A stretch of 64,000 nt of DNA from Thiocapsa bogorovii. Lineage in GTDB: Bacteria > Pseudomonadota > Gammaproteobacteria > Chromatiales > Chromatiaceae. The notes below the pieces were generated by a model that ran no database searches, had not been told where the DNA came from, and saw only the letters and a list, made by a program, of their open reading frames with translations. The stretch covers positions 1,984,001 to 2,048,000 of the forward strand of contig NZ_CP089309.1 in assembly GCF_021228795.1 (NCBI RefSeq), read 5' to 3'. The position numbers and the translations under genes were made by a program. Position 1 is the first letter of the stretch, and the number at the start of each line of letters is the position of its first letter. Shown here in pieces: positions 1 through 64,000 of the stretch.

Positions 1-1
1 C

Positions 2-838
2 ACCGACGGTACGGCACTCATCCGCTATCGACCGGGCGCCGGGCGCAGCGGCAACGAGTCCGAGCGGGTCCGCGCGCGCGCCGTGATCGGCGCCGACGGG
101 GCACACTCGTCCGTCGGCAAGCAGTGTGTGCCGGGCGCAGACATGATCAAATATGTCGCCGCGTATCATGAGATCGTGCGGACCCCGGCCAACGGCGGTC
201 CGGCCGATTTCGACGGCACGCGCTGCGATGTCTACTACCAAGGCGACATCTCGCCGGACTTCTACGGCTGGGTCTTCCCGCACGGGGACACGACCAGCGT
301 CGGTGTGGGCACTGCGGTCGAAGGCTTCTCTCTGAAAAGCGCGACCACCGAGCTGCGGCGGCGCGCCGGATTGGAGCACGCCGAGACCCTACGCCGGGAG
401 GGCGCGCCCATCCCGCTGAAACCGCTCAAGCGCTGGGACAACGGACGCGATCTGGTCCTGGCCGGCGATGCCGCCGGTGTCGTGGCTCCCGCCTCTGGCG
501 AGGGCATCTATTACGCGCTGGTCGGCGGACGGCTGGCCGGGGACGCGGTCGACACCTTTCTCGCCACCGGCGATGCGCGTGCGCTCAAGACGGCACGGGC
601 GCGCTTCATGAAGGCACACGGCAAGGTCTTCTGGGTGCTCGGGATGATGCAGTACTTCTGGTACTCCAGCGATAAGCGTCGCGAGCGCTTCGTGAGCATG
701 TGCAAAGACCCGGACGTGCAATCTCTGACCTGGGATGCCTACATGAACAAGCGTCTGGTCCGCGCCAAGCCGGCGGCCCATCTGCGGGTCTTCTTCAAGG
801 ATATGGCGCACCTCTTGGGCTTCGTCTCGGCACGCTGA
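2..838 (+). CDS. bchP: Geranylgeranyl reductase BchP, 3' part (5' end outside window)
   Basis: The reading frame is open from base 2 and ends at TGA 836-838, giving the last 278 residues. Homologues are about 390-400 residues, so the N-terminal FAD-binding GxGxxG region lies upstream of the window. Visible family signatures are the VIGADGAHS segment, GWVFPHGD and GDAAGVVAPASGEGIYYA, the FAD-contacting motif typical of the BchP/ChlP group of flavin reductases. The enzyme reduces the geranylgeranyl side chain of bacteriochlorophyll a to phytyl with NADPH at the photosynthetic membrane. It sits at the edge of a photosynthesis gene cluster, next to the regulators bphP and ppsR. Family assignment is secure; a generic geranylgeranyl reductase is the only serious alternative. 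Confidence 0.9.
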   Translation, partial: TDGTALIRYRPGAGRSGNESERVRARAVIGADGAHSSVGKQCVPGADMIKYVAAYHEIVRTPANGGPADFDGTRCDVYYQGDISPDFYGWVFPHGDTTSVGVGTAVEGFSLKSATTELRRRAGLEHAETLRREGAPIPLKPLKRWDNGRDLVLAGDAAGVVAPASGEGIYYALVGGRLAGDAVDTFLATGDARALKTARARFMKAHGKVFWVLGMMQYFWYSSDKRRERFVSMCKDPDVQSLTWDAYMNKRLVRAKPAAHLRVFFKDMAHLLGFVSAR

Positions 839-857
839 TGCGAGCACCTTGGACATC

Positions 858-1124
858 ATGGCCGAGCTCTTCGCAAGCGGGCGCTTGATCGATCTGATCC
901 TCGGCCTGGTGCTGGTGGAGGCGATCGCGTTGGGTGTCCTTCACCGTCTGACGGGCAAAGGTGTCGCACCGCGCGATCTGGTCGGACTGCTCCTCGCGGG
1001 CGCCTTTCTCTTGGTCGCGGTCCGTCTGGCCTTGACCGGCGCCGAGTGGTTCTGGATCGGACTCTCGCTGGGCTTGGCTCTGGTCGCTCATCTCGCCGAT
1101 TTGGCCCTGCGCTGGCGAACCTGA
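858..1124 (+). CDS. Small integral membrane protein, unknown function
   Basis: About 88 residues with three hydrophobic segments (roughly 8-28, 41-58 and 61-80) and a short basic C-terminus, so probably a three-pass inner-membrane protein. An in-frame TTG at 849 would add three residues, but the ATG at 858 is the more natural start. It begins 20 bp after bchP on the same strand, so it is likely co-transcribed with it and could relate to photosynthetic membrane assembly; that is only guilt by association. I do not recognise the family. It converges on bphP, with about 10 bp between the two stop codons. Confidence 0.6.
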   Translation: MAELFASGRLIDLILGLVLVEAIALGVLHRLTGKGVAPRDLVGLLLAGAFLLVAVRLALTGAEWFWIGLSLGLALVAHLADLALRWRT

Positions 1125-1134
1125 CCCAGCCGCG

Positions 1135-3324
1135 TCAGTTGCCGATAGGCGGATCGTCCTTTGTGTTCTGCGCCGAGTACCAGGCGAGGTGCTCGAGGAG
1201 CTGCGTGGTCCGGTGCACCGAGGACTGAACTGCATCGACCAAGGCGGGCACGCGACCTAAATCGACGCCGTCGGTCACCTCGAGCGCGGCAAGCTGCGCA
1301 TTCCCGACAATCGCCGAAAGCAGCTCGCGGTACATGGGATTGGCACTCCACTGCAACTGCTGGCGCATCAGTTTTTGCTGTTCCAGCAGACCCGCCTGAA
1401 CCCGATGCCGGGCATCCTCGGCGCTCTTGCGCTCGCTCAGATCGGTGAGCAAGATCACGAATCCCAAGACACTTCCCGGCGATGAAAAGACCGGATCGGC
1501 GCGCACCAGAAAGGGACGAAGGCCGATATCCCTGGTGTTCAACTCCACCTCGCCGCGCCAAGCCCGACGATGGTTCACCAATTCGTTGAGGCGGCGGCGA
1601 GCCTCCGCCGGCTCGGAGAACAGGGCGAGCAGATCATCAAGACACTGCGGCGGCGGTTGGTCCGGATGCAGGAGTCGCTCGAAGGACTGCGTGGTCAGTA
1701 AAAAGACGCCATCTGCATCGGCGATCAGGATGGGCTGCTCCGAAACACGAACCTGAGAGCGAACCTGAGCGAGCTGCGCTTGGGCGATCAGCACACGGAC
1801 CGAGCGAAACTGCTGGATGACATCCGCCACGGATTCGCCGATCAGCCTGGCGGTCGCTAGATTTGCGGAGGTCCAGGGGTCGGACGTGCCCTCCACCACT
1901 TGGTGCCATTGCGCGAAGGAGCGCCGCGGCGAAAGCTGCGCGGGATCGTTTCCGCTGAAGACAGGCTTAAAGGGATTGCCACCCCAAGTAACGGTCCTAA
2001 CCCGCTCGGGACGACACCAGATCAGGTATTCGCCCATGCAGCTCGAGACCGGCGCGGCGAGGATGCCGCTCGCCACCGGGGTCAGATCCGCAAGGCGCGG
2101 CTCATCGCGCCGCAGCGAGGCGGTCGCCATCACAGCACTCCGCGGTTGAGTGTCGAGCCAGGCGCCGATCTCGCGCAGGTCCCGAGTTCCGGGAACCTCT
2201 CCGGTGGTCAGAATGCGGCCGTCGCAAATCAAGGCCGCTCCCGCTGCATCGACGGTCTGAAGCAAGGTTCGGGGATCGTCGAAGAGGGCGGATGTCCAGT
2301 CACCCTCGCGCGAAATCGCCTCCACCATCCTCTGCTCGAGGCGTCGGACCGATAGCTCCGCCTGAGCCTGGACAAAGCTCTCCAAGGCAGCGATGCGTGT
2401 CGCCACCGCCTCGGCCAGTAGCTCGCAGACGGCGCGAATCTCGTACTGCACGAAGCGCGGCCCGCGGTGATGACACGCGATCAGCCCCCACAGCCTGCCC
2501 CCGACCAAGAGCGAGGCGACCAGCGTTGCCCCGACACCCATATTCTTCAAATATTGGATGTGGATCGGCGACATGCTGCGCAGGCTGCACAGCGACATAT
2601 CCAGATCCTCACCCGTGACGGGCGATGTGCGGGGGTGGATGCGCACCGGTTCGTAATCGACGTCGACCAAGAGGCGGATCCGGTTGCGCTCGTAGAGCCG
2701 TCGAGCGATTCGAGGGATATCGGAATCCGGGTAACGGTTTCCGAGGTATGCCTCGAGCTCGGGCTCGCGCTGCTCAGAAAGAACCTCGCCGTGACCCTCG
2801 TCATCGAACCGATAGACCATGACCCGGTCGTAACCGGCGATCGACTTGAAGATCCGCGCGGCCTCGTCGCACAAAGACCGCAACGACGCCGAAGCGATGA
2901 TCGTCTGCAGCGCGGCATTGATCCGAGCCGATAGATCGACCGCGGCCCCCGACGGCTCGAGCTCGACGACCAATCCACCCGCCGGCGGACGATGCACGAT
3001 GGCATCGAAATCCCGCTCCGGGCGCACCCCCACCGGTGTTCGCAACACAAGCGGGATCTGCGCCAGATTATCGCCGAGTCTAGGACGAACCCTCGCTGCC
3101 AGCACCGGCACCAGCTCGTCGAGGCGGGCCCCGATCAGATCCCGGTCGATCCGCAAGAGTGAGCCTGCATTTTCGCTGACCTGGATCACAACAAGATCCG
3201 GCTCCGACAGAACGATCAGGGCACCGTGCGGCTGGATGGATGCGGCGAGCTGAATCTGCTCGCGTTCGCAATTGGAAAGATCGGCGTACCCGAACGCCGG
3301 TGAGGAGGAAAGATCGGGGGTCAA
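1135..3324 (-). CDS. bphP: Bacteriophytochrome of the BphP1 type (PAS-GAF-PHY-PAS, no kinase domain)
   Basis: 729 residues from a TTG start with GGAG about 10 nt upstream. Order: PAS2 (about 1-120) with the biliverdin-binding Cys19 in LSNCEREQI, GAF with PDSDIP in place of the usual PASDIP plus the MSPIH and ACHH histidine motifs, PHY with the tongue motif PRRSF, then a further PAS (about 510-640) and a short helical C-terminus. There is no HisKA H-box and no ATP-binding N/G boxes, so it is not a working histidine kinase. Length and many remembered stretches match R. palustris BphP1 (about 731 aa), which binds PpsR2 under far-red/near-infrared light and relieves repression. The partner ppsR lies just upstream on the same strand. 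No bilin-making heme oxygenase gene is in the window. Family certain; antirepressor role inferred. Confidence 0.92.
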   Translation of the reverse strand: MTPDLSSSPAFGYADLSNCEREQIQLAASIQPHGALIVLSEPDLVVIQVSENAGSLLRIDRDLIGARLDELVPVLAARVRPRLGDNLAQIPLVLRTPVGVRPERDFDAIVHRPPAGGLVVELEPSGAAVDLSARINAALQTIIASASLRSLCDEAARIFKSIAGYDRVMVYRFDDEGHGEVLSEQREPELEAYLGNRYPDSDIPRIARRLYERNRIRLLVDVDYEPVRIHPRTSPVTGEDLDMSLCSLRSMSPIHIQYLKNMGVGATLVASLLVGGRLWGLIACHHRGPRFVQYEIRAVCELLAEAVATRIAALESFVQAQAELSVRRLEQRMVEAISREGDWTSALFDDPRTLLQTVDAAGAALICDGRILTTGEVPGTRDLREIGAWLDTQPRSAVMATASLRRDEPRLADLTPVASGILAAPVSSCMGEYLIWCRPERVRTVTWGGNPFKPVFSGNDPAQLSPRRSFAQWHQVVEGTSDPWTSANLATARLIGESVADVIQQFRSVRVLIAQAQLAQVRSQVRVSEQPILIADADGVFLLTTQSFERLLHPDQPPPQCLDDLLALFSEPAEARRRLNELVNHRRAWRGEVELNTRDIGLRPFLVRADPVFSSPGSVLGFVILLTDLSERKSAEDARHRVQAGLLEQQKLMRQQLQWSANPMYRELLSAIVGNAQLAALEVTDGVDLGRVPALVDAVQSSVHRTTQLLEHLAWYSAQNTKDDPPIGN

Positions 3325-3342
3325 TTGGACTGCGCTCCGATG

Positions 3343-3431
3343 CTTAAACCGCGCCCGGCGCGGTATGCGATGTTTCTGGATGGTATCGGCCCCGGCAGAC
3401 TTGACGCCCGTTGGAGTCGGCGCGGTTTAAG
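3343..3431. repeat. Inverted-repeat element, copy 1 of the ppsR-bphP pair
   Basis: Left arm cttaaaccgcgcc (3343-3355) is perfectly complementary to right arm ggcgcggtttaag (3419-3431), 13 bp, enclosing about 63 bp. It has the same architecture as the copies at 37281-37470. It lies 18 bp upstream of the bphP start and is separated by 19 bp from copy 2. No coding capacity, so either a MITE/REP-like element or an RNA-structure element. Confidence 0.75.
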
Positions 3432-3450
3432 ATATTAAAAAATATACCAT

Positions 3451-3535
3451 TTAAAACGCGTCCACGCTAAGGGTCGTGGATGCAACAAACGTCGAGCTCA
3501 CTCGAAAACGAGCATTTCGCTGTGGACGCGGTCTA
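3451..3535. repeat. Inverted-repeat element, copy 2 of the ppsR-bphP pair
   Basis: Left arm ttaaaacgcgtccac begins at 3451; right arm gtggacgcggtcta ends at 3535. The arms are imperfect (two mismatches in the outer A/C positions) but share the CGCGTCC/GGACGCG core with the other three copies. The right arm contains the ppsR stop codon (TAG on the minus strand, 3535-3533), so the element defines the 3' end of ppsR. Confidence 0.65.
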
Positions 3536-4900
3536 GGTTCGACTTCCCGGATCCGTAACCGTGTCCGGATCCATACCGTACCGCTTGAGCTTGACGTAGA
3601 GACTCTGACGACTCAACCCGAGCAGGTCGGCGGTTGCGGTACGATTACCGCGCGTGAGCTCCAACGCCTCCTCGATATAGTGCTGCTCCAGCACGCTGAT
3701 CGCCTCGTCCACCAGCGCACGCAAGGGACCTTTGCCGATCCGCCCGCTCAGGGCGTTCAAGCGTCCGCCGAGACGCTCGTCGTTGTCTTGTCGCGGCAGG
3801 CGCCTGCCGACATCCCGGAACAAGATTCCGATCGACGACGGTTCGGTGTCCAAATCGCCGGCCGCCGAGATCTCCACCTCCGTCTCGCCGCCGAGCTCGC
3901 CGCGGAGCCTGGTCGAGAACGGACGAACGACGCCCAGTCGGGCGATCGTCGTCAACAACACGCTCATATCCGCGCCCGGTCGATCGAGCCAACGTCCTAG
4001 GCTTCGTTGCAGCACCCCGACCGAGGTCGGCATCTGAACGAGGTCGAGGAAGGATGGATTGACCCAGCGAATCAGGCCACTTCGATCGGTCACGACGAAA
4101 CCATCGGGCAAGCGCTCGATCAGGACGTCGGCAAACGCTCCGTCGGCAGTCTGTCGAGACGTCGACGCGGCCTCAGTGGCTGTCAGTTGAAGAAGGTACA
4201 GTGAACCGGCCTCGGACGCGAGCCGCGAAGCACGCACCATCCAAGCCGCTCGCTCCGCTCCCAGATGCAGCAGGATCCCTGGCGCGCTGCCTTGATCGTC
4301 AAGCCGTTGGAGCATCGCGTAAAAGAGGTCGCGCTCGCCGTCGACCAACTCGCCGGCAAAGTCTTTGCCGACCAACGGCCGCTGTGATCCGCTCGGACCA
4401 ACGAGGGCACGCGATGCAGCCGGGTTGACGTCCTGGATCGCCAGACCGTCGACTCGCAACAGAATCACCGCATCGCTCGAGGATCCGAACAAGAGCCGAT
4501 ACCGGGTCTCGACCTCGCGCAGCTTCCAATAGTCGCGCTCCATCGTCTGCTGCGCCTCCACAAGGCGCGTCTGCAGCTCGGTCACGGCCTGGAGACTGCG
4601 GCCGATAGCGACCAGACCGGCATCGCCACCCAAACGCACGGCGGTATACTCGATCGGAAGACGCAACCCGGATGGAAAGATCTGATTGACCTGCCTGAAG
4701 GCCGAGACGCCCGAGTCCCGCGCGTCATCGACGAGGCTCTGCAGGCTCTCGCTCCCGACCGAATCGACCGTCTCCGCCCAAAGACGCCCGACCCAGGCGT
4801 CCAGCGCCTCGCCGCGGAACGCGGGCGACAACGCTGCTCGCCGGATCACGCCGACGTGATCTAGGAAGATGGTGACGTCGGGCTGGGCCAGATGGGTCAT
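3533..4900 (-). CDS. ppsR: PpsR/CrtJ-family photosynthesis repressor without cysteines
   Basis: 455 residues from ATG 4900; a TTG at 4933 would add 11 residues, and neither start has a strong ribosome site. It has an N-terminal region, tandem PAS domains (one near RYRLLFGSSSDAV, one near LPDGFVVTDRSGL) and a C-terminal Fis-type helix-turn-helix (LLGLSRQSLYVKLKRYG). PpsR/CrtJ proteins repress bch, crt and puc genes at TGT-N12-ACA palindromes. I find no cysteine anywhere in the translation, so the disulfide redox switch described for CrtJ and some PpsR proteins cannot operate. Together with the downstream bphP this suggests a PpsR2-type protein controlled by the phytochrome. Identity strong; mode of control inferred. 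Confidence 0.9.
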   Translation of the reverse strand: MTHLAQPDVTIFLDHVGVIRRAALSPAFRGEALDAWVGRLWAETVDSVGSESLQSLVDDARDSGVSAFRQVNQIFPSGLRLPIEYTAVRLGGDAGLVAIGRSLQAVTELQTRLVEAQQTMERDYWKLREVETRYRLLFGSSSDAVILLRVDGLAIQDVNPAASRALVGPSGSQRPLVGKDFAGELVDGERDLFYAMLQRLDDQGSAPGILLHLGAERAAWMVRASRLASEAGSLYLLQLTATEAASTSRQTADGAFADVLIERLPDGFVVTDRSGLIRWVNPSFLDLVQMPTSVGVLQRSLGRWLDRPGADMSVLLTTIARLGVVRPFSTRLRGELGGETEVEISAAGDLDTEPSSIGILFRDVGRRLPRQDNDERLGGRLNALSGRIGKGPLRALVDEAISVLEQHYIEEALELTRGNRTATADLLGLSRQSLYVKLKRYGMDPDTVTDPGSRT

Positions 4901-5045
4901 GGATATGGACGTATGAACTTGATCACGCTTCAATAATCACCGCTTCGCGGTTGGACTTCAACCGATATCGGTCTGAATCGTGATCGTGACCGGTGCCTGC
5001 AGTCATTCCCCGGGTTACACTAATCCCTGCGGTTCTCGACAGCAC

Positions 5046-5122
5046 GCCCTCGTAGCTCAGTTGGATAGAGCGATCGCCTCCTAAGCGGTAGGTCACAGGT
5101 TCAAATCCTGTCGAGGGCGCCA
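5046..5122 (+). tRNA. tRNA-Arg (anticodon CCT)
   Basis: A 77-nt cloverleaf: acceptor GCCCTCG (5046-5052) pairs with CGAGGGC (5112-5118), discriminator G, and CCA is encoded at 5120-5122. D-arm GCTC...GAGC, anticodon stem ATCGC/GCGGT with loop CTCCTAA and anticodon CCT at 5080-5082, T-arm ACAGG/CCTGT. It reads the rare arginine codon AGG. It converges on coaX, whose stop is 21 bp downstream. Confidence 0.97.
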
Positions 5123-5143
5123 AATCCGCGTCAACAAGCGCCT

Positions 5144-5962
5144 TCACTGGACCTTCCCAGCACCGGGAGCCGACTCACCCGATTCGGACCCACCCAACGC
5201 GTCGGACACGCATCCGATGTCCACGACTTCGCCCGAGACGACCTCGCTGAGTCCGCGCAAGACCAAATCAGGCACCACCCGGCAGGGCCGATCCATCGCC
5301 GGGACCAGACGCTCGGCGTCGCCGCCGGTCAAGATCAGCGCCGGCGGCGCCTGTGTCTCCTGCCGGAGTCGGTCGTAGAGCCGAGTGGCGAGGGCCGCAA
5401 GCGCCTGAAGACTGCCGGCCGCAACGGCGGGGCCCGTATCGACCGCCCAGGGTTCGTCGGTCGGCTCGGAAGCGATCCGCGGAATGAGGGTGCCGGCCAG
5501 AAGGCTCGCACGCATCATCTCGACCCCCGGGAGAATCAGGCCGCCGAGATGACGGCCATCGGCAAGCAGGAGGTCGAAAGTGGCCGCCGTTCCGGCATCC
5601 ACGACCAGCACCGCCTCGGCAACCAGGCGGTGGGCGGCAACCAAGGCGAGCCAGCGGTCGACACCGAAGCGCTCCGGATCACGATACGCGATCTGGAGCG
5701 CTCCAAATCGCGCTCGGGTCTGCACGAACTCCACGTCGAGACCCCAATAGGCCCGGGTCGCGCGGCCGATCGCTGAGGCGACCGATGCGCCGCCCACGTT
5801 ACTCGCCACGACACGCTCGGGGGCATCGAGCCGTTCCCAGTCGGCCAGAAGGTCGATCGGCACCGCCCCGCCGTGGCGCACGATCCGGACCTCGCCGTGA
5901 GTGCCTGCGCCCGAGAGAGTCCAGCGCAGGTTGGTATTTCCAATATCAAGCAGAAGCATCAT
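5144..5962 (-). CDS. coaX: Type III pantothenate kinase
   Basis: 272 residues. It phosphorylates pantothenate, the first step of coenzyme A synthesis, in the cytoplasm. The ASKHA-fold motifs are present: DIGNTNLRW at the N-terminus (phosphate-1), GVDRWLALVAAH in the middle and DAGTAATFDLL (phosphate-2). The ATG at 5962 overlaps the birA stop as ATGA, with a second in-frame ATG directly after it. The birA-coaX pairing is common in Gammaproteobacteria and supports both calls. A roughly 20-residue C-terminal tail beyond the usual end is Ser/Gly-rich. Confidence 0.95.
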   Translation of the reverse strand: MMLLLDIGNTNLRWTLSGAGTHGEVRIVRHGGAVPIDLLADWERLDAPERVVASNVGGASVASAIGRATRAYWGLDVEFVQTRARFGALQIAYRDPERFGVDRWLALVAAHRLVAEAVLVVDAGTAATFDLLLADGRHLGGLILPGVEMMRASLLAGTLIPRIASEPTDEPWAVDTGPAVAAGSLQALAALATRLYDRLRQETQAPPALILTGGDAERLVPAMDRPCRVVPDLVLRGLSEVVSGEVVDIGCVSDALGGSESGESAPGAGKVQ

Positions 5963-6810
5963 CGATCGTCCCCGACCTCGCCTCTCAAACTGACCTCCCC
6001 CGCATGGAATCGCCGTTCCCCATCGGCGGTATCGAGCCGTAAGGCACCGTCCGACGCGATCCCGAGCATCCTGCCCCGAATCTCCCGGTCCGCGAGCAGC
6101 AGGCGCACCTGCTCGCCGCGAAAGGCATCGAACTCGTCCCAGAGTGCAAGGAATGGGTTCAGACCCTCCCGACCGAAGCGTTCGAAGGCATCGATCAGGG
6201 CATCGACGAGCAGCGCCGCCAAGACGTTGCGGTCAATTCCCGGACCACCGAGCACTTCGGCAAGATCGACCCACGGCTGGTCGATGGAGCGGCCTTGATC
6301 AGGCGTCATCCGCACATTGATCCCGACCCCAACCACCAGAGCACTGGGGCCTTGGGATTCGCCGGCCACCTCCAAGAGCATCCCGCCGAGCTTGCGCCGA
6401 TCCCAGAGCAGATCGTTCGGCCATTTCAACGCAAGTCCCTCTGCGCCGCTGCGATGCAGCACGTCCGCGACGACGGCGCCCGCGACCAGGCTGAAGCCGC
6501 CCAGCACAGCAGGCGGAGCGCTGTATCGCCAGAGCGCGGACAGATAGAGGTTCGCGCCGAAAGGGGATATCCAGGGACGCCCGAGACGCCCCCGTCCGGC
6601 GGTTTGGCACTCCGCAAGGCACAACGTTCCGGAGGGCGCACCCGCCGCAGCCTCGCGCATCAGGGCGCGATTCGTCGAGTCGATCTCGGTGTGAATCTCC
6701 AGTCGTTCCATTGCCCGGCGAGCGGTTGGGGACAGCGCCGCCAGAATCCGCTCGGCATCGAGGAGATGAGGGGGCGCTTTGGCGTCATGAAACCTCGAGC
6801 CGGATGTCAC
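5959..6810 (-). CDS. birA: Biotin--[acetyl-CoA-carboxylase] ligase, catalytic domains only
   Basis: About 283 residues. It makes biotinyl-AMP and transfers biotin to the carboxyl carrier protein. GRGRLGRPW (biotinyl-AMP loop), KWPNDLL and the C-terminal SH3-like domain are visible. The GTG at 6810 overlaps the stop of the upstream peptidase gene (GTGA) and is preferred over an ATG at 6852 inside that gene. With either start only about 25-40 residues precede the catalytic domain, so the roughly 60-residue winged-helix DNA-binding domain of E. coli BirA is missing. This is therefore a group I ligase that should not act as bio-operon repressor. Confidence 0.93.
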   Translation of the reverse strand: MTSGSRFHDAKAPPHLLDAERILAALSPTARRAMERLEIHTEIDSTNRALMREAAAGAPSGTLCLAECQTAGRGRLGRPWISPFGANLYLSALWRYSAPPAVLGGFSLVAGAVVADVLHRSGAEGLALKWPNDLLWDRRKLGGMLLEVAGESQGPSALVVGVGINVRMTPDQGRSIDQPWVDLAEVLGGPGIDRNVLAALLVDALIDAFERFGREGLNPFLALWDEFDAFRGEQVRLLLADREIRGRMLGIASDGALRLDTADGERRFHAGEVSLRGEVGDDR

Positions 6811-8648
6811 GCGTCGCCATCCCCGTCGGAGCGAACGACACTGGCAAGCCACCGCGTGCGGGCCTCGAGCACTTGCGGCGACACCCCATCCAAGAGCATC
6901 AAGTCACAGGTATCAAAACGCGCCGGAGCCGGGATGGCCAGCACCTCGATCAACTCGTCGCGCCGGAAAAGATGGAGCCTGACCCCGGACGGAGCGGCAG
7001 CACGCGCGACCAAGGACTCCAAATTCTCCGCGGTAGCACGCAGGCCGTCGACCGCGACCACGACATCTCCAGGAGCGATACCCGCACGCTCGCCCGGACC
7101 GTCGCGGATCACGTTCTGGACAATCGCCTCGGCGGCGCCTGGACGCAGACGCAGATCCAGGGTCGGGCGCGCTTCCCGATGATCGAAGTGCTCCGGACAA
7201 CCGCCTTGGTCCTTAGGCCCATCCGAGGGGCGCAGGCGCATCGCGATCCCGACGCCCGCCAAGAGCGGCTCCAGATCGAGCTCCTCGGTCCCTTCCAAGG
7301 CGGTCGAGAAGAAGCCGCCGAGATCGAGCCCAGAAACCTCGGCCGCAATCGCTTCGACCCCATGCTCGGGCACGCCGAGACCGGTACGGCCATAGCGACC
7401 CCAGAGCGCGCGCATGACGTCGTCGAGCGATACCCTGCCCTGCGTGCCGTCGCGAATGGTCAAGTCCAACGCGAGTGCCATCAAGGCGCCCTTGACGTAA
7501 TAGCTTACGATCGCATTCGGCGCATTCTCGTCTTGCTTGTAGAACTTGGTCCAAGCATCGAAGCTCGACGCAGCCAGGGTCTGCACCTCGCGCCCGGGGG
7601 TTCTCGCCAGACGCGTGATGGTCGCGGCGAGCAAGCCGAGATAGGTCCGGACATCGATACGACCGCTGCGCACCAATGCAAGCTCGTCGTAGTAGGACGT
7701 GATGCCTTCGAAGGCCCAGAGCGTGCGTGTATGAATCTCCCGATCCAGCCCGCCGTTCATAAGCGCTAAAGGCCGAATGCGTTTGACATGCCAGAGATGA
7801 AAATACTCGTGGCTGCATAGGCCTAGAAATCGGACATAGGCGTCGGTGGGCTTCTCGTCGTTCGGATGCGGAAGATCGTTCCGAGAGCAGAGCAGACTGG
7901 TCGAGAATCGATGTTCCAATCCGCCGTATCCCTCTCCCAATGCCGTGACGAGAAAGAGGTAGCGATCGATCGGCAATTCTCCGAACAGGGCCGCGTGCTC
8001 GCCACAAATGCGCAAGAGATCGCTCTCGAGTCGCGCCTTATCGGCGTACTGGCGGCCCGTGATCGCCATGCGATGCGGCACACCTGCAAGATCGAACGCG
8101 ACCCGTTCAAAGCGACCCATCTCGACGGGATGATCGATCAGGTCATCGTAATTCTCAGCGCGATAACATCCGAAACCACGCACATCGATCTGCTCGGGCG
8201 TAAGGCTGGTGGCAACCTCCCATTTCCCCTCGACCCGTCCATCCGCCGGTAATAGATCGACCAGACAGCGTCGGTCGTCCATACCGCGAACCCGCATCAG
8301 GAGAACCGCCCCGTTGAAATAGGCGTGCGTCGTATCGAGATGCGCTGCTCGAACAGAGAGATCCCAAGCGTAGACCTGATACCGCACCCTGATTGCGCTG
8401 CCCGCCGCCCGACAAAACCACGTTTGTTTGTCGCGCTTTCGACACTCAAGCGGTGTTCCGTCGGCCGATTCGGCGACGAGCGTCAGAACATTCCTGGCGA
8501 AGTCCCGAATCATATAACTGCCGGGGATCCACGCGGGCAGAGAGAGCTCGACAAGCTCGGCCCCCGAGCTCGGGATCTCGATATCGACTTGGAACCGGTG
8601 TGCTTGCGGAACGGCGGGGCGAACGCGATAAATCAGGTCGAGCGACAT
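6807..8648 (-). CDS. M61-family metallopeptidase with PDZ domain
   Basis: 613 residues from ATG 8648; an upstream in-frame start at 8777 would overlap the RRM gene and is less likely. The zinc motif SHEYFHLWHVKRIRP (HExxH) and the M61 family context LPAWIPGSYMIRDFARN are clear, and a PDZ domain (VIRDGPGERAGIAPGDVVVAV) lies near residues 490-560. M61 enzymes are glycyl aminopeptidase-like. I see no signal peptide, so a cytoplasmic location is likely. The gene precedes birA and coaX with stop/start overlap, suggesting a shared transcript without an obvious functional link. Confidence 0.88.
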   Translation of the reverse strand: MSLDLIYRVRPAVPQAHRFQVDIEIPSSGAELVELSLPAWIPGSYMIRDFARNVLTLVAESADGTPLECRKRDKQTWFCRAAGSAIRVRYQVYAWDLSVRAAHLDTTHAYFNGAVLLMRVRGMDDRRCLVDLLPADGRVEGKWEVATSLTPEQIDVRGFGCYRAENYDDLIDHPVEMGRFERVAFDLAGVPHRMAITGRQYADKARLESDLLRICGEHAALFGELPIDRYLFLVTALGEGYGGLEHRFSTSLLCSRNDLPHPNDEKPTDAYVRFLGLCSHEYFHLWHVKRIRPLALMNGGLDREIHTRTLWAFEGITSYYDELALVRSGRIDVRTYLGLLAATITRLARTPGREVQTLAASSFDAWTKFYKQDENAPNAIVSYYVKGALMALALDLTIRDGTQGRVSLDDVMRALWGRYGRTGLGVPEHGVEAIAAEVSGLDLGGFFSTALEGTEELDLEPLLAGVGIAMRLRPSDGPKDQGGCPEHFDHREARPTLDLRLRPGAAEAIVQNVIRDGPGERAGIAPGDVVVAVDGLRATAENLESLVARAAAPSGVRLHLFRRDELIEVLAIPAPARFDTCDLMLLDGVSPQVLEARTRWLASVVRSDGDGDA

Positions 8649-8745
8649 CAGAGCAGGAGGTGTCGTGAGGGGTAATTTGTTTTTCGGCGATTCGAGTCTG
8701 GCATTGAGGACGACCTCGGGGCATTGCCCCGAAGCCGGAGTCAGC

Positions 8746-9018
8746 TTACCAGCGCGGCCCGCGTGAGGGGCGCTCACCGCGCGGCTTGGCTTGGTTGACC
8801 TTCAGGTTCCGGCCTTTAAGCGGCGTCTCGTTCAGCCCCTTGATGGCGGCATCGGCCTCGGAGTTGTTCGGCATCTCGACGAAGCCAAAGCCTTTGGACT
8901 CACCAGTGAACTTGTCGGTGATCAAGTTCACGCTCGAGATCTCGCCATAAGCGGAGAATGCGGTCTTCAGCTCGTCTTGGGTCACGCCGTAGGCCAGGTT
9001 GCCAACGTAAATATTCAT
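8746..9018 (-). CDS. Small RRM-type RNA-binding protein
   Basis: 90 residues comprising one RNA-recognition motif: RNP2 is IYVGNLAYGV at the N-terminus and RNP1 is KGFGFVEM at about residues 42-49, followed by a short basic Arg/Gly/Pro tail. Bacterial and cyanobacterial proteins of this Rbp class are single-domain, often cold-induced RNA binders. The gene lies just downstream of the DEAD-box helicase rhlE, a common partner in cold-adaptation RNA metabolism. The 153-bp leader may be regulatory, but I could not define a promoter in it. Confidence 0.93.
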   Translation of the reverse strand: MNIYVGNLAYGVTQDELKTAFSAYGEISSVNLITDKFTGESKGFGFVEMPNNSEADAAIKGLNETPLKGRNLKVNQAKPRGERPSRGPRW

Positions 9019-9171
9019 TATTCAAGAGTTCCGTGAGAGCGCATTGAAGAGAAAGAGAGAACGGTCGAAAAATCAATACGCAACTGATTCGACAGTCTTT
9101 GCCCCCAACCGTTGGAGACGAAGGTGTGGCGGGACCGGAGCGATCCGGCTCCCGCGGTGCTCGTCAAAGAC

Positions 9172-10461
9172 CTACGGCGTTGCGCCGCGCCCGCGGCGGT
9201 CGCCCCCACGCCAGGGACGTTTCCCGGCCGCTGAAGCGGCGGCCGTTAGCGGCTTGCGTGCCGGCCGGTTCTGGCCTCGCGAGTCGCGGCGACCGCCCAG
9301 GCTGCGATCGGGCTCGGACTCGGGAGGAATCAGAGACGGCTCGAAACCGACCACGGGATCCAGCGCGATCTCCTTACGCAGGAGACGCTGAATTCCTTGA
9401 AGCAAACCGCGTTCGTCATGACTGACCAAGGACAGCGCCTTTCCGCCTGCGCCCGCTCGACCGGTCCGCCCGATGCGATGCACATAATCTTCGGCGACGT
9501 TGGGCAACTCGAAGTTCACCACTTGGGGCAGATCGACGATATCCAATCCCCGCGCGGCGATATCCGTCGCCACCAGCGCTCGAACGCTGCCGCGCTTGAA
9601 ATCGTCCAAGGCGCGCGTTCGAGCCGACTGGCTCTTGTTGCCGTGGATGGCCGCGGCGGTGATGCCCTCTCGCCCGAGGTGCTCCACCAGCCGATTGGCG
9701 CCGGCCTTGGTTCGCGTGAAGACCAGCACCTGGTGCCACTCCTCGCGACGGAAGAGGTGCGCGAGCAGATCGCGCTTGCGGGCCTTGTCCACGGGATGAG
9801 CCGCCTGAGTGACCGTTTCGGCCGCCGTGTTGCGGCGTGCGACCTCGATGAACTTCGGGCGCTTGAGAAGCCCGTCGGCCAGCCGTCTGATATCGTCGGA
9901 ATAGGTCGCCGAAAACAATAGATTCTGGCGCCGCTCGGGGAGGAACTGGATGATGCGCCGGATGTCGTGGATGAAGCCCATGTCCAGCATGCGATCGGCT
10001 TCGTCCAGCACGAGCATCTCGACGCGCGACAGGTCGACGGTGCGTCGGCCGGCGTGATCGAGCAGGCGGCCCGGTGTTGCGATCAAGACGTCGACACCCC
10101 GCTGCAGCTGATTGATCTGCGGTTGCATACCGACACCACCGAAGACGATGGCCGATCGCAAAGGCAAGTGCAGGCCGTAGGCGTGCACACGCTCCCCGAC
10201 CTGGGCCGCCAGCTCGCGCGTCGGCGTCAGGATGAGTGCACGCGGGTGACGTTGCGGGTGCCCCTTCTCGGAGAGACGCTGCAGGAGAGGCAGCACGAAG
10301 GCCGCAGTCTTCCCTGTTCCGGTTTGAGCCCCGGCAAGTAGGTCATGACCGGCCAGAATTTCCGGTATTGCCTGCAGTTGAATCGGGGTCGGGCGGGCGT
10401 AACGCTGCGTTGCTACGGCACGCAGCAAGTCGGCCTGAAGGCCGAGTGAATCGAATGACAT
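9172..10461 (-). CDS. rhlE: DEAD-box ATP-dependent RNA helicase RhlE
   Basis: 429 residues starting MSFDSLGL, the typical RhlE N-terminus. The start is set by AGGAG five nt before ATG 10461; an upstream ATG at 10494 has no such site. Motifs in order: Q motif [10 protein letters not shown], Walker [21 protein letters not shown] box [16 protein letters not shown], and [10 protein letters not shown] in the second RecA domain, then a basic C-terminal tail ending in RRGRGATP. It unwinds structured RNA, acting in ribosome assembly and the degradosome. The leader holds a CCGCGC-TT-GCGCGG hairpin flanked by direct copies of TAGGCCGGT, possibly controlling translation. Confidence 0.95.
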
Positions 10462-10836
10462 TGAAACTCCTGAAACCGGCCTAAGACCGCGCAAGCGCGG
10501 GACCGGCCTAGGCAGAAAAAGAGGCGTTCGAGGATGAAGCCTTGGGAAAAGGTGGGGTCAGCCGCGAGACGACGCATCGACCGGATGATGCGAGAAGTGG
10601 AGTCTACGCGACGCGCCCAATGAAAGCCAGCGCCGTCGGTAGCCTATTTATCTTGCATTTTTCGCATCGGGATTTTGGAGCCCGCTGCAACCTGCGGCCT
10701 CCCGGTATCGAAATCTTCACCGACATTCCATCTCGGCATCCGAGGTCAACATCGGCTCGTGCGACCGAGCCAAGCCCGCACGATGCCAAAATGGATGCCG
10801 AGATGGTGCCCGGCAAATCGCCGGAGCAATGGCGCC
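10462..10836. other. Gene-free region between hns and rhlE
   Basis: About 375 bp without a credible gene; the short open frames here have no start context. It holds the structured rhlE leader (roughly 10462-10515) and a long inverted repeat near the hns end, listed separately. I could not identify a convincing rhlE promoter. Confidence 0.6.
10728..10806 (-). terminator. Long hairpin downstream of hns (possible terminator or small RNA)
   Basis: CCATCTCGGCATCC (10728-10741) and GGATGCCGAGATGG (10793-10806) form a perfect 14-bp inverted repeat around a 51-nt loop. The loop contains two mutually exclusive smaller stems (TCGTGCG/CGCACGA and GGCTCG/CGAGCC). It begins 30 nt after the hns stop. There is no U-tract, so simple intrinsic termination is not certain; a 3'-end stabiliser or small RNA is possible. 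Confidence 0.45.
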
Positions 10837-11244
10837 TTAGGCGTCGACCGCTTGGAGATAGCTGGATTTGAAGGCTTCGCGATCGGCCTTCGAAGAAGGG
10901 TCATAGCCCTGCTCCGCCATTTTCTGCTTCATCCAGCCGGGAAGCACGCCGCGCACATAGACGTTGTCCGAATTCTCCGGATCGACATATCGCGTATACT
11001 GCCGCCCCCCAGTAGAGGCGCGCCGGACCGACGCGCCTGCACGCCGGCGCTTGGATTCCACAAGAGGCAGAATGTCTTCCAATTCGTAGCCGTATTGGGC
11101 GATCAGGCCCTTGATCTGTTGAGCGACTTCCGATTTCGCTTCTTGACGGCGCACTTCCAGTGCGCGCTTCAGCTCGGCCTTGCTGCTTTCGATTTCGGCA
11201 AGCTGCTGCTGAATCTCGTCGACGCTAAGGTTAGCGTACTCCAC
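10837..11244 (-). CDS. hns: H-NS-family nucleoid protein
   Basis: 135 residues. The start is the GTG at 11244, placed 7 nt after GGAGGT; a TTG at 11259 would sit on that ribosome site and is rejected. The N-terminal half (LSVDEIQQQLAEIESSKAELKRALEV) is a coiled-coil oligomerisation region, a basic linker follows (KRRRAGASVRRASTGG), and the C-terminal half is an H-NS DNA-binding domain beginning YVDPENSDN. In classical H-NS the minor-groove loop carries a Q/RGR motif; here that position reads VYVRGVLPGW, so AT-tract recognition may differ. Likely a global silencer of AT-rich DNA. An insertion sequence ends about 160 bp upstream of the start. Confidence 0.85.
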   Translation of the reverse strand: MEYANLSVDEIQQQLAEIESSKAELKRALEVRRQEAKSEVAQQIKGLIAQYGYELEDILPLVESKRRRAGASVRRASTGGRQYTRYVDPENSDNVYVRGVLPGWMKQKMAEQGYDPSSKADREAFKSSYLQAVDA

Positions 11245-11291
11245 GTGATATACCTCCAAAACGGGTAAAGGATGATTCCCGAAAAGTCAAA

Positions 11292-11310
11292 CGAGCCGTC
11301 ATGCGGCTCG
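11292..11310 (-). other. Hairpin in the hns leader
   Basis: CGAGCCG (11292-11298) and CGGCTCG (11304-11310) form a perfect 7-bp stem with a 5-nt loop. From the promoter at 11320-11347 this would lie at the very 5' end of the hns transcript, where such stems often stabilise mRNA. Confidence 0.5.
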
Positions 11311-11319
11311 ATCCTGCAT

Positions 11320-11347
11320 AATTTATGCGATTTATAATGGATGTCAA
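11320..11347 (-). promoter_or_regulatory. Sigma-70-type promoter of hns
   Basis: On the minus strand TTGACA (11347-11342) is followed by a 16-bp spacer and TAAATT (11325-11320) in an AT-rich stretch, about 75 bp before the GTG start. The -35 box is a perfect consensus. The insertion sequence begins 58 bp upstream of the -35 box, so the core promoter is intact but upstream activator or UP sequences would be replaced. Confidence 0.65.
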
Positions 11348-11399
11348 GCAGAAAGGGTAAAACGCGACCGGATGAGATGCTCCGATCGATCCATCGAAC

Positions 11400-11405
11400 A
11401 TCTTA
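11400..11405. repeat. Target-site duplication, left copy (ATCTTA)
   Basis: ATCTTA immediately precedes the left inverted repeat of the insertion sequence and recurs at 12909-12914 right after the right inverted repeat. A perfect 6-bp duplication indicates transposition into this site without later rearrangement. Confidence 0.85.
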
Positions 11406-12908
11406 CTCGACTTTGGCCATTTCCGGGCCTCGGCGGAAGCGCCGCGAGGCGCCGGGAGCGACGGTGACAGACCCGATTGATGTGGCGGCAGAGGGCCGCG
11501 GACGGTATCGTCCGATGTCGACCAAAACCTCGGACCTGCCCGCGGATGTTCCCTCTGCCAGCCTCGATTGTATCTGTTCTGCAGCCCTTTGCCTGCCTGT
11601 TCACCGCGCCGACCCTGGCGCATCTGCACGTCTTGCTCACGGGAACGCTGCTGGCGCAAGGACCACGCACGGTGACGGCGGCACTGCGGGCGATGGGGCT
11701 GAGCGCGGAGCGGCGCTTCGAGCGTTACCACCGGGTGCTGAATCGGGCGCGTTGGTCGTCGCGCCAAGGGGCGCGGATTCTGCTGGGGTTGTTGCTCGGG
11801 ATGTTGCCGGCGCAGGTGCCGATCGTGGTGGCGGTCGACGAGACGCTGGAACGGCGCAAGGGCGCGCGCATTCGAGCGAAGGGGATGTATCGCGATGCGG
11901 TGCGCTCCTCGCGCGGCAAGGTGGTGACCTGTTTGGGGCTGGAGTGGATCTGCATGGCGTTGTTGGTGCCCGTGCCGTGGAGCACGCGGCCTTGGGCGCT
12001 GCCCTTTCTCACCCGCTTGGCGCCGTCGAAACGGGCCGACGAGGCGGCCGCGCGGCACCATCGCACGGTCGTGGAGCTCACCATCGGGATGGTCTGGCTG
12101 GTCTCGCGCTGGCTGCAGCAACGCCGCTGGATCCTGCTCGGCGACGGCAGCTACTCCTGCATCCAGCTGGGGTGGGAAGTGCTGGCTGCGCAAGCGACCC
12201 TGATCACGCGCCTGCGCCTGGATGCACGCCTGTTCGCCTTTCCCGAGCCGGTGCCCGCCGGGCGGCGCGGCCCCAAGCCGAAGAAAGGCGGCGTACTGGC
12301 CAAGCTCGCCACACGCGAGGAAGCGGCGCACACCCGAGGCGAGGAGGTCGCGATTCAATGGTACGGACAGCCCAAAACGCTGCGCCTGCTCAGCGAGGTG
12401 TGTCTGTGGCACACCGCGGGATGGCCGCCGTTGCCGATTCGCTGGGTGCTCGTGGTCGATCCCGAGGGCCGGCTGCCGACGCAAGCCTTCTTCACCACCG
12501 ACCTGAACATGGCGCCGGCCCGCGTCGTGGAGCTGTTCGTCCAGCGCTGGTCGCTCGAGGTCACCTTCGAGGAAGTCCGTCGCCACCTCGGCGTCGAGAC
12601 CCAGCGCCAGTGGAACGACCTGGCGATCGCACGCACCACGCCGATGCTGATGGCGCTGTTCTCGCTCGTCTGTCTCATGGTCTACCGGTGGCGCGAGCGC
12701 TGGGACGCCCTGCCGCGCTCCACGGCCTGGTATCTGAAGTCCCACGCCACCTTCTCCGATTGCCTGGCCCTGGTGCGGCGCACCATCTGGGCCGAGGAGA
12801 ATTACGCCTACTCACGGTCCGAGGGGGAGATGGTCCTAATTTCGTCCAAGCGACTCGATCGCCTGCTGGAACAGCTCGCGGCGACCGCCTAGATTGGCCA
12901 AAGTCGAG
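11406..12908 (+). mobile_element. Complete insertion sequence (1,503 bp, DDE transposase)
   Basis: Bounded by perfect 14-bp terminal inverted repeats CTCGACTTTGGCCA (11406-11419) and TGGCCAAAGTCGAG (12895-12908), flanked by the direct repeat ATCTTA. It carries one intact transposase gene. The 6-bp duplication and the transposase suggest an IS4/IS701-like group, but I cannot place the family with certainty. The intact ends and gene suggest a recent, possibly still mobile element. It sits between hns and queA. Confidence 0.9.
11546..12892 (+). CDS. DDE transposase of the insertion sequence
   Basis: 448 residues from ATG 11546 (MFPLPASIV); an upstream in-frame start at 11477 gives a low-complexity leader unlike a transposase. 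Candidate catalytic residues are Asp in VAVDETLER, Asp in LLGDGSYS and Glu in RWSLEVTFEEVRRHLG, the last in the typical helix that carries the DDE glutamate. The frame is uninterrupted and ends 16 bp before the outer end of the right inverted repeat. A long open frame exists on the opposite strand but is a GC-rich shadow. Confidence 0.9.
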   Translation: MFPLPASIVSVLQPFACLFTAPTLAHLHVLLTGTLLAQGPRTVTAALRAMGLSAERRFERYHRVLNRARWSSRQGARILLGLLLGMLPAQVPIVVAVDETLERRKGARIRAKGMYRDAVRSSRGKVVTCLGLEWICMALLVPVPWSTRPWALPFLTRLAPSKRADEAAARHHRTVVELTIGMVWLVSRWLQQRRWILLGDGSYSCIQLGWEVLAAQATLITRLRLDARLFAFPEPVPAGRRGPKPKKGGVLAKLATREEAAHTRGEEVAIQWYGQPKTLRLLSEVCLWHTAGWPPLPIRWVLVVDPEGRLPTQAFFTTDLNMAPARVVELFVQRWSLEVTFEEVRRHLGVETQRQWNDLAIARTTPMLMALFSLVCLMVYRWRERWDALPRSTAWYLKSHATFSDCLALVRRTIWAEENYAYSRSEGEMVLISSKRLDRLLEQLAATA

Positions 12909-12914
12909 ATCTTA
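12909..12914. repeat. Target-site duplication, right copy (ATCTTA)
   Basis: Second copy of the 6-bp duplication, adjoining the right inverted repeat of the insertion sequence. The following 100 bp up to the queA stop contains no recognisable feature. Confidence 0.85.
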
Positions 12915-13014
12915 AAGAGCCGCTCAGTCGCGCAGCTTCACGCAGATGCTCGGCTGGGTCGCACACACGGATTGAGCAATTCGGAACCGAATCGGACACG
13001 CCGGGAAAGGAGAC

Positions 13015-14088
13015 TCATCGGCTCGATGATTGGTCGAGCATCGCATCCTCCTGCGCCGTATCCTCGGCATTACGGCTCAGAAACATCGCATCGCCGTAGC
13101 TGAAGAACCGATACCGAGCCTCCACGGCATGGCGGTAGGCATCCATCACGGGACGATAGCCTGAAAAGGCGGAAACCAACATCAGCAGTGTCGATTCTGG
13201 CAGGTGGAAGTTGGTAATCATCGCGTCCACCACCCGAAACCGATAACCCGGCCGAATAAAGAGACGACTGTCGCCCCGAAAAGGGCGAAGCTCGCCTTCG
13301 GCCGCGGCGCTCTCGAGACTCCGGACGCTCGTGGTACCGACCGCGACGATACGCCCACCACCCGCGCGCGTCGAATGGACTTGACGGCAGACCTCTTCAT
13401 TGACGTCGATCCATTCCGCGTGCATCTCATGCCGATCGAGGTCATCGACGCGAACCGGCTGGAAGGTTCCTGCGCCGACATGCAATGTCACCTCCGCGAA
13501 CGCGACGCCCATCTCCCGCAGACGGGCCAACATGGCCTCGTCGAAGTGAAGGCCGGCCGTCGGAGCGGCGACAGCCCCGCTGTGACGAGCGTAGACGGTT
13601 TGATAGCGCGCATCGTCAGAAGCGTCGTCCGGACGCTGGATATAGGGCGGCAAGGGAATGTGGCCCTGCGCCGACATAAGGTCGGCAAAGCTGCCTTCGG
13701 TCAGTCCAAGGCGATAAAGATCGCCTTCGCGCCGGCGCACGAGAAGGCGAACGCCCGCGCCGAGATCGATCCAGCGCCCCGGCTTGAGTGACTTACTTGC
13801 GCGGACCTGGGCCAATGCCTCGCGGGCCCCGAGGACGCGCTCGATCAGGATCTCGACTCGACCGCCGGTATCCTTGTGCCCGAGCAGTCGGGCTCGCATC
13901 ACCCGCGTGTTGTTGAAGACCAACAAATCACCCGGCCTCAGCAACCGCGGCAGATCGCGAAAGAAGAGGTCGCGACACCCCTCGCGCAAGGGATCGAGCG
14001 CAAGCAACCGCGATGCACCGCGATCGGGCAGCGGGCGCTGGGCAATCAAGTCGGCGGGCAGGTCGTAGTGAAAATCACGAAGGCGCAT
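13015..14088 (-). CDS. queA: S-adenosylmethionine:tRNA ribosyltransferase-isomerase
   Basis: 357 residues from ATG 14088 ([11 protein letters not shown]), which aligns with the usual QueA N-terminus; an ATG five codons upstream is possible. It converts 7-aminomethyl-7-deazaguanine in tRNA to epoxyqueuosine, using SAM as ribosyl donor. Family signatures include [41 protein letters not shown] and [17 protein letters not shown]. tgt, often downstream of queA, is not next to it here; the insertion sequence follows instead. Confidence 0.97.
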
Positions 14089-14240
14089 GAAGCGAATAGA
14101 CATGAAACAGGTTGCAACGGTCTACGACGAAGGTCTAGAAGCAGGCGGTCGGCGAACGCGGCGGGCATGATAGCACTCGAAGCTCGATCGTCTTCGGTTA
14201 TCCTTATCCGCTGGATCCCAATGACGCCCGCCTGAATATC

Positions 14241-15443
14241 GTGAGACTCGGCATCGATCGACTATTGGACGACCCCGCCCTTCATGGGCCGCTTCGAGGC
14301 CGCCGCGTGGCGTTGCTCGGCCACCCGGCATCCATGACCGCCGCCGGCCAACACAGCCTGGACGCGCTGATGGCGCTAGGCGACGTGAACGTGACCGCCG
14401 CCTTCGGCCCTCAACACGGAATGCGTGGCGACAAGCAAGACAACATGGTCGAGACGGAAGACACCCTGGATTCGCGACACGGTATCCCGGTCTTCAGCCT
14501 TTACGGCAAGGTACGCTATCCGACGGGTGCAATGCTCGATCACTTCGATGTCCTACTGGTGGATCTGCAGGACATCGGGACCCGCATCTATACCTACGTC
14601 ACGACGCTTGCCTATCTGATCGACGCTTGCGCCGCGGCAGGCAAAACCCTCCGGGTCTTGGATCGACCCAACCCCGCCGGACGCCCGATCGAGGGCAGCA
14701 TCCTGGAAGCAGGCTGGGAGAGCTTCGTCGGCGCAGGTCCGCTCATCATGCGTCACGGACTGACCTTCGGGGAGCTGGCCCGCTGGTTTGTCGCCTACCG
14801 CGGTCACGATATCGACCTCGAGGTGATCGCGATGGACGGTTACCGCCCCGAGGTCGGCCCCGGTTTCGGCTGGCCCGCCATGGAACTGCCCTGGATCAAC
14901 CCCAGTCCCAACGCCGCGAGCCTCAATATGGCCCGCTGCTTCCCCGGCACCGTCCTGTTGGAAGGAACAACACTCTCCGAAGGGCGCGGCACCACGGTGT
15001 CGCTGGAGGTCGTCGGCGCGCCGGACCTGGACTTCGAGCGCGTACTCGAACGCATGCGCACCGAATCCGCGGATTGGACAGAGGGTGCCTTGATCCGCCC
15101 CTGCTGGTTCGAGCCGACCTTCCACAAGCATGCCGGGCTGCTCTGCTCGGGGCTGCAGATCCACACCGACTATCACGGCTACCGTCACGATCGCTTCAAG
15201 CCGTACCGACTGATTGCGCTTCTGTTGAAGGCCGTTCGATCCGAATACCCGGATTATCCGATCTGGCGCGACTTCCCCTACGAGTACGAGACCGAGCGTC
15301 TGGCCATCGACCTACTCTCGGGCGGTACCTTCCTGCGCGACTGGGTCGACGACCCGGAGGCCCGGCCCGGCGACCTGGAACTGCGTCTGAGTGCCGACGA
15401 GGCACAATGGGCCGAGTCGACAGCGGAGGTCCGGCTCTATTAG
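14241..15443 (+). CDS. NamZ-like (DUF1343) exo-beta-N-acetylmuramidase
   Basis: 400 residues from a GTG start. DUF1343 landmarks are the N-terminal GRRVALLGHPAS, FGPQHGMRGDKQDNMVETE, VLLVDLQDIGTRIYTY, LDRPNPAGR and LLEGTTLSEGRGTT. The founding member, B. subtilis NamZ, removes terminal N-acetylmuramic acid from peptidoglycan fragments; the conserved acidic residue in the VETE region is a candidate catalytic acid. No signal peptide is visible, so a cytoplasmic role in recycling muropeptides is more likely than secretion. It is divergent from queA and convergent with the sensor kinase gene. Confidence 0.85.
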   Translation: MRLGIDRLLDDPALHGPLRGRRVALLGHPASMTAAGQHSLDALMALGDVNVTAAFGPQHGMRGDKQDNMVETEDTLDSRHGIPVFSLYGKVRYPTGAMLDHFDVLLVDLQDIGTRIYTYVTTLAYLIDACAAAGKTLRVLDRPNPAGRPIEGSILEAGWESFVGAGPLIMRHGLTFGELARWFVAYRGHDIDLEVIAMDGYRPEVGPGFGWPAMELPWINPSPNAASLNMARCFPGTVLLEGTTLSEGRGTTVSLEVVGAPDLDFERVLERMRTESADWTEGALIRPCWFEPTFHKHAGLLCSGLQIHTDYHGYRHDRFKPYRLIALLLKAVRSEYPDYPIWRDFPYEYETERLAIDLLSGGTFLRDWVDDPEARPGDLELRLSADEAQWAESTAEVRLY

Positions 15444-15476
15444 TGGAAGGTGAATCATCCGAGTGGCGATTCGACG

Positions 15477-16901
15477 TTACGCTGCGGGTGAGCGAGCGTC
15501 GCGGAAGCGGATCGTCACGAGAAGCCCGTCGGCATCGCCGCCGAGGGCGATGGACGCCTGGTGCAGATCGAGCGCCGCTTTGACGAGGCTCAACCCGAGT
15601 CCACTGCCGGGGGTCGAGCGACTGTCGTCGAGCCGGACGAAACGATCGAGGACCCGCTCGCGCGCCTCCGGCGGAATGCCGGGTCCGGAATCGCGAATCG
15701 TCAATATCACGCCGTCCTCCCGAGACGCGACGGCAAGCGCGATGGTCCCGCGCGGCGGCGTGTATTTGATGGCGTTGTCGACCAGATTGACCAAGGCCTG
15801 AAACAGAAGATCGCGGTCACCCATGACCTGGGCCGGTCCATCGAGTCGAAGCGTTAAGCTCTGGCCCTTCTCGGCCGCGAGCGGCTCGTAGAGCTCGGCC
15901 AAATCCTCCATCAAGGCACCGAGATCCACGCGCGCGAAGGCGGCCCGTCGGGCGCCGGACTCGATGCGTGCGATCCGCAGCAAGGCATTGAAGGTCCCGA
16001 GCATCTCCTCGGCATCGGCGATCGCCTCGCCTGCGAGCGAGCGAGCGTTCTCGCAATCTTCGAGCTCGTTGTAGAGCAGCTCGAGCTTGGTTCGCACACG
16101 CGTCAGAGGGGTGCGCAGATCATGGGCGATGTTGTCCGAGACCTGACGGACGCCCGCCATCAGCTGCTCGATGCGCTCCAGCATCCGGTTGAGATTCTCG
16201 GCCAGCTCGTCGAAATCGTCGCCGCTGCCGTTGAGCGGGATACGCCGGGAGAGGTCTCCGGCCATGATCTTGCCGGCGGTCTGATTGATGATCTCCAGCC
16301 GTCGCATCACACCGGCACTCATCACCCATCCGCCCAACAAGGCCAAGGCAGCGGTGATGGCCAACCCCCACGCGAGCGCGTCCAGGATGAGGGCGCGCGT
16401 CGCCTCCAGATCGCGCACGTCGCGCCCGACCAGCAGCCTGAGACCACCGCGCAGCAAGAAGACCTGTCCGCGGGCCGCATGCTCTTCGGCGCGATCGGGT
16501 CCGCGCTCGCGCAGGCGGAATCGGATCCAGCCCTCCGAGCCGGGAAAGCCCGTGGGCCAGCGATCGAGGTTGCCGGCGAGCCGCTCGAGGTTGTCGTCGA
16601 CCAGGAGATAGACGCTCGAGCCGACCGGATCGCGCGCAACGCGCTCGCTGATCACCGAAGACAGACCGGCGAGACCGCGGCGCCGATACTGCTCGGCCAG
16701 CCCACGGATTTCCGCCTCGATGGTCGCCGCGGTTTGGCGGTCCATGTAGCCGGCGGTCGACCAGTAGATAAACGCCATGAGGATGCCGACCGACACGCCG
16801 AGAAGCAGCACGTAGAGGACGGCCAGGCGGAAGGTGGAGCTGCGCAGGGTGTTGGCGGCCCGCGCACGCAGCGCCGACGGCGGATGCCCGGTGTCGCTCA
16901 T
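15477..16901 (-). CDS. Membrane sensor histidine kinase
   Basis: 474 residues. The ATG at 16901 overlaps the response regulator stop as ATGA, which fixes the start; a longer frame upstream is spurious. Order: TM1 (about 22-44), periplasmic loop, TM2 (around 165-190), HAMP, HisKA with H-box HDLRTPLTRVRTKLE, and HATPase with N-box NLVDNAIKY and G-boxes DSGPGIPPEA and GSGLGLSLV. All catalytic boxes are intact. Together with the OmpR-type regulator it forms a QseC/CzcS-like two-component system. The signal is not deducible; neither neighbour suggests a target. Confidence 0.93.
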   Translation of the reverse strand: MSDTGHPPSALRARAANTLRSSTFRLAVLYVLLLGVSVGILMAFIYWSTAGYMDRQTAATIEAEIRGLAEQYRRRGLAGLSSVISERVARDPVGSSVYLLVDDNLERLAGNLDRWPTGFPGSEGWIRFRLRERGPDRAEEHAARGQVFLLRGGLRLLVGRDVRDLEATRALILDALAWGLAITAALALLGGWVMSAGVMRRLEIINQTAGKIMAGDLSRRIPLNGSGDDFDELAENLNRMLERIEQLMAGVRQVSDNIAHDLRTPLTRVRTKLELLYNELEDCENARSLAGEAIADAEEMLGTFNALLRIARIESGARRAAFARVDLGALMEDLAELYEPLAAEKGQSLTLRLDGPAQVMGDRDLLFQALVNLVDNAIKYTPPRGTIALAVASREDGVILTIRDSGPGIPPEARERVLDRFVRLDDSRSTPGSGLGLSLVKAALDLHQASIALGGDADGLLVTIRFRDARSPAA

Positions 16902-17572
16902 GCCCCGCGGAGCATATAACCGACACCGCGGACAGTCTGCAGGAGAGGCGGCTCGAAGTCTTTGTCGATCTTGCTGCGCAGGCGGCTGATATGCACGTCG
17001 ATGACGTTCGTCTGAGGGTCGAAGTGATAGTCCCAAACCTGCTCGAGCAGCATGGTGCGCGTGACCACCTGGTCGGCATGTCGCACCAGGTATTCGAGCA
17101 ACCGAAACTCGCGCGGCTGAAGTCGGATCTCGCGCCCGGCGCGGGTCACCTCTCGCTTGAGCAGATCCATCTCGAGATCGGCGACCCGCAGGCACGTCTC
17201 CGGCGTGTCGGCCTTGCCGCGACGCAGCAGGGCCTCGAGACGCGCATGAAGCTCGGAGAAGGCGAAGGGCTTGACGAGATAGTCGTCACCACCCGCCCGC
17301 AGGCCTGCCACGCGATCGTCGACCTCGCCCAAGGCACTGAGAAAGAGCACCGGCGTGCGGTTACCGGAGGCGCGCAGTGTTCGCACGATGCCCACCCCGT
17401 CGAGCCCGGGCAACATACGGTCAACGACCAGGGCGTCGTACTCGCCGCTGGCGGCTTGCAGCAGGCCCGCGCGTCCGTCGGCGACGTGGTCCGTGACCGC
17501 GCCGGTTTCGGCGAGGCCCCTGAGTAAATAGTCGGCGGTTTGGCGATCGTCTTCGATCAGGAGGACTCGCAT
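16898..17572 (-). CDS. OmpR-family response regulator
   Basis: 224 residues. Receiver domain with acidic pocket EDD (7-9), phosphoacceptor Asp51 in VVDRMLPG and Lys101 in YLVKPF, followed by a winged-helix DNA-binding domain (RLLEYLVRHADQVVTR and DVHISRLRSKI). It is translationally coupled to its kinase. It is closest in type to QseB/CopR/TctD regulators. Three tandem heptamers 25 bp upstream may be its own binding site. Confidence 0.93.
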   Translation of the reverse strand: MRVLLIEDDRQTADYLLRGLAETGAVTDHVADGRAGLLQAASGEYDALVVDRMLPGLDGVGIVRTLRASGNRTPVLFLSALGEVDDRVAGLRAGGDDYLVKPFAFSELHARLEALLRRGKADTPETCLRVADLEMDLLKREVTRAGREIRLQPREFRLLEYLVRHADQVVTRTMLLEQVWDYHFDPQTNVIDVHISRLRSKIDKDFEPPLLQTVRGVGYMLRGA

Positions 17573-17596
17573 GGGTTGCTCGTCGGGGTTCGGGAA

Positions 17597-17617
17597 TTGG
17601 TTATTGGTTATTGGTTA
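17597..17617. promoter_or_regulatory. Three tandem TTGGTTA heptamers upstream of the response regulator
   Basis: TTGGTTA occurs three times head to tail between the response regulator start (17572) and the protease gene. OmpR-type regulators bind direct repeats, but usually with 10-11 bp spacing, so the 7-bp period makes this only a candidate operator; it could also be slipped-strand repeat DNA. Confidence 0.35.
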
Positions 17618-17758
17618 TTCGTGGCCGGTTATCGGCGTTCCGGCGAGATAGGATAGCGCGGAATCTGTTCGATCAACCCCCGGGGGCACTCGATCGCGAA
17701 CGTGCTGTGCGGCAAGGTCGCGATCGAGGCCGGCAAGCGTTGGTAGGTTAGGGATCGA

Positions 17759-19297
17759 TCAGGTTGCGAAGGGAACGGCGATGAAGAGAGGCCGGCCATC
17801 CTTCTCGACACGCAGGATCAGGCTGTCGCGCTTCTCGTCGATCGCTTCGCGGACCGCCGCAACGACCTGGTCGGGCGTGTCGACCGATTCCGTCCCGACC
17901 ATCGAGATGAGACTGCCCGCCTCGACCCCCGCGCGATCGGCCGGGCTGTCGGCCTCGACCTGCGCCACGAAGACACCGGCTGCATCCGCGTCGAGCCCGC
18001 GCTCGGCTCGCAGCTCGGGGGTGAGCGGCGATAGATAGAGGCCCAGACGGGGGCGGTCCGACTCCGCGGCGTCTTCGCTCGGCATCGCGGCGATCCGATC
18101 CTCTTGCGGCATCGGACCGATTGTGAGCGTCAGATCGCGTGCCTTGCCGTCGCGCATCAGGCGCAGCGTCATGGGTGTGCCGGCCTTGGTCCCTGCCACC
18201 AACTTCGAGAGGTCCTTCGCGCTCGTGAGCTGCTGCCCGGACGCACTGAGGATGACATCGCCTGTGCGAAGATCGGACGCAGCGGCCGGACTGCCGGGAA
18301 TGAGATCCGCGATCAAGACGCCGGTCGCCTCGTCGAGCCCGAGCCCGGCCGCCAATTCTTCGGTCACCGGCTGAATCTGGACGCCCAGCCAACCGCGCTC
18401 GACACGTCCGTTCTCCCGAAGGCTTGCCACCACGCGCTCTACAGTTTCGGCCGGAATGGCGAAGCCGATCCCGACATTGCCGCCGGTCGGGGAGAAGATG
18501 GCGGTATTCACGCCGATCACCCGGCCCGCGATGTCGAACAGAGGACCACCTGAGTTACCCCGATTGATGGGCGCGTCGATCTGCAGGTAGTCGTCGTAGG
18601 GGCCCGAGTTGATGTCGCGTCCGCGTGCGGAGATGATGCCGGCATTCACCGACCCGCCGAGCCCGAAGGGGTTTCCCACGGCCAGAACCCAATCGCCCAC
18701 GCGCGCTGTGCTCGAGTCGCCGATCTGGACGGTGACCAACGGGCGATCGACATCGATCTTGAGCAGGGCAAGGTCTGTCTTGGGATCGCGGCCGACCACC
18801 CGCGCCACATGGCTGGTCCCGTCGTTCAGGACAACAGTCACCTCGCCGGCGCCTTCGATCACGTGAAAATTGGTCACGATGTGGCCGTCGCTGTCGACGA
18901 TGAAGCCTGAGCCCTGGCCAGTGACCTGGCGGGGCATCGCCCGCCCCGGCTGCTCGAAGAAACGGCGGAAAGATTCCGGCACGTCGGCATCCGGCGGGAG
19001 CGTCGGGTGGCCGCGCAGCCCCGTGGGCTGCACACTCTCGGCCTTAACCGACACGTTGACCACAGCGGGGGTGACCCGCTCGGCCACGTCCGCGAAGCTG
19101 GGAAACGCGGCGGATGCAGCTCGCGCATCCGCGGGTATGGGTTGATCGGCCGCCACGGCACCGCGGCCGCTCCAGTACAGAGCGCCGGATGCGAGGGCGA
19201 GCGCCAGGGTTGCGCTGACGAGCCCGGGATGCCGCAAAGGCAGCCGAGGGGCCACGGCAATCGATCGCGTCGGGGTCGTGATTCGGCGTTGTGACAC
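17759..19297 (-). CDS. Do-type periplasmic serine protease (DegP/DegQ/MucD-like)
   Basis: 512 residues. GTG 19297 follows AGGAG by 6 nt; a longer frame to 19414 lacks such a site. An N-terminal hydrophobic segment (LVSATLALALASGALYW) acts as signal or anchor. The trypsin-like domain has His in TNFHVIEG, Asp in KTDLALLKID and Ser in RGNSGGPL. Two PDZ domains follow (LGVQIQPVTEEL and LGLYLSPLTPEL). It degrades or refolds misfolded envelope proteins. DegQ or MucD cannot be distinguished from sequence here. Confidence 0.93.
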   Translation of the reverse strand: MSQRRITTPTRSIAVAPRLPLRHPGLVSATLALALASGALYWSGRGAVAADQPIPADARAASAAFPSFADVAERVTPAVVNVSVKAESVQPTGLRGHPTLPPDADVPESFRRFFEQPGRAMPRQVTGQGSGFIVDSDGHIVTNFHVIEGAGEVTVVLNDGTSHVARVVGRDPKTDLALLKIDVDRPLVTVQIGDSSTARVGDWVLAVGNPFGLGGSVNAGIISARGRDINSGPYDDYLQIDAPINRGNSGGPLFDIAGRVIGVNTAIFSPTGGNVGIGFAIPAETVERVVASLRENGRVERGWLGVQIQPVTEELAAGLGLDEATGVLIADLIPGSPAAASDLRTGDVILSASGQQLTSAKDLSKLVAGTKAGTPMTLRLMRDGKARDLTLTIGPMPQEDRIAAMPSEDAAESDRPRLGLYLSPLTPELRAERGLDADAAGVFVAQVEADSPADRAGVEAGSLISMVGTESVDTPDQVVAAVREAIDEKRDSLILRVEKDGRPLFIAVPFAT

Positions 19298-19639
19298 GGT
19301 ATTCTCCTGACCAAGAGCCGGGCGACATCGCCATTGAGGCGAATACGCACCGGGAGATTGTTGAACAGGACTCAAAGTATGCGGACGCCTTCGTTGCGCA
19401 AGGATGTCCGACATCTTAATTCTTGTTCATCTATCGGGAGCCCCTTCCGGACGCTTGCGGGAGGGGCGAGGACGGGGTACCGTGCGGACGCGGTCAGCAC
19501 GGCGTCGGCGCTATTCGCAGCTCGGCGGGGATCCGAGAAACCGTACCTTCACGCAATCACCATTCCTTGGGACCGGCAGGGTCGCCGACCCCGAGAGGAA
19601 GTTCCGAGCCGATTCGACGGCACAAGCGGAGAACGCATC
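19298..19639. other. Divergent intergenic region
   Basis: About 340 bp between the protease gene (minus) and the exported protein gene (plus). It must hold both promoters, but I see no convincing consensus boxes and no sigma-E type motif for the protease. Confidence 0.5.
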
Positions 19640-20215
19640 ATGAATGGAAAACCAATGGTCTGGACCTTGGCTTTCGCACTTGCAGGCGGGATCGTCGTCG
19701 CGACCTCGACAGCCCGATCGGAGGTGACCGTCATTCCCGTGACAGGCGCCGAGGTGAGCTCGGAGATCAGCGGGACCGTCGAGATCGTCAACGTCGAGCG
19801 ACGCATGCTCACGATCAAGACACCGGATGGCCGGTTCCAGGTCATCAATGTCCCGGAACAGGTCGGGCGTCTCGACGAGATCAAGATCGGCAACAAACTC
19901 ACCATCACCGAGACCGAGGCGGTCCTCGTCGATTTGGTCAAGGGATCGGAGGAGCCCGCCGTCGGCACGACTCAGGAGACAGTCGTCGACCGGGAGAGCG
20001 GGGCAAAGCCCGCGGGCACCATCACCGATACCATGACCCTGTACGGCCGAATCGCCGCGGTCGACAAGGCCAACCGGAAGGTCAGCGTCCAGGGCGCGCA
20101 GGAAACGGTCGACTTCACCGTCAACGACCCGGCACTCCTCGACGAGCTTGCCGTTGGGGACGGTGTGGTCGCAACCTTCATCCGGTCGGTCAAAGGCAAA
20201 GTCGAAATTCGCTGA
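19640..20215 (+). CDS. Exported protein with two related small domains, unknown function
   Basis: 191 residues from ATG 19640 with a weak AGCGGAG site upstream. There is a signal peptide (about 1-27, cut near TARSE). The mature part has two similar units, about residues 38-105 (ISGTVEIVNVERRMLTIKT) and 127-190 (LYGRIAAVDKANRKVSVQG), both shaped like small beta-barrels ending in a GD/GN-containing turn (EIKIGNKLTI, ELAVGDGVVA). Similar periplasmic proteins are annotated only as hypothetical. It is probably periplasmic and may bind a ligand or metal; no function is claimed. Confidence 0.75.
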   Translation: MNGKPMVWTLAFALAGGIVVATSTARSEVTVIPVTGAEVSSEISGTVEIVNVERRMLTIKTPDGRFQVINVPEQVGRLDEIKIGNKLTITETEAVLVDLVKGSEEPAVGTTQETVVDRESGAKPAGTITDTMTLYGRIAAVDKANRKVSVQGAQETVDFTVNDPALLDELAVGDGVVATFIRSVKGKVEIR

Positions 20216-20354
20216 GTGTCGGTCCGAGCATCGGGTATCGTCGCGAAGCAGCGCCGATATTGCCCGAGCAGCCGACCGGCTCGAAAGAGCCCCGCTCGGT
20301 GCTACCCGCATCCGGCTCGACCCATAACCTTCCCGAAAACACTTGGAGGTCGAT

Positions 20355-20540
20355 ATGGCAACGATCGAAGAAGTCGAGATGGGGCGTTACGCGCAAGAGT
20401 TGGAAGACGACGTCCGCCATCTGGTGCGCAAGTATTGCCGCATTATGGCTTGGGATATCCCCGACCTCGACGAACAAGCCGCGCGCCGGCTCATCCTCGC
20501 AGCCCTGCGTTCCTCCGTGACCCGTGTCGAATCCGAGTAA
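20355..20540 (+). CDS. Small acidic protein, unknown function
   Basis: 61 residues, MATIEEVEMGRYAQELEDDV onwards; GGAGGT 6 nt before ATG 20355 supports it as real. Predominantly helical and charged, without membrane segments. It may be co-transcribed with the lipoprotein gene 12 bp downstream. I do not recognise the family. Confidence 0.6.
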   Translation: MATIEEVEMGRYAQELEDDVRHLVRKYCRIMAWDIPDLDEQAARRLILAALRSSVTRVESE

Positions 20541-20552
20541 CGGGGCATCGAC

Positions 20553-20933
20553 ATGTCCAACGGCGTCGCCGCCGTCGTGGCTATCCGACGCCATCGGGCA
20601 TGCTCGGGACCAGCGGCGGGCCGCCCCGGGATACGTCCCGCGACACTCGGCTTTCTGGTTTGCATGCTTGCAGTGGCCGGCTGTCAATCCACGCCATCGA
20701 GCTCGCGCAGCGATGCCTGCAACTTCGTCCCGGGCATGACCACGGATGACCTGGCTCGATGCGGCTGCATCGCAAGTAACTCACGAAGCGACGGATCCGT
20801 CATGCTGATGTCGGAGGAAGCGCTGAACAACACGCGCACCGTCGCCATCGTCAATTACATGTGTCCGCTCGGTGCATCCGGTGTCGCGAGGGTCGCGGTC
20901 ATGAACGGCATCGCCACGACCGTCTACGAGTAG
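20553..20933 (+). CDS. Small lipoprotein, unknown function
   Basis: 126 residues. A long basic N-region is followed by a hydrophobic stretch and the lipobox LAVAGC with Cys44 as the likely acylated residue. The mature part of about 82 residues has four more cysteines (ACNF, RCGC, YMCP), suggesting disulfides in the periplasm. It lies between the 61-residue protein and the adenylate-forming enzyme on the same strand, with short gaps. Confidence 0.65.
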   Translation: MSNGVAAVVAIRRHRACSGPAAGRPGIRPATLGFLVCMLAVAGCQSTPSSSRSDACNFVPGMTTDDLARCGCIASNSRSDGSVMLMSEEALNNTRTVAIVNYMCPLGASGVARVAVMNGIATTVYE

Positions 20934-20956
20934 AAAACACGAGACCAAGCGAGTCG

Positions 20957-22384
20957 ATGACGATGAGAGCAATAGACAAGCTCGTTCGGCGATGGCAGCT
21001 CAAAGCGATGGACCACATCGACACGGCGGCGCTGGTACGGGCCGGCAACCGACGTCTCGTCGAACGGTTTCAACGCGTCGCACGCGACGTTCCGGCCTAT
21101 GGCGCCATCCTGAAGAGGCACGGCGTCAGTGCGGAGAAGATCCGCACGCCCGCCGATTTCCAGGCACTGTGCCCGGTTCTCGAAAAGCAGGACGTCTTCG
21201 GAAGCGCCCCGATCGAGCAGCTGTGCGTCGGCGGACGGCTCGGTCCGCTGGCGGGTGTCCTGACAAGCTCGGGACAGGGCGGGCGGTTCGCCTTCGGTCT
21301 CTCCACGCATCGGCAAAACAAACGCGCGGCGAAGGTGATCGAGTTGGCGATGGAATATGCCTTCGGTACCGATCGCTACCGCACCCTCCTGATCAATGCG
21401 CTACCGATGGGCGTACGCTTTTCCTGCTCGACCGTCACGGTCGCCGAGACCAGTGTGCGCGAGGATATGGTGTGTGCCTTGGTCGAGCGGTTTTCCCCTC
21501 GGTACGACCAGACCGTCCTGGTCACGGACCCGCTCTTCTGCAAACGCATCCTGGATTACGGCCGTGCGGCGGGGCTCGCGTGGGAACGCTTCAAGATCCA
21601 TGTCATCCTCGGCGAGGAGACCTTCGGGGAGGCTTTCCGTCACTACGTCGCAAGTCGACTCGGGCAGGACCCCGAGGGTTGGACGCGCGGCTTGGTCGGC
21701 TCCTCGATGGGTGTCGGCGAGCTCGGCCTCAATCTCTTTTTCGAGACCCGGGACACGGTTCGCATTCGACAAGTGGCGTATCGGCAGCGCGATGTCCTCG
21801 GCGAGGCACTCGGCGATTGGCCAGGCCGGGTCCCGCCGCTGGTCTTCGTTTACGATCCGATGCGGATCTTCGTCGAGATCATCGAGCCCGATGCAAACGG
21901 TTTCGGTGCCTTGACCCTATCGACACTCGACCCCTCCTTGATGCTTCCCCTCATCCGTTATCGCACGGGTGACCGCGCCAAACTGGTGAGCAACACGGAG
22001 ATGGCGCGCGCTCTGCCGCGCGCGGGCGAGAACGGCATTGCCGTTCCGAAGCTGCCGATGATTGCCTTGGCAGGGCGGGAGAAGGATGTCCTACCCGACG
22101 GACGCACATTGCTCGACATCAAGGACGCGCTCTACTCGCGGCCGCATCTCGCGGATCAGCTCAGCGGGGCCTTTCGGATCGAGCCCGGGGATTCCGGAAC
22201 CCGTCTACACGTTCAGATGGGGCCGGCCTCGGAGGCACGGGAAAACGAGATCGCCGAGGGCTTGGCGGCCTGCCTCCAGCGGCCGGAGTCTGCACCGCGC
22301 GATCGGCTGGAAATTTGGCGCTACAGTGAATTTCCATTCGGCCGAACGCTCGACTACGAGAGGAAATTCAGCTATATCGAATAG
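20957..22384 (+). CDS. PaaK/LuxE-like adenylate-forming enzyme
   Basis: 475 residues from ATG 20957 (MTMRAIDKLVRRW). It resembles phenylacetate-CoA ligase-type acyl-activating enzymes: TSSGQGGRFAFG replaces the canonical SSGTTG phosphate loop, YRTGDRAKL carries the conserved adenylate-binding Asp, GREKDVLPDG is the hinge, and the C-terminal lobe ends with a lysine (YERKFSYIE). Activation of a carboxylic acid as acyl-AMP, then transfer to CoA or a protein, is likely; the substrate is unknown. Its convergent neighbour is an N-acyltransferase-like enzyme, which hints at a shared lipid or signal pathway. Confidence 0.75.
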   Translation: MTMRAIDKLVRRWQLKAMDHIDTAALVRAGNRRLVERFQRVARDVPAYGAILKRHGVSAEKIRTPADFQALCPVLEKQDVFGSAPIEQLCVGGRLGPLAGVLTSSGQGGRFAFGLSTHRQNKRAAKVIELAMEYAFGTDRYRTLLINALPMGVRFSCSTVTVAETSVREDMVCALVERFSPRYDQTVLVTDPLFCKRILDYGRAAGLAWERFKIHVILGEETFGEAFRHYVASRLGQDPEGWTRGLVGSSMGVGELGLNLFFETRDTVRIRQVAYRQRDVLGEALGDWPGRVPPLVFVYDPMRIFVEIIEPDANGFGALTLSTLDPSLMLPLIRYRTGDRAKLVSNTEMARALPRAGENGIAVPKLPMIALAGREKDVLPDGRTLLDIKDALYSRPHLADQLSGAFRIEPGDSGTRLHVQMGPASEARENEIAEGLAACLQRPESAPRDRLEIWRYSEFPFGRTLDYERKFSYIE

Positions 22385-22451
22385 ACTCGAGCCGATCGGG
22401 CAGCCGAGGTGCTCGGCTCACGCGAGGAAGCCGCCTCCCATCGGCCGTCAC

Positions 22452-23270
22452 TCACGCGGCGGAGCCGCACGCCCGCCACCTGCTATCCGGAACCTTTAGG
22501 CCGTCCGGCAGAAGGTCGTGCTCGAGACCCGTGACCATGTAAGAAAATGTATCGGGAGATGCCCGGGAAATCCCTTTCTCGAGCGCCTCGATACTGACGA
22601 CATAGGGTCGCACGGGACCGTAATAATCCGTTTCCGGCCCGGCCGGCATGTATTTGAATCCCATGCGCTTGAGCAACACGTACAAGCTTCGCTCCATGGC
22701 GAAGACCCAGTGGGTAATTCCGAGCCGCTTGCTCTGCTGGTAAAGCACGCGACAGAGTCCCATCAAGATCTCCGGGGTATTTCGGGGTGGCGCAAAGTAG
22801 ACGACATCTGCCCCCGCCCGCGACCGTGGATCATCACGCGGCGGACCCCCGTAAGGCGTGTCACCCTCGCGCCTGCGAAACGCCTTGGAGACTGCGAGAC
22901 GCGATAACTCTCCGTATCGGGGCAGCAAGGGATGACTCGGGTCGTTGAGGAAGCTGAATTCCTCCGAGAAGACGCAGTGCTGCGTCGCCGGAAAGCCGAG
23001 CGGAGAGTGCATCACCAGCCGCGCAGTGCCCGCCGGATGCCCTCCCCGATGGGTTGCCAGCACATGCAGCGCGTGCGAGTCGTAGGCGTCCGTCTCCAAC
23101 TGCGCCGGATAGTCCGCCTCGTCCAAGAACCCGCGCTCGACGCAGTAGACCTGATAGCGAATCGCATAAACCGTTGCCAGATCTGCCGCATCGCGGACAC
23201 AGGTGAACCGGAAATACGGATCCTGAGCGTGCCCCGCCCCCGGATGAATCGCTGACTCCAATGTATTCAA
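22452..23270 (-). CDS. FeeM/exosortase-associated GNAT-type acyltransferase
   Basis: 272 residues from a TTG start preceded by GGGGGGT. The N-terminal half is the autoinducer-synthase-like fold: VYAIRYQVYCVERGFLDEADYP, DSHALHVLA, GTARLVMHSP, ELSRLAVSKAFRRR. It matches the pattern of the PEP-CTERM/exosortase-system-associated acyltransferases (N-acyl amino acid synthase relatives). Such enzymes transfer acyl chains from acyl carrier protein to amino-group acceptors. No PEP-CTERM protein or exosortase is in the window. It faces the adenylate-forming enzyme across 67 bp. Confidence 0.8.
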   Translation of the reverse strand: MNTLESAIHPGAGHAQDPYFRFTCVRDAADLATVYAIRYQVYCVERGFLDEADYPAQLETDAYDSHALHVLATHRGGHPAGTARLVMHSPLGFPATQHCVFSEEFSFLNDPSHPLLPRYGELSRLAVSKAFRRREGDTPYGGPPRDDPRSRAGADVVYFAPPRNTPEILMGLCRVLYQQSKRLGITHWVFAMERSLYVLLKRMGFKYMPAGPETDYYGPVRPYVVSIEALEKGISRASPDTFSYMVTGLEHDLLPDGLKVPDSRWRACGSAA

Positions 23271-23873
23271 GCTTTTTACCCCCCGGTGGACACTATCGAA
23301 TCCCGCGACCGCAGGCCAAGAGTCGGCGAAACAGAGGCGAGATTGCGCTGACCTCGAAGATCCCGTCGAGATTTCGCCGAGACACGCTTGGTTCTGCCCC
23401 AGAGATCGTGACTAGACCGATTGTGGAGCCTATCACATCAACAAGATAAGGCGTAATCCCAAAGATTACTGATCCAGCCTGCAATCGATCTTCGGCACCA
23501 ACGCGACATGAAGCGCTTTTCACACGGATGTAACCCTTGTGTCTACGCACGCGCAGCAATTAGACTTGGGGCATCGCATCATCTCCCCAAGCACGGTCGC
23601 AAAGCGCGCTACCGCGCTCGATCATGGCAAAGATCATGACGAGAGTTGCGACTCGCAGACGCCCAGACAAGACGATCCACGCCGGTGCCCCCGGTTAACG
23701 GGGTCGATCGGCAAGGCATCGGTGCTGTTCGAAAAGGAAGCCGGCCCGCGATCAAGCGGGTCGCGACGACCTTCGACACTGTCCGCCGGCGCTTTTAAGG
23801 ACCTCGCCACGGGGCCTCGATCTTCGAGCGCACCCGTGATGGATGAGTCGATTCAGGACATCTGGAACACGCC
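23271..23873. other. 603-bp region without a credible gene
   Basis: It separates the acyltransferase (minus) from the three-gene operon at 23874. I find no tRNA, no obvious riboswitch core and no conserved protein. Small palindromes include GTAATC-ccaaa-GATTAC near 23452 and CCCCG-gttaa-CGGGG near 23693. Possible ORFs lack ribosome sites and have shadow-like composition. It probably carries promoters for both flanking units. Confidence 0.55.
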
Positions 23874-24311
23874 TTGATCTCCCGACGGTCCGTGCGCAAC
23901 ATCCTCAAGAGCTTGGTCGCTGTGACCTTGTGCTGCGGGTCGTTGCATGTGAGCCCGCAAGAGTTGATCGCCAATAGGGACGCCGGAGTCGAGAGCTTGA
24001 CGCGCAACGAGGCCCGCCTTTTCTTCACGATGCGCCTCAAGAACTGGCCCAACGGAACCTTGGTCAAGGTTTTCGTACTCCCCGACAACAACCCGCTTCA
24101 TATTCGCTTCTCGAACGAAGTCCTCGGACTCTACCCCTACCAACTTCGCCGCGTTTGGGACCGGCAGATCTTCTCCGGGACCGGACAAGCACCGACAACG
24201 GTATCGAGCGAGCAGGAGATGCTCGAGCGCGTCGCAACGACGCCTGGAGCGATCGGCTATGCAGACGGACCCATCGATAATTCAAGCATTCGCGTGTTGG
24301 AGGTGCGTTGA
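23874..24311 (+). CDS. Small periplasmic substrate-binding-like protein (PstS-like fold)
   Basis: 145 residues from TTG 23874 (a GTG at 23892 is the alternative). The N-terminal signal sequence ends around residue 28. The mature part SLTRNEARLFFTMRLKNWPNGTLVKVFVLPDNN...LERVATTPGAIGYADG follows the pattern of short phosphate-ABC-transporter-like binding proteins that occur without any permease. It is the first gene of an operon with an outer-membrane barrel protein (1-bp gap) and a GGDEF-EAL protein, so a sensory or accessory role is more likely than transport. Confidence 0.75.
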   Translation: MISRRSVRNILKSLVAVTLCCGSLHVSPQELIANRDAGVESLTRNEARLFFTMRLKNWPNGTLVKVFVLPDNNPLHIRFSNEVLGLYPYQLRRVWDRQIFSGTGQAPTTVSSEQEMLERVATTPGAIGYADGPIDNSSIRVLEVR

Positions 24312-24312
24312 G

Positions 24313-25506
24313 ATGCGTACCCGGCTCTCTATCGCGGTCATGCTGGCATGGATGGCCCCGAGCGCGGCTCCGGCCCTGGAGTTTGTCGAGGGGAAACTGC
24401 AGGTTCACGGCTTCGCCAGCCAGGCGGTCGTCAAGTCGACCGACAACTACTATTTCGGCGACAGCCCCAGCACGTCGTTCGATTTCACCGAAATCGGACT
24501 CAATGCCTCATACCAAAGTACGCCGAACCTTCTGTTTTCGGGCCAGCTCTTGGTGCGACGCGCCGGTGAGATGTACGACGGCACCCCGTCTCTGGACTAT
24601 GGTCTGGTGGATTTTTCGCCCGTCTCCGATACCGAGAAGCGCCTTGGGGTGCGTCTCGGGCGCATCAAGAATCCGTTCGGACTCTACAACGAGACGCGCG
24701 ATGTTCCCTTCACGCGCCCGAGCATCTTTCTCCCCCAAGTCATCTACTACGACAAGATTCGCAACGGATTGCTGTCGTATGACGGCATCATGTTCTACGG
24801 TGACCGTTACCTGGAGCAGGGGAATCTCTCGCTGCAACTGGGCGTCGGGCAGTCCGTGATCGACGACAACGTGGAATGGGCCTATCTCGGCGACGACGTG
24901 GACGGCGAGATCCAGGCGGAGGGCATCAACTGGGGGATCGGCAGCTTCTGGTTCTCGACCCCGGCCGACGAGCTCAAGCTCGGTCTCAGCGCCATCGTGA
25001 CCGAACTGGACTTCAATGCCGGCCCGGAAGCCTTCCTGAACTCCGGCACCATCGATGTCTTCGACTGGGTCGCTTCGTTCCAGTACAACGCCGCGGATTG
25101 GACGATCTCGGCCGAGTATTCCCGTGCACCGACGCGCTGGAACGATCTCGGCCCCTTTTTCCCCTTCAAAGACCAGGTCATGGAAGGCTATTATCTCCAG
25201 GGTGCCTACCGGCTTCGACCGAATCTCGAGATCATGGCCCGCTACGAGGAAGGTTTTGCAAACCGCAACGATCGCGACGGGCGGGATTTCTCGGATCTCA
25301 CCGGCGGCATCACACCACGCTTTGATTTCTTCTCCAAGATCCTGACCGCGGGCCTGCGCTGGGACATCAACCCGAACATCATGTTGCGTCTCGAATTTCA
25401 GCGATACGACGGAACCTATGCCTTGTCGATCCGCGAGAACCCGGAGCCCGGCAATCTCGTTCGCGAGTGGGATGTCTTCGCCGCTTCGATTTCGGTGCGT
25501 TTTTGA
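24313..25506 (+). CDS. Outer-membrane beta-barrel protein (porin-like)
   Basis: 397 residues from ATG 24313 with GGAGGT 9 nt upstream. A signal peptide ends near SAAPA. Alternating hydrophobic strands and a C-terminal aromatic end, SISVRF, are typical of barrel insertion signals. Long runs rich in Asp, Tyr, Phe and Asn suggest extracellular loops, including GRIKNPFGLYNETRD. No specific channel family is recognised. It is the middle gene of the three-gene operon, 11 bp before the c-di-GMP gene. Confidence 0.8.
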   Translation: MRTRLSIAVMLAWMAPSAAPALEFVEGKLQVHGFASQAVVKSTDNYYFGDSPSTSFDFTEIGLNASYQSTPNLLFSGQLLVRRAGEMYDGTPSLDYGLVDFSPVSDTEKRLGVRLGRIKNPFGLYNETRDVPFTRPSIFLPQVIYYDKIRNGLLSYDGIMFYGDRYLEQGNLSLQLGVGQSVIDDNVEWAYLGDDVDGEIQAEGINWGIGSFWFSTPADELKLGLSAIVTELDFNAGPEAFLNSGTIDVFDWVASFQYNAADWTISAEYSRAPTRWNDLGPFFPFKDQVMEGYYLQGAYRLRPNLEIMARYEEGFANRNDRDGRDFSDLTGGITPRFDFFSKILTAGLRWDINPNIMLRLEFQRYDGTYALSIRENPEPGNLVREWDVFAASISVRF

Positions 25507-25517
25507 GGCCCCCGGGA

Positions 25518-27971
25518 ATGGAGGAGGAAGCCACCCTCAAGGCCACGCCCTCGGTCGATCTGAGTCTGCGCTGGAAGGCACTCATCGCCATGACCCTGGC
25601 GCTCGTGCTCGTCAATGCATCGCTCGCGTTGATCTCGAACTTTCAGCTGACCAGTCAATTCGAGCTCCAACAGAGCGCGGTCCGGGATCAACAGGCTCGG
25701 CAGTTGCGCGCTCTCGTGGAAGAAGACACGCTGGAAATGTCGAAACTCGCCAGCCTGGTTCCTTTGCTCAGTGGCGGCCAAGCAGCGACGATGGGCCCGG
25801 ACGCTGCGATCGAGGAGGCATTAGTCACCAACGGCGCCATGCTCGATCTGGAATGGGATATTCGATCGGTACAGTGGGTACGGCCCGACGGCAGCACGGC
25901 CATCGTCTGGCCGGAAGATGCGCAGGATGTTCCAGATGCGCTGCGCGCCGAGCTTCGCGACAACCCGGAGCAGGCGATTGCGGCACTCCTATGCAGCCCG
26001 GAATGTCGGCAGTACAAGGCAACCCCATTGCTGTGGGAGGGCTCCTTCGCCGGAAACCTGGTCCTGGGCCGCTCGCTCGCCGATGCATTGCTGGCCTTCA
26101 ACGCACTGACCGGAGCCGAGGTCGCCATCACCTGGCATGACGATGCCCGATCCGCCGAGCTGCTGGATCCGCTGAGCCCGAACTACCTGGATTTTCCCGC
26201 CGTCACCTACCCGGACGACACCCTGCCGGTTCTGCGCGCCGCCGCGCCGACGCTCGCGAGCGGCGACACGAGGCATGAGCCGCTGCTGATCCCGCATGGG
26301 TCGGGTTGGTACGAGATCTTTCGCATCCCGGCACTTGCCGCCCGTATCGACGCGCTGGTGATCAACGACGTGACCACTCAGCGCGAGGCGATCCGCACGG
26401 CCACGACCGGCAGCATTCTGCTCGGAATCCTAGGCTTGATCCTTTCGGGCTCGTTGCTCCTGCTGATCATCAAGGGCCCTTTGTACCGACTCAGGGATCT
26501 GGCCACGGTCATCCCTTTGCTGGCGGAAAACCGCTATACGGATCTTCGCCGTCAGCTCCCGGGACGTTCCAAGTCGCTTATGCCGCGCGACGAGATCGAT
26601 CTCATGACGGAAACGGTCAGGAGCCTCACCGACCGCATGGAGCTGCTTCAGTACGACCGCGTGCAGGCCGAGGCGCGCCTGGTCTGGCTCGCCGATCACG
26701 ACCCCTTGACCCAGTTGTACAATCGCCGTCGTTTCAACGACGATTTCGAGCGCATCCTGGATCAAACGATCCGTTTCGGTCATCAGGGAGCGCTCCTCTT
26801 CCTGGATCTCGATCAGTTCAAGGACGTTAATGATCTGAGCGGCCACCGCGTCGGCGATACCTTGCTTCAGCGCGTCTCCGAGCAATTGAGACTCGTCACC
26901 CAGACGAGCGATCTGCTCGCACGCCTGGGCGGCGACGAGTTCGCCCTGGTCTTGCCCGAAGCGACCGAGGACGACGCCCTCGCCAGCGCGGAGTCGATCC
27001 AAGAGGCCGTCTGCTCGATCAGCCTTCAGGAGCACGGCCGCCGCCACAGGGTCACTGCGAGTATCGGCATCGTCATGTTTCCGACCCAGGGGACCGACAT
27101 CGGCCAACTCATGGCGAGTGCCGATCTGGCCATGTATCAGGCCAAAGAGAAGGGACGCGGGCGCTGGTATCTCTTCTCCGAGGACGACCAGGGCAAGGAG
27201 CAGCTCGACGCCCGGGTGCTCTGGCGCGAGCAGATCAATCAGGCATTGACCCAGGGCCGATTCGAGCTGCACGTGCAACCGATCATCGAGATTGCGACCG
27301 GAGGAATACGGCACATGGAGGTCTTGCTCAGGATGCGCGATGCACGCGGCGGGATGGTCTATCCGGATCGGTTCATCCCGGTGGCGGAACGCACCGGGCA
27401 GATCCAAGCGATCGATCGGTGGGTCATCGACAATGCTCTTGCCGCCATGGAGCTGCGAGCCGACCTGAAGCTCTCGATCAATCTCTCCGCCAGCGCCATG
27501 GACGATCCCTTACTGCTGATGGACCTGCGACATCTTCTGGAAAGACACCGCATCGCGCCCGAGCGGATCTCCTTCGAGGTCACCGAGACCGCCGCGATCA
27601 ACAGCTTGCTGAACGCGACGCGCCTGATGCGCGGTATGCAGGAGCTCGGGTGTCGTTTCGCCCTGGATGATTTCGGCAGCGGTTATGCCTCTTACGCCTA
27701 CTTGCGCAAGCTTCCGGTCGACGAGGTCAAGATCGACGGGGCCTTCGTGCGAGACATCGCCAAAAACCCCGAAGATCGGATTTTCGTGAAGGCGATCACC
27801 GACATGGCCCACGGCATGGGGAAGCGCGTCATCGCCGAGTTCGTCGAGAACGCCGAGATTCTGGAGATTCTAAAGGGACTCGGGGTCGACGACGCCCAAG
27901 GATACTATTTCAGCAAGCCGGTCAAGCTGCAGCAACCGGACACGCCGATAATGTTCGACGGCGTCCTTTGA
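25518..27971 (+). CDS. Membrane-bound GGDEF-EAL c-di-GMP enzyme with periplasmic sensor
   Basis: 817 residues. TM1 about 18-38, a periplasmic domain of about 255 residues, TM2 about 298-320, a HAMP-like linker, GGDEF domain (about 395-555) with intact LGGDEFALV, and EAL domain (about 575-800). The EAL signature is EVLLR instead of EALLR, but the first Glu, SINLSAS, FEVTETA, DDFGSGYASY, VKIDG and DAQGYYFSKP are present, so phosphodiesterase activity is plausible. The large periplasmic domain could read out the binding-like protein made from the first gene of the operon. Net activity (synthesis or breakdown) cannot be told. Confidence 0.92.
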   Translation: MEEEATLKATPSVDLSLRWKALIAMTLALVLVNASLALISNFQLTSQFELQQSAVRDQQARQLRALVEEDTLEMSKLASLVPLLSGGQAATMGPDAAIEEALVTNGAMLDLEWDIRSVQWVRPDGSTAIVWPEDAQDVPDALRAELRDNPEQAIAALLCSPECRQYKATPLLWEGSFAGNLVLGRSLADALLAFNALTGAEVAITWHDDARSAELLDPLSPNYLDFPAVTYPDDTLPVLRAAAPTLASGDTRHEPLLIPHGSGWYEIFRIPALAARIDALVINDVTTQREAIRTATTGSILLGILGLILSGSLLLLIIKGPLYRLRDLATVIPLLAENRYTDLRRQLPGRSKSLMPRDEIDLMTETVRSLTDRMELLQYDRVQAEARLVWLADHDPLTQLYNRRRFNDDFERILDQTIRFGHQGALLFLDLDQFKDVNDLSGHRVGDTLLQRVSEQLRLVTQTSDLLARLGGDEFALVLPEATEDDALASAESIQEAVCSISLQEHGRRHRVTASIGIVMFPTQGTDIGQLMASADLAMYQAKEKGRGRWYLFSEDDQGKEQLDARVLWREQINQALTQGRFELHVQPIIEIATGGIRHMEVLLRMRDARGGMVYPDRFIPVAERTGQIQAIDRWVIDNALAAMELRADLKLSINLSASAMDDPLLLMDLRHLLERHRIAPERISFEVTETAAINSLLNATRLMRGMQELGCRFALDDFGSGYASYAYLRKLPVDEVKIDGAFVRDIAKNPEDRIFVKAITDMAHGMGKRVIAEFVENAEILEILKGLGVDDAQGYYFSKPVKLQQPDTPIMFDGVL

Positions 27972-28250
27972 ATACCGAAGCGTCCCCACGACGGATGGTC
28001 ACCTCACCGCACCGGACATGAATCGCCCGTGAGCTCGTTGCGGGACGATCCAGCGGGGCTGCGGGCCGATACAGCCGGCGTGCCTGCGGCATCAGGAAGG
28101 GTTCAAGAACAAATGAGACGACTCGACGAGAGAATACCTTTGTCACGATTGTCGTTGTCGTAATCGACAACGATTCGGTGCTCAACGGATTTCCGGCACT
28201 TGACCAAGTAGCATCGACCGGGACCCTGGAGGCGGGGTACGGGAAGGAAT

Positions 28251-29132
28251 CTATCCCTCGCCGACCGACCCGCGGATCATCTCGAAGATCGCCGCTGAAT
28301 CCTCCTCGCCCAGCCCACGCTCGACCAGCATGTCCAACCATTGCGCCACCGTCGCCGCCGTCGTCAGGGAGATCCCCAACTCCTGCGCCGACTCGAGCAC
28401 GATCCGCATGTCCTTGCGGTGCAGGCGTGCCTTGAAGCCCGGCGTGTAATCGCCCTCGATCATCCGCAGGCCGTGCACCTCCAAGATGCGGCTGCCTGCG
28501 AAGCCGCCGAGCAGGGCCTCGCGCACCTTCCGCGGATCAACGCCGCTCGCCTGAGCCAACAGGACCGCCTCCGAGACGCCGGCAATGGTCGCTCCGACGA
28601 CAATCTGGTTGCAGGACTTGCAGACCTGACCCGCGCCGTTGGGTCCGACATGCACGATGCTTCCGCCCATCGCCTCGAACAGTGGCTGCACCCGCGCAAA
28701 GGCGGCCGGCTCGCCCCCGACCATGATGGATAGCGTACCGGCTTTCGCTCCCGCCTCCCCTCCCGAGACCGGGGCGTCGAGCATCGCGGCTCCGGCGGCG
28801 CGAAGTCGCTCGGCCATCATCCGTGTCGACGAAGGAGAGATCGTGCTCATGTCCACCACCACTGCACCGGGCCGAACACTTTGGATGATGCCCTCCGGCC
28901 CGAGGATCACCTCTTCGACATCCGGGGTATCCGAAACCATCGTGAAGACGACATCCGCGTCGCGCGCCACGGCGACAGGACTCTCGGCTGTCCGCGCACC
29001 GGCTTCGGCGAGAGGTTGCATCGACTCGGTCCGACGTGCATGGACGACGAGCTCATAGCCGGCCTTTATCAGGTTCAGGGCCATCGGCCGACCCATAATG
29101 CCGAGTCCGATGAAGCCGACACGTTCGTTCAT
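28251..29132 (-). CDS. garR: 2-hydroxy-3-oxopropionate (tartronate semialdehyde) reductase
   Basis: 293 residues with GAGG 8 nt before the ATG. Beta-hydroxyacid dehydrogenase signatures: N-terminal VGFIGLGIMGRPMA (NAD(P) binding), DAPVSGGEAGAKAGTL (substrate binding), GQVCKSCNQ with the catalytic Lys, and KDMRIVLESA. It reduces tartronate semialdehyde to glycerate. Downstream of glcE-glcF in the same direction, it fits phosphoglycolate salvage: glycolate to glyoxylate to tartronate semialdehyde to glycerate, useful to an autotroph with RuBisCO. Glyoxylate carboligase is not in the window. glxR is an alternative symbol. Confidence 0.9.
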   Translation of the reverse strand: MNERVGFIGLGIMGRPMALNLIKAGYELVVHARRTESMQPLAEAGARTAESPVAVARDADVVFTMVSDTPDVEEVILGPEGIIQSVRPGAVVVDMSTISPSSTRMMAERLRAAGAAMLDAPVSGGEAGAKAGTLSIMVGGEPAAFARVQPLFEAMGGSIVHVGPNGAGQVCKSCNQIVVGATIAGVSEAVLLAQASGVDPRKVREALLGGFAGSRILEVHGLRMIEGDYTPGFKARLHRKDMRIVLESAQELGISLTTAATVAQWLDMLVERGLGEEDSAAIFEMIRGSVGEG

Positions 29133-29323
29133 GATGTGATCCTCATTGACGGCCGAGACCAGGAGTCGAAGGCCGCGATGCGCCTGATCGTCGCCGAACC
29201 GCGCAACGTACGCCCCCGGGGCCTCGGTCCTCTTCTTGTTTCACGGAGGCCTCGCCCCCCGAACGCATGCAGAGGGGCAAGGACGAGGCGACCAAAAACC
29301 GCGCCGAGCGGACCGACCGTGAC

Positions 29324-30532
29324 TCAGCCGTCGAGCAGCTCGAGCCAGTGCACGACTGGAATCTCGGTGCCGCCGGCGATCTGGAGCTGGCAGCCGATGT
29401 TGGCTGTCGCGATCAGCTCTGGCCGTCCGGACTCCAGGGCTTCGACCTTGTTCCCGAGCAGACGTGCGGAGAGCTCCGGCTGGGTGATCGAATAGGTTCC
29501 GGCGGATCCGCAACACAGATGGCCGTCCGGCACGGGAGTCATCGCGAATCCGAGTCCAGTCAGGACCGGCTCGACCACCTGCTTTATCTGCTGACCGTGC
29601 TGCAGCGTACAGGGTGCATGGAAGGCGACGCGGCGACCTCCGCCGGGCGAACCGAGCGGCGAAAGATCCAGGCTCGCGACGACCTCGATCGGATCACGCG
29701 CCAAGGCCGCCACACGTGCGGCCCGCTCTGCGTAAAGCGGATCCTCGGCCAAGGCGTGACCATAGTCCTTCACCATGGCGCCGCACCCGCTCGCGGTCAC
29801 CAGGATCGCCTCGCAACCCGCCTCGATCTCGGGCCACCAGGCGTCGATATTGCGCCGCATCGCATCGAGCCCGTCGGTCAAGGCGTTCAAATGATAGGCG
29901 GCGGCACCGCAACAGCCGGCAGCGGGCGACTCGATCAGATCAATCCCGAGCCGCGCCAGCACACGCGCGGCCGCGGCATTGGTCACAGGCGTCGCGACCG
30001 ACTGGACGCACCCGCCGAGCACCAGCATTCGACGATGCGCGGCCGGCTTCGGCCAAGCGCCGGCCGGACGCGGTGTCGGCAGCTTCGCCTTGAGCTTGGC
30101 CGGGAGCAGTGGTTTCATCCAACGCCCGATCCGCATCAGGGGGCCGAAGCGCGACGGATAGGGCACGGTCTTCACGAGCGCCCAGCGCAGCAGCCGCTCG
30201 GACACCGGACGCTCAACGCGCTCCTCGACCAGGTGTCGTCCGATATCGAGCAGTCGCGCGTAACGCACACCCGACGGACAGGTCGTCTCGCACGAGCGGC
30301 AGGTCAGACAGCGGTCGAGGTGCTGTTGCGTGATGCGGGTCGGCGCCTGTCCCTCCATGACCAGTTTGATCTGGTAGATCCGTCCCCGCGGACCGTCGAG
30401 CTCGTCGCCGAGCAGTTGATAGGTCGGACAGGTCGCGGTGCAGAAGCCGCAGTGGACGCAGGAGCGCAGGATGGCGTCGGCCTCGCGACCGGCGGGCGTG
30501 CTCAGAAACTCGGGCAGGATCTCGGTCTGCAT
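29324..30532 (-). CDS. glcF: Glycolate oxidase iron-sulfur subunit
   Basis: 402 residues. Two ferredoxin-type clusters near the N-terminus (CVHCGFCTATCP and CLTCRSCETTCP) and two cysteine-rich CCG domains (GCCGAAAYH, LCCGSAGTYS). GlcF passes electrons from the flavin subunits GlcD/GlcE to the quinone pool at the inner membrane. It starts 10 bp after glcE. The gene order ruvA-glcE-glcF-garR without glcD means the catalytic flavin subunit must be encoded elsewhere. Confidence 0.95.
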   Translation of the reverse strand: MQTEILPEFLSTPAGREADAILRSCVHCGFCTATCPTYQLLGDELDGPRGRIYQIKLVMEGQAPTRITQQHLDRCLTCRSCETTCPSGVRYARLLDIGRHLVEERVERPVSERLLRWALVKTVPYPSRFGPLMRIGRWMKPLLPAKLKAKLPTPRPAGAWPKPAAHRRMLVLGGCVQSVATPVTNAAAARVLARLGIDLIESPAAGCCGAAAYHLNALTDGLDAMRRNIDAWWPEIEAGCEAILVTASGCGAMVKDYGHALAEDPLYAERAARVAALARDPIEVVASLDLSPLGSPGGGRRVAFHAPCTLQHGQQIKQVVEPVLTGLGFAMTPVPDGHLCCGSAGTYSITQPELSARLLGNKVEALESGRPELIATANIGCQLQIAGGTEIPVVHWLELLDG

Positions 30533-30542
30533 GCCTGGCTCC

Positions 30543-31640
30543 TTACAGGGTCGGGTAGAGGCGACCGGGGTTCAGGATGCCGTTCGGATCGAAGGCACGT
30601 TTCATCTCGCGATGCAGTGTCATGAGTCCCGCAGGGAGCGGGTGGAAGACCTCCGAGCGGCGGTCACCCCCGCGAAACAGCGTGGCATGTCCGCCCACGG
30701 ACGTCGTCGCGGCGCGGATGATATCGGCCGCGGCGTCGCTCCGCAGCCAGCGTTGCGCACCGCCCCACTCGATCAGCTGGACGCCCGGCAGAGACAGGGG
30801 CGGGACGGCAGGAGGCACCGACAAGCGCCACAAGGGTGCATCATCTGCAAAGAAAGGGTGGCGCTGCTCGCGGATCTGATCCCGCCAGAAGACGAGCGCC
30901 TCGCCCTCATCGACCGACTCGCCCCCGATGCGCTCGGCGGCGGCCGAGACGCCGCCTTGGTTGCCGGACAACCGAACCCACAGCCGCTCGCCGTCGAAGC
31001 AGGTCGCACTGATCGGCAGCGGCTTCGCGGCCCAGCCCGTCATCCGATGGATCGCCTCCGGCTGCGAGCAGGTCTGCACCAGTGTCCGCACGGTCGTCGA
31101 GATGGGGAGCACCTTCACGCTGATGTCCAGCAAAATGCCGAGTGTCCCGTAGGCTCCGGTCATAAGCCGCGAGATGTCATAGCCGGCGACGTTCTTCATC
31201 ACCTCGCCGCCGAAACGCAGGATCTCGGCACGCCCGGTCAACACGCGCGTGCCCAGCACCAGATCGCGGGCCGAGCCTGCGTAAGGCCGCGCAGGCCCGG
31301 AAAGGCCGCAGGCGATGGTTCCACCCAGGGTCGCACCCAGGGTCGAGTTGTCCCCGTCCGAGTCATCGGCGAAATGCGGAGGCTCGAACGGGAGCATCTG
31401 CCCCTGCTCGGAGAGCGCCGCCTCGATCTCGCACAGCGGGGTGCCGCAGCGCGCAGTCACGACCAACTCCTTGGGCTGGTAGTTGAGGATCCCGGTATGC
31501 CCGGAGAGCGACAAGCCCTCGCCGTCGACCGCGCGACCGAGGGCCGACTTGGTGCCGTTGCCCTCCAAACGCAGGGGCAACGAGGCATCGGCCGCGGCTC
31601 GAACCCGATCTTGAAGCTCGGCGGTTAGGTCGTTGCTCAC
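30543..31640 (-). CDS. glcE: Glycolate oxidase FAD-binding subunit
   Basis: 365 residues from GTG 31640, which follows GAGGTGG and matches the usual N-terminus (SNDLTAELQDRVRAAA); an ATG at 31706 is an alternative. PCMH-type FAD-binding motifs are present: LRLEGNGTKSALG, NSTLGATLGGTIACGLSGPARPY and VMKNVAGYDISRLMTGAYGTLGI, with a C-terminal FDPNGILNPGRLYP. It partners GlcF and GlcD. The 125-bp gap to ruvA contains no clear promoter. Confidence 0.95.
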   Translation of the reverse strand: MSNDLTAELQDRVRAAADASLPLRLEGNGTKSALGRAVDGEGLSLSGHTGILNYQPKELVVTARCGTPLCEIEAALSEQGQMLPFEPPHFADDSDGDNSTLGATLGGTIACGLSGPARPYAGSARDLVLGTRVLTGRAEILRFGGEVMKNVAGYDISRLMTGAYGTLGILLDISVKVLPISTTVRTLVQTCSQPEAIHRMTGWAAKPLPISATCFDGERLWVRLSGNQGGVSAAAERIGGESVDEGEALVFWRDQIREQRHPFFADDAPLWRLSVPPAVPPLSLPGVQLIEWGGAQRWLRSDAAADIIRAATTSVGGHATLFRGGDRRSEVFHPLPAGLMTLHREMKRAFDPNGILNPGRLYPTL

Positions 31641-31765
31641 GGAGTCCACCTCGACAGATTGAAAAAGCCCGTATTGAACATCTCCAAACCGGGTCGGTTC
31701 CGACATCCTTGTCTGCCGCAAGGCCGAATCGGGCCGGAAGGATCGCAGATCGCGCGGGACGCGGT

Positions 31766-32374
31766 TCAGCGCGCGCTCGCGGCACGCAATGCGCTGCGGA
31801 TGATGTTCTCTGCCCCGCCGCTGCCGTCGTCCGCCGCGCGGGCCATCCGGGTCGCATCGACCGGGCGGTAGCCCAGGGCCACCAGTGCGCTCACCGCATC
31901 GGCGAGCACCTGATCGCGCGTGTCGGCACCGCGGGGTTGCGTCTCGGGTAGATGGGGGGCGCTGCCCGGAATCATATCCAGGCTGTCCCGCAACTCCATC
32001 ACGAGGCGCTGTGCAGTCTTCCGGCCGATCCCGGGGACCCGCACCAGCACATCGAGGTCTTCGTGCTCGATACATTGCGCGAAGCGTGCGGCGTCCATCG
32101 ACGAGAGGATCGCCAGGGCCATCTTGGCGCCGACGCCCGTGACCTTGAGCAGACGCCGAAAGAGCGCACGCTCCTGCTCGCGGCCGAAGCCGTAGAGCAA
32201 CCAGGCATCCTCGCGCACCACCAGGTGAGTCACCAGGACCACGGTCTCGCCGACGGCGGGCAGGTCGTAGAAGGTCGACATGGGGGCCTCGACCTCATAG
32301 CCGACACCGCCCACGTCCAGCAGCAGCTGGGGCGGGTGCTTGGAGAGGATCCTGCCGTACAGGCGGCCGATCAC
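31766..32374 (-). CDS. ruvA: Holliday junction branch migration protein RuvA
   Basis: 202 residues. GTG 32374 overlaps the ruvC stop as GTGA and gives the expected N-terminus ([10 protein letters not shown]). It has an OB-fold N-terminal domain, two helix-hairpin-helix motifs (LLKVTGVGAKMALAIL and LVRVPGIGRKTAQRLV), and a C-terminal RuvB-interacting domain (DAVSALVALGYRPVDATRM). RuvA binds four-way junctions and loads RuvB. ruvB, often next, is replaced here by glcE. Confidence 0.97.
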   Translation of the reverse strand: MIGRLYGRILSKHPPQLLLDVGGVGYEVEAPMSTFYDLPAVGETVVLVTHLVVREDAWLLYGFGREQERALFRRLLKVTGVGAKMALAILSSMDAARFAQCIEHEDLDVLVRVPGIGRKTAQRLVMELRDSLDMIPGSAPHLPETQPRGADTRDQVLADAVSALVALGYRPVDATRMARAADDGSGGAENIIRSALRAASAR

Positions 32375-32988
32375 GGGCGCCAATCCCGCCAGGAAGCGGA
32401 GGCCCGCCCGCGCGCCGGGATGCCCATCGAGTGGGCATGACAGAGCGCGATCGCCAGGGCGTCGGCCTCGTCCTCGCAGGGGGTCTCGGTCAGCGCAAGC
32501 AGGACGCGAATCATGTGCTGGACCTGGGCCTTGTCGGCCCCGCCCGTGCCGACAACGGCGAGCTTCACCGTCTTGGGACTGTATTCGTGCACCGTCACGC
32601 CGGACTTGAGCCCGGCGCAGAGTGCCGCACCGCGCGCTTGACCGATCTTGAGCGCTGCGGTCGGATCACGGGCAAAGATGAGCTGCTCGACCGCCATCTC
32701 GTGGGGTGCGTGCTCGGCCACGATGGCGGCGACACCGTCGAAGATGCGGCCGAGACGATCCGGCCAGGGGTGTTCGCCGACCCGCAAGGTGCCGCTGGCG
32801 ATCCAACGGCTGCGCTGACCGTCGGTATCGATGACACCGTAGCCGGTCGTGCGCGAGCCGGGATCGATACCCAGGATGCGGTGGCGAAGTCTCTCCGGGG
32901 ATCCGATCGATGTGCGGCCGACCGACGCGCCGGGCCGGACGCCGGGCAGGCCCTGCCGATCGGCGGGTCGCCGGCGGTCTTCAGGCAT
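32371..32988 (-). CDS. ruvC: Holliday junction resolvase RuvC
   Basis: 205 residues from ATG 32988, which lies within the end of yebC; E. coli RuvC is 173. About 38 residues precede the core motif [14 protein letters not shown], so translation might start further in, but no good codon is nearby. Catalytic acids are in GIDPGS (Asp), AVEQLIF (Glu) and [13 protein letters not shown] (acidic and His). It cleaves Holliday junctions symmetrically as a dimer. The yebC-ruvC-ruvA order is the common one. Confidence 0.95.
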
Positions 32989-33730
32989 CGAGCTCGGCCA
33001 GGATCTCGTCGGCGATATCGGCGTTGTGGTAGACCTCTTGGACATCGTCCAGATCGTCTAGGACATCAACCAGACGCAGCAGCTTCTCGGCCGTGTCGCG
33101 ATCGAGCTCGGCGAGGGTCGCGGCATTGTAGGAGACTTCCGCCACCTCGGTATCGAACCCGGCTTGGGTGAGCGCGTCCTTGACCGAGGCGAAGGCCTCG
33201 GGCGTGGTGACCACGTCGAGCGAGCCGTCGTCGTTGGCGACCACATCCTCGGCTCCGGCCTCGAGCGCCGCTTCCATCACCGCATCCTCGTCGGTACCGG
33301 GCTGGAAGCTGATGATGCCTTGCTTGCTGAAGAGATATCCGACCGAGCCGTCGGTCCCCAGGTTTCCGCCGTGCTTGCTGAAGGCGTGACGAACCTCGGC
33401 CGCGGTGCGGTTGCGGTTGTCGGTCATGCAATCGACCATAATGGCGACCCCGCCCGGACCGTAACCCTCGTAGCGGATCTCCTCATAATCGTCGCCCTCC
33501 ATCCCGCCGGCGCCGCGCTTGATGGCGCGCTCGACCGTATCGCGGGGCATGTTGGCGCCGAACGCCTTGTCCATCGCCAGACGCAGACGCGGATTCGCAC
33601 CGGGGTCACCTCCACCCTCGCGGCTTGCAACCGTGACCTCGCGGATGAGCTTGGTCCAGACCTTTCCGCGCTGTTTGTCCTGAGCCGCCTTGCGGTGCTT
33701 GATGTTGGCCCATTTGCTGTGACCCGCCAT
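32981..33730 (-). CDS. yebC: YebC/TACO1-family protein
   Basis: 249 residues from ATG 33730 ([23 protein letters not shown]), with AGAGGT upstream; the frame extending further upstream is spurious. The full YebC signature is present ([52 protein letters not shown]). Family members act in translation of proline-rich stretches and were earlier described as transcription regulators. It begins the yebC-ruvC-ruvA operon. Confidence 0.97.
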
Positions 33731-33985
33731 CGGTAACCTCTCTTCACTCACGATCGACCGAGCGCGCGCCCCACCCCACGAGCCCGGCCCCGGATAGGGA
33801 AGCCTGATCAGGGCCGGTTGACATGGCGGGAGTCGCGCTGCATGTTGTTTGGCCCGGCATTCTAGCATCGGCCGGGGAGCTCCGGGGGAACCGGGCGCGC
33901 GGATGCGGGCGCAGACCGAACGACAGATCCGTGCCCGCACGCCGACCCCTTTGCGGCGCCCCCTCAACGACTTCAGGACCCGTCC

Positions 33986-35956
33986 ATGTACGCGACCCCC
34001 GAAACCGGCGACGGTTGGATCACGGCCCTCGTCGGCACCGACGCGGAAGGCTTTCGGGTCGAGGCGCGCTTTGCGATCTCGCCGCAGTTTCGCGCGCTCG
34101 TGAAGGGCCGGGAGTCCGACCTGGTCTTTGCCGCCCGCAGTCGTCTGGCACGGATGGGGATCAACATCTGTCCGCTCGACGAGCCGCTCTTCGACGGGGA
34201 CCACTGCACGCTGAAACTCCAGGTGGTCTCCGCGATCCACTCCTTCGGCATCGCCGAGCACCTGGAGCATATCGTGATCCCAGGCCTGCGGGTCGGACGC
34301 CTGGTGTTCTGCCCGCAGGACAACAGGCTCGACTCCTCCGCCATCCACGGACTCATCCGGGGCAACGAGATCCAGGTCCCGGACGGCTTCTCGGTCGACA
34401 GCAACGGCTATCTCATCCTGCGGCCGCAGCGGCAGCGCTTTCGGTTTCTCGAGCCCTTGACACTCGAGCAGATCACGGCGATCGCCACGCATGCCGACGG
34501 AAAGGACCTGCTCAATCGCCTGCAGACCCGCGAAGCGGTCGACCACATCGCGCTGCCGGCGAACAACGGCCTGGTCACGGCGTGCTCCATGTTTCTGCAC
34601 CGCCACTACGTGGTGCTTCGCAATCTGGACGACGCGCTCGGCTTTCATCTACAGGCGACAGTCCTCGACCCGGTCTCCACGCGCGGCACCAACGTCTACC
34701 TGGAGTTCATCAACCGCTCCGAGCAGTTGATCGTCAACCCGAGCGTGGCCGCCTCGGTGCACGACGCCATCCCGCTCACCCCGAGCCGTCGTTATTGGCA
34801 CGGGCGCGCGAGCACCGCGCCCCCCGAGACCCGATCCGGCAACGACTACCCGCAGCTCGCCGAGATCTTCGATGGGCTCGAAGCCGGACCGCTCGAGGAG
34901 TGCTACTCGCATCGCATGATGGCCGTGACGCAGCATCCCGAGACCCTGCTGAACGGCGCCCGCCCCGATCGCATCTGGACCCGGCCCGTGGAACCACGCG
35001 ACCCGCGCGGCGGGACCGACTTGGCGGCCGGCTTGGTCGCCGAGGGCCTCAAGCTCGACACCCGCACCGAATACGGCACCGGCATCCTGGAGGATCTTGC
35101 AGACGGCGCACGCGCGACTCTGCTGCTCGGCTACTTCCCGAATCTGATCGAGCACACCGAGATCTGCGCCGCGGCCCTGCGCCGGCGGATCGGTCGCATC
35201 GTCTTTCGGCGCGCCTCCTTCGAGCACGGGCACTTCCTCTCCGCCCGCGACCACGGCCGACTGGCCGACTACGAGGGTCTCGGCATCGAGGTCTTCTGGT
35301 GCAACGATGAACGCGCTCAAGTCGCGCGGCACGTCTTCCGGGGGCTTCGCGGTTATTTCACCTCGCCCGAGCAGGTCGATCGCTTCCGCACCAGCCTGGT
35401 CTTCGCCATCTATGGATCCATCAAGCCGCTCGACGACAGGTCAGCCCTCCAGATCGAACGTCTGCTGACCAACCTAAAGGGCCTGTTCGGAAGCGACATC
35501 AGCGTCCTAACCGGCGGCGGTCCGGGCGCCATGCTGCAGGTGACCGAAACAGCGCACCGGCTCGGTCTCCTGGTCGGCTCCAGCTACATCGAGACCCTGG
35601 ACCAGAAGCCCAATCAAAGCGCCGACTATTACCAGACCTTCCAGGCACGCAGCCGCCAGTCGCGCCAGCGCTGGTTCGAGATTGCGAGCTTCCACATCTT
35701 CCTCTCCGGCGGAGTCGGAACGCTCGAAGAAATCGGCCTGACCCTGACCGACATGAAGCTCGGCGTCATCGAGTCCGGACCCATCGTCTTCTTCGACGGC
35801 TCCGGCGAGGGCTTTTACTGGGAGGGTCTCAAGACCCAATTGAACCGCATGGCGGCACAAGGCCGGCTCCCGGACTGGGTACTCGACAACATCCTCATGA
35901 CCGCCGACCCCGACGCCATTCCGCGCTTCTACAAACAGACCCTCCGGCTGGGGTAG
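33986..35956 (+). CDS. Large protein with C-terminal LOG/PpnN-like domain
   Basis: 656 residues from ATG 33986. The C-terminal roughly 200 residues form a Rossmann LOG-like domain: [17 protein letters not shown] and [17 protein letters not shown] correspond to the TGxGPGAM and PGGxGTxxE nucleotide-binding loops of PpnN/LOG nucleosidases, with Ser in place of Pro. The first about 430 residues contain no domain I recognise; they include [20 protein letters not shown] and a second nucleotide-fold-like stretch ([20 protein letters not shown]). It is much longer than PpnN (454). Phosphoribohydrolase activity on nucleotides is possible but unproven. Confidence 0.7.
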
Positions 35957-36515
35957 CCGCGGGGCAGACCACCGAAAGGTCCGTCGCCGCAGGATACGAC
36001 TCCGGCGGGGGTTTCTTGCTCCCCGGACCGAGCACGGTTAGGATCCGCAGACTATAGGATGACGCGAGTTTCCGCCTTCGAAGCGCAGAGGGGGTGGTAT
36101 GCCGTGGTGTCGGGCCGACTCCGTGTGCCGACCTCCCAACTCGTACTTCAAAGCACTCGGACGGCCAACGGATGGACCCTTTTTGAACGACGTGTTTCGA
36201 CAAGTAGCACGGATCGCGGGCCAACTGCTGATCCTCTGCGCCCTGGCGGTCTCGGCATCCGCCGCGGAGCTGCCGCTCTGGGAGGTCGGCCTCGGCGCCC
36301 TCGACACGGCGGGCGGCCCGATGAGACGCCCGAGGCGCGTGCCTGCCGCGATCAGGGGATGATCGGTGCGGACGTGACAACCCCTCGCAAAATCGGGAGA
36401 ATTCCGGTTATGGTACCGCGCACCGGATCGATGGATGCGCGACGTTCGAACGACTGCCGCGCCGACCGAGCCGAGATATCCGGATCCGGGTCGCGCCGAG
36501 CCCCGAGGCGCCCTT
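35957..36515. other. 559-bp region with one possible broken exported ORF
   Basis: Between the LOG-domain gene and zapD. Apart from the signal-peptide ORF at 36183-36362 I see no gene on either strand. In many Gammaproteobacteria pilD and coaE stand directly before zapD; neither is here. Confidence 0.5.
36183..36362 (+). pseudogene. Possible remnant of an exported protein gene
   Basis: A 59-residue frame from TTG 36183 or GTG 36192 encodes a clear signal peptide (IAGQLLILCALAVSASAAE) followed by LPLWEVGLGALDT and then an Arg/Pro-rich end with no recognisable fold. The start of the mature part resembles the beginning of MipA/OmpV-type outer-membrane proteins, so this may be the 5' stump of a decayed gene; a genuine small secreted peptide is the alternative. 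No ribosome site is obvious. Confidence 0.3.
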
Positions 36516-37283
36516 GTGTCGACACTCATGACCTTCGAGCATCCGCTGAACGAGCGCGTCCGCACCTTCCTGCGGATCGAGCATCTGTTCGAGCGACTCA
36601 ACTACTTCGCGCCTCAGTACGACGCCTGGGCGACCCGTGTGGCCGTCGAGACCCTGCTCGACATCGCCGCGGTGACTGCACGCGCGGACGTCAAGAACGA
36701 GCTGCTCAAAGAGCTCGATCGCAACATCGCCACGATCAAGCGTTTCGGGGATCAGCCCGGGGTCGATCCGCGGGCATTGGACCAGGTGCTCGGCGACCTC
36801 GCGGATGCCGTCGGCGGTGTTCATCGCCTGTCCGGACCGATCGGACAGATCGCCCGAGAGGACGACCTCCTCAAGAGCGTCGCCCAACGCAGCAGTATTC
36901 CGGGCGGGGCCTGCAGCTTCGATCTACCGCAGTTCCATCATTGGCTCATCCAGGCACCGGAGATCAGGCAGGCGCGGCTCGACCACTGGCTTCAGGATCT
37001 GCGGCCGGCGGAGCGGGCGATCCGCCTCGTCCTTTCGCTCGCCCGAACCAGCGCATCGCCGCGTCAGGTGCTCGCGGAGGGCGGCTTCTTTCAGGAAGCG
37101 CTCGATGTCCAGGCCCCGGCGCAGATGGTGCGGGTCGGGATCAACGGGACCGGTGCACTCTACCCCGAGATCAGCGGTCACAAGAGCCGCTTCAGCATCC
37201 GTTTCATGAAGACCGGATCTCAAGGGCGGCCGTCTCAGATCCCGGAAAACATCCCCTTCAAGCTCACCTGCTGCGTCTTTTGA
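36516..37283 (+). CDS. zapD: Cell division protein ZapD
   Basis: 255 residues from GTG 36516, placed 7 nt after GAGG; ATG 36528 is possible. FEHPLNERVRTFLRIEHLFE is the characteristic ZapD beginning, and the C-terminal beta part (GTGALYPEISGHKSRFSIRFM) also matches. ZapD crosslinks FtsZ filaments in the Z ring. The stop codon TGA (37281-37283) is the first three bases of an inverted-repeat element. The typical neighbour yacG follows after the repeat pair. Confidence 0.95.
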   Translation: MSTLMTFEHPLNERVRTFLRIEHLFERLNYFAPQYDAWATRVAVETLLDIAAVTARADVKNELLKELDRNIATIKRFGDQPGVDPRALDQVLGDLADAVGGVHRLSGPIGQIAREDDLLKSVAQRSSIPGGACSFDLPQFHHWLIQAPEIRQARLDHWLQDLRPAERAIRLVLSLARTSASPRQVLAEGGFFQEALDVQAPAQMVRVGINGTGALYPEISGHKSRFSIRFMKTGSQGRPSQIPENIPFKLTCCVF

Positions 37284-37366
37284 ACCGCGTCCTTCACACC
37301 ATGCACTGTTTCGACTCGCTCGCTGCCCAGGCACCCGCCAAACGCCTCATCCGTGGACGCGGTTCA
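37281..37366. repeat. Inverted-repeat element, copy 1 of the zapD-yacG pair
   Basis: Perfect 12-bp arms tgaaccgcgtcc (37281-37292) and ggacgcggttca (37355-37366), total 86 bp. The first three bases are the zapD stop codon. It belongs to the same family as 3343-3535 and is followed after exactly 19 bp by copy 2. Confidence 0.8.
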
Positions 37367-37385
37367 GATGATTCGGATCCATTCC

Positions 37386-37470
37386 TAAACCGCGTCCAGC
37401 ACGGATTCTTCGGCGTCCACCGAGCTGCGCTCGCCAACAAAGCATCGATTTTCGCACGGGACGCGGTTTA
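37386..37470. repeat. Inverted-repeat element, copy 2 of the zapD-yacG pair
   Basis: Perfect 12-bp arms taaaccgcgtcc (37386-37397) and ggacgcggttta (37459-37470), total 85 bp. It ends 3 bp before the yacG start codon, so it takes the place of the yacG ribosome-binding region. Confidence 0.8.
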
Positions 37471-37473
37471 GCC

Positions 37474-37674
37474 ATGGACACGATCGTCTCCTGTCCACGT
37501 TGCGGCAAGGCTGTCGTTTGGGGTCCGGCATCGCCCTGGCGCCCCTTCTGCAGCGAGCGCTGCCGTTTGGTCGATTTGGGCGAGTGGCTGGACGAGAATC
37601 ACCGGATACCCGGCACGGAAGACGATCTCGACGATGATTCACCCATCAGCGAGCATTCGCCGGGGGCACACTGA
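37474..37674 (+). CDS. yacG: Zinc-binding DNA gyrase inhibitor YacG
   Basis: 66 residues. The four zinc ligands are in CPRCGK and FCSERC, followed by the family motif [16 protein letters not shown] and an acidic tail. YacG binds GyrB and inhibits gyrase. Its start is only 3 bp from the right arm of a repeat element, so no normal Shine-Dalgarno sequence precedes it; translation may depend on coupling to zapD or on structure changes in the repeat. Confidence 0.95.
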
Positions 37675-37703
37675 GGCCCGGCGCACATCGCGACCCTTAG
37701 CGA

Positions 37704-38654
37704 TCAGTCGATCGGCCAGAAACCTCGAATCGCCGCCAAGCCCTGAGCGCCATGCTCTCGGGCCACCTCCAGATCAGCTCGGGTCAAGCCACCGAGTGCA
37801 TAGACCGGAAGCGTCGCCGTATCCACCAGCTCCGCGAAGCGGCGCCAGCCGAGCGGCTCTGCCCCGGGGTGGGAGACCGTGGGCTGGACCGGCGACAGCA
37901 GCGCATAGTTGAGCCCGAGACGCGCCGCGCGCATGAGATCATCGGCCGTGTGACAGGAGGCTCCGACCAGGTCGTCCGGCCGACCCGGACGCTCGCTCAG
38001 TCGGGCGAGCGCGCGTCCGCCGAGATGTAAGCCATGACGCGGGATCTCCAGTATCTCTTCCGGGTGTCGGTTCAGGAGGAGAGCTGCACCGCCTCGCTCG
38101 CAGACCACGAAGGCGCGACGCGCCAAGTCCCGATAGGCCGACTGATTCAGGTCGTGTGCACGCAGTTGGACGAGTCGGATTCCGCGCGCGACGGCGCGCG
38201 CAAGCCGAGCCAGAAAGACCTCGGGGTCAAGAGGATCAAGACCCGTGATCAGCATGCAAGCCGGCAGGCGCAGGGCTGTGATAACGGGACGATCGGCCGC
38301 GGGAAAGCAGGCCGGATCCATGGTCTCGGGACGTTGCCAGGCGAGAGGCTGCCCTTCCAAACCGGCGGGGACGCCCGCGTACGACACGACACGCCGGACA
38401 TCCAGCAGGACATGGCGATCACCGTAATGGTGTCGAATGCGGATGAGCGGACGGCTGTCGTGGACCTTGATGCCAAGCTCCTCTTCAAGCTCGCGCGCCA
38501 GACCGCGCTCGGGTGATTCGCCGGGTTCGAGCTTGCCGCCCGGAAACTCCCAGAGCCCGCCCTGATGGACGCGATCCGGGCGTTTGGTGATCAGCACCCG
38601 TCCCGCAGGATCGGAAATCGCGCCGACCATCACATGAATCAGGTCGCTGCTCAA
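37704..38654 (-). CDS. Fusion of Nudix (MutT-like) hydrolase and ThiE-like domain
   Basis: 316 residues. The N-terminal Nudix domain (about 1-130) carries the box GGKLEPGESPERGLARELEEELGI with all GX5EX7REUXEEXGU positions, typical of 8-oxo-dGTP diphosphatase MutT. The C-terminal domain (about 135-316) is a thiamine-phosphate-synthase-like TIM barrel (LVQLRAHDLN, LHLGGRAL, GASCHTADDL, YALLSPVQPTVSHPG, PVYALGGL). This fusion is known in Gammaproteobacteria. The ThiE part has weak active-site matches, so whether it makes thiamine phosphate is open. Its start overlaps the argJ stop by 4 bp. Confidence 0.9.
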   Translation of the reverse strand: MSSDLIHVMVGAISDPAGRVLITKRPDRVHQGGLWEFPGGKLEPGESPERGLARELEEELGIKVHDSRPLIRIRHHYGDRHVLLDVRRVVSYAGVPAGLEGQPLAWQRPETMDPACFPAADRPVITALRLPACMLITGLDPLDPEVFLARLARAVARGIRLVQLRAHDLNQSAYRDLARRAFVVCERGGAALLLNRHPEEILEIPRHGLHLGGRALARLSERPGRPDDLVGASCHTADDLMRAARLGLNYALLSPVQPTVSHPGAEPLGWRRFAELVDTATLPVYALGGLTRADLEVAREHGAQGLAAIRGFWPID

Positions 38655-39889
38655 CTGCGGTATTCGGCGTTGATCCGGACGTAGTCGTAGGAGAGATCGC
38701 AGGTCAAGACCCGTGCCTCGGCCGGACCCCGGCCAAGCGAGACGCGGATCAGAATCTCGGGCTCGGCCATGACGGCGGCCCCGGCCTCCTCCGTATAATC
38801 AGGTGCGCGCCCCCCATCATCGACGATCAAGACCTCGCCGAGATGGATTCGAATCCGATCAATGTCGAGATCACGAACACCCGCACGCCCGACCGCGGCC
38901 AGGATGCGACCCCAGTTGGGATCGGACGCAAAGAGCGCCGTCTTCACCAACGGCGAATGGGCGATGGTGTACGCCACCGCGCGGGCTTCATCGACATCAG
39001 CCGCGCCTTCGATCTGCACGGTCACGAGCTTGGTCGCACCCTCGGCATCGCGAACGATGGCGGTCGCCAGCTCGACGCAAACCGCATCGACGGCACTCTG
39101 GAGTACGCCGTATTCCGGCGACGCACCGTCGCGTATCTCGGGATTTCCGCAGGCCCCGGTCGCGACCAGCACGCAAGCGTCGTTGGTCGAGGTATCGCCG
39201 TCGACCGTGATGGCATTGAATGATCGGGTGACCGCCGAGCCCAAGCAGGCTTCGAGCACGCCGGGTGCCACGGCCGCATCCGTCGCGATGAAGGCGAGCA
39301 TGGTCGCCATGTTCGGACAGATCATCCCGGCGCCTTTGGCGATCCCGGTGATCGACGCGGTGCGTCCGTCGATCTGGAAGGTGCGCGAGATCAACTTGGG
39401 CACCCGATCCGTCGTCATGATGGCGCGCGCAGCGGCAGGCCATGCCGATGCATCCAATCGGCCGAGCAGCTCGGGCAGTGCCGCCGCAATACGATCGACC
39501 GGCAGATGCTCGCCGATCACGCCCGTGGAGAAGGGCAGGACCTCCTCCGCGGCACAGTCGCCCAGAGCGGCGAGTGCAGCACAGCTCGACTCCGCATCCG
39601 CCAGCCCGCGCCGACCCGTACCCGCGTTGGCATTACCCGCGTTGATCAACAGATAGCGGGGCATCGCTTGACCCAAATGGGTCTTGGCGACCCGCACGGG
39701 CGCGGCGCAGAAGGCGTTCCGGGTGAAAACGGCCGCGCAGCGGCTGCCGGGGGCGAGTTCCATGACCAACAAGTCATCCCGTCCCTGATAGCGAATACCG
39801 GCCGCCCCGGCAGCCAAACGCACACCGCCGACGGGATGCCAGACCAAGTCGCGCAACTGGCCCGGGACGACGGGATCGGATGCGGTCAT
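38651..39889 (-). CDS. argJ: Glutamate N-acetyltransferase / amino-acid acetyltransferase
   Basis: 412 residues from ATG 39889, 8 bp after secA; an upstream start at 39919 would overlap secA. ArgJ moves the acetyl group from N-acetylornithine to glutamate in the cyclic arginine pathway. The self-cleavage site is around MATMLAF (Thr as nucleophile), and INAGNANAGTG, STGVIGEHLP and SDPNWGR are conserved. It ends YDYVRINAEYRS as usual. Confidence 0.96.
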   Translation of the reverse strand: MTASDPVVPGQLRDLVWHPVGGVRLAAGAAGIRYQGRDDLLVMELAPGSRCAAVFTRNAFCAAPVRVAKTHLGQAMPRYLLINAGNANAGTGRRGLADAESSCAALAALGDCAAEEVLPFSTGVIGEHLPVDRIAAALPELLGRLDASAWPAAARAIMTTDRVPKLISRTFQIDGRTASITGIAKGAGMICPNMATMLAFIATDAAVAPGVLEACLGSAVTRSFNAITVDGDTSTNDACVLVATGACGNPEIRDGASPEYGVLQSAVDAVCVELATAIVRDAEGATKLVTVQIEGAADVDEARAVAYTIAHSPLVKTALFASDPNWGRILAAVGRAGVRDLDIDRIRIHLGEVLIVDDGGRAPDYTEEAGAAVMAEPEILIRVSLGRGPAEARVLTCDLSYDYVRINAEYRS

Positions 39890-39897
39890 GGTGTCCG

Positions 39898-42744
39898 TCA
39901 ACTCGCTTTGCCGTGGCATTGCTTGTACTTCTTACCCGAACCGCAGGGACAGGGCTCGTTGCGCCCGACCTTGCGATCGCCGCGGACATAGGGTTGAGCG
40001 TGCGCAGGTTCGGCGCCGCGAGCGCTCGCCCGGTCGCGGCCTTCGGGATCCGCATCGCCCGCGGAACCGAGACCCTCGAAGCGCTCGTGCTTGAACTCGA
40101 ACTCCCGTTCCCGAGCGGGCGCCGCTCCGAGCGCGGAGACAGGCTGCGGCTCTGCACCGGGCTGTGTCTGCACCTGGAGTTTGGCGAGAGTGGCCACGAC
40201 GTCGTGTTTGATGCTGTCGAGCATCGCGGAGAACATCTCGAAGGCCTCGCGCTTGTACTCCTGCTTGGGGTTCTTCTGCGCGTAGCCGCGCAGATGGATC
40301 CCCTGACGTAGATAGTCCATCGCGGCAAGGTGGTCCTTCCAATGGGTGTCTAGGGTCTGGAGCATCACCGCGGTCTCGATCTGACGCATGGTCGGCGAGC
40401 CGATGAGCTTCTCGCGATCGGCGTAAGCCGAGATCAGGGTATCGTGGATGCGTGCCCGCAGGGTTTCTTCATGGAGCGAGTCGTCCTCGTCGAGCCACTT
40501 GCGGATCGGCCAGTCGCCGCCGAAATGCTCGTTCAACGCGACACTCAGCCCTTCCACATCCCACTGCTCTTCGAGACTCTCGGGCGGAACATAGGTGTTG
40601 ATCAGGCGCGTCAGGGCATCGTCGCGCATCGCCGTGACGGTATCCGAGACATCCACGCTGTCCATCAGCTCGCGGCGTTGGCGATAGATGACCTTGCGCT
40701 GATCGTTGGCGACGTCGTCGTATTCGAGCAGCTGCTTGCGGATATCGAAGTTGCGGCCCTCGACCTTGCGCTGGGCGTTCTCGATCGCCTTGGTCACCCA
40801 GGGGTGCTCGATCGCCTCGCCCTGCTGCATGCCGAGCTTTTGCATCATCTTGCCGACGCGATCGGAGGCGAAGATGCGCATCAGGTTGTCTTCGAGCGAC
40901 AAATAGAAACGCGAGGAGCCCGGGTCACCTTGGCGGCCGGAGCGACCGCGCAACTGGTTGTCGATACGACGGGACTCGTGCCGCTCGGTGCCGACGACAT
41001 GCAGACCGCCGGCCGCCACCACCTGGGCGTGGCGCTCCTTCCAGGCGGCGCGAATGGCGTCGCGATCGGCATCGGGACCGGCCTCTTCGAGCTCGGCCTC
41101 CAGATTACCGCCGAGCACGATGTCGGTCCCGCGACCGGCCATGTTGGTGGCGATGGTGACGGCACCGGGACGGCCGGCCTGGGCGATGATCCCGGCCTCG
41201 CGCTCATGCTGCTTGGCGTTCAGGACCTCGTGCGGGATCTTCTGCTCGACGAGCAGACGATCGATCAGCTCGGAGGTCTCGATCGAGGCGGTACCCACGA
41301 GGGCAGGCTGACCGCGAGCAACGCAGTCGCGGATGTCCTCGATGATGGCCTGATACTTCTCGTCTTGCGTGAGATACACGAGGTCGCCCCGATCCTCGCG
41401 GACCATGGGCTGATTGGTCGGGATGACGACGACCTCCAGCCCGTAGATCTGCTGAAACTCGTACGCCTCGGTATCCGCCGTGCCGGTCATACCCGAGAGC
41501 TTGGGATAGAGCCGGAAGAGATTCTGAAAGGTGATCGACGCCATCGTCTGGTTTTCGGGCTGGATGGCGACCCCTTCCTTGGCCTCCACCGCCTGATGCA
41601 GACCCTCCGACCAACGCCGGCCCGGCATCGTGCGCCCGGTGAACTCGTCGACGATGACGATCTGACCGTCGCGCACGATGTACTCGACGTTCTTCTGAAA
41701 CAGCGCATGCGCACGCAGCGCGGCATAGACGTGGTGCATTAGGACGATGTTGGCGGGGTCGTAGAGACCGCCTTCCTCGGCGAGGAGTCCGATCTCCACC
41801 AGCATCTGCTCGACGTGCTCGTGACCTTCCTCGCTCAGATAGACCTGGCGCGCCTTCTCGTCGACCGAATAATCGCCGGGACCGAAGTCGGGTTGACCCT
41901 CCTCGTTGGTGATGGGGGCCTGACGCGTAAGGCGCGGAATGATCTTGTCGATCTGCTTGTAGAGATCCGTGCTCCCTTCGGAGGGACCCGAGATGATGAG
42001 CGGGGTGCGCGCCTCGTCGATGAGGATGGAGTCGACCTCGTCGACGATCGCGTAGAAGGGATCGCGCTGAACGCGCTGCTCGGCCACGAAGGCCATGTTG
42101 TCGCGCAGATAGTCGAATCCGAACTCGTTGTTGGTGCCGTAGGTAATGTCCGCGGCATAGGTCTCCTTGCGGGAGACCGGGCGCATGTGGCGATAACCTT
42201 GACCGACGGGCGGCTCGTAGCTCAGATCGAAGAGGAAGGACGCGGAATCCGGGCCGGTACCGCCCGATGAATTGATCACGCCGGTGGTCAGACCGAGGAA
42301 ATGGTATATCTGCCCCATCCAGGCGGCGTCGCGCCGTGCCAAATAGTCGTTGACGGTGACGACGTGCACGCCCTTGCTCGGGAGGGCATTGAGGTAGGCC
42401 GAGAGGGTCGCGACCAGGGTCTTGCCCTCGCCGGTTCGCATCTCGGCGATCTTACCGTCGTTGAGCACCATACCGCCGACCATCTGCACATCGAAGTGAC
42501 GTAGGCCGAGCGTTCGCTTGGATGCCTCGCGCACGACCGCGAATGACTCCGGAATCAGGCTGTCGAGATCCGCTCCTGCGGCAAGACGCTCGCGAAACTC
42601 CGTCGTCTTCGCGGCGAGGGCTTGATCGGAGAGTCGCTCGAGCTCGGGCTCAAGGGCATTGATCCGTGCGACTGACTTGAGCAGCGTCTTGACGAGCCGG
42701 TCATTCCGGCTGCCGAAGACCTTTTTGAGCAGATGCTTGACCAT
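39898..42744 (-). CDS. secA: Preprotein translocase ATPase SecA
   Basis: 948 residues. Walker A in [17 protein letters not shown]-like [23 protein letters not shown] in the second nucleotide-binding fold, and a C-terminal zinc finger [14 protein letters not shown] for SecB and lipid binding. SecA drives protein export through SecYEG at the inner membrane. Its position downstream of the dcw cluster is typical for Gammaproteobacteria. No SecM-like leader is seen between the M23 peptidase and secA. Confidence 0.98.
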
Positions 42745-42896
42745 CGGATACGTTTGAGACCTGTCGGGAAAATCCCGGCATGATACCGGAATTCAATGAC
42801 AGCCGCAGGTGCCGTCGCAGGTTCGGCCACCGCCGCGAGCCCGCGCAAACCGCCCCGCCGTGCACCCGGCTCGGTCCTTCGACGGATCGCCGGCAT

Positions 42897-43832
42897 CTAA
42901 CCGGGTTGACCCTCGGATGTCGCGGCCACGACCGGACGAGGCTGACGGTCGATGTAGCGGAAGGGATCGACCGCCTTTCCGTCCTTCAGAACCTCGAAGT
43001 GAACATGCGGGCCAGTCGCGGTTCCGGAGGATCCGACCGTCGCGATCTTCTGACCTTGGCGGACCATCTGCCCCTCTTTGACAAGATTGTCCTGGTTGTG
43101 GGCATAGCGTGTGACGAGCCCGTTGACATGCCGAATATCGACCGTGCGCCCGTATCCGCCCTTACGACCGCTGAAGGTGACGACACCGTCGGCGACCGCC
43201 ACGATCGCGGTACCTCGCGGACTTGCGAAGTCGACGCCCTCATGGAAGAGGCGCTTCTTCTTGATGGGATGCACCCGAAACCCGAATCTCGAGGTGATGT
43301 AACCGGCGCGGACAGGCCAGCCGGACGGCATCACCTGAGCCGTGAGACCCTTCTCCATGATGACGTCTTCGATGACCTCGAGCTTGCGCTGACGGTCCTG
43401 AACCAGACTAACCATGCTGCCGAGCTCGCTGGCGATTTCGCGGATCGTAAAGTCTCGCGCCGGACCGTCTTCGGCACCGCCTCGCGGAGGCGGATTCTCG
43501 AAATCGAATTCTTCGGGGTTCAGACCGGACATCTGAACGAGTCGTTCGCCGAGTGCATTGAGCCTGAAGAGTTCAGCCTGCATGTCGCCGACGCGGGCGG
43601 TGATCGCATCGAGGTCGTCGGAGTTTGCGGGATCGGAGACGGGGGGAAGCGGTGCTGGCGAGGCTCGGGGAACAAGCGCCGGTTGAGCGGGGTTGTCGAC
43701 AAGTGTTGTCAGATTTTGGTAATGCCCTATCCAGAATCCTAATCCTACCCCCGCCACGGTGAACAGGGTAACGGCCAAGAGTGTTATAACGGCCTGTCCG
43801 CGATCGGTTTTTCGTCGGTCGAGGTGGCGCAT
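42897..43832 (-). CDS. M23 peptidase (MepM-like, LytM domain), membrane-anchored
   Basis: 311 residues, start supported by AGAGGGA 5 nt upstream. An N-terminal TM (AVITLLAVTLFTVAGVGLGFWIG) is followed by a Pro-rich linker, a helical region (about 70-160) and a C-terminal LytM domain. Zinc ligands are in FHEGVDFAS (HxxxD) and GPHVHFEV (HxH), so it should be an active endopeptidase for peptidoglycan cross-links in the periplasm. It commonly precedes secA in related genomes. Confidence 0.93.
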   Translation of the reverse strand: MRHLDRRKTDRGQAVITLLAVTLFTVAGVGLGFWIGHYQNLTTLVDNPAQPALVPRASPAPLPPVSDPANSDDLDAITARVGDMQAELFRLNALGERLVQMSGLNPEEFDFENPPPRGGAEDGPARDFTIREIASELGSMVSLVQDRQRKLEVIEDVIMEKGLTAQVMPSGWPVRAGYITSRFGFRVHPIKKKRLFHEGVDFASPRGTAIVAVADGVVTFSGRKGGYGRTVDIRHVNGLVTRYAHNQDNLVKEGQMVRQGQKIATVGSSGTATGPHVHFEVLKDGKAVDPFRYIDRQPRPVVAATSEGQPG

Positions 43833-43984
43833 CGTCTTCCCTCTGCTGCTTCTCTAACTGGATGGGCACTGGGCACAAAGGTTAATTGTCGCCACAATCG
43901 TGGCCCAGGTCGATTCGTTTTTCCGCGCGAACGACCATCGGGATCGCTTTCGCTCAGCCGTTCGCATGTCGAGGATTACCTCCG

Positions 43985-44542
43985 ATGCTTTATCCGAGAC
44001 TGGCTCATGTCCGCGAATTGCTTCAGTCCAACCGATTGATCCGCAAGCATCTCGAGCACAGAGACCGCGAGCTGGCCTTGCTGGGAATGGTGCTGAATCG
44101 GCTGCCGGATCCGTTGCGCGCGCATTGCCGCGACGCGACCCTTGCCGGGGAGGTCCTGACGCTTGTTCTGGATTCGCCGGCTTGGCTTACCCGCACACGC
44201 TTTTTGATCGAGGACCTGGCTCGATCGCTCCAGGGCGAGGGCGTCGCCAAGATCTCGACGCAGGTCCGCATCCCGGGGGAGGGCGATGCGGCAGCGGGGG
44301 ATCGAGCCGGCCCGCCAATCGAATCGCCGAAAGCGCCCAACGGCGGAAACCGACTGAGCGTTCGAGCAATCGCACATCTGCGCGGCGCGGCGGACGGGAT
44401 GACGGACCCGGCCTTGGCGGAGGTCTTTCGGCGTTTCGCAAACCACCATGCCGCGGCCGCCGAGGCGGCGGTCGGGGACGGACGGGGTGAATCGCAGCGG
44501 TTGCCCGGCGTCGAAGAGAAGCTCGCTCCAGAGGCGAACTAA
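43985..44542 (+). CDS. dciA: DciA-like protein (DUF721)
   Basis: 185 residues from ATG 43985 with GAGG 10 nt upstream. The N-terminal half ([62 protein letters not shown]) is a DUF721 domain, the fold of the helicase-loading factor DciA. The C-terminal half is low-complexity and Ala-rich. The position between secA/M23 and lpxC, opposite in strand, is the usual DUF721 location in Gammaproteobacteria. It overlaps the lpxC 3' end by 4 bp, convergently. Confidence 0.8.
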
Positions 44543-45450
44543 GCCAGCGCCACCGGGTGCGCATAGCAGATGGGAGATTGCGCGGAGTCCTCGAACACCA
44601 CCTCTTCCCAGGCATCGACGTCGGCCACCAGCGCGCGCAACAGGTTGTTGTTGAGCGCATGACCGGACTTGTGTGCCTGGAAGGACCCGATCAGTGTATG
44701 ACCCAGGAGATAGAGGTCGCCGATCGCATCCAGGATCTTGTGTTTCACGAACTCGTCTTCGTAGCGCAAGCCTTCGTCGTTGAGCACACGGTATTCGTCC
44801 ACGACGACTGCGTTGTCCAGACTCCCGCCCAGGGCCAGATTCTGAGCGCGCAATGCCTCGATCTCGCGCAAAAAACCGAAGGTTCGCGCCCGGCTCACCT
44901 CCTTCACGAACGAGGAGGTCGAGAAATCCACGATCGCCCGGTTGGACCGCGCGTGGAATGCGGGATGGTCGAAATCGATCGAGAACTCGACCTTGAAGCC
45001 GTTGTATGGCGAAAAGCGAGCATACTTGTCGCCGTCGCGCACCTCGATCGGCCGCTTGATACGGATAAAACGCTTGGCGCGATTCTGTTCTTCCATCCCT
45101 GCCGACTGCACCAGGAACACGAACGGCCCGGCACTGCCGTCCATGATCGGCACCTCGGCCGCGCCGACATCGACATAGGCATTGTCGATCCCGAGTCCGG
45201 CAAAAGCCGACAGGATGTGCTCGACCGTCGAGACACGGACATCGCCTTTCACGAGGGTGGTGGACAGCCGGGTATCGCCCACGTTGAAAGGTGTCGCCTT
45301 GATCTCGACAGGCGCCTCCAAGTCGACCCGGCGGAAGATAATGCCCGTATCGGGCGCCGCCGGCCGCAAGGTCAGGGGGATCTTCTCGCCGGTATGCAGG
45401 CCAACACCGGTCGCCCGGATCACATTCTTCAAGGTACGCTGCTTGAGCAT
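44539..45450 (-). CDS. lpxC: UDP-3-O-acyl-N-acetylglucosamine deacetylase
   Basis: 303 residues from ATG 45450 ([21 protein letters not shown]), close to the 305 of E. coli; an upstream extension is spurious. LpxC commits UDP-GlcNAc to lipid A. Zinc ligands and active-site residues are in [20 protein letters not shown] and [10 protein letters not shown]. It ends the dcw cluster, with its own promoter in the 251-bp gap behind ftsZ. Confidence 0.98.
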
Positions 45451-45701
45451 CGGTCGAGGTCTCCCATCGCAAGCCGTGGCGGCTGTCGGCATCCGTTGCC
45501 GGCTGATCGACGATCGAGCGTGGTCCGGCAAATCCGTGCCGGGACCACGATCGTTCTCCATTCGTCATGTTGTTTTGCGGCTCGCATGCGAGCCACCTGC
45601 CGCTAAGCTTAGGGTTTTCCCCGACGTTTATCAAGATCACTAACGAACCATTTTGAAGGCGACTGTTTTGGAAGAACTATTTGATACAGGGAAACCCCTG
45701 A
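45451..45701. other. Region between ftsZ and lpxC
   Basis: It holds the lpxC promoter and a 16-bp perfect palindrome GGCTCGCATGCGAGCC (45579-45594) in the lpxC leader. A U-tract terminator for ftsZ is not evident, so readthrough into lpxC is possible. Confidence 0.5.
45606..45634 (-). promoter_or_regulatory. Probable lpxC promoter
   Basis: On the minus strand TTGATA (45634-45629), a 17-bp spacer and TAAGCT (45611-45606). Spacing is optimal and both boxes match at four or more positions. The palindrome at 45579-45594 would lie at the start of the transcript. Confidence 0.55.
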
Positions 45702-46868
45702 TCAATCCGCCTGCCGGCGCAGAAACGCCGGAATATCGAGATAGTCGAGATCGCTCTCCACGACCGCCTCGGCCACAGCCGCAGCACCGCCGCGACGATA
45801 GATCGCGGGGCGGCCGAGGTCGTTATAGTTGGGTGCACTCTCGTTGTTGCCGCCGCCGACCAGGTGCATTGCAGCCGCCTCTTGGGCACCTTGCCGCTTG
45901 AGCGTGACGCGACGCTCGCCCAAACCGGTCGCGACAACCGTGACACGCAGCTCGTCGTCCAGCGCCGGATCGATCACGGTACCGACCACGACGGTCGCAT
46001 CATCGTCGGCGAAATCACGCACGGTGTTGCCGACCTCGTCGAACTCGCCGATCGTCAGACTCAGTCCGGCGGTGATATTGACCAGGATGCCCTTCGCACC
46101 GGCAAGGTCGATGTCCTCCAGGAGCGGGCTGCGGATGGCGGCCTCTGCGGCCTCGCGGGCACGATGCTCGCCGCGAGCTGCACCGGTCCCCATCATGGCG
46201 ACACCCATCTCCGACATGACCGTTTTAACATCGGCGAAGTCGACGTTGATCAGGCCTGGACGAGTGATCAGCTCGGCGATGCCCTGAGTCGCATGCAACA
46301 GCACGTCGTTGGCGGCACTGAAGGCGCCGAGCAGGCTCATGTCCTTACCGAGTACCGCCAAGAGTTTTTCGTTGGGGATCGTGATCAAGGAATCGACGTG
46401 CTTGGCCAATTCCGCAATGCCTTCCTCTGCGATGCGGCGCCGTTTGGTCCCCTCGAACGGGAACGGTTTGGTCACGACGGCGACCGTCAGGATACCGAGC
46501 TCCTTGGCCACCTGTGCCACGACCGGCGCCGCACCCGTACCGGTACCGCCGCCCATGCCGGCGGTGATGAAGACCATGTCCGCCCCGTCGAGGGCCTCTT
46601 GGATGCGATCCCGATCCTCCATCGCGGAATTGCGACCGACCTCGGGATCCGCACCCGCGCCCAACCCCTTGGTGATGCCGGCACCGAGTTGAAGGATCGT
46701 CTTCACCTGCGAGCTCTTCAGCGCCTGCGCGTCGGTGTTGGCGCAGATGAAATCCACCCCTTCGATGGTCGCGGCGACCATGTGGTTGACCGCGTTCCCG
46801 CCGCCGCCACCGACCCCGACGACCTTGATGACAGCGTTCTGACTGTGGGTATCCATGAGCTCAAACAT
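45702..46868 (-). CDS. ftsZ: Cell division protein FtsZ
   Basis: 388 residues from ATG 46868 with GAGAGGAGA upstream. Tubulin signature [15 protein letters not shown]-terminal [16 protein letters not shown], synergy loop [15 protein letters not shown], and a C-terminal tail ending [15 protein letters not shown] for FtsA and ZipA binding. It polymerises into the Z ring. It is preceded by a 298-bp gap after ftsA that contains a strong palindrome, so independent promoters are likely. Confidence 0.98.
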
Positions 46869-46954
46869 ACTGTTGTCTCCTCTCGAATTCATGTGTTGCA
46901 CGACCTATGAAACCCCGTACGTGCGCGCTTCGGCGAGCACGTCCCCCCGACACC

Positions 46955-46974
46955 GCCGCGACACCTGTCGCGGC
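46955..46974. other. Strong palindrome upstream of ftsZ
   Basis: A 20-bp hairpin with arms GCCGCGACA and TGTCGCGGC around a 2-nt centre, 87 bp upstream of the ftsZ start. It could be a partial terminator for ftsA, an mRNA processing site or an operator. No U-tract follows. The rest of the 298-bp gap is C/G-tract-rich without other clear signals. Confidence 0.45.
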
Positions 46975-47166
46975 ACCGGACCGCAGGCCGCGGCCCCCGA
47001 CCGATGGGGCTTGACGAAACACCCCACCCCAAATGCGCCTTCAAGTGACTGAACGCCCCCCCCGAACACATTCGACCGACTCAACCGCATCGGCTGCGAC
47101 ACGCGCAACGCTGAACAGGATCCGCGAAACACGCCCAAACGCGATGTGGCAGCCGACCCGATTCCA

Positions 47167-48402
47167 TCAAAAATTGCCCTGAAACCAGCTCCGCATCCGC
47201 GACCACGCACCTCGCAGCCCGGCGGAATCCCCGATCTCGGGCCGCCGCGAGAAACGGTGCTGCCGCGCGTACATCAACAGACCCACGCCGGTCGAATAGA
47301 TCGGATTGTTCACGACCTCGTCCATCCCGATCACGTACTGCGGGACCCCGAGCCGCACCGGCATATGGAAAACCTCCTCGGCCAGCTCGATCAGGCCGTC
47401 CATCTTCGAGCTGCCGCCGGTCAACACGACGCCGCCCGCGACCAGATCCTCGAAACCGCTGCGCCGCAGCTCGTTGTGCAGCAGGGTCAGGAGCTCCTCG
47501 TAGCGCGGCTCGACCACCTCGGCCAACGTCTGGCGCGAGAGTCTGCGCGGCGGTCGATCCCCGATGCTCGGAACCTCGATGGACTCGCTGTTGGCCGCCA
47601 GCTGTGCCAGGGCACAGGCATGCTTGACCTTGATCAGCTCGGCATGCTGCGTCGGCGTGCGCAGTGCGACCGCGATGTCGTTGGTGACCTGATCGCCGGC
47701 GATCGGGATCACCGCGGTGTGGCGAATCGCCCCGTCCGTGAAGACGGCGAGATCCGTCGTACCGCCGCCGATGTCGACGACACAGACTCCGAGCTCCTTC
47801 TCGTCGTCGCCGAGCACCGAGTAACTCGAGCTGAGCTGAGCGAGCACCAGATCGTCGACCTCGAGCCCGCAGCGCCGGATGCACTTGACGATGTTTTGGG
47901 CGGCACTCACCGCACCCGTGACCATATGCACACGGGCTTCGAGCCGCACGCCGCACATCCCGATCGGCTCGCGGATGCCCTCCTGATCGTCGATGATGAA
48001 TTCCTGCGGCAGGATGTGCAGGATCTTCTGATCAGCCGGGATCGCCACCGCCCGTGCCGCATCGATGACTCGGTCGACGTCGGCCTGGGTCACCTCGACC
48101 TCCTTGATCGCGGTGATGCCGTGCGAGTTGAGGCTGCGCACATGGCTGCCGGCAATCCCGGCATGGACCGAGTGGATCTCGCAGCCCGCCATCAGCTCGG
48201 CCTCCTCGACCGCACGCTGGATCGACTGGACGGTCGACTCGATGTCGACGACGACGCCCTTCTTCAGACCCCGCGAGGGGTGTGTGCCGATGCCGATGAT
48301 CTCGATCTGGTTGTCGTCCTTGAGCTCGCCCACCAAGGCGGCCACCTTCGAGGTGCCGATATCCAGGCCCACCAATAGATTCTTGTCGTTACGTCTCGAC
48401 AT
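47167..48402 (-). CDS. ftsA: Cell division protein FtsA
   Basis: 411 residues. Actin-like ATPase: LLVGLDIGTSKVAALVGEL, VVDIGGGTTDLAVF and VLTGGSSKMDGL are the phosphate and adenosine motifs. The C-terminus GLRGAWSRMRSWFQGNF is an amphipathic membrane-targeting helix. It tethers FtsZ to the membrane. It lies 6 bp after ftsQ. Confidence 0.98.
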   Translation of the reverse strand: MSRRNDKNLLVGLDIGTSKVAALVGELKDDNQIEIIGIGTHPSRGLKKGVVVDIESTVQSIQRAVEEAELMAGCEIHSVHAGIAGSHVRSLNSHGITAIKEVEVTQADVDRVIDAARAVAIPADQKILHILPQEFIIDDQEGIREPIGMCGVRLEARVHMVTGAVSAAQNIVKCIRRCGLEVDDLVLAQLSSSYSVLGDDEKELGVCVVDIGGGTTDLAVFTDGAIRHTAVIPIAGDQVTNDIAVALRTPTQHAELIKVKHACALAQLAANSESIEVPSIGDRPPRRLSRQTLAEVVEPRYEELLTLLHNELRRSGFEDLVAGGVVLTGGSSKMDGLIELAEEVFHMPVRLGVPQYVIGMDEVVNNPIYSTGVGLLMYARQHRFSRRPEIGDSAGLRGAWSRMRSWFQGNF

Positions 48403-48408
48403 CCGGTC

Positions 48409-49203
48409 TCATCCTCGTTTGCCGGATCGCCTCTGGCGATCCGTTGTCGCACGAGCCTGCGGCTCGGCGTTCGCTGCCCATTTCACGGCGAAACCATTGC
48501 TGTAGCGCAGGTCCACCACCAGCGGCTGACCGGCCGCCTCCAACTGTGTCGCGCTGGCGATATAGCGCGCAAGTCGCTGATCGATGTCCTCCGTGCCGAG
48601 ATACAACTCGACACCCATGACCAGCTCGACGCGCCACGCCCCCCGCGGGTCGACGGAGAGCGACTGAATGAGATGGCCGATCAACATCAGATCGTCGCGC
48701 CACTGCACATAGCGCTTCACCACCTCCGGCGCACGTCGATCCTCGCCTTCGAGCAGCGGGAGACCCGCCGGGACCGTACCCGTGCCGGGCCGAAAAACGA
48801 TGCCCTCGGCCGTCACCAAACCGTCGCGATTCCAGCGCGCGATCGGGCGGTGCTCCTCGACCTCGACCTGCAGCCGATCCGGCCAAACGCGTCGCACGGT
48901 AGCGTGACCGACCCAGGCCAAGTCCTCGGCGGCCTGCTTCAGATCCTTCAAATCGGCCGTTAGGATGCCGCCGCGCAGCCGCTCGCTGATGGTCTCCTGC
49001 AACAAGCGCGATGAGTGGTGATGCAGCTCGCCCTCCACGGCGATGATGCGCACAGGCAACAACTGCGGCTCCCAAAGGCCCAGCAGCCAAATGCCGCTCG
49101 CCATGACCGAGATCAGAAGGAACCCGACGAGAGCGAGCCAACGCCCGGAGCGACGTGGACGCACTTCCTCGACCGTCGGAGTGATGTGAGCCGGGTCAAC
49201 CAC
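48409..49203 (-). CDS. ftsQ: Cell division protein FtsQ
   Basis: 264 residues. Short cytoplasmic N-terminus, one TM ([22 protein letters not shown]), POTRA domain ([24 protein letters not shown]) and beta domain ([32 protein letters not shown]). It is the bitopic scaffold that recruits FtsB/FtsL. It overlaps the ddl end by 8 bp. Confidence 0.96.
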
Positions 49204-50131
49204 GGTCGAGACTCGTCTCCAGGATTCGCAACACCAAGGTATCGAAGTCCAGCCCCGCCACCCGAGCAGCCATCGGGACCAGGCTGTGGTCGGTCATGCC
49301 CGGGACCGTGTTGATCTCCAGCAGGAACGGCTCTCCGCTCCCGTCGACCATCAGGTCGACCCGTCCCCAGCCGCTCGCCCCGGTGGCCTCGAAGGCGTCG
49401 AGCGCGAGTCGCTGCAGCCGCGACTCCTCCACTTCGGGCAAACCGCAGGGGCAGTGATAACGCGTGCTGTCCGCCCGATACTTGGCTTCGAAGTCGTAAA
49501 AGGCGTGCGGCGTTTCGAGTCGGATCATGGGGAGCGCATCCCCCCCGAGCACGGCGCAGGTGTACTCGGCGCCATGAATCCATCGTTCGGCGAGGACCAG
49601 GGCATCGTAACCGCGGGCCGCGCGCCAAGCATCGGCCAGCGAGGCCATGTCCTCGACACGCGCCATGCCGATGCTCGATCCCTCGTGGACCGGCTTGACC
49701 ATGAGCGGGAAGCCAAGCGCCTCTGCGGCTGCCAGATCGGCGTCCGTGCGCAGCAACACCGAGGCGGCTGTGGGCAAACCGCACCCGGTCCATGCCAGCT
49801 TGCAGCGATACTTGTCCATGCCGAGCGCCGAGCCCAGCACACCGGAACCCGTGTAGGGCATCCCGATGGTCTCCAGGGCACCCTGGATCTGGCCGTCTTC
49901 GCCACCGCGCCCGTGCAGGATGACGAAGGCGCGATCGAAGCCGCCGGTGCGTAGGTCTTCGAGCACACGCTCGTCCGGATCCAGCGGATGGGCATCGATA
50001 CCCTGACGCAGCAGGGCCGCCAGCACGGCACTTCCGCTCTTGAGCGAGATCTCGCGTTCCGCCGCACGCCCGCCGAGGAGTACTGCGACCTTGCCGAACC
50101 GAGCGCGCGCCTGGATCTTCTCTGGTGTCAT
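49196..50131 (-). CDS. ddl: D-alanine--D-alanine ligase
   Basis: 311 residues of the DdlB type. ATP-grasp with [45 protein letters not shown] and [17 protein letters not shown]. It makes the D-Ala-D-Ala dipeptide for MurF. The ATG overlaps the murB stop (ATGA). Confidence 0.97.
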
Positions 50132-51003
50132 GAATGCTCTCCGGCGATGTGTTTGACCTCGGGCACCAGTCTGACGCCGGTGGCGTCCTCGACCCGGCGC
50201 TGCACCAGGTCGATCAGCTCGCGGATGTCCGCGGCACTGGCCTCGCCCGTGTTGATGATGAAGTTCGCGTGCTTCTCGGACACCTGAGCGCCGCCGATCC
50301 GATAACCCTTAAGCCCTTCCGCCTCGATCAGGCGCGCCGCATGATCGCCGGGCGGATTGCGGAACACCGATCCGCAGCTCGGCAGCCCCACGGGCTGTGT
50401 CTGCGCACGCCGGTCGAGCAGCTCGCGGATCCGCGCCATCCCGGCCTTGCCGTTGCCGGGGGCAAGCTCGAGCGCGACATCCAGGAACCACTCGCCGGGC
50501 GGCCCGATGACCTCGCGGTAGCCGATCGAGAAATCGCCGGGCACGCGCTCGCGAACCCGACCGACGCGATCGATGGTCCGCACCGAGACGACATGCTCCC
50601 AGGTCTCGCCACCCCAAGCGCCGGCATTCATGGCCAAAGCGCCCCCCATGGTGCCGGGGATGCCGGCGAGGAACTCGCACCCGACCAAATCGTGCCGCGA
50701 CGCGAACCGAGCCACCTTGGCGCAGGAGACACCGGACTCGGCCTTAATCCCGGTTTCACCGCATCGTTCCAAACGTGTCAGACAGGCCTGCGTCTGGATC
50801 ACGGTGCCGGGAAAACCGGCGTCGTCCACCAGCAGATTGCTCCCGAGTCCAAGCCACAAGAGCGGCTCCTGCGGGTCGAGCCGGGCCAGGAAGGCCGCGA
50901 GATCCTCCGCATCCGTGGGCCGATAGAAGCGGCGCGCGGGCCCGCCGACCCGCCAACTGGTATGGCGGGAGAGTGGCTCGCGCTCGCGCAGCTCGCCCAT
51001 CAT
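50128..51003 (-). CDS. murB: UDP-N-acetylenolpyruvoylglucosamine reductase
   Basis: 291 residues, the short (type II) form. FAD-binding [35 protein letters not shown], and the catalytic serine in [20 protein letters not shown]. It reduces enolpyruvyl-UDP-GlcNAc to UDP-MurNAc with NADPH. Coupled by ATGA to murC and ddl. Confidence 0.97.
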
Positions 51004-52430
51004 GCCCCCGACCGGACCATCAGGCTCGGCAGACGCGCCGCCAGACCGCCAATGTCGCCGGCACCCATCATCAGCACCATGTCGCCGTCGGCCACCAAGT
51101 TGTCCAAAAGACCCGGCACCTCGTCGATCCCCTGTGCAAAGATCGGATCCAACTCACCGCGGGTGCGGATCGCACGGCTCAAGGCACGCCCGTCGGCCCC
51201 CGGTATCGGCGCCTCGCCAGCCGGGTAGACCTCGCACAAGACGAGCGCATCGGCGCTGGACAGGACGGCCACGAAGTCCTCGAACTGCTCCTGGGTCCGC
51301 GTATACCGATGGGGTTGGAAGACCAAGACCAGTCGGCGTCCGGGCCATCCGGCGCGGGCCGCCGCCAGGGTGGCCGCGACCTCGCGCGGGTGGTGCCCGT
51401 AGTCGTCGACCAAGAGCAGTCGGCGACCGGATGTGTCGGTCAGCGCGCTGATCATGAAGCGACGTCCAACCCCTTCGAAGCGGGAGAGTGCGCGCGCGAT
51501 CGCCTCATCCTCGACACCCAGCTCGAGCGCAACGCTGATGGCGGCCAGCGCATTCAGCACGTTATGCCGACCGGGCAGGTTCAGATCGATCTCCAAAGGC
51601 GACTCGAGATCCCGGGCCTCGACGCGAAAACGGGTGCGCATGCCGTCCTGCCGGATCTCGACCGCGCGCACGTCGGCCTCGGCGCGCGTGCCGTAGGTGC
51701 GCACGGGACGCGGCACCGTCTCGATCAGGGCTCGGATCTCGTCGTCGTCGATACAGAGCACCGCGAGCCCGTAGAAGGGCAGGTGGTGCAGAAACTCCAT
51801 GAAGGTGCTGCGCAGCCGATTAAAGTCGTTGCCGTAGGTGCGCATGTGATCGGCATCGATATTGGTGACGATCGAGATCATGGGTTGCAGATACAGGAAG
51901 GAGGCATCGCTCTCGTCGGCCTCGGCGACGAGATATTTGGTGGTCCCCAGCTTGGCATTGGCGCCCGCGCTGTTGAGCCGACCGCCGATCACGAAGGTCG
52001 GGTCGAGTCCGCCCTCGGCGAGGATGCTCGCGACCAGGCTGGTGGTCGTCGTCTTGCCATGCGTTCCTGCCACGGCGACGCCGTAGTAGAAGCGCATCAA
52101 CTCGGCGAGCATCTCGGCACGACGCACGATCGGGATACGCCCGGCGCGCGCGCCCTGAATCTCGGGATTGGTCTCGTCGATCGCGCTCGACACCACGACC
52201 GCGTCGGCATCCGCAACCTGCTCGGCCCGGTGCCCTATAAAGATCTCGACACCCAGCCCCTCGAGGCGGCGCGTCGCATCGCTCGCGCGCAGATCCGACC
52301 CCGCGACCTCGTAGCCCAGATTGGCCATCAGCTCGGCGATGCCGCTCATTCCGGAACCACCGATCCCGACGAAGTGGAGTCGACGAACCCGACCCATCCG
52401 AGCGGCGGTGTGTTGAAGGTGTGCGTTCAT
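51000..52430 (-). CDS. murC: UDP-N-acetylmuramate--L-alanine ligase
   Basis: 476 residues from ATG 52430, overlapping the murG stop as ATGA. N-terminal [25 protein letters not shown] loop [35 protein letters not shown], and [13 protein letters not shown] in the C-terminal domain. It adds L-alanine to UDP-MurNAc. All Mur-ligase catalytic motifs are intact, in contrast to the murE-slot protein. Confidence 0.98.
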
Positions 52431-53521
52431 CGCTCGGCGACCTCCAAGCAAGCCGCCGCGATCCGTCCTGCGGCATCCGGCTGTGCCCGCTCGCGGGCTG
52501 CATCGGCCATGGCCGACAGGGTCTCGCGGTCTCCCAGCAAGTCATTGAGCAGATTAGTCAAACCGGCGACGGTGAGGTCGCGCTGAACGACGAGTCGCGC
52601 CGCCCCGACGTCGGCCAGATAGCGAGCATTGCCGACCTGATGGTCGTCGACCGCGAAAGGATATGGCACCAACACCGAGGCGACGCCGGCCGCGGCCAGC
52701 TCCGAGACCGTGAGCGCGCCGGCCCGGCAGACGACCAGGTCGGCCCAACCATACGCCTCGGCCATGTCGGTGATGAAGGGTGCCACCTCGGCCTCGATCC
52801 CGACCGACCGATAGGCCTTCCGCGCCGTCTCGAGGGTGCTCTCGCCGGCCTGATGGCGCACGCGCGGACGCCGCTCCGCCGGCAGCTCTGCCAGGGCAGC
52901 CGGGACCATCTCGTTGAGGATTCGAGCCCCGAGCGAGCCGCCCAGGACGAGCAGACGAAGGGGCTCCGCAGTGCCTGCCGCGCGGCGGCGCGCCAGACGC
53001 TCGCGCGGCGACGGCAGATCGAGGATCGCGCGACGCACCGGGTTTCCGCAGGCATGGGCATCACGCGCACCGGGGAAGCTTCCGGGAAAGGCCTCGAACA
53101 CCCGCGTGGCAATCCGTGCCAACCACTGATTGGTCATGCCGGGCACAAAGTTCTGCTCGTGGATCACCAGCGGCAGACCCAACACTCGCGCGGCCAGACC
53201 GCCGGGACCGGACGCGAATCCACCCATCCCCAAGACCACCGAAGGACGGCGCCGACGCAGAATCCGTGCGGCCTGCCAGAGTGCAACCGCGATCTTGAAG
53301 GGGGCGCCGAGGATCTGAGCGATCCCCTTGCCGCGCAGACCTTCGATGCGGATCCACTCCATCTCCACTCCGTGCTCGGGCACCAGACGCGACTCCATCC
53401 CGCGGCGCGTGCCGATCCAGAAGACACCCACGCCCTGCTCGCGAAGACGCTCGGCAACGGCCAGCGCGGGAAAGACATGCCCACCGGTGCCCCCGGCCAT
53501 GACGGCTACGCTCGTACCCAT
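52427..53521 (-). CDS. murG: Lipid II-forming GlcNAc transferase MurG
   Basis: 364 residues from ATG 53521 ([24 protein letters not shown]), overlapping ftsW by 16 bp; the longer frame upstream is spurious. The glycine-rich loops GGTGGH and [12 protein letters not shown] and the UDP-GlcNAc site [12 protein letters not shown]-like [15 protein letters not shown] are present. A peripheral membrane glycosyltransferase making lipid II from lipid I. Confidence 0.98.
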
Positions 53522-54720
53522 GGCAGCCCCCGTGCAGGTCCCTTCTCTGCTTCGATGCGACGCACCGTCGCGTCGATCCGCAGCAGGATCGCAATCGCGA
53601 TACAGGCGGCGATCAAGCTGTTGCTCCCGTAGCTCATGAAGGGCAGCGTCAAGCCCTTGGTCGGCAACATCCCCACATTCACGCCGATATTCACGAAGGC
53701 CTGCAGACCGAGACCGAGGCCGATCCCCTGGGCGACATAAGCGGAGAAACGTTCGCCGACGGCCTCTGCCCGCGCCCCGATCGAGAAGGCCCGCCACGTC
53801 AGGAAGGCGAAGGCCGCGATCAGCACAAGCATCCCGACCAGACCGAGCTCCTCGCCCACGACCGATGCGATGAAGTCCGTATGGGCCTCGGGCAGAAAGA
53901 ACTGCTTCTGGATCCCGTTACCCAGCCCCACACCGAGCCATTCACCACGACCGAAGGCGATCAAGGCCTGGCTCAGCTGATAACCCGTGTTGAAGGGGTC
54001 TTGAAAGGGATCGATAAACGAGGTCACGCGCTGCAATCGATAGGGTGAGACGACGACCAGCACCAAAAGCCCGGCAGCGACGACCAGGAACAGCACCACG
54101 AAAGGCATGAGGCTGACCCCGCCCAAAAAGAGCAGGCCCATGACGGTCGCCAGCATGACCGCCGTCGTCCCGAAGTCCGGCTGCTGCAGGATCAGTGCAC
54201 CGGCAATTCCGATCAAAATCATGGGCCGGATGAATCCCGAGATCCGGTTGACGACGTCATCGGCATGGCGGACCAGGTATCCCGACACGTAGACGATCGC
54301 AAACAGCTTCACCAGCTCGGAGGGCTGAACATTCAGCGGACCGAGCGGGATCCAGCGCGTCGCGCCGTTGACCTCGCGACCTACTCCGGGCACCAACACC
54401 AAGACGAGCGAGAGGACACCGAGCAGGAAAAGCCAAACCCCGCCGCGCTCCCACCACTCGACCCGCACACTGTAGGCCAGGACGGCGAGGGTAAGGGCCA
54501 GTCCCAGCGCCAAGCCGTGGCGCGTGACGTAAAAAAAGGGATCGTCGCAGCATTTGACCGCGATCGACATCGATGCCGATGCCACCATCACAAAGCCGAA
54601 CGCCACCAACCCCAGCGCGCAGAAGAGCAAGGGGTAGTCCACCCCGGCCACCGGGCGCCCACGCCTGCGGAGCGCGCTGCGCGCTGGATTGCCACGAACC
54701 TGGCGGGCGGCGACCGTCAT
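53506..54720 (-). CDS. ftsW: Peptidoglycan glycosyltransferase FtsW
   Basis: 404 residues with about ten TM segments. SEDS-family motifs: GVGREVNGATRWIPLGPLNVQPSE shortened as NGATRWIPLG, LQQPDFGTTAV, PLPEAHTDF-like LPEAHTDFIASVVGEELG and the C-terminal LPTKGLTLPFMSYGSNS. It polymerises septal glycan with FtsI. The ATG overlaps the murD stop as ATGA. Confidence 0.97.
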   Translation of the reverse strand: MTVAARQVRGNPARSALRRRGRPVAGVDYPLLFCALGLVAFGFVMVASASMSIAVKCCDDPFFYVTRHGLALGLALTLAVLAYSVRVEWWERGGVWLFLLGVLSLVLVLVPGVGREVNGATRWIPLGPLNVQPSELVKLFAIVYVSGYLVRHADDVVNRISGFIRPMILIGIAGALILQQPDFGTTAVMLATVMGLLFLGGVSLMPFVVLFLVVAAGLLVLVVVSPYRLQRVTSFIDPFQDPFNTGYQLSQALIAFGRGEWLGVGLGNGIQKQFFLPEAHTDFIASVVGEELGLVGMLVLIAAFAFLTWRAFSIGARAEAVGERFSAYVAQGIGLGLGLQAFVNIGVNVGMLPTKGLTLPFMSYGSNSLIAACIAIAILLRIDATVRRIEAEKGPARGLPWVRA

Positions 54721-56069
54721 GCGCCGAGTCCCCGCACCGCCTCGGCAAAGACACGCCCGCGATGCTCGTAGCTGTCGAACATATCGAAACTGGCGCAGGC
54801 CGGCGAGAGAAGAACCGTATCACCGGGCCGGGCGATCGCCGCAGCCCGAGCGACCGCATCCTGCATGTTCGCGGCCTCGACCAGAGGGACCTCGCCGTCC
54901 AACGCCTGCGCGATGATCCCGGCGTCCCGTCCGATCAGAACTACCGCGCGCGCGGCGCGCTTGACCGCCGAGCGCAGAGGCGCGAAATCGGCACCTTTGC
55001 CGTCGCCGCCGGCAATCAGGACCGCGCGGCCTGCGCTGCCGGAAGGGATCAACCCTTTAAGTGCCGCCACGGTCGCCCCCGGATTCGTCCCCTTGGAATC
55101 GTCGTACCAGCGCACGCCGTCGCGCTCCGCGACCAGCTCGCTGCGGTGGGGCAATCCCGAGAAGCGACGCAGAACCGCGCAGGCCTGTTCCATCGGCAGG
55201 CCGCACCCGCCGGCCAACGCCAAGGCCGCAACGGCGTTTGCCAGATTGTGCATCCCCGGGATGCGAACCTCGGAGGCCCGCATCAGAGGCTGTGTCCCTC
55301 GGCAGATCCAACTCGTACCGCCGTGCACGCGCAAACCGAAGTCGCTTTCGGTCGGCTCGCCGAGGGTGAATCCGATTTCGAGCGCGGCCTCCCGCGGCAT
55401 TGCGGCAACGATCGGGTCGTCGCGATTCACGACGGCTACCCGCGCTCCCCGGTAGATACGTCCCTTGGTTCGCGCATAGGTGTCCAGATCGGGATAGCGG
55501 TCCATGTGGTCGGCCGAGACATTGAGGACGACCGCCACATCGGCGCGAAGGCTAACGGTGGTCTCCAGTTGGAAGCTCGACAGCTCCAGGACATAGCGCT
55601 CGATCGAGGCGTGGAACAACTCCAACGCGGGCTCGCCCAGGTTTCCGCCGACGGCCACACGCAGCCCGGCGGCCGCGGCCATCTGCCCGACCAGCGTCGT
55701 CACCGTGCTCTTGCCGTTCGATCCGGTGATGGCGCAGATCGGGGCCCGCGCGGCACGTGCGAAGAGCTCGATGTCGCCGATGACCTCGACACCGCGCGCG
55801 ATCGCAGCCTGAATCAGTGGCTCGGAGACGGGCACACCGGGACTGACGAGCAGGCGCGCAGCGGCCGCAAAGACCTCGGACTCGAAGCCTCCGACGAAGA
55901 CCTCGACCTCCGGCATCTCTTCGCGCAACTGCTGCACACCGGGCGGATTCTCGCGGGAGTCGATCACGACCGTCGCGATGCCTTGCGAGCGCAAATAACG
56001 GGCACACGAGAGCCCTGTCTTACCGAGACCGACCACTAAGGTCTTCGCGGCACCGGACAGCAGACTCAT
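54717..56069 (-). CDS. murD: UDP-N-acetylmuramoyl-L-alanine--D-glutamate ligase
   Basis: 450 residues from ATG 56069. KTLVVGLGKTGLSCARYL at the N-terminus, ATP loop TGSNGKSTVTTL, ELSSFQLE, LNVSADHMDRYPDL with the DHxD signature, and DDSKGTNPGATVAAL. It adds D-glutamate to UDP-MurNAc-L-Ala. A 112-bp gap precedes it, the largest inside the mraY-ftsQ part of the cluster. Confidence 0.98.
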   Translation of the reverse strand: MSLLSGAAKTLVVGLGKTGLSCARYLRSQGIATVVIDSRENPPGVQQLREEMPEVEVFVGGFESEVFAAAARLLVSPGVPVSEPLIQAAIARGVEVIGDIELFARAARAPICAITGSNGKSTVTTLVGQMAAAAGLRVAVGGNLGEPALELFHASIERYVLELSSFQLETTVSLRADVAVVLNVSADHMDRYPDLDTYARTKGRIYRGARVAVVNRDDPIVAAMPREAALEIGFTLGEPTESDFGLRVHGGTSWICRGTQPLMRASEVRIPGMHNLANAVAALALAGGCGLPMEQACAVLRRFSGLPHRSELVAERDGVRWYDDSKGTNPGATVAALKGLIPSGSAGRAVLIAGGDGKGADFAPLRSAVKRAARAVVLIGRDAGIIAQALDGEVPLVEAANMQDAVARAAAIARPGDTVLLSPACASFDMFDSYEHRGRVFAEAVRGLGA

Positions 56070-56181
56070 CGTACCTGCTCGGAAGACATGCGCGGACCCG
56101 TGCCGCGATTGTCCGTTTCGATCGCTTTCATTCCCCCCCCATCGAATCAAAGCCTACACGAACCCTACGCTGTCGCTGCGC

Positions 56182-57264
56182 CTACCGGATCTTCAGACTC
56201 GCCAATCCGACCAGCACGAGAACAACCGTCACGATCCAGAAGCGGACGATGACGCGCGGCTCGGGCCAGCCTTTGAGCTCGAAATGATGATGGATCGGCG
56301 CCATTCGGAAGATGCGTTTGCCCGTGAGCTTGAAGGACATCACCTGCATCATCACGGAGATGGTCTCGACGACGAAGACGCCGCCCATCACGAAGAGCAC
56401 CAACTCTTGGCGCGCCGCCACCGCAACCACCCCGAGAGCGGCGCCCAGCGCCAAAGCGCCGACGTCGCCCATGAAGACCTGCGCCGGATAAGCGTTGAAC
56501 CAGAGAAACCCCAAGCCCGCGCCGACCAAGGCACCGCAGAAGACGACCAGCTCGCCAACCTCCGGGATGTGCGGGATCAGGAGATAGCTCGAGATGGGTC
56601 CATGGCTCGCGGCATAGACGAAGACCGCCAATGCACCGGCAACCAAGACCGTCGGCATGACTGCGAGACCGTCCAGACCATCGGTCAAGTTCACCGCGTT
56701 GCTGGCGCCGACGATCACGAAATAGGTCAGCACAATGAACCAAGGTCCGAGTTGGATCGAGACGTCCTTCAGGTAGGGAATCAGCAGCTCGGTTTCCGCA
56801 GGCGAGCCCGCCGTCACGTAGAGCGCGATCGCGGCGGAAAAACCCGCGACGGTCTGCCAAAGATATTTCCACCGGGCCGCCAAGCCACGTGGATTCCGAA
56901 GCACCAGTTTCTTGTAATCGTCTACCAGACCGACAAGGCCGAACGCAAGCGTGGTCAGGAGCACGATCCAGACGTAGCGGTTGTCCAGATCGGCCCACAA
57001 CAGCGTGCTCACTGCGACCGCAACGAGGATGAGCGCACCGCCCATCGTCGGCGTACCGGCCTTGGAAAGATGACTCTGCGGGCCGTCGTCGCGCACCATC
57101 TGACCGACCTTGTAGGCGCGCAGACGCATGATCATCGGCCGGCCGACGAGCAAAGCGATCGCGAGCGCCGTGAGAACGCCCATGATGGCGCGCAAGGTCA
57201 GATACCGGAAGACATTGAATCCGGTCTGAAACTGCGACAACCATTCGGCAAGGTAAAGCAGCAC
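56182..57264 (-). CDS. mraY: Phospho-MurNAc-pentapeptide translocase MraY
   Basis: 360 residues with about ten TM segments. Conserved [44 protein letters not shown] and [12 protein letters not shown] (His cluster). It forms lipid I on undecaprenyl phosphate. It directly abuts the murF stop. Confidence 0.98.
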
Positions 57265-58635
57265 CTAACGCTCTCCTTCGGCGCACAGCGCCTCGACGAC
57301 CTGCTCCATCCGCGCGGAGCGGGAGCCCTTGACCAGGATACGGTCATCTGAGGACATCTCGGTCCGAAGCGCACGCACGAGATCCCCCTGGTCGGTAAAG
57401 TGGCGTGCGCCGTCGCCGAAGGCAGACGTCGCCGACGCGCTCAGGATGCCCACGCTGAAAAGACGATCGACGCCGGCCTCACGCGCGATCTCGCCGATTT
57501 GACGATGCAGGGCGTCGGCCTCGGAGCCCAGCTCGGCGAGGTCGCCCAAGACCAACCAACGCCTGCCCGACAGTCCCGCGAGGACCTGGATCGCCGCGGC
57601 GATCGAATCCGGATTGGCGTTGTAGGTGTCGTCGATCACGCCTGCCGCACCACATTGACGGGGACAGAGACGGCCCTTCACGGGCGTCAGCGTCGCGAGG
57701 CCCGCCTGGATCGCGCTCGGCTCGATCCCGAGCGCCAGCGCCGTCGCAGCGGCGGCCAAGGCATTGCGGGCGTTGTGCTCGCCGGCTAGACGCAGGGCGA
57801 TCGGGACCGCCTTTCCGTCGTGATGGGCAACGACATGAGTGCTGAAACCCGCCTCGTTCCACTCGACCCGGATCGCCGAGCGATCCGCCCGGAGATCCGC
57901 CCGGAGATCTTCAGGACCCTCCAGCCCGAACGTCAGGGTGCGGCGATCGGCCGCCAGTCCGTGCCAGAGAGCGGCGTACGGGGAATCGCCGGCGAAGACG
58001 AACACTCCGTGGCTCGGCAGGCCGCGGGCGATCTCGCCTTTTGCATGGGCAACGCCGTCGACACTGCCGAAACCCTCCAGGTGAGCGCGCCCGGCATTCG
58101 TGATGAGGGCGACATCCGGACGGGCGATGTCGGTCATGTAACCGATTTCGCCGTGGTGGTTGGCCCCCATTTCCAAAACGAGAAAGTCCTCGTCGCGGGC
58201 ACTCAAGAGGGTCAAGGGCATCCCGATATCGTTGTTCAGATTACCGCGGGTCGCGCGGACGCTACCGACCTGACCGAGGATGGCGGCGACCATCTCCTTG
58301 ACCGTGGTCTTGCCGTTGCTCCCCGTGATGGCGACGACTCGACCGGCGAAGCGGTCGCGCCAAGCCGCCGCGAGGGCCCCGAGCCCGGCGCGGGTATCCT
58401 GAACGATCCACTGCGGAAGGTCCACGGAGAGCGGGTGATCGACCATCGCAGCGACGGCACCCGCGGCACGGGCGGCGGCGACATGGTCATGCCCGTCGAA
58501 ACGCTCGCCGCGCAGCGCGACAAAGAGCTGGCCGCTGCAATCGGCACGGCTGTCGGTGCCGACCGAGGCGAAGTGACGATCCTCGCCTTCGAGACGACCA
58601 CCGGCGCGAGCAACAGCTTCCGAGAGAGACCACAT
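57265..58635 (-). CDS. murF: UDP-MurNAc-tripeptide--D-Ala-D-Ala ligase
   Basis: 456 residues from ATG 58635 (GTG 58638 also possible); GGAGG about 10 nt upstream sits inside the murE-like gene end and sets the start. Full three-domain MurF: N-terminal TDSRADCSGQLFVALRGERFDGHDHV, ATP loop TGSNGKTTVKEM, NLNNDIGMPLTLL, EMGANHHGEI, AHAKGEI with the carbamylated lysine, and DDTYNANPDS. A 12-bp direct duplication (about 57885-57909) encodes LRADLRAD. It accepts tripeptide, so an active MurE must exist somewhere. Confidence 0.97.
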   Translation of the reverse strand: MWSLSEAVARAGGRLEGEDRHFASVGTDSRADCSGQLFVALRGERFDGHDHVAAARAAGAVAAMVDHPLSVDLPQWIVQDTRAGLGALAAAWRDRFAGRVVAITGSNGKTTVKEMVAAILGQVGSVRATRGNLNNDIGMPLTLLSARDEDFLVLEMGANHHGEIGYMTDIARPDVALITNAGRAHLEGFGSVDGVAHAKGEIARGLPSHGVFVFAGDSPYAALWHGLAADRRTLTFGLEGPEDLRADLRADRSAIRVEWNEAGFSTHVVAHHDGKAVPIALRLAGEHNARNALAAAATALALGIEPSAIQAGLATLTPVKGRLCPRQCGAAGVIDDTYNANPDSIAAAIQVLAGLSGRRWLVLGDLAELGSEADALHRQIGEIAREAGVDRLFSVGILSASATSAFGDGARHFTDQGDLVRALRTEMSSDDRILVKGSRSARMEQVVEALCAEGER

Positions 58636-59879
58636 CACCGACGACCCTCCTTCCATTCCCGTAATGCCTCGACGACTTGGGCGCGGTCGCTGAAGCGCAC
58701 CTTGAGCTCGCCCATCTCTTGGATCGTCTCGTGACCTTTACCGGCCACCAGCACGGCATCACCGATGCCCGCCAGGGTGATCGCAGTGCGGATCGCGAGG
58801 GCGCGCCGGCGTCTCACCCGTACGCGCCCCGGATCGACAACGCCGGCGAGGATATCGGCGAGGATGGTCTCGCCGCACTCCCCGCGCGGATTATCGTCGG
58901 TGAGGATCAGCTCGTCGCTCAGACGCTCGGCAATCGCCCCCATGACGGGGCGACTGTCGCGGTCGCGTTCGCCGGCGCAGCCGAAGACCGTGAAGATGCG
59001 CCGTGGACCATGTCGGCGCAGATTCACGAGCGCCGTCTCGAGTGCGGCCGGTGTCCGGGCCTCGTCGACGACGATCAGCGGTGTTTGCGCGTCGCCGAAA
59101 CATTCCATGCGGCCGGGCACGCCCTGGATCAGGCTCAACTCCCTCGCAGCGCGCTCGAGCGGAAGACCGCGCGCGAGCAACACGGCCAAGACGGCCAGAA
59201 GATTGTTCGCATTGAAGGCACCGATCAGACCGACAGCGAAATCCGCCTCGGTATGGGCATCGCGCGTCTCACAGGCGACGCACAACCGCAGACCCCTCGG
59301 CATCGGCGCGATCTCTCGGGCACGAAGCCGGATATCGCATGCGCGCAGGACGTCGTCATCGGGGAGCGCCGCGTTCCGCTCCACTAAGAAACCCGCCACA
59401 GCGACACCCGTCGGCAGTGCATCCAGGATGGTCTTCGAAAAAGGATCGCTCAGATTCAGGACGGCCCACTTCAGATCGGGAGACCCGAAGAGACGCAGGA
59501 CAGCGTCGGCGCGATCCGAAGACGCGCCCCTATCGCTCGGATCGGCTCCATCCATTCCGGTGAAGAGCACATGCGTGAAGTGAAGGTCCTCCGCCCGGGA
59601 GCACGCGAGCGCCTCGAAGGGGACCTCGATGGCAACGGCCCGGGCACCGCGCAGACAGAGCCCCTCGAGCGTCGCACATAGGCCGCGAGCGGCGGGGTCG
59701 CCCGTCGTCTTGAGGTCGCCGGGAAACCCGTGACCGACGGTGGCGATGACGCCGCAAGGCATTTCTACGGCCAAAACCTGCGCCAGAGCGTGGGCAACGC
59801 TGGTCTTCCCCCGCGCCCCAATGACGCCGAAGGTCTCCGGGCGGGCGTTCGGCGAGCCCAAGAGGCGATCCGCCATCAT
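58635..59879 (-). CDS. MurE-like protein lacking N-terminal domain and catalytic motifs
   Basis: 414 residues from ATG 59879, overlapping the ftsI stop as ATGA; MurE is normally about 490-500. It occupies the murE position but starts only about 20 residues before the ATP loop, so the UDP-binding N-terminal domain is absent; the frame upstream lies in ftsI and does not encode it. Motif changes compared with E. coli MurE: GTNGKTT is GARGKTS, EVSSHGL is EVPFEAL, NLSRDHLDYHG is TGMDGADPSDRG, the carbamylated lysine in the EAAKWLLY helix is lost (DRADAVLRLF), and DYAHTPDAL is DEARTPAAL. Kept are VFGCAGERDRDSRP, the diaminopimelate motif DDNPR, PGRME and AGKGHE. Probably catalytically dead or altered; a binding or regulatory role is speculation. 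Confidence 0.85.
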   Translation of the reverse strand: MMADRLLGSPNARPETFGVIGARGKTSVAHALAQVLAVEMPCGVIATVGHGFPGDLKTTGDPAARGLCATLEGLCLRGARAVAIEVPFEALACSRAEDLHFTHVLFTGMDGADPSDRGASSDRADAVLRLFGSPDLKWAVLNLSDPFSKTILDALPTGVAVAGFLVERNAALPDDDVLRACDIRLRAREIAPMPRGLRLCVACETRDAHTEADFAVGLIGAFNANNLLAVLAVLLARGLPLERAARELSLIQGVPGRMECFGDAQTPLIVVDEARTPAALETALVNLRRHGPRRIFTVFGCAGERDRDSRPVMGAIAERLSDELILTDDNPRGECGETILADILAGVVDPGRVRVRRRRALAIRTAITLAGIGDAVLVAGKGHETIQEMGELKVRFSDRAQVVEALREWKEGRR

Positions 59880-61645
59880 GGCTGGGCCTCGCGTCGGGCA
59901 AGCAACATCGAGGGTTGCGGGTCGTCCGGAGGGACATTGAACAGTCGCAAAGCGCCTTCCATCACTTTCTGGAAGACGGGCGCGGCCACGAGTCCACCGT
60001 AGTAAGCCTTGCCCTTCGGTTCGTCGATCATCACCGCGATCACCAAGCGCGGCGAGCCCGCGGGGGCGAAGCCCGCAAACACGGCCTGATAGCGCCCGCC
60101 GCCGTAGCCGGCGCGACCTGACGATTTCTTGGCCGTCCCGGTCTTGCCGGCGACCCGATATCCGGTGATGGCTGCGCGTTTCGCGGTGCCTTGATCGGAA
60201 ACGACCGTTTCCATCATCGCCCTTACCTTGCGCGCCGTTTCGGCGCTCAGGACGCGGGTTTCCTCGCCCGCACGCGCAGGGGAGGCGGGATCCTGTCTCA
60301 TGAGTGTCACCGGACGCTTGATGCCGTCCGCGGCCAACACTCCATAGGCTTGAGCCAGTTGCAACGCCGTGACCGACAAGCCGTAGCCGAAGGCCTGGGT
60401 GGCATGTTCGAAGACGCGCCATGTCGAATGATGCCGCAGCACGCCTCGGCTCTCGCCCGGCACGCCGACATCGGTCGCGTGGCCGAAGCCGAGCTGATCG
60501 TAAAGACCCCAAAGATCGCCGTAGCTCATCATCTGGGCGATCTTCACGATGCCGACGTTGCTCGATTTGGTGATCACGCCGGTCACGCTGAGGTTGCCGT
60601 AGTTGCGCACGTCCTTGACGGTATTGCGCCCGACCGACAACACCCCGCCCCGCGTCGCGATCGTCGTCTTCGGCGTGATCAAGCCCCGCTCCAGCGCGGC
60701 GGCCACGACAAACGGCTTGATCGTCGAACCCGGCTCCATGACGTCGGTCACCGCACGATTGCGACGACGCTCGCTGCTGCCGCCGCGCTGTGCGTTCGGG
60801 TTGTAGCCCGGCTGGTTGACCATCGCAAGGATCTCGCCGGTCTCCACATCCAGAGCCACCAACGTGCCGCCGACCGCCTTGTGCTCGGCAACGGCGGCCT
60901 TGAGCTCGCGGTAGGCGAGGAACTGAAGGCGACGGTCGAGACTGAGCGCGATATCCGCGCCCTGGCGCGGCGCGCGGACCTGTTCGATCTCCTGAACGAT
61001 CTGCTGTCGACCGTCGCGAATGACCCGACGCAGCCCGGGTTCGGATTTGAGCCAGGAATCGTAGGTCAGCTCGATACCCTCCTGGCCCTTGTCGTCGATA
61101 TCGGTGAATCCGAGGACGTGCCCGAAGACCTCGACACCCGGATAGAAGCGGCGATACTCGGTCTCGAAGTCCACGCCGACGAGATCGTGGTCGGCGATGA
61201 CTTGGCGCACCGCGCGCGCTTCCTCGAAGCTGACACGCCGCTTGAGATAGAGAAACCCACGCTCGGCGGTGGCATCGAGCCGTTCCTGCAGCGCGTTCGG
61301 TTCGAGCCCCAGTGCCCTGGCCAACGGCGGGATCGCGTCGCGTCGCTCGACCAGCTTGCGCGGCTCGCCCCAGACCGTCTCCACTGGTGTGCTCACCGCC
61401 AGCGGCTCGCCGTTGCGGTCGGTGATCATGCCACGGCGCGCTGCGATCTCGCCCACACGCAGATAACGACGCTCGCCTTCACTGCGCAGATAGTCGGTCT
61501 CGACGACCTGGCGATAGAAGACCGCAACCGAGAGCACGACAAAGGCGCTCGACAGGACACCGACCAACAGGCGGCGACGCAGCGCGAGATTCGGCTTGGC
61601 GCGCCTCGGCTCCGGACGTCGGGCACGACGGTTACGGGTAGACAC
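59876..61645 (-). CDS. ftsI: Septal transpeptidase FtsI (PBP3)
   Basis: 589 residues. One N-terminal TM (LLVGVLSSAFVVLSVAVFY), non-catalytic domain (RGMITDRNGEPLAVS), and a class B transpeptidase domain with SxxK in GSTIKPFVVA, SxN in KSSNVGI and KTGTAKK. It cross-links septal peptidoglycan together with FtsW. It overlaps ftsL by 14 bp and the murE-like gene by 4 bp. Confidence 0.98.
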   Translation of the reverse strand: MSTRNRRARRPEPRRAKPNLALRRRLLVGVLSSAFVVLSVAVFYRQVVETDYLRSEGERRYLRVGEIAARRGMITDRNGEPLAVSTPVETVWGEPRKLVERRDAIPPLARALGLEPNALQERLDATAERGFLYLKRRVSFEEARAVRQVIADHDLVGVDFETEYRRFYPGVEVFGHVLGFTDIDDKGQEGIELTYDSWLKSEPGLRRVIRDGRQQIVQEIEQVRAPRQGADIALSLDRRLQFLAYRELKAAVAEHKAVGGTLVALDVETGEILAMVNQPGYNPNAQRGGSSERRRNRAVTDVMEPGSTIKPFVVAAALERGLITPKTTIATRGGVLSVGRNTVKDVRNYGNLSVTGVITKSSNVGIVKIAQMMSYGDLWGLYDQLGFGHATDVGVPGESRGVLRHHSTWRVFEHATQAFGYGLSVTALQLAQAYGVLAADGIKRPVTLMRQDPASPARAGEETRVLSAETARKVRAMMETVVSDQGTAKRAAITGYRVAGKTGTAKKSSGRAGYGGGRYQAVFAGFAPAGSPRLVIAVMIDEPKGKAYYGGLVAAPVFQKVMEGALRLFNVPPDDPQPSMLLARREAQP

Positions 61646-61922
61646 GGCCGACCTCCTCGATCATCAACACATCCTCGAACCTAGGATTGAACATGCCCAG
61701 CTGGTCCCTGGCTTTGCGCTCGACCCGAACATGCGTCGAGAGAGCTGCCTCCTCGAGACGAAGCCGATTCCACTCGACGTCGACGGCATCGCGCTGAGCG
61801 CGCAACTCCTGCAAGTGACTGAAATGGAGACGCGTCTGGTACTTGGTGTACACCACGGCGATCGCCGAAAGGGTCACTGCCAAGACCAACCCGACCAGAA
61901 TCCAAAGCGGGCGGGCACTCAT
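61632..61922 (-). CDS. ftsL: Cell division protein FtsL
   Basis: 96 residues from ATG 61922, overlapping the rsmH stop as ATGA. One TM (LWILVGLVLAVTLSAIAVVY), then a coiled coil with leucine heptads (LHFSHLQELRAQRDAVDVEWNRL). Bitopic partner of FtsB and FtsQ. Identified mainly by size, topology and position, since sequence conservation is low. Confidence 0.93.
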   Translation of the reverse strand: MSARPLWILVGLVLAVTLSAIAVVYTKYQTRLHFSHLQELRAQRDAVDVEWNRLRLEEAALSTHVRVERKARDQLGMFNPRFEDVLMIEEVGRVYP

Positions 61923-62863
61923 GCAAGACGCTCCGCAACCCGCATGACGGCGCTGCGTGCACGGGGGTTGGACGCGACCTCGGCAGGCGACGGGCGCACC
62001 GGCTTGCCCAGGATGCGCAAGCGTCCCCGCGACTCCTCGGCGGTCACCGGAAGACCCTTGGGCAGGACGGGACCGCGCGATTCCGTACGCATGAAGCGCT
62101 TGACGATACGATCCTCCAGAGAGTGAAAACTGATGACGACCAGCCGTCCGGCGCCAGCCAAGAGGTCGCAGGATTGGCGCAGGCAATCCTGAATCTCCTC
62201 GAGCTCGTCGTTGATTCGGATACGCAGTGCTTGGAAGGTGCGTGTTGCCGGGTGCTTGCCGGGCTCACGCGTCGGTACCGACCTCGCAACCAACGCAGCA
62301 AGCTGGGTCGTCGTCGTCAAGGGGCTCTCGCCGCGCTGCGCAACGATGTTGCGTGCGATGCGTCTGGCGAAACGCTCCTCGCCGAAATCAAACAGGACTT
62401 GAACGATCTCGGCATCGGAGGCGTGGGCCAGCCATTGCGCCGCCGATTCACCTCGGGTGGGATCCATTCTCAGATCCAGAGGACCTTCGGAGGAAAAACT
62501 GAAACCACGCTCGGCTGTGTCGAGCTGAGGCGAGGACACCCCGAAATCCAGCAGCAAGCCACAGAGATCGCCTTGGACGCCGACGTGCGCGAGCAGCTCG
62601 GTGATCGAGCCGAAGCGGCCGGACACCATCGTGAAGCGCCGATCGGCATGCGCAAGCTCGCTCCCCGCATCGACCGCTTCGGGATCGCGATCGATCGCGA
62701 TCAATCGACCGGACTCGCCGAGGCGCGCCAGAACGGCACGACTGTGCCCGCCGCGCCCGAAGGTGCCGTCGACATAGATGCCGTTCGGATCCACGACCAA
62801 GGCGTGCACGCTCTCCTCCAGCAGCACCGGCAGATGTTGTTGTTCGATCAAAGAAATACTCAA
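61919..62863 (-). CDS. rsmH: 16S rRNA m4C1402 methyltransferase RsmH
   Basis: 314 residues from TTG 62863, overlapping the mraZ stop (TTGA); a second TTG four codons on is possible. Motifs: HLPVLLEESV, YVDGTFGRGGHSRAVL for SAM binding, LLDFGVSSPQLDTAERGFSF, PATRTFQALRI and VISFHSLEDRIVKRFM. It methylates C1402 of 16S rRNA. Second gene of the dcw cluster. Confidence 0.97.
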   Translation of the reverse strand: MSISLIEQQHLPVLLEESVHALVVDPNGIYVDGTFGRGGHSRAVLARLGESGRLIAIDRDPEAVDAGSELAHADRRFTMVSGRFGSITELLAHVGVQGDLCGLLLDFGVSSPQLDTAERGFSFSSEGPLDLRMDPTRGESAAQWLAHASDAEIVQVLFDFGEERFARRIARNIVAQRGESPLTTTTQLAALVARSVPTREPGKHPATRTFQALRIRINDELEEIQDCLRQSCDLLAGAGRLVVISFHSLEDRIVKRFMRTESRGPVLPKGLPVTAEESRGRLRILGKPVRPSPAEVASNPRARSAVMRVAERLA

Positions 62864-63315
62864 AGCGTCAAAGAGCCGAGCCCGGCTGCCGTCGCCAACT
62901 CCCCGATATCCGCATCGCCGAGCGCCGCCTCGTTGCGCGCGTTCCACGCGGGTTCGTCCCAGAGCTCGAACTTCGAGCCCTGACCGACGAAGGCCACACG
63001 TTTCTCCAGCGAGGCGAATTCACGCAAGTACTGCGGCAGCAGGATTCGGCCCTGGGCGTCCATCTCGACCTCCTGTGCGTTGCCGATATACAGGCGCTGG
63101 ATCGCACGGGCCGTGTTGTCGAACGCGGGAAGTGCAGCGAGTTTTGCTTCGATCAGCTCCCACTCGGGCTCCGGGTACAGCAGGAGGCAGCGGTCGCGGT
63201 CGACGGTGACGACGAGTTGGGAGTTGCACGACGACTGGAGCCGCTCGCGGTGCTTTGCAGGAACCGCAAGACGCCCTTTGACGTCGAGATTGACAATGAA
63301 AACCCCCCGAAACAC
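62860..63315 (-). CDS. mraZ: Transcriptional regulator MraZ
   Basis: 151 residues from a GTG start (MFRGVFIVNLDVKGRLAVPAKHR). Two AbrB-like halves, the second at EMDAQGRILLPQYLREFA. It binds repeats in the dcw promoter and represses the operon in E. coli. TGGG boxes just upstream support autoregulation here. Confidence 0.97.
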   Translation of the reverse strand: MFRGVFIVNLDVKGRLAVPAKHRERLQSSCNSQLVVTVDRDRCLLLYPEPEWELIEAKLAALPAFDNTARAIQRLYIGNAQEVEMDAQGRILLPQYLREFASLEKRVAFVGQGSKFELWDEPAWNARNEAALGDADIGELATAAGLGSLTL

Positions 63316-63353
63316 GGCCGCCCCCCGTGGTGACTTGCGCCCGGCGACTACTC

Positions 63354-63376
63354 CCCCAATTCCCCACTTCCCCCCA
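63354..63376 (-). promoter_or_regulatory. MraZ-box-like TGGG repeats
   Basis: On the minus strand TGGG occurs with T at 63376, 63366 and 63358, each within a GGGG tract. MraZ operators are TGGG-N repeats at 10-bp period; here spacing is 10 then 8, so the third box is off phase. They lie just downstream of the expected transcription start, between promoter and mraZ. Confidence 0.6.
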
Positions 63377-63386
63377 CTTCAACCTC

Positions 63387-63415
63387 ATCTTAGAGGTGCT
63401 CAATGGGATCGTCAA
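63387..63415 (-). promoter_or_regulatory. dcw cluster (mraZ) promoter
   Basis: TTGACG (63415-63410), 17-bp spacer, TAAGAT (63392-63387) on the minus strand. The near-consensus boxes and the MraZ boxes directly after it identify the main promoter of the division and cell-wall cluster, about 65 bp before the mraZ start. Confidence 0.75.
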
Positions 63416-63611
63416 GGCGAGATGCAGCTTTATTTCTTCACAGACAGCAACTTAGATGCGGCGCCCCACGCACAGCATAATCCCCGCCTAATGCATTTAT
63501 TTTCATGCGACTAACGGGTAAAGCTGAAGAGGGTTTGCAGAAGAGATGCGAGGAACGAGGCGCAGCGGTTCGGCTGCCGTCGGTCGGATCCATGGAAGGG
63601 TCCGGGAGAGG

Positions 63612-63989
63612 GGCTGGGAGCCGGCCTGTAAGCCGGGTTCTGTCGGGGACAGCCATTCATCTGGGACGTACGTCACCGTACGCCTCGAGCGACCTACCCG
63701 GGGGCACGCGCGGGCCGCGCGCTGCAACACAGAGTTGCACGCCCCCCTATTTGGTCTTGCTCCGGGTGGGGTTTACCCTGCCGCTGCTGTTGCCAACAGC
63801 GCGGTGCGCTCTTACCGCACCATTTCACCCTTACCTCCCATCACGAAGACGGGATCGGCGGTATCTTTTCTGTGGCACTTTCCGTGGACTCTCGCCCCCC
63901 AGGCGTTACCTGGCACCCTGCCCTATGGAGCCCGGACTTTCCTCCCTCGCCGCGAACGGCGAGCGCGACTGTCCGGCCGACTCCCAGCC
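63612..63989 (-). ncRNA. rnpB: RNase P RNA (class A)
   Basis: About 378 nt. On the minus strand the universal core GGAGGAAAGTCCGGGCTCC follows the 5' stem, the CAGGGTGCCAGGTAACGC region follows, AGAAAAGATACCGCC and GTAAGGGTGAAA are further in, and the 3' end contains AGAACCCGGCTTACAGGCC. The 5' GGCTGGGAG pairs with the 3' CTCCCAGCC to form helix P1. It is the catalytic RNA that matures tRNA 5' ends. Its location beside mraZ on the same strand is common in Gammaproteobacteria. Ends are set by P1 and may be off by a few nt. Confidence 0.95.
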
Positions 63990-63993
63990 GGCA

Positions 63994-63999
63994 AGTATA
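63994..63999 (-). promoter_or_regulatory. Probable -10 box of rnpB
   Basis: TATACT on the minus strand, about 6 nt before the predicted 5' end of rnpB. The -35 box would lie outside the window. Confidence 0.5.
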
Positions 64000-64000
64000 A

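Follow-up and report, generated by a model that had tools for sequence, protein, structure and literature searches.

The murE position of the dcw cluster in Thiocapsa bogorovii is occupied by a gene whose product looks degenerate, raising the questions of which protein performs the MurE step in this organism and why the gene is still in its place. MurE is essential, usually single-copy, and normally encoded in the dcw cluster. We followed up a sequence-only reading of the window, the 64,000-nucleotide stretch of DNA analyzed here, which had proposed a pseudoenzyme with a binding or scaffolding role. The overall reading that we favor, and consider probable, is that a displaced native MurE is retained as a noncatalytic pseudoenzyme. 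The native murE position between ftsI and murF is called the slot below, and the second MurE found in the genome is called alt.

The slot protein and a second MurE in the same genome

The slot protein (P0001; 58635..59879, minus strand) is a native murE orthologue of 414 residues, and its translation contains no internal stops. MurE models are its best family matches, with TIGR01085 giving 265.8 bits against a cut-off of 257.3. This match begins only at profile position 73 of 472, indicating that the N-terminal UDP-MurNAc-binding domain of a functional MurE ligase is missing, and Pfam finds Mur_ligase_M and Mur_ligase_C and nothing else. The loss looks as if about 107 codons had been deleted in frame, joining MMA to DR. 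The deletion junction, formed by the first three codons (59871..59879, minus strand), is common to six genomes of the genus, among them the one containing the window, and reads MMV in one of the six. Since all six carry the same truncation, a sequencing error or assembly artefact hiding an intact gene, which the sequence-only reading had kept in view, is ruled out.

In alignments, the relic P-loop (residues 21 to 27; 59799..59819, minus strand) reads GARGKTS where MurE has GTNGKTS, with the Asn gone and G..GKT retained. VPFE replaces VSSH, DHLDYH is absent from its stretch, Val stands at the position of the carbamylated Lys, and DEARTP replaces DYAHTP, so that the four catalytic positions are R23 (Asn), E89 (SSH His), V127 (Lys), and R275 (DYAHTP His). 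PGRME, DDNPR, and GKGHE are all retained, with the DNPR meso-DAP motif at residues 329 to 332 (58884..58895, minus strand) and GKGHE at residues 380 to 384 (58728..58742, minus strand). The length, the missing domain, and this pattern of lost and kept motifs had all been read from the sequence before and hold up on the alignments. Judged by these residues, the slot protein is almost certainly catalytically dead.

The upstream neighbor is ftsI (59876..61645, minus strand), and its stop overlaps the slot start by exactly 4 bp (59876..59879, minus strand). The downstream neighbor is murF (57265..58635, minus strand), with an ATG start at 58635 and possible starts at 58638 (GTG) and 58656 (ATG), so that its overlap with the slot gene is 1, 4, or 22 bp. 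The 4-bp overlaps claimed for both sides are therefore certain on the ftsI side and depend on the chosen start on the murF side. By eye, the end of the slot gene's tail holds AAGGAGG, a ribosome-binding-like sequence for murF. MurC, MurD, and MurF of the cluster, which had been called intact, have normal P-loops by eye.

The genome containing the window is a single contig of 5.65 Mb and 99.99% complete, and the Mur_ligase_M search of it finds seven places, being MurF, MurC, MurD, the slot protein, Mpl (L005, from a family search), a FolC-like protein (L007, by eye), and alt. The last is a motif-intact MurE of 479 residues at about 671.9 to 673.3 kb of contig C1, 1.4 Mb from the slot, which matches TIGR01085 with 283.4 bits (cut-off, 257.3) and has TGTNGKT, SSH, DHLDYH, the Lys, DFAHTP, SDNPR, and GKGHE. 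The proposal that the real MurE lies elsewhere in the genome is thus confirmed, and the possibility that there is no other MurE is ruled out. The alt protein would make UDP-MurNAc-tripeptide. Mpl acts in recycling and not in de novo synthesis, and it need not be invoked as the sole supplier of tripeptide.

Pfam finds no N-terminal domain on alt, and its middle domain is some 30 to 40 residues shorter. Thiocapsa marina 5811 (L066) has an alt that is 93% identical to the one in the window's genome. In G066, the alt (L048, 6087-7847) carries an extra stretch inserted in the shortened middle domain. The neighbors of alt were considered as a functional clue and set aside; purL adjoins alt in 3 of 21 loci, all from the window's genus, and was not found beside it in the other 18 loci examined, some of which are short.

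Distribution and origin of the second MurE

The N-terminal 112 residues of alt, used as the query, match 64 of 210 genomes of the family Chromatiaceae. The same query among 369 genomes of the class, and an alt profile at E 1e-92 among 398 genomes of the phylum, matched the own genome alone; remote copies could be missed by these searches because they are single-sequence and sampled. A first alt search of genome contigs was unspecific, with 80 loci kept and one of them close, but pointed to Thiocapsa marina and to Bacteriovoracales.

In the Bacteriovoracales locus (L067), the dcw slot itself is filled by an alt-type MurE, with 32 to 35% identity to the Chromatiaceae alts, and no second MurE was found in that genome. 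At E 1e-30, the profile matches 273 of 290 sampled Bdellovibrionota genomes, of which 93 have alt-type scores of 350 to 699 bits, with the next score at 302 (rows counted). Most of the alt-type matches cover nearly the whole model and a few start only from about position 85, and the missing Pfam N-terminal domain and short middle domain are seen in these alt-type proteins and in the sole dcw MurE of L067 as well. Among these 93 loci, the 30 best were checked, and the gene lies between ftsI and murF in every one of the 30. The Bdellovibrionota as a whole show two MurE score classes, the alt type and a lower-scoring standard-like type comprising most others, with a gap from 302 to 351 bits.

We built a tree of 88 MurEs (29 of the 64 Chromatiaceae alts, 21 of the 30 fetched Bdellovibrionota proteins, 6 of 21 slot proteins, and 32 canonical MurEs); the MurE trees were made by a quick method, and the values given are SH-aLRT support only. 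The Chromatiaceae alts form one clade (100) and the Bdellovibrionota alt-type proteins another (97), and both are joined and set apart from all other MurEs (100). The slot proteins group with a Chromatiaceae MurE (96). The newcomer therefore stands with a distant lineage and the native copy with its own, and the sequences make xenologous displacement of MurE in a Chromatiaceae clade of purple sulfur bacteria very probable. Because alt occupies the dcw position in Bdellovibrionota, the transfer is read as running from that side. The Chromatiaceae alt is sister to the Bdellovibrionota set and not nested inside it, and no direct donor was found in the MurE trees. The ancestor of the Chromatiaceae clade would have gained a second MurE belonging to the type that one Bdellovibrionota clade carries as its native enzyme, and displacement by this Bdellovibrionota-type MurE, which the sequence-only reading had not considered, is the likely cause of the decay of the slot gene.

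A tree of MurF and FtsI from 76 genomes places six alt-less genomes with intact MurE (G019, G015, G038, G032, G044, and G021) inside the alt-bearer group (100). This group holds 58 alt-bearers; g38 genomes are represented by FtsI alone, and G019 has a long branch. The presence of alt changes at least six times on this tree, and the nesting suggests, from sequence, reciprocal loss, in which some descendants would have retained the native MurE and others the newcomer. The alternative is that alt was passed within the clade by transfer rather than lost. In a second MurE tree, the intact MurEs of G038, G015, G032, and G044 sit amid the slot proteins, arguing that catalysis was lost more than once.

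Decay, constraint, and deletion of the slot gene

A slot/canonical profile finds a further MurE-type gene beyond alt in 22 of the 64 alt-bearers; in the other 42, some of which are drafts, there is no slot-type MurE at E 1e-30, leaving alt as the sole MurE, and G575 has the alt-type MurE only. The further MurE of G529 (270 bits) was dropped as foreign-looking and not located between ftsI and murF, leaving 21 slot proteins. This protein (G529:C404:7332-8840; L208) is a MurE-like ligase with TGTDGKT, DYAHTP, and DNYW, and its genome carries alt as well.

None of the 21 slot MurEs of alt-bearing genomes has the intact motif set, whereas all 40 MurEs examined in alt-less genomes have it (2 with GKS; 30 were top-scoring and 10 others were picked by hand). 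No genome with both MurEs intact was found among those examined, which fits the prediction from redundancy; wherever the newcomer is present, the native dcw copy either lacks the catalytic motif set or is gone. Fifteen of the slot proteins are full-length and the six of the window's genus are without the N-terminal domain, a domain that the native copy in the window's genome would have lost as a further step by in-frame deletion.

The motif loss among the slot proteins is a graded decay. At the catalytic positions, the P-loop Asn (position 23) is kept in 2 of 21, the SSH His in 5, the Lys in 6, and the DYAHTP His in 6. The ligand site is far better preserved, with G21, G24, and K25 of the P-loop (G..GK) in all 21 and T26 in 20, N330 and P331 of DNPR in 21 and R332 in 19, G380 and E384 of GKG.E in 21 and H383 in 12, and the Glu of (A)ME in 18. 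The slot columns of the E. coli DAP contacts, which we take to be R389, N414, R416, G464, and E468, were located through the 1E8C alignment; the R389 column has Arg in 14 of 21 and has lost it in 7. The C-terminal recognition that had been described as retained thus stands for DNPR and GKG.E and fails in part for this Arg.

Could the slot protein still be an enzyme, with altered chemistry or another substrate? The universal G..GK, the (A)ME Glu, and a largely present DAP pocket would allow it, as would the five g38 slots, which retain SSH and most of DHLDYH while having lost the P-loop Asn and the GKGHE His. Catalytic death is less certain for these g38 slots, as more of the active site remains. 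Against this, the Lys, SSH His, and P-loop Asn are missing from most slots, and the window's slot protein is without its N-terminal substrate domain, making a surviving enzyme highly improbable.

Selection on the slot gene was estimated with codon models. For the six truncated genomes of the genus, omega is 0.158 (lnL of -4250.1 versus -4475.0 at omega 1), and it is 0.107 for the five g38 slots, 0.157 for three g23 slots, and 0.159 for G049, G449, and G031; all four groups (17 of the 21 slots) are far from omega 1, with 2dlnL of 344 to 884. Pairwise omega within the genus, from a simpler method, is 0.18 to 0.31. The neighboring genes and alt served as controls in the window's genus only, where the six genomes give 0.098 for MurF, 0.065 for alt, and 0.048 for FtsI. 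Because the six truncated genomes share GARGKT and DEARTP, the constraint on the slot postdates the loss of catalysis. The comparison of relatives proposed in the sequence-only reading therefore gives what a pseudoenzyme predicts, a loss conserved in the genus and a remnant under purifying selection.

By region, omega in the six genomes is 0.175, 0.215, 0.104 (C domain), and 0.043 (tail), the C-terminal tail (residues 386 to 414; 58638..58724, minus strand) being the most constrained part. Tail identity is 0.81 among slot proteins versus 0.44 in 27 canonical MurEs, these being 30 filtered for intact motifs. A newly gained interface was considered for the tail and dropped, as the intact MurEs of G038, G015, G032, and G044 have it; going by these sequences, the conserved tail is ancestral in this clade's MurE.

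The slot gene is absent from the dcw cluster in 43 alt-bearers, and 37 ftsI-murF junctions are readable; the six others are G443 and G444 (no ftsI in the locus) and G491, G531, G537, and G538 (no MurF hit). In the 37, ftsI and murF are adjacent, either overlapping or separated by 2 to 295 nt. G498, which falls within the truncated genomes, has a 27-residue ORF in which the first 8 codons of the slot are fused to its last 19, and in G524 a recognizable murE fragment persists at the slot. The presence of the slot changes at least seven times on a smaller tree, with ten separate deleted groups by eye, and the slot gene is dispensable because it was lost in about 9 to 10 lineages, including G498. 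Repeated deletion and graded motif loss, together with the G524 fragment and the G498 scar, are what would be left by a functionless pseudogene that has been decaying slowly and passively since the replacement. Yet neither a disabled frame nor an omega near 1 was found; there are no internal stops in any of the 21 slot genes, and omega is 0.11 to 0.16, which for the genus describes a period when the ancestor shared by the six truncated genomes had already given up catalysis. Passive decay is accordingly improbable.

The junctions bear on a further possibility, that the slot protein is functionless and its frame is kept open by the coupled stops and starts of ftsI, slot, and murF, shrinking in frame until a direct overlap is reached. 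All 21 slot ORFs have an in-frame start at -4, and each of the 15 slot loci with murF downstream has a murF start at -1 or -4. A direct 4-bp ftsI/murF overlap is found in 16 of the 37 junctions and a bridging small ORF (at least 20 residues, lenient limits), such as that of G498, in 8, but 13 have a gap and neither. With strict limits, 5 of 14 junctions are bridged versus about 0.9 expected from shuffles (summed rates), although this control is rough, with fixed flanks and with G066 and G018 left out, and the bridging cases amount to only about four independent events. Furthermore, an open frame alone would not push omega down to 0.1 to 0.16, and three g38 genomes have mraY, not murF, after the slot while g38 omega is still 0.107. 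We consider a purely translational relay doubtful as the whole explanation, and ftsI-slot-murF coupling may instead be a second reason why the frame stays open.

MurF itself varies in these genomes. In the g38 genomes G534, G532, and G539 (L305 5830-6116, L306, and L307), a degenerate murE is followed by mraY and murF is not in the dcw cluster, and a MurF search at E 1e-60 has no hit in the genus-mates G531, G537, and G538; murF may be displaced as well in g38 genomes. G491 (g26, one contig, 99% complete) gives no match to the window's MurF at E 1e-60, and other g26 members have one. In G066, a 618-residue frame (L308, 3109-4962) combines, by eye, a distant second MurF-like ligase with a peptidyl-tRNA hydrolase-like domain.

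We return to the retained pseudoenzyme. Retention of the slot for a protein-level function is likely, and a specific scaffold or ligand-sensing role is put forward more tentatively from the sequence pattern. As the P-loop is kept and the meso-DAP pocket largely so, the slot protein most likely binds ligand, and its C-terminal domain would dock to a partner in the Mur ligase complex, MurF and MurG being the obvious candidates. A more speculative version, which we regard as rather unlikely, is a dead-ligase precursor sensor, in which, after a MurE of the kind seen in predatory bacteria had assumed catalysis, an ATP- and meso-DAP-binding slot protein sitting on MurF or MurG would match synthesis to supply, with translation running from ftsI to murF through the slot. 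Several points weigh against a pseudoenzyme role. Part of the constraint could come from misfolding avoidance, and with its UDP-binding domain gone, the truncated slot protein is not expected to bind the nucleotide substrate in full. Some 9 to 10 lineages do without the gene and its conserved tail is ancestral, and the losses of the R389 equivalent (7 of 21) and of the DNPR Arg (2 of 21) touch the proposed ligand site.

Comparison with known MurE proteins and replacements

Compared with MurE (UDP-MurNAc-L-Ala-D-Glu:meso-DAP ligase; TIGR01085; E. coli structure 1E8C), the slot protein is orthologous by tree and operon position and shares the middle and C-terminal domains, DNPR, and GKG.E, but it is without the N-terminal domain and the catalytic Asn, His, and Lys.

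In xenologous displacement of essential genes, a foreign homologue takes over and the native copy decays. Here, unlike in the usual case, the native MurE persists in the operon, constrained and noncatalytic, and reciprocal losses are likely within one family. This family shows the course of a replacement, from an ancestor in which both copies are implied, through loss of either one and catalytic death, to domain loss, a 27-residue ORF, and clean deletion. The dead slot under purifying selection separates catalytic from noncatalytic roles of a Mur ligase in the operon and offers a direct way to test whether Mur ligases act as a complex. A further caution is that a gene annotated as murE in the dcw slot need not encode the working enzyme. 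No published account of this MurE displacement or retained slot was found in the literature searched, which consisted largely of papers open without subscription.

The plant protein PAP11 is a MurE homologue in the plastid RNA polymerase with a non-peptidoglycan role, for which one study reports cross-links (PMC9456514), and its DNPR motif is, according to another, retained in most seed plants (PMC9434261). Entries named PAP11 are among the PDB matches to the slot MurE search. PAP11 differs from the slot protein in belonging to a plastid transcription complex, in its large extensions, in a profile match that reaches into the N-terminal domain, and in having no displacement by a xenologue, and by analogy it may serve only as a precedent for the repurposing of MurE.

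For the Bordetella MurE-MurF fusion, a study describes a fitted model in which the MurE C-terminus adjoins the MurF N-terminus, and binding of the fusion to MurG (PMC6420597). This placement makes docking through the slot protein's C-terminus plausible. The Bordetella MurE and MurF are fused and, in that study, described as bifunctional (PMC6420597), whereas the slot MurE is, by its residues, dead and is encoded as a separate protein.

What the first reader, a model, noticed from the sequence alone, without database searches (positions are those of the whole stretch)
58635..59879. Degenerate MurE-like protein in the murE slot of an otherwise intact dcw cluster
Seen directly: 414 residues instead of about 495, no N-terminal UDP-binding domain, and loss of the ATP-loop Thr/Asn pattern (GARGKTS), the SSH motif, DHLDYHG, the carbamylated lysine and DYAHTP. 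Yet DDNPR (meso-diaminopimelate recognition), PGRME, VFGCxGxRD and AGKGHE are preserved and the gene is embedded by 4-bp overlaps. Every other Mur ligase in the cluster (MurC, MurD, MurF) has intact motifs. Selective loss of catalysis with retained C-terminal recognition suggests a pseudoenzyme with a binding or scaffolding role, with the real MurE elsewhere in the genome. Role is inference.
Basis: partly seen in the sequence, partly recalled or inferred. Interest (0 to 1): 0.75.

Follow-up and report, generated by a model that had tools for sequence, protein, structure and literature searches.

The report
Displaced MurE kept as selected pseudoenzyme
In purple sulfur bacteria an essential cell-wall enzyme has apparently been replaced by a foreign copy elsewhere in the genome, and the old gene survives in its cell-wall operon as a shortened, very probably inactive protein that natural selection still protects.

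Summary
Window 58635-59879 (-) encodes a 414-residue MurE homologue without the UDP-binding N-domain and most catalytic residues; P-loop GxxGKTS, DDNPR and KGHE remain. The chromosome length equals that of Thiocapsa bogorovii BBS.

The predicted second MurE exists: a full-length gene ("MurE2") at 672 kb with its catalytic motifs, grouping with Bdellovibrionota MurE, hence a probable xenologue. Of 210 family genomes, 64 carry MurE2; in these the dcw murE is degenerate in 21, absent in 37 and undetermined in 6, and intact in none seen. All 48 intact dcw MurE examined come from MurE2-less genomes; the one degenerate exception carries murE2's usual neighbour at a contig edge.

The window's copy is not a drifting pseudogene. 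Among six truncated Thiocapsa orthologues omega is 0.09-0.11 for the C-domain (active MurF 0.10-0.12) and 0.20-0.22 for the middle domain. P-loop Lys, Asn414, Gly464 and Glu468 persist in 22 of 22 degenerate copies. Yet a nested Thiocapsa deleted the gene, leaving a 27-codon ORF.

Best reading: displacement, then a selected but dispensable pseudoenzyme that probably still binds nucleotide and meso-DAP. Its role (Mur-complex scaffold or sensor) is inference. Closest analogue: plant PAP11.

The parts
58635..59879 (-). dMurE: degenerate MurE-like protein, 414 aa, middle + C-terminal Mur ligase domains only
   Evidence: AF2 model pLDDT 87.2, pTM 0.88
59181..59819 (-). middle domain (Pfam Mur_ligase_M, residues 21-233)
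   Evidence: omega 0.20-0.22 in six truncated orthologues (domain border there set just before PGRMEC)
59799..59819 (-). retained P-loop skeleton GARGKTS (residues 21-27; GTNGKTS in active relatives)
   Evidence: G115, G118 and K119 kept in 22/22, N117 in 2/22 degenerate copies
59049..59069 (-). VDEARTP, the altered VDYAHTP motif (Y357E, H359R)
   Evidence: Y357 kept in 0/22 degenerate copies (G056 has Phe, as 2 of 48 intact copies do not have Tyr), D356 and A358 in 22/22
58734..59114 (-). C-terminal domain (Pfam Mur_ligase_C, residues 256-382)
   Evidence: omega 0.094-0.108, about that of active MurF
58884..58898 (-). DDNPR meso-DAP recognition motif (residues 328-332)
   Evidence: D413 21/22, N414 22/22, R416 20/22
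58728..58745 (-). AGKGHE (residues 379-384), meso-DAP contact loop
   Evidence: G464 22/22, E468 22/22, H467 13/22
59876..59879 (-). ATGA overlap of ftsI stop and dMurE start
58633..58637 (-). TGATG overlap of dMurE stop and the conserved murF start
   Evidence: relatives' murF starts
59876..61645 (-). ftsI (PBP3), upstream neighbour
   Evidence: omega 0.048-0.058 over residues 90-589
57265..58635 (-). murF, downstream neighbour, intact motifs to my reading
   Evidence: omega 0.104-0.118

Best explanation
The gene is the native dcw murE of a purple sulfur bacterium whose essential ligase job was taken over by a probably xenologous MurE (MurE2) elsewhere in the chromosome. Freed from catalysis, the dcw copy lost the acceptor-activating residues, and in most Thiocapsa the whole UDP-MurNAc-binding domain by an in-frame deletion that kept the start codon and the overlap with ftsI. 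What remains is a two-domain pseudoenzyme under purifying selection that keeps the nucleotide grip and the meso-DAP pocket. Most likely mechanism: it responds to ATP/ADP and meso-DAP without making a bond, and acts as a non-catalytic partner (scaffold or precursor sensor) of the Mur machinery made beside it, first of all MurF. Shown here: displacement pattern, loss of catalytic residues, selection. Inferred from residue retention and fold: inactivity and ligand binding. Inferred from operon position and precedents only: the partner and the role.
For: Second full-length MurE with its motifs at G000:C1:671894-673327. MurE2 in 64 of 210 family genomes; of these 21 have a degenerate dcw copy, 37 no murE in the slot, 6 undetermined, 0 intact seen. 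Catalytic set 15/15 in 48 of 48 intact copies of MurE2-less genomes against 3-12/15 in 22 degenerate copies. ATP set 7/7 in 21 of 22; meso-DAP set 4-6 of 6 in all 22. Post-loss omega 0.094-0.108 (C) and 0.20-0.22 (M) in six truncated orthologues; omega=1 rejected by 2dlnL 192 (C) and 207 (M); none of 400 neutral simulations went below 0.585. C-domain omega is 0.05-0.14 in four full-length degenerate groups. By parsimony on a MurF+FtsI tree degeneration arose in at least four lineages. Metagenomic proteins P0013 and P0095 suggest further N-domain deletions with other junctions. Best structural match is PAP11, a MurE homologue reported as a peripheral RNA-polymerase component.
Against: G010, sister of G001 within the truncated Thiocapsa, has deleted all but 27 codons; G005 and G006 lack the gene; 37 MurE2 genomes read across the slot have no murE. 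Some retained residues may be structural, so their retention need not mean ligand binding. R416 is lost in 2 of 22 and R389 in 7 of 22, and metagenomic P0013 reads DDSPR, so meso-DAP contacts are not absolutely kept. The mildest copies (Thiohalocapsa, G140) may be young, so their retention says little, and the omega values may include time before inactivation. dS in the C-domain is somewhat lower than in the M-domain (0.23-0.48 against 0.33-0.62). No binding, expression or interaction data exist here.
Confidence: 0.65

Rival explanations
1. A slowly decaying relic: redundant after MurE2 arrived, kept as an open frame because stops or frameshifts would be polar on the translationally coupled murF, and otherwise useless.
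For: ATGA and TGATG overlaps; G010 kept exactly a start-to-stop mini-ORF with both overlaps; 37 genomes have no murE left in the slot; G200 holds a degraded relic of about 290 bp; the N-domain is relaxed (omega 0.22-0.42 in three of the four degenerate groups that keep it).
Against: Coupling protects the frame, not the amino acids: C-domain omega is about that of active MurF, while synonymous change there is only moderately lower than in the M-domain. Ligand-contacting residues (K119, N414, E468) are kept in 22 of 22. In 21 of 37 MurE2 genomes without murE the aligned ends of FtsI and MurF lie within 32 nt or overlap, so a spacer is not needed.
Confidence: 0.22
2. Neofunctionalised enzyme: an ATP-dependent ligase or kinase using meso-DAP (or a peptide carrying it) with a different acceptor, as FolC and cyanophycin synthetase are Mur-fold ligases without the UDP-binding domain (recalled).
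Against: The Lys that is carbamylated in active enzymes is lost in 16 of 22 copies and H210 in 15 of 22, so acyl-phosphate formation of the Mur kind is unlikely; FolC model score 24.4 against a cut-off of 162.65; lineages differ in what replaces the dead residues.
Confidence: 0.08
3. It is still the cell's MurE, working as a shortened but active ligase, and the 672-kb gene has another job.
For: TIGR01085 scores it just above the cut-off (265.8 against 257.3); it stands in the murE slot.
Against: No UDP-MurNAc-binding domain, and K224, H210, T157/T158, Q190 and Y357/H359 lost; equivalog models score far below cut-off (267.8 against 586); MurE2 has its motifs, omega 0.065-0.086, and is in all 11 Thiocapsa, including three without dMurE.
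Confidence: 0.02
4. dMurE is a regulatory half of a heteromer with MurE2 itself rather than of the dcw-encoded machinery.
For: 21 of 22 genomes with a degenerate copy have MurE2; in G056 its expected place may lie off the contig.
Against: The dependence is one-way: 37 MurE2 genomes have no dMurE; nothing shown links the two proteins physically.
Confidence: 0.08

Closest known systems
[quoted passage not shown]
   Different: Plant plastid proteins with terminal extensions (chains of 768-774 residues), part of an RNA polymerase; separate origin. dMurE has no extension and sits in a bacterial dcw operon. The plant paper leaves open that PAP11 keeps some catalysis.
Canonical MurE (E. coli 1e8c/7b53; TIGR01085)
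   Different: N-domain, carbamylated Lys, T157/T158, H210, Y357 and H359 lost.
MurE-MurF fusion and its MurG partner (Bordetella pertussis)
   Same: Shows that MurE and MurF can work tethered and contact MurG (PMC6420597, abstract and passages); basis for the scaffold idea.
   Different: Both halves are enzymes there; no pseudoenzyme.
MurT of MurT/GatD
   Same: A Mur-ligase-type protein recruited to another wall step; its active-site loop lacks the Mur histidine (PMC6085368, passages).
   Different: MurT is catalytic with GatD; Pfam finds only the general Mur middle and C domains in dMurE.

Membership tests
MurE ligase (TIGR01085 and equivalogs) | profile score over cut-off | tested here: inconclusive
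   TIGR01085 265.8 against 257.3: over; equivalogs NF001123 267.8 against 586, NF001124 246.4 against 476, NF001126 221.6 against 373: under
MurE ligase (TIGR01085 and equivalogs) | N-terminal UDP-MurNAc-binding domain | tested here: not met
   Pfam and NCBIfam matches begin at the linker; the start codon is fused to it
MurE ligase (TIGR01085 and equivalogs) | substrate and acyl-phosphate residues (T116/N117, T157/T158, H210, K224, Y357/H359 and others) | tested here: not met
   4 of the 15 residues of my catalytic set kept in the window's copy
MurE ligase (TIGR01085 and equivalogs) | meso-DAP pocket (R389, D413, N414, R416, G464, E468) | tested here: met
   6 of 6 in the window's copy; roles from PMC9434261 section 11
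MurE ligase (TIGR01085 and equivalogs) | ligase activity | not testable with these tools
   needs enzyme assay or complementation
PAP11 / MurE-like of plastid RNA polymerase | MurE fold with lost ligase role and kept DNPR | tested here: inconclusive
   fold and residue pattern agree; loss of ligase role not assayed
PAP11 / MurE-like of plastid RNA polymerase | plant plastid protein with terminal extensions, component of the RNA polymerase | tested here: not met
   414-aa bacterial protein without extensions; membership of a polymerase not tested
MurT | MurT-type C-terminal domain (recalled) | tested here: not met
   only PF08245 and PF02875 found
MurT | gatD partner gene | not tested
   no search for gatD was made
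FolC | TIGR01499 over cut-off | tested here: not met
   24.4 against 162.65
Pseudogene | broken frame or neutral evolution | tested here: not met
   no internal stop in the 8 Thiocapsa hits; omega far below 1

The most novel reading that the evidence does not exclude
After a foreign MurE took over catalysis, purple sulfur bacteria turned the native dcw MurE into a dedicated ATP- and meso-DAP-binding subunit of the Mur/divisome machinery, a bacterial counterpart of plant PAP11, with the UDP-MurNAc domain deleted apparently more than once and the subunit discarded again in some species.
Probability: 0.38. Interest if true: 0.8.

Novelty: new variant of a known kind. Interest (0 to 1): 0.62.

Why it matters
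It is a visible series of an essential cell-wall enzyme being replaced: intact, dead but full-length, N-domain deleted, 27-codon remnant, gone, all within one family. It separates the two things a Mur ligase may do, catalysis and being part of a complex: if a dead MurE is still selected, a non-catalytic role of Mur ligases becomes testable in a cultured organism. It also means that public annotations of this gene as a meso-DAP ligase or tripeptide synthetase are probably wrong, and that searches for MurE by its place in the dcw cluster can pick a dead protein.

Tried and rejected
Sequencing error or frameshift: rejected, five other Thiocapsa genomes carry the same truncated form. Active MurE: rejected on residues. 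Neutral pseudogene: rejected on omega and simulation. Nucleotide-level constraint (promoter, RNA) as the cause of C-domain conservation: not enough, since synonymous change there is only moderately lower than in the M-domain. MurT and FolC membership: not met on the features tested. A single origin of all degenerate copies: not favoured by the tree; four degenerate groups have an intact sister. Whether MurE2 was gained once and lost, or moved between genera with its gltP-like neighbour, was not settled. Expectation that G056's contig would show the end of murE2: its 188 bases before the gltP-like gene do not encode it; the gap in the window's genome is 208-209 nt, so murE2 may lie off the contig, which is consistent but not proof. 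Papers: ten searches; among the titles and abstract starts listed (several listings were capped, e.g. 15 of 108 and 10 of 126) none was on a MurE pseudoenzyme in bacteria or on murE in Chromatiaceae; the library holds only open-licence papers.

Limits of counts: the 48 intact copies are those whose DNA I fetched, out of about 140 MurE2-less genomes with a dcw hit (167 hits, less 21 MurE2 genomes, less 6 that I judged cross-hits of MurE2 from E-values of 1e-50 to 1e-62); they are mostly the better-scoring ones and not a random sample. Six MurE2 genomes (G114, G115, G173, G207, G213, G214) could not be judged because FtsI or MurF was not found on the stretch or at the cut-off. The Fisher value treats related genomes as independent and overstates significance. 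Which copies were called degenerate was my decision; one search then counted 15 residues chosen from published roles and recall, with Tyr or Phe accepted at 357. The assignment of N310, R341 and D356 to the ATP site is my mapping, not a tool result. The tree is midpoint-rooted, has long branches, and its outside sequences were fetched because they resemble MurE2.

Full report
What is there. The finding's coordinates hold a 414-residue MurE homologue read on the minus strand between ftsI and murF. Pfam sees only the Mur middle and C-terminal domains. The start codon overlaps the ftsI stop (ATGA) and the stop overlaps the conserved murF start (TGATG). The window lies at 1,984,001-2,048,000 of a single 5,649,927-base contig; that is the chromosome length published for Thiocapsa bogorovii (roseopersicina) BBS (PMC10892978, passages), and G004 of the same genus group has a contig of the same length as a Thiocapsa marina record that holds the same gene. 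The sister gene in G008 still has the N-domain, starting MMAL..., and the truncated proteins start MMADR/MMVDR where G008 reads ...IADRF: an in-frame deletion has joined the old start to the linker.

The real MurE. The same genome has one other MurE over the family cut-off (283.5 bits with its two stretches joined), at 671,894-673,327. It reads GTNGKTTT, SSHALDQGR, DHLDYHG with its Lys, DFAHTP, SDNPR (not DDNPR), GCGGDRD and AGKGHE. In a 56-sequence midpoint-rooted tree it and its Chromatiaceae relatives (support 87) sit next to MurE of Bacteriovoracaceae and Bdellovibrionales (84), away from the dcw MurE of Chromatiaceae (100). In two Bacteriovoracaceae MAGs the gene lies, by my reading of the ORFs, in ftsI-murE-murF-mraY order, so it is probably their ordinary MurE. 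MurE2 is therefore probably a xenologue; support is moderate, branches are long and the donor is not proven. A gltP-like gene lies beside murE2 in 24 of 41 loci from ten genera, among them 9 of 11 Thiocapsa (not G005 and G006); several loci are cut short by contig ends.

Displacement across the family. MurE2 is found in 64 of 210 family genomes, 13 of 61 genera. A dcw MurE search gave 167 of 210 at its cut-off. I read 70 dcw-slot MurE sequences: all 21 MurE2 genomes with a dcw copy, and 49 MurE2-less ones. By a 15-residue catalytic set, 48 MurE2-less copies score 15/15, and the 21 MurE2 copies plus G056 score 3-12. G056 is the one MurE2-less genome with a degenerate copy; it is 81% complete and carries the gltP-like gene 189 bases from a contig end, a gene not found at the same cut-off in the 10 other MurE2-less genomes tested but found in 3 of 4 MurE2 genomes tested (G214 lacks it), so murE2 may be off the contig (one search does not show it). 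Of the other 43 MurE2 genomes, 37 could be read across the slot and have no murE: in 21 the aligned ends of FtsI and MurF overlap or lie within 32 nt, in 16 they are 50-289 nt apart; G010 keeps a 27-codon ORF made of the start and the last codons of dMurE, and G200 keeps a relic of about 290 bp; 6 could not be judged.

History. On a MurF+FtsI tree of 104 genomes degenerate copies in Thiohalocapsa (g38), in G140, in G056 and in the clade of Thiocapsa and allies each have an intact sister, so by parsimony degeneration happened at least four times; several supports are weak (54-72 within Thiocapsa, 79 and 84 at two of the deeper splits used). G010 is sister to truncated G001 (99). Metagenomic proteins P0013 and P0095 show other joins of the start to the middle domain; their DNA was not read, so they are indications of further N-domain deletions, not proof.

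Selection. Six Thiocapsa orthologues (G000-G004, G007) share the deletion and the dead motifs, so their differences arose after the loss. Pairwise dS is 0.34-0.54 for the whole gene, 0.33-0.62 for the M-domain and 0.23-0.48 for the C-domain. Maximum-likelihood omega (MG/GY codon models): whole 0.19/0.16, middle domain 0.22/0.20, C-domain 0.108/0.094; MurF 0.118/0.104, FtsI 0.058/0.048, MurE2 0.086/0.065. Omega = 1 is rejected (2dlnL 207 for M, 192 for C). Neutral simulations of this gene gave omega of at least 0.585 in 400 runs. In four full-length degenerate groups the C-domain has omega 0.05-0.14 and in five intact groups 0.04-0.10; the N-domain has 0.10-0.42 in the degenerate and 0.10-0.18 in the intact groups; the degenerate groups there may include time before inactivation. 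In the window's gene the most constrained stretch is the last 55 or so residues (pN/pS 0.07-0.12).

Mechanism. The pattern, nucleotide grip and amino-acid pocket kept, acceptor site and chemistry gone, fits a protein that still responds to ATP/ADP and meso-DAP but makes no bond. The location and the reported MurE-MurF-MurG contacts in Bordetella (PMC6420597, abstract and passages) suggest MurF or MurG as partner. This last step is inference. The main rival is a relic whose frame is protected by coupling to murF; it explains G010 well but not the amino-acid constraint. Both can be true in sequence: a selected pseudoenzyme that some species no longer need.

Novelty. Ten literature searches listed no report of a MurE pseudoenzyme in bacteria; several listings were capped and only titles and abstract starts were seen. 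The plant precedent PAP11 makes this a new variant of a known kind. Public records name the protein as a ligase, a tripeptide synthetase or 'Mur ligase family protein'.

Noticed in passing
L009:9895-11331 and 11537-12733: A gltP-like symporter gene lies beside murE2 in 24 of 41 loci from ten genera; at E<=1e-60 it is missing from 10 of 11 MurE2-less genomes tested and from 1 of 4 MurE2 genomes tested.
   Followed up: partly
L071 (G010), between ftsI and murF: 27-codon mini-ORF left by an in-frame deletion of the dcw murE, with both overlaps kept: a possible translational-coupling peptide.
   Followed up: partly
L230 (G200), between ftsI and murF: About 290 bp of degraded murE relic (46% identity to residues 357-422 of an intact MurE).
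   Followed up: partly
L009:9895-11331: The MurE2-family proteins listed show only the Mur middle and C-terminal Pfam domains, although they have full length; their N-domain looks divergent.
   Followed up: no
L072 (G006), L222 (G176), L234 (G244): murF matches reported with one stop codon inside; could be assembly errors or alignment-edge stops.
   Followed up: no
G173 (single contig, 99% complete): No murF match at E<=1e-60 although MurE2 and the gltP-like gene are present.
   Followed up: no
P0001, P0005, P0018 (public proteins): Degenerate copies are annotated as UDP-N-acetylmuramyl-tripeptide synthetase or meso-DAP ligase.
   Followed up: no
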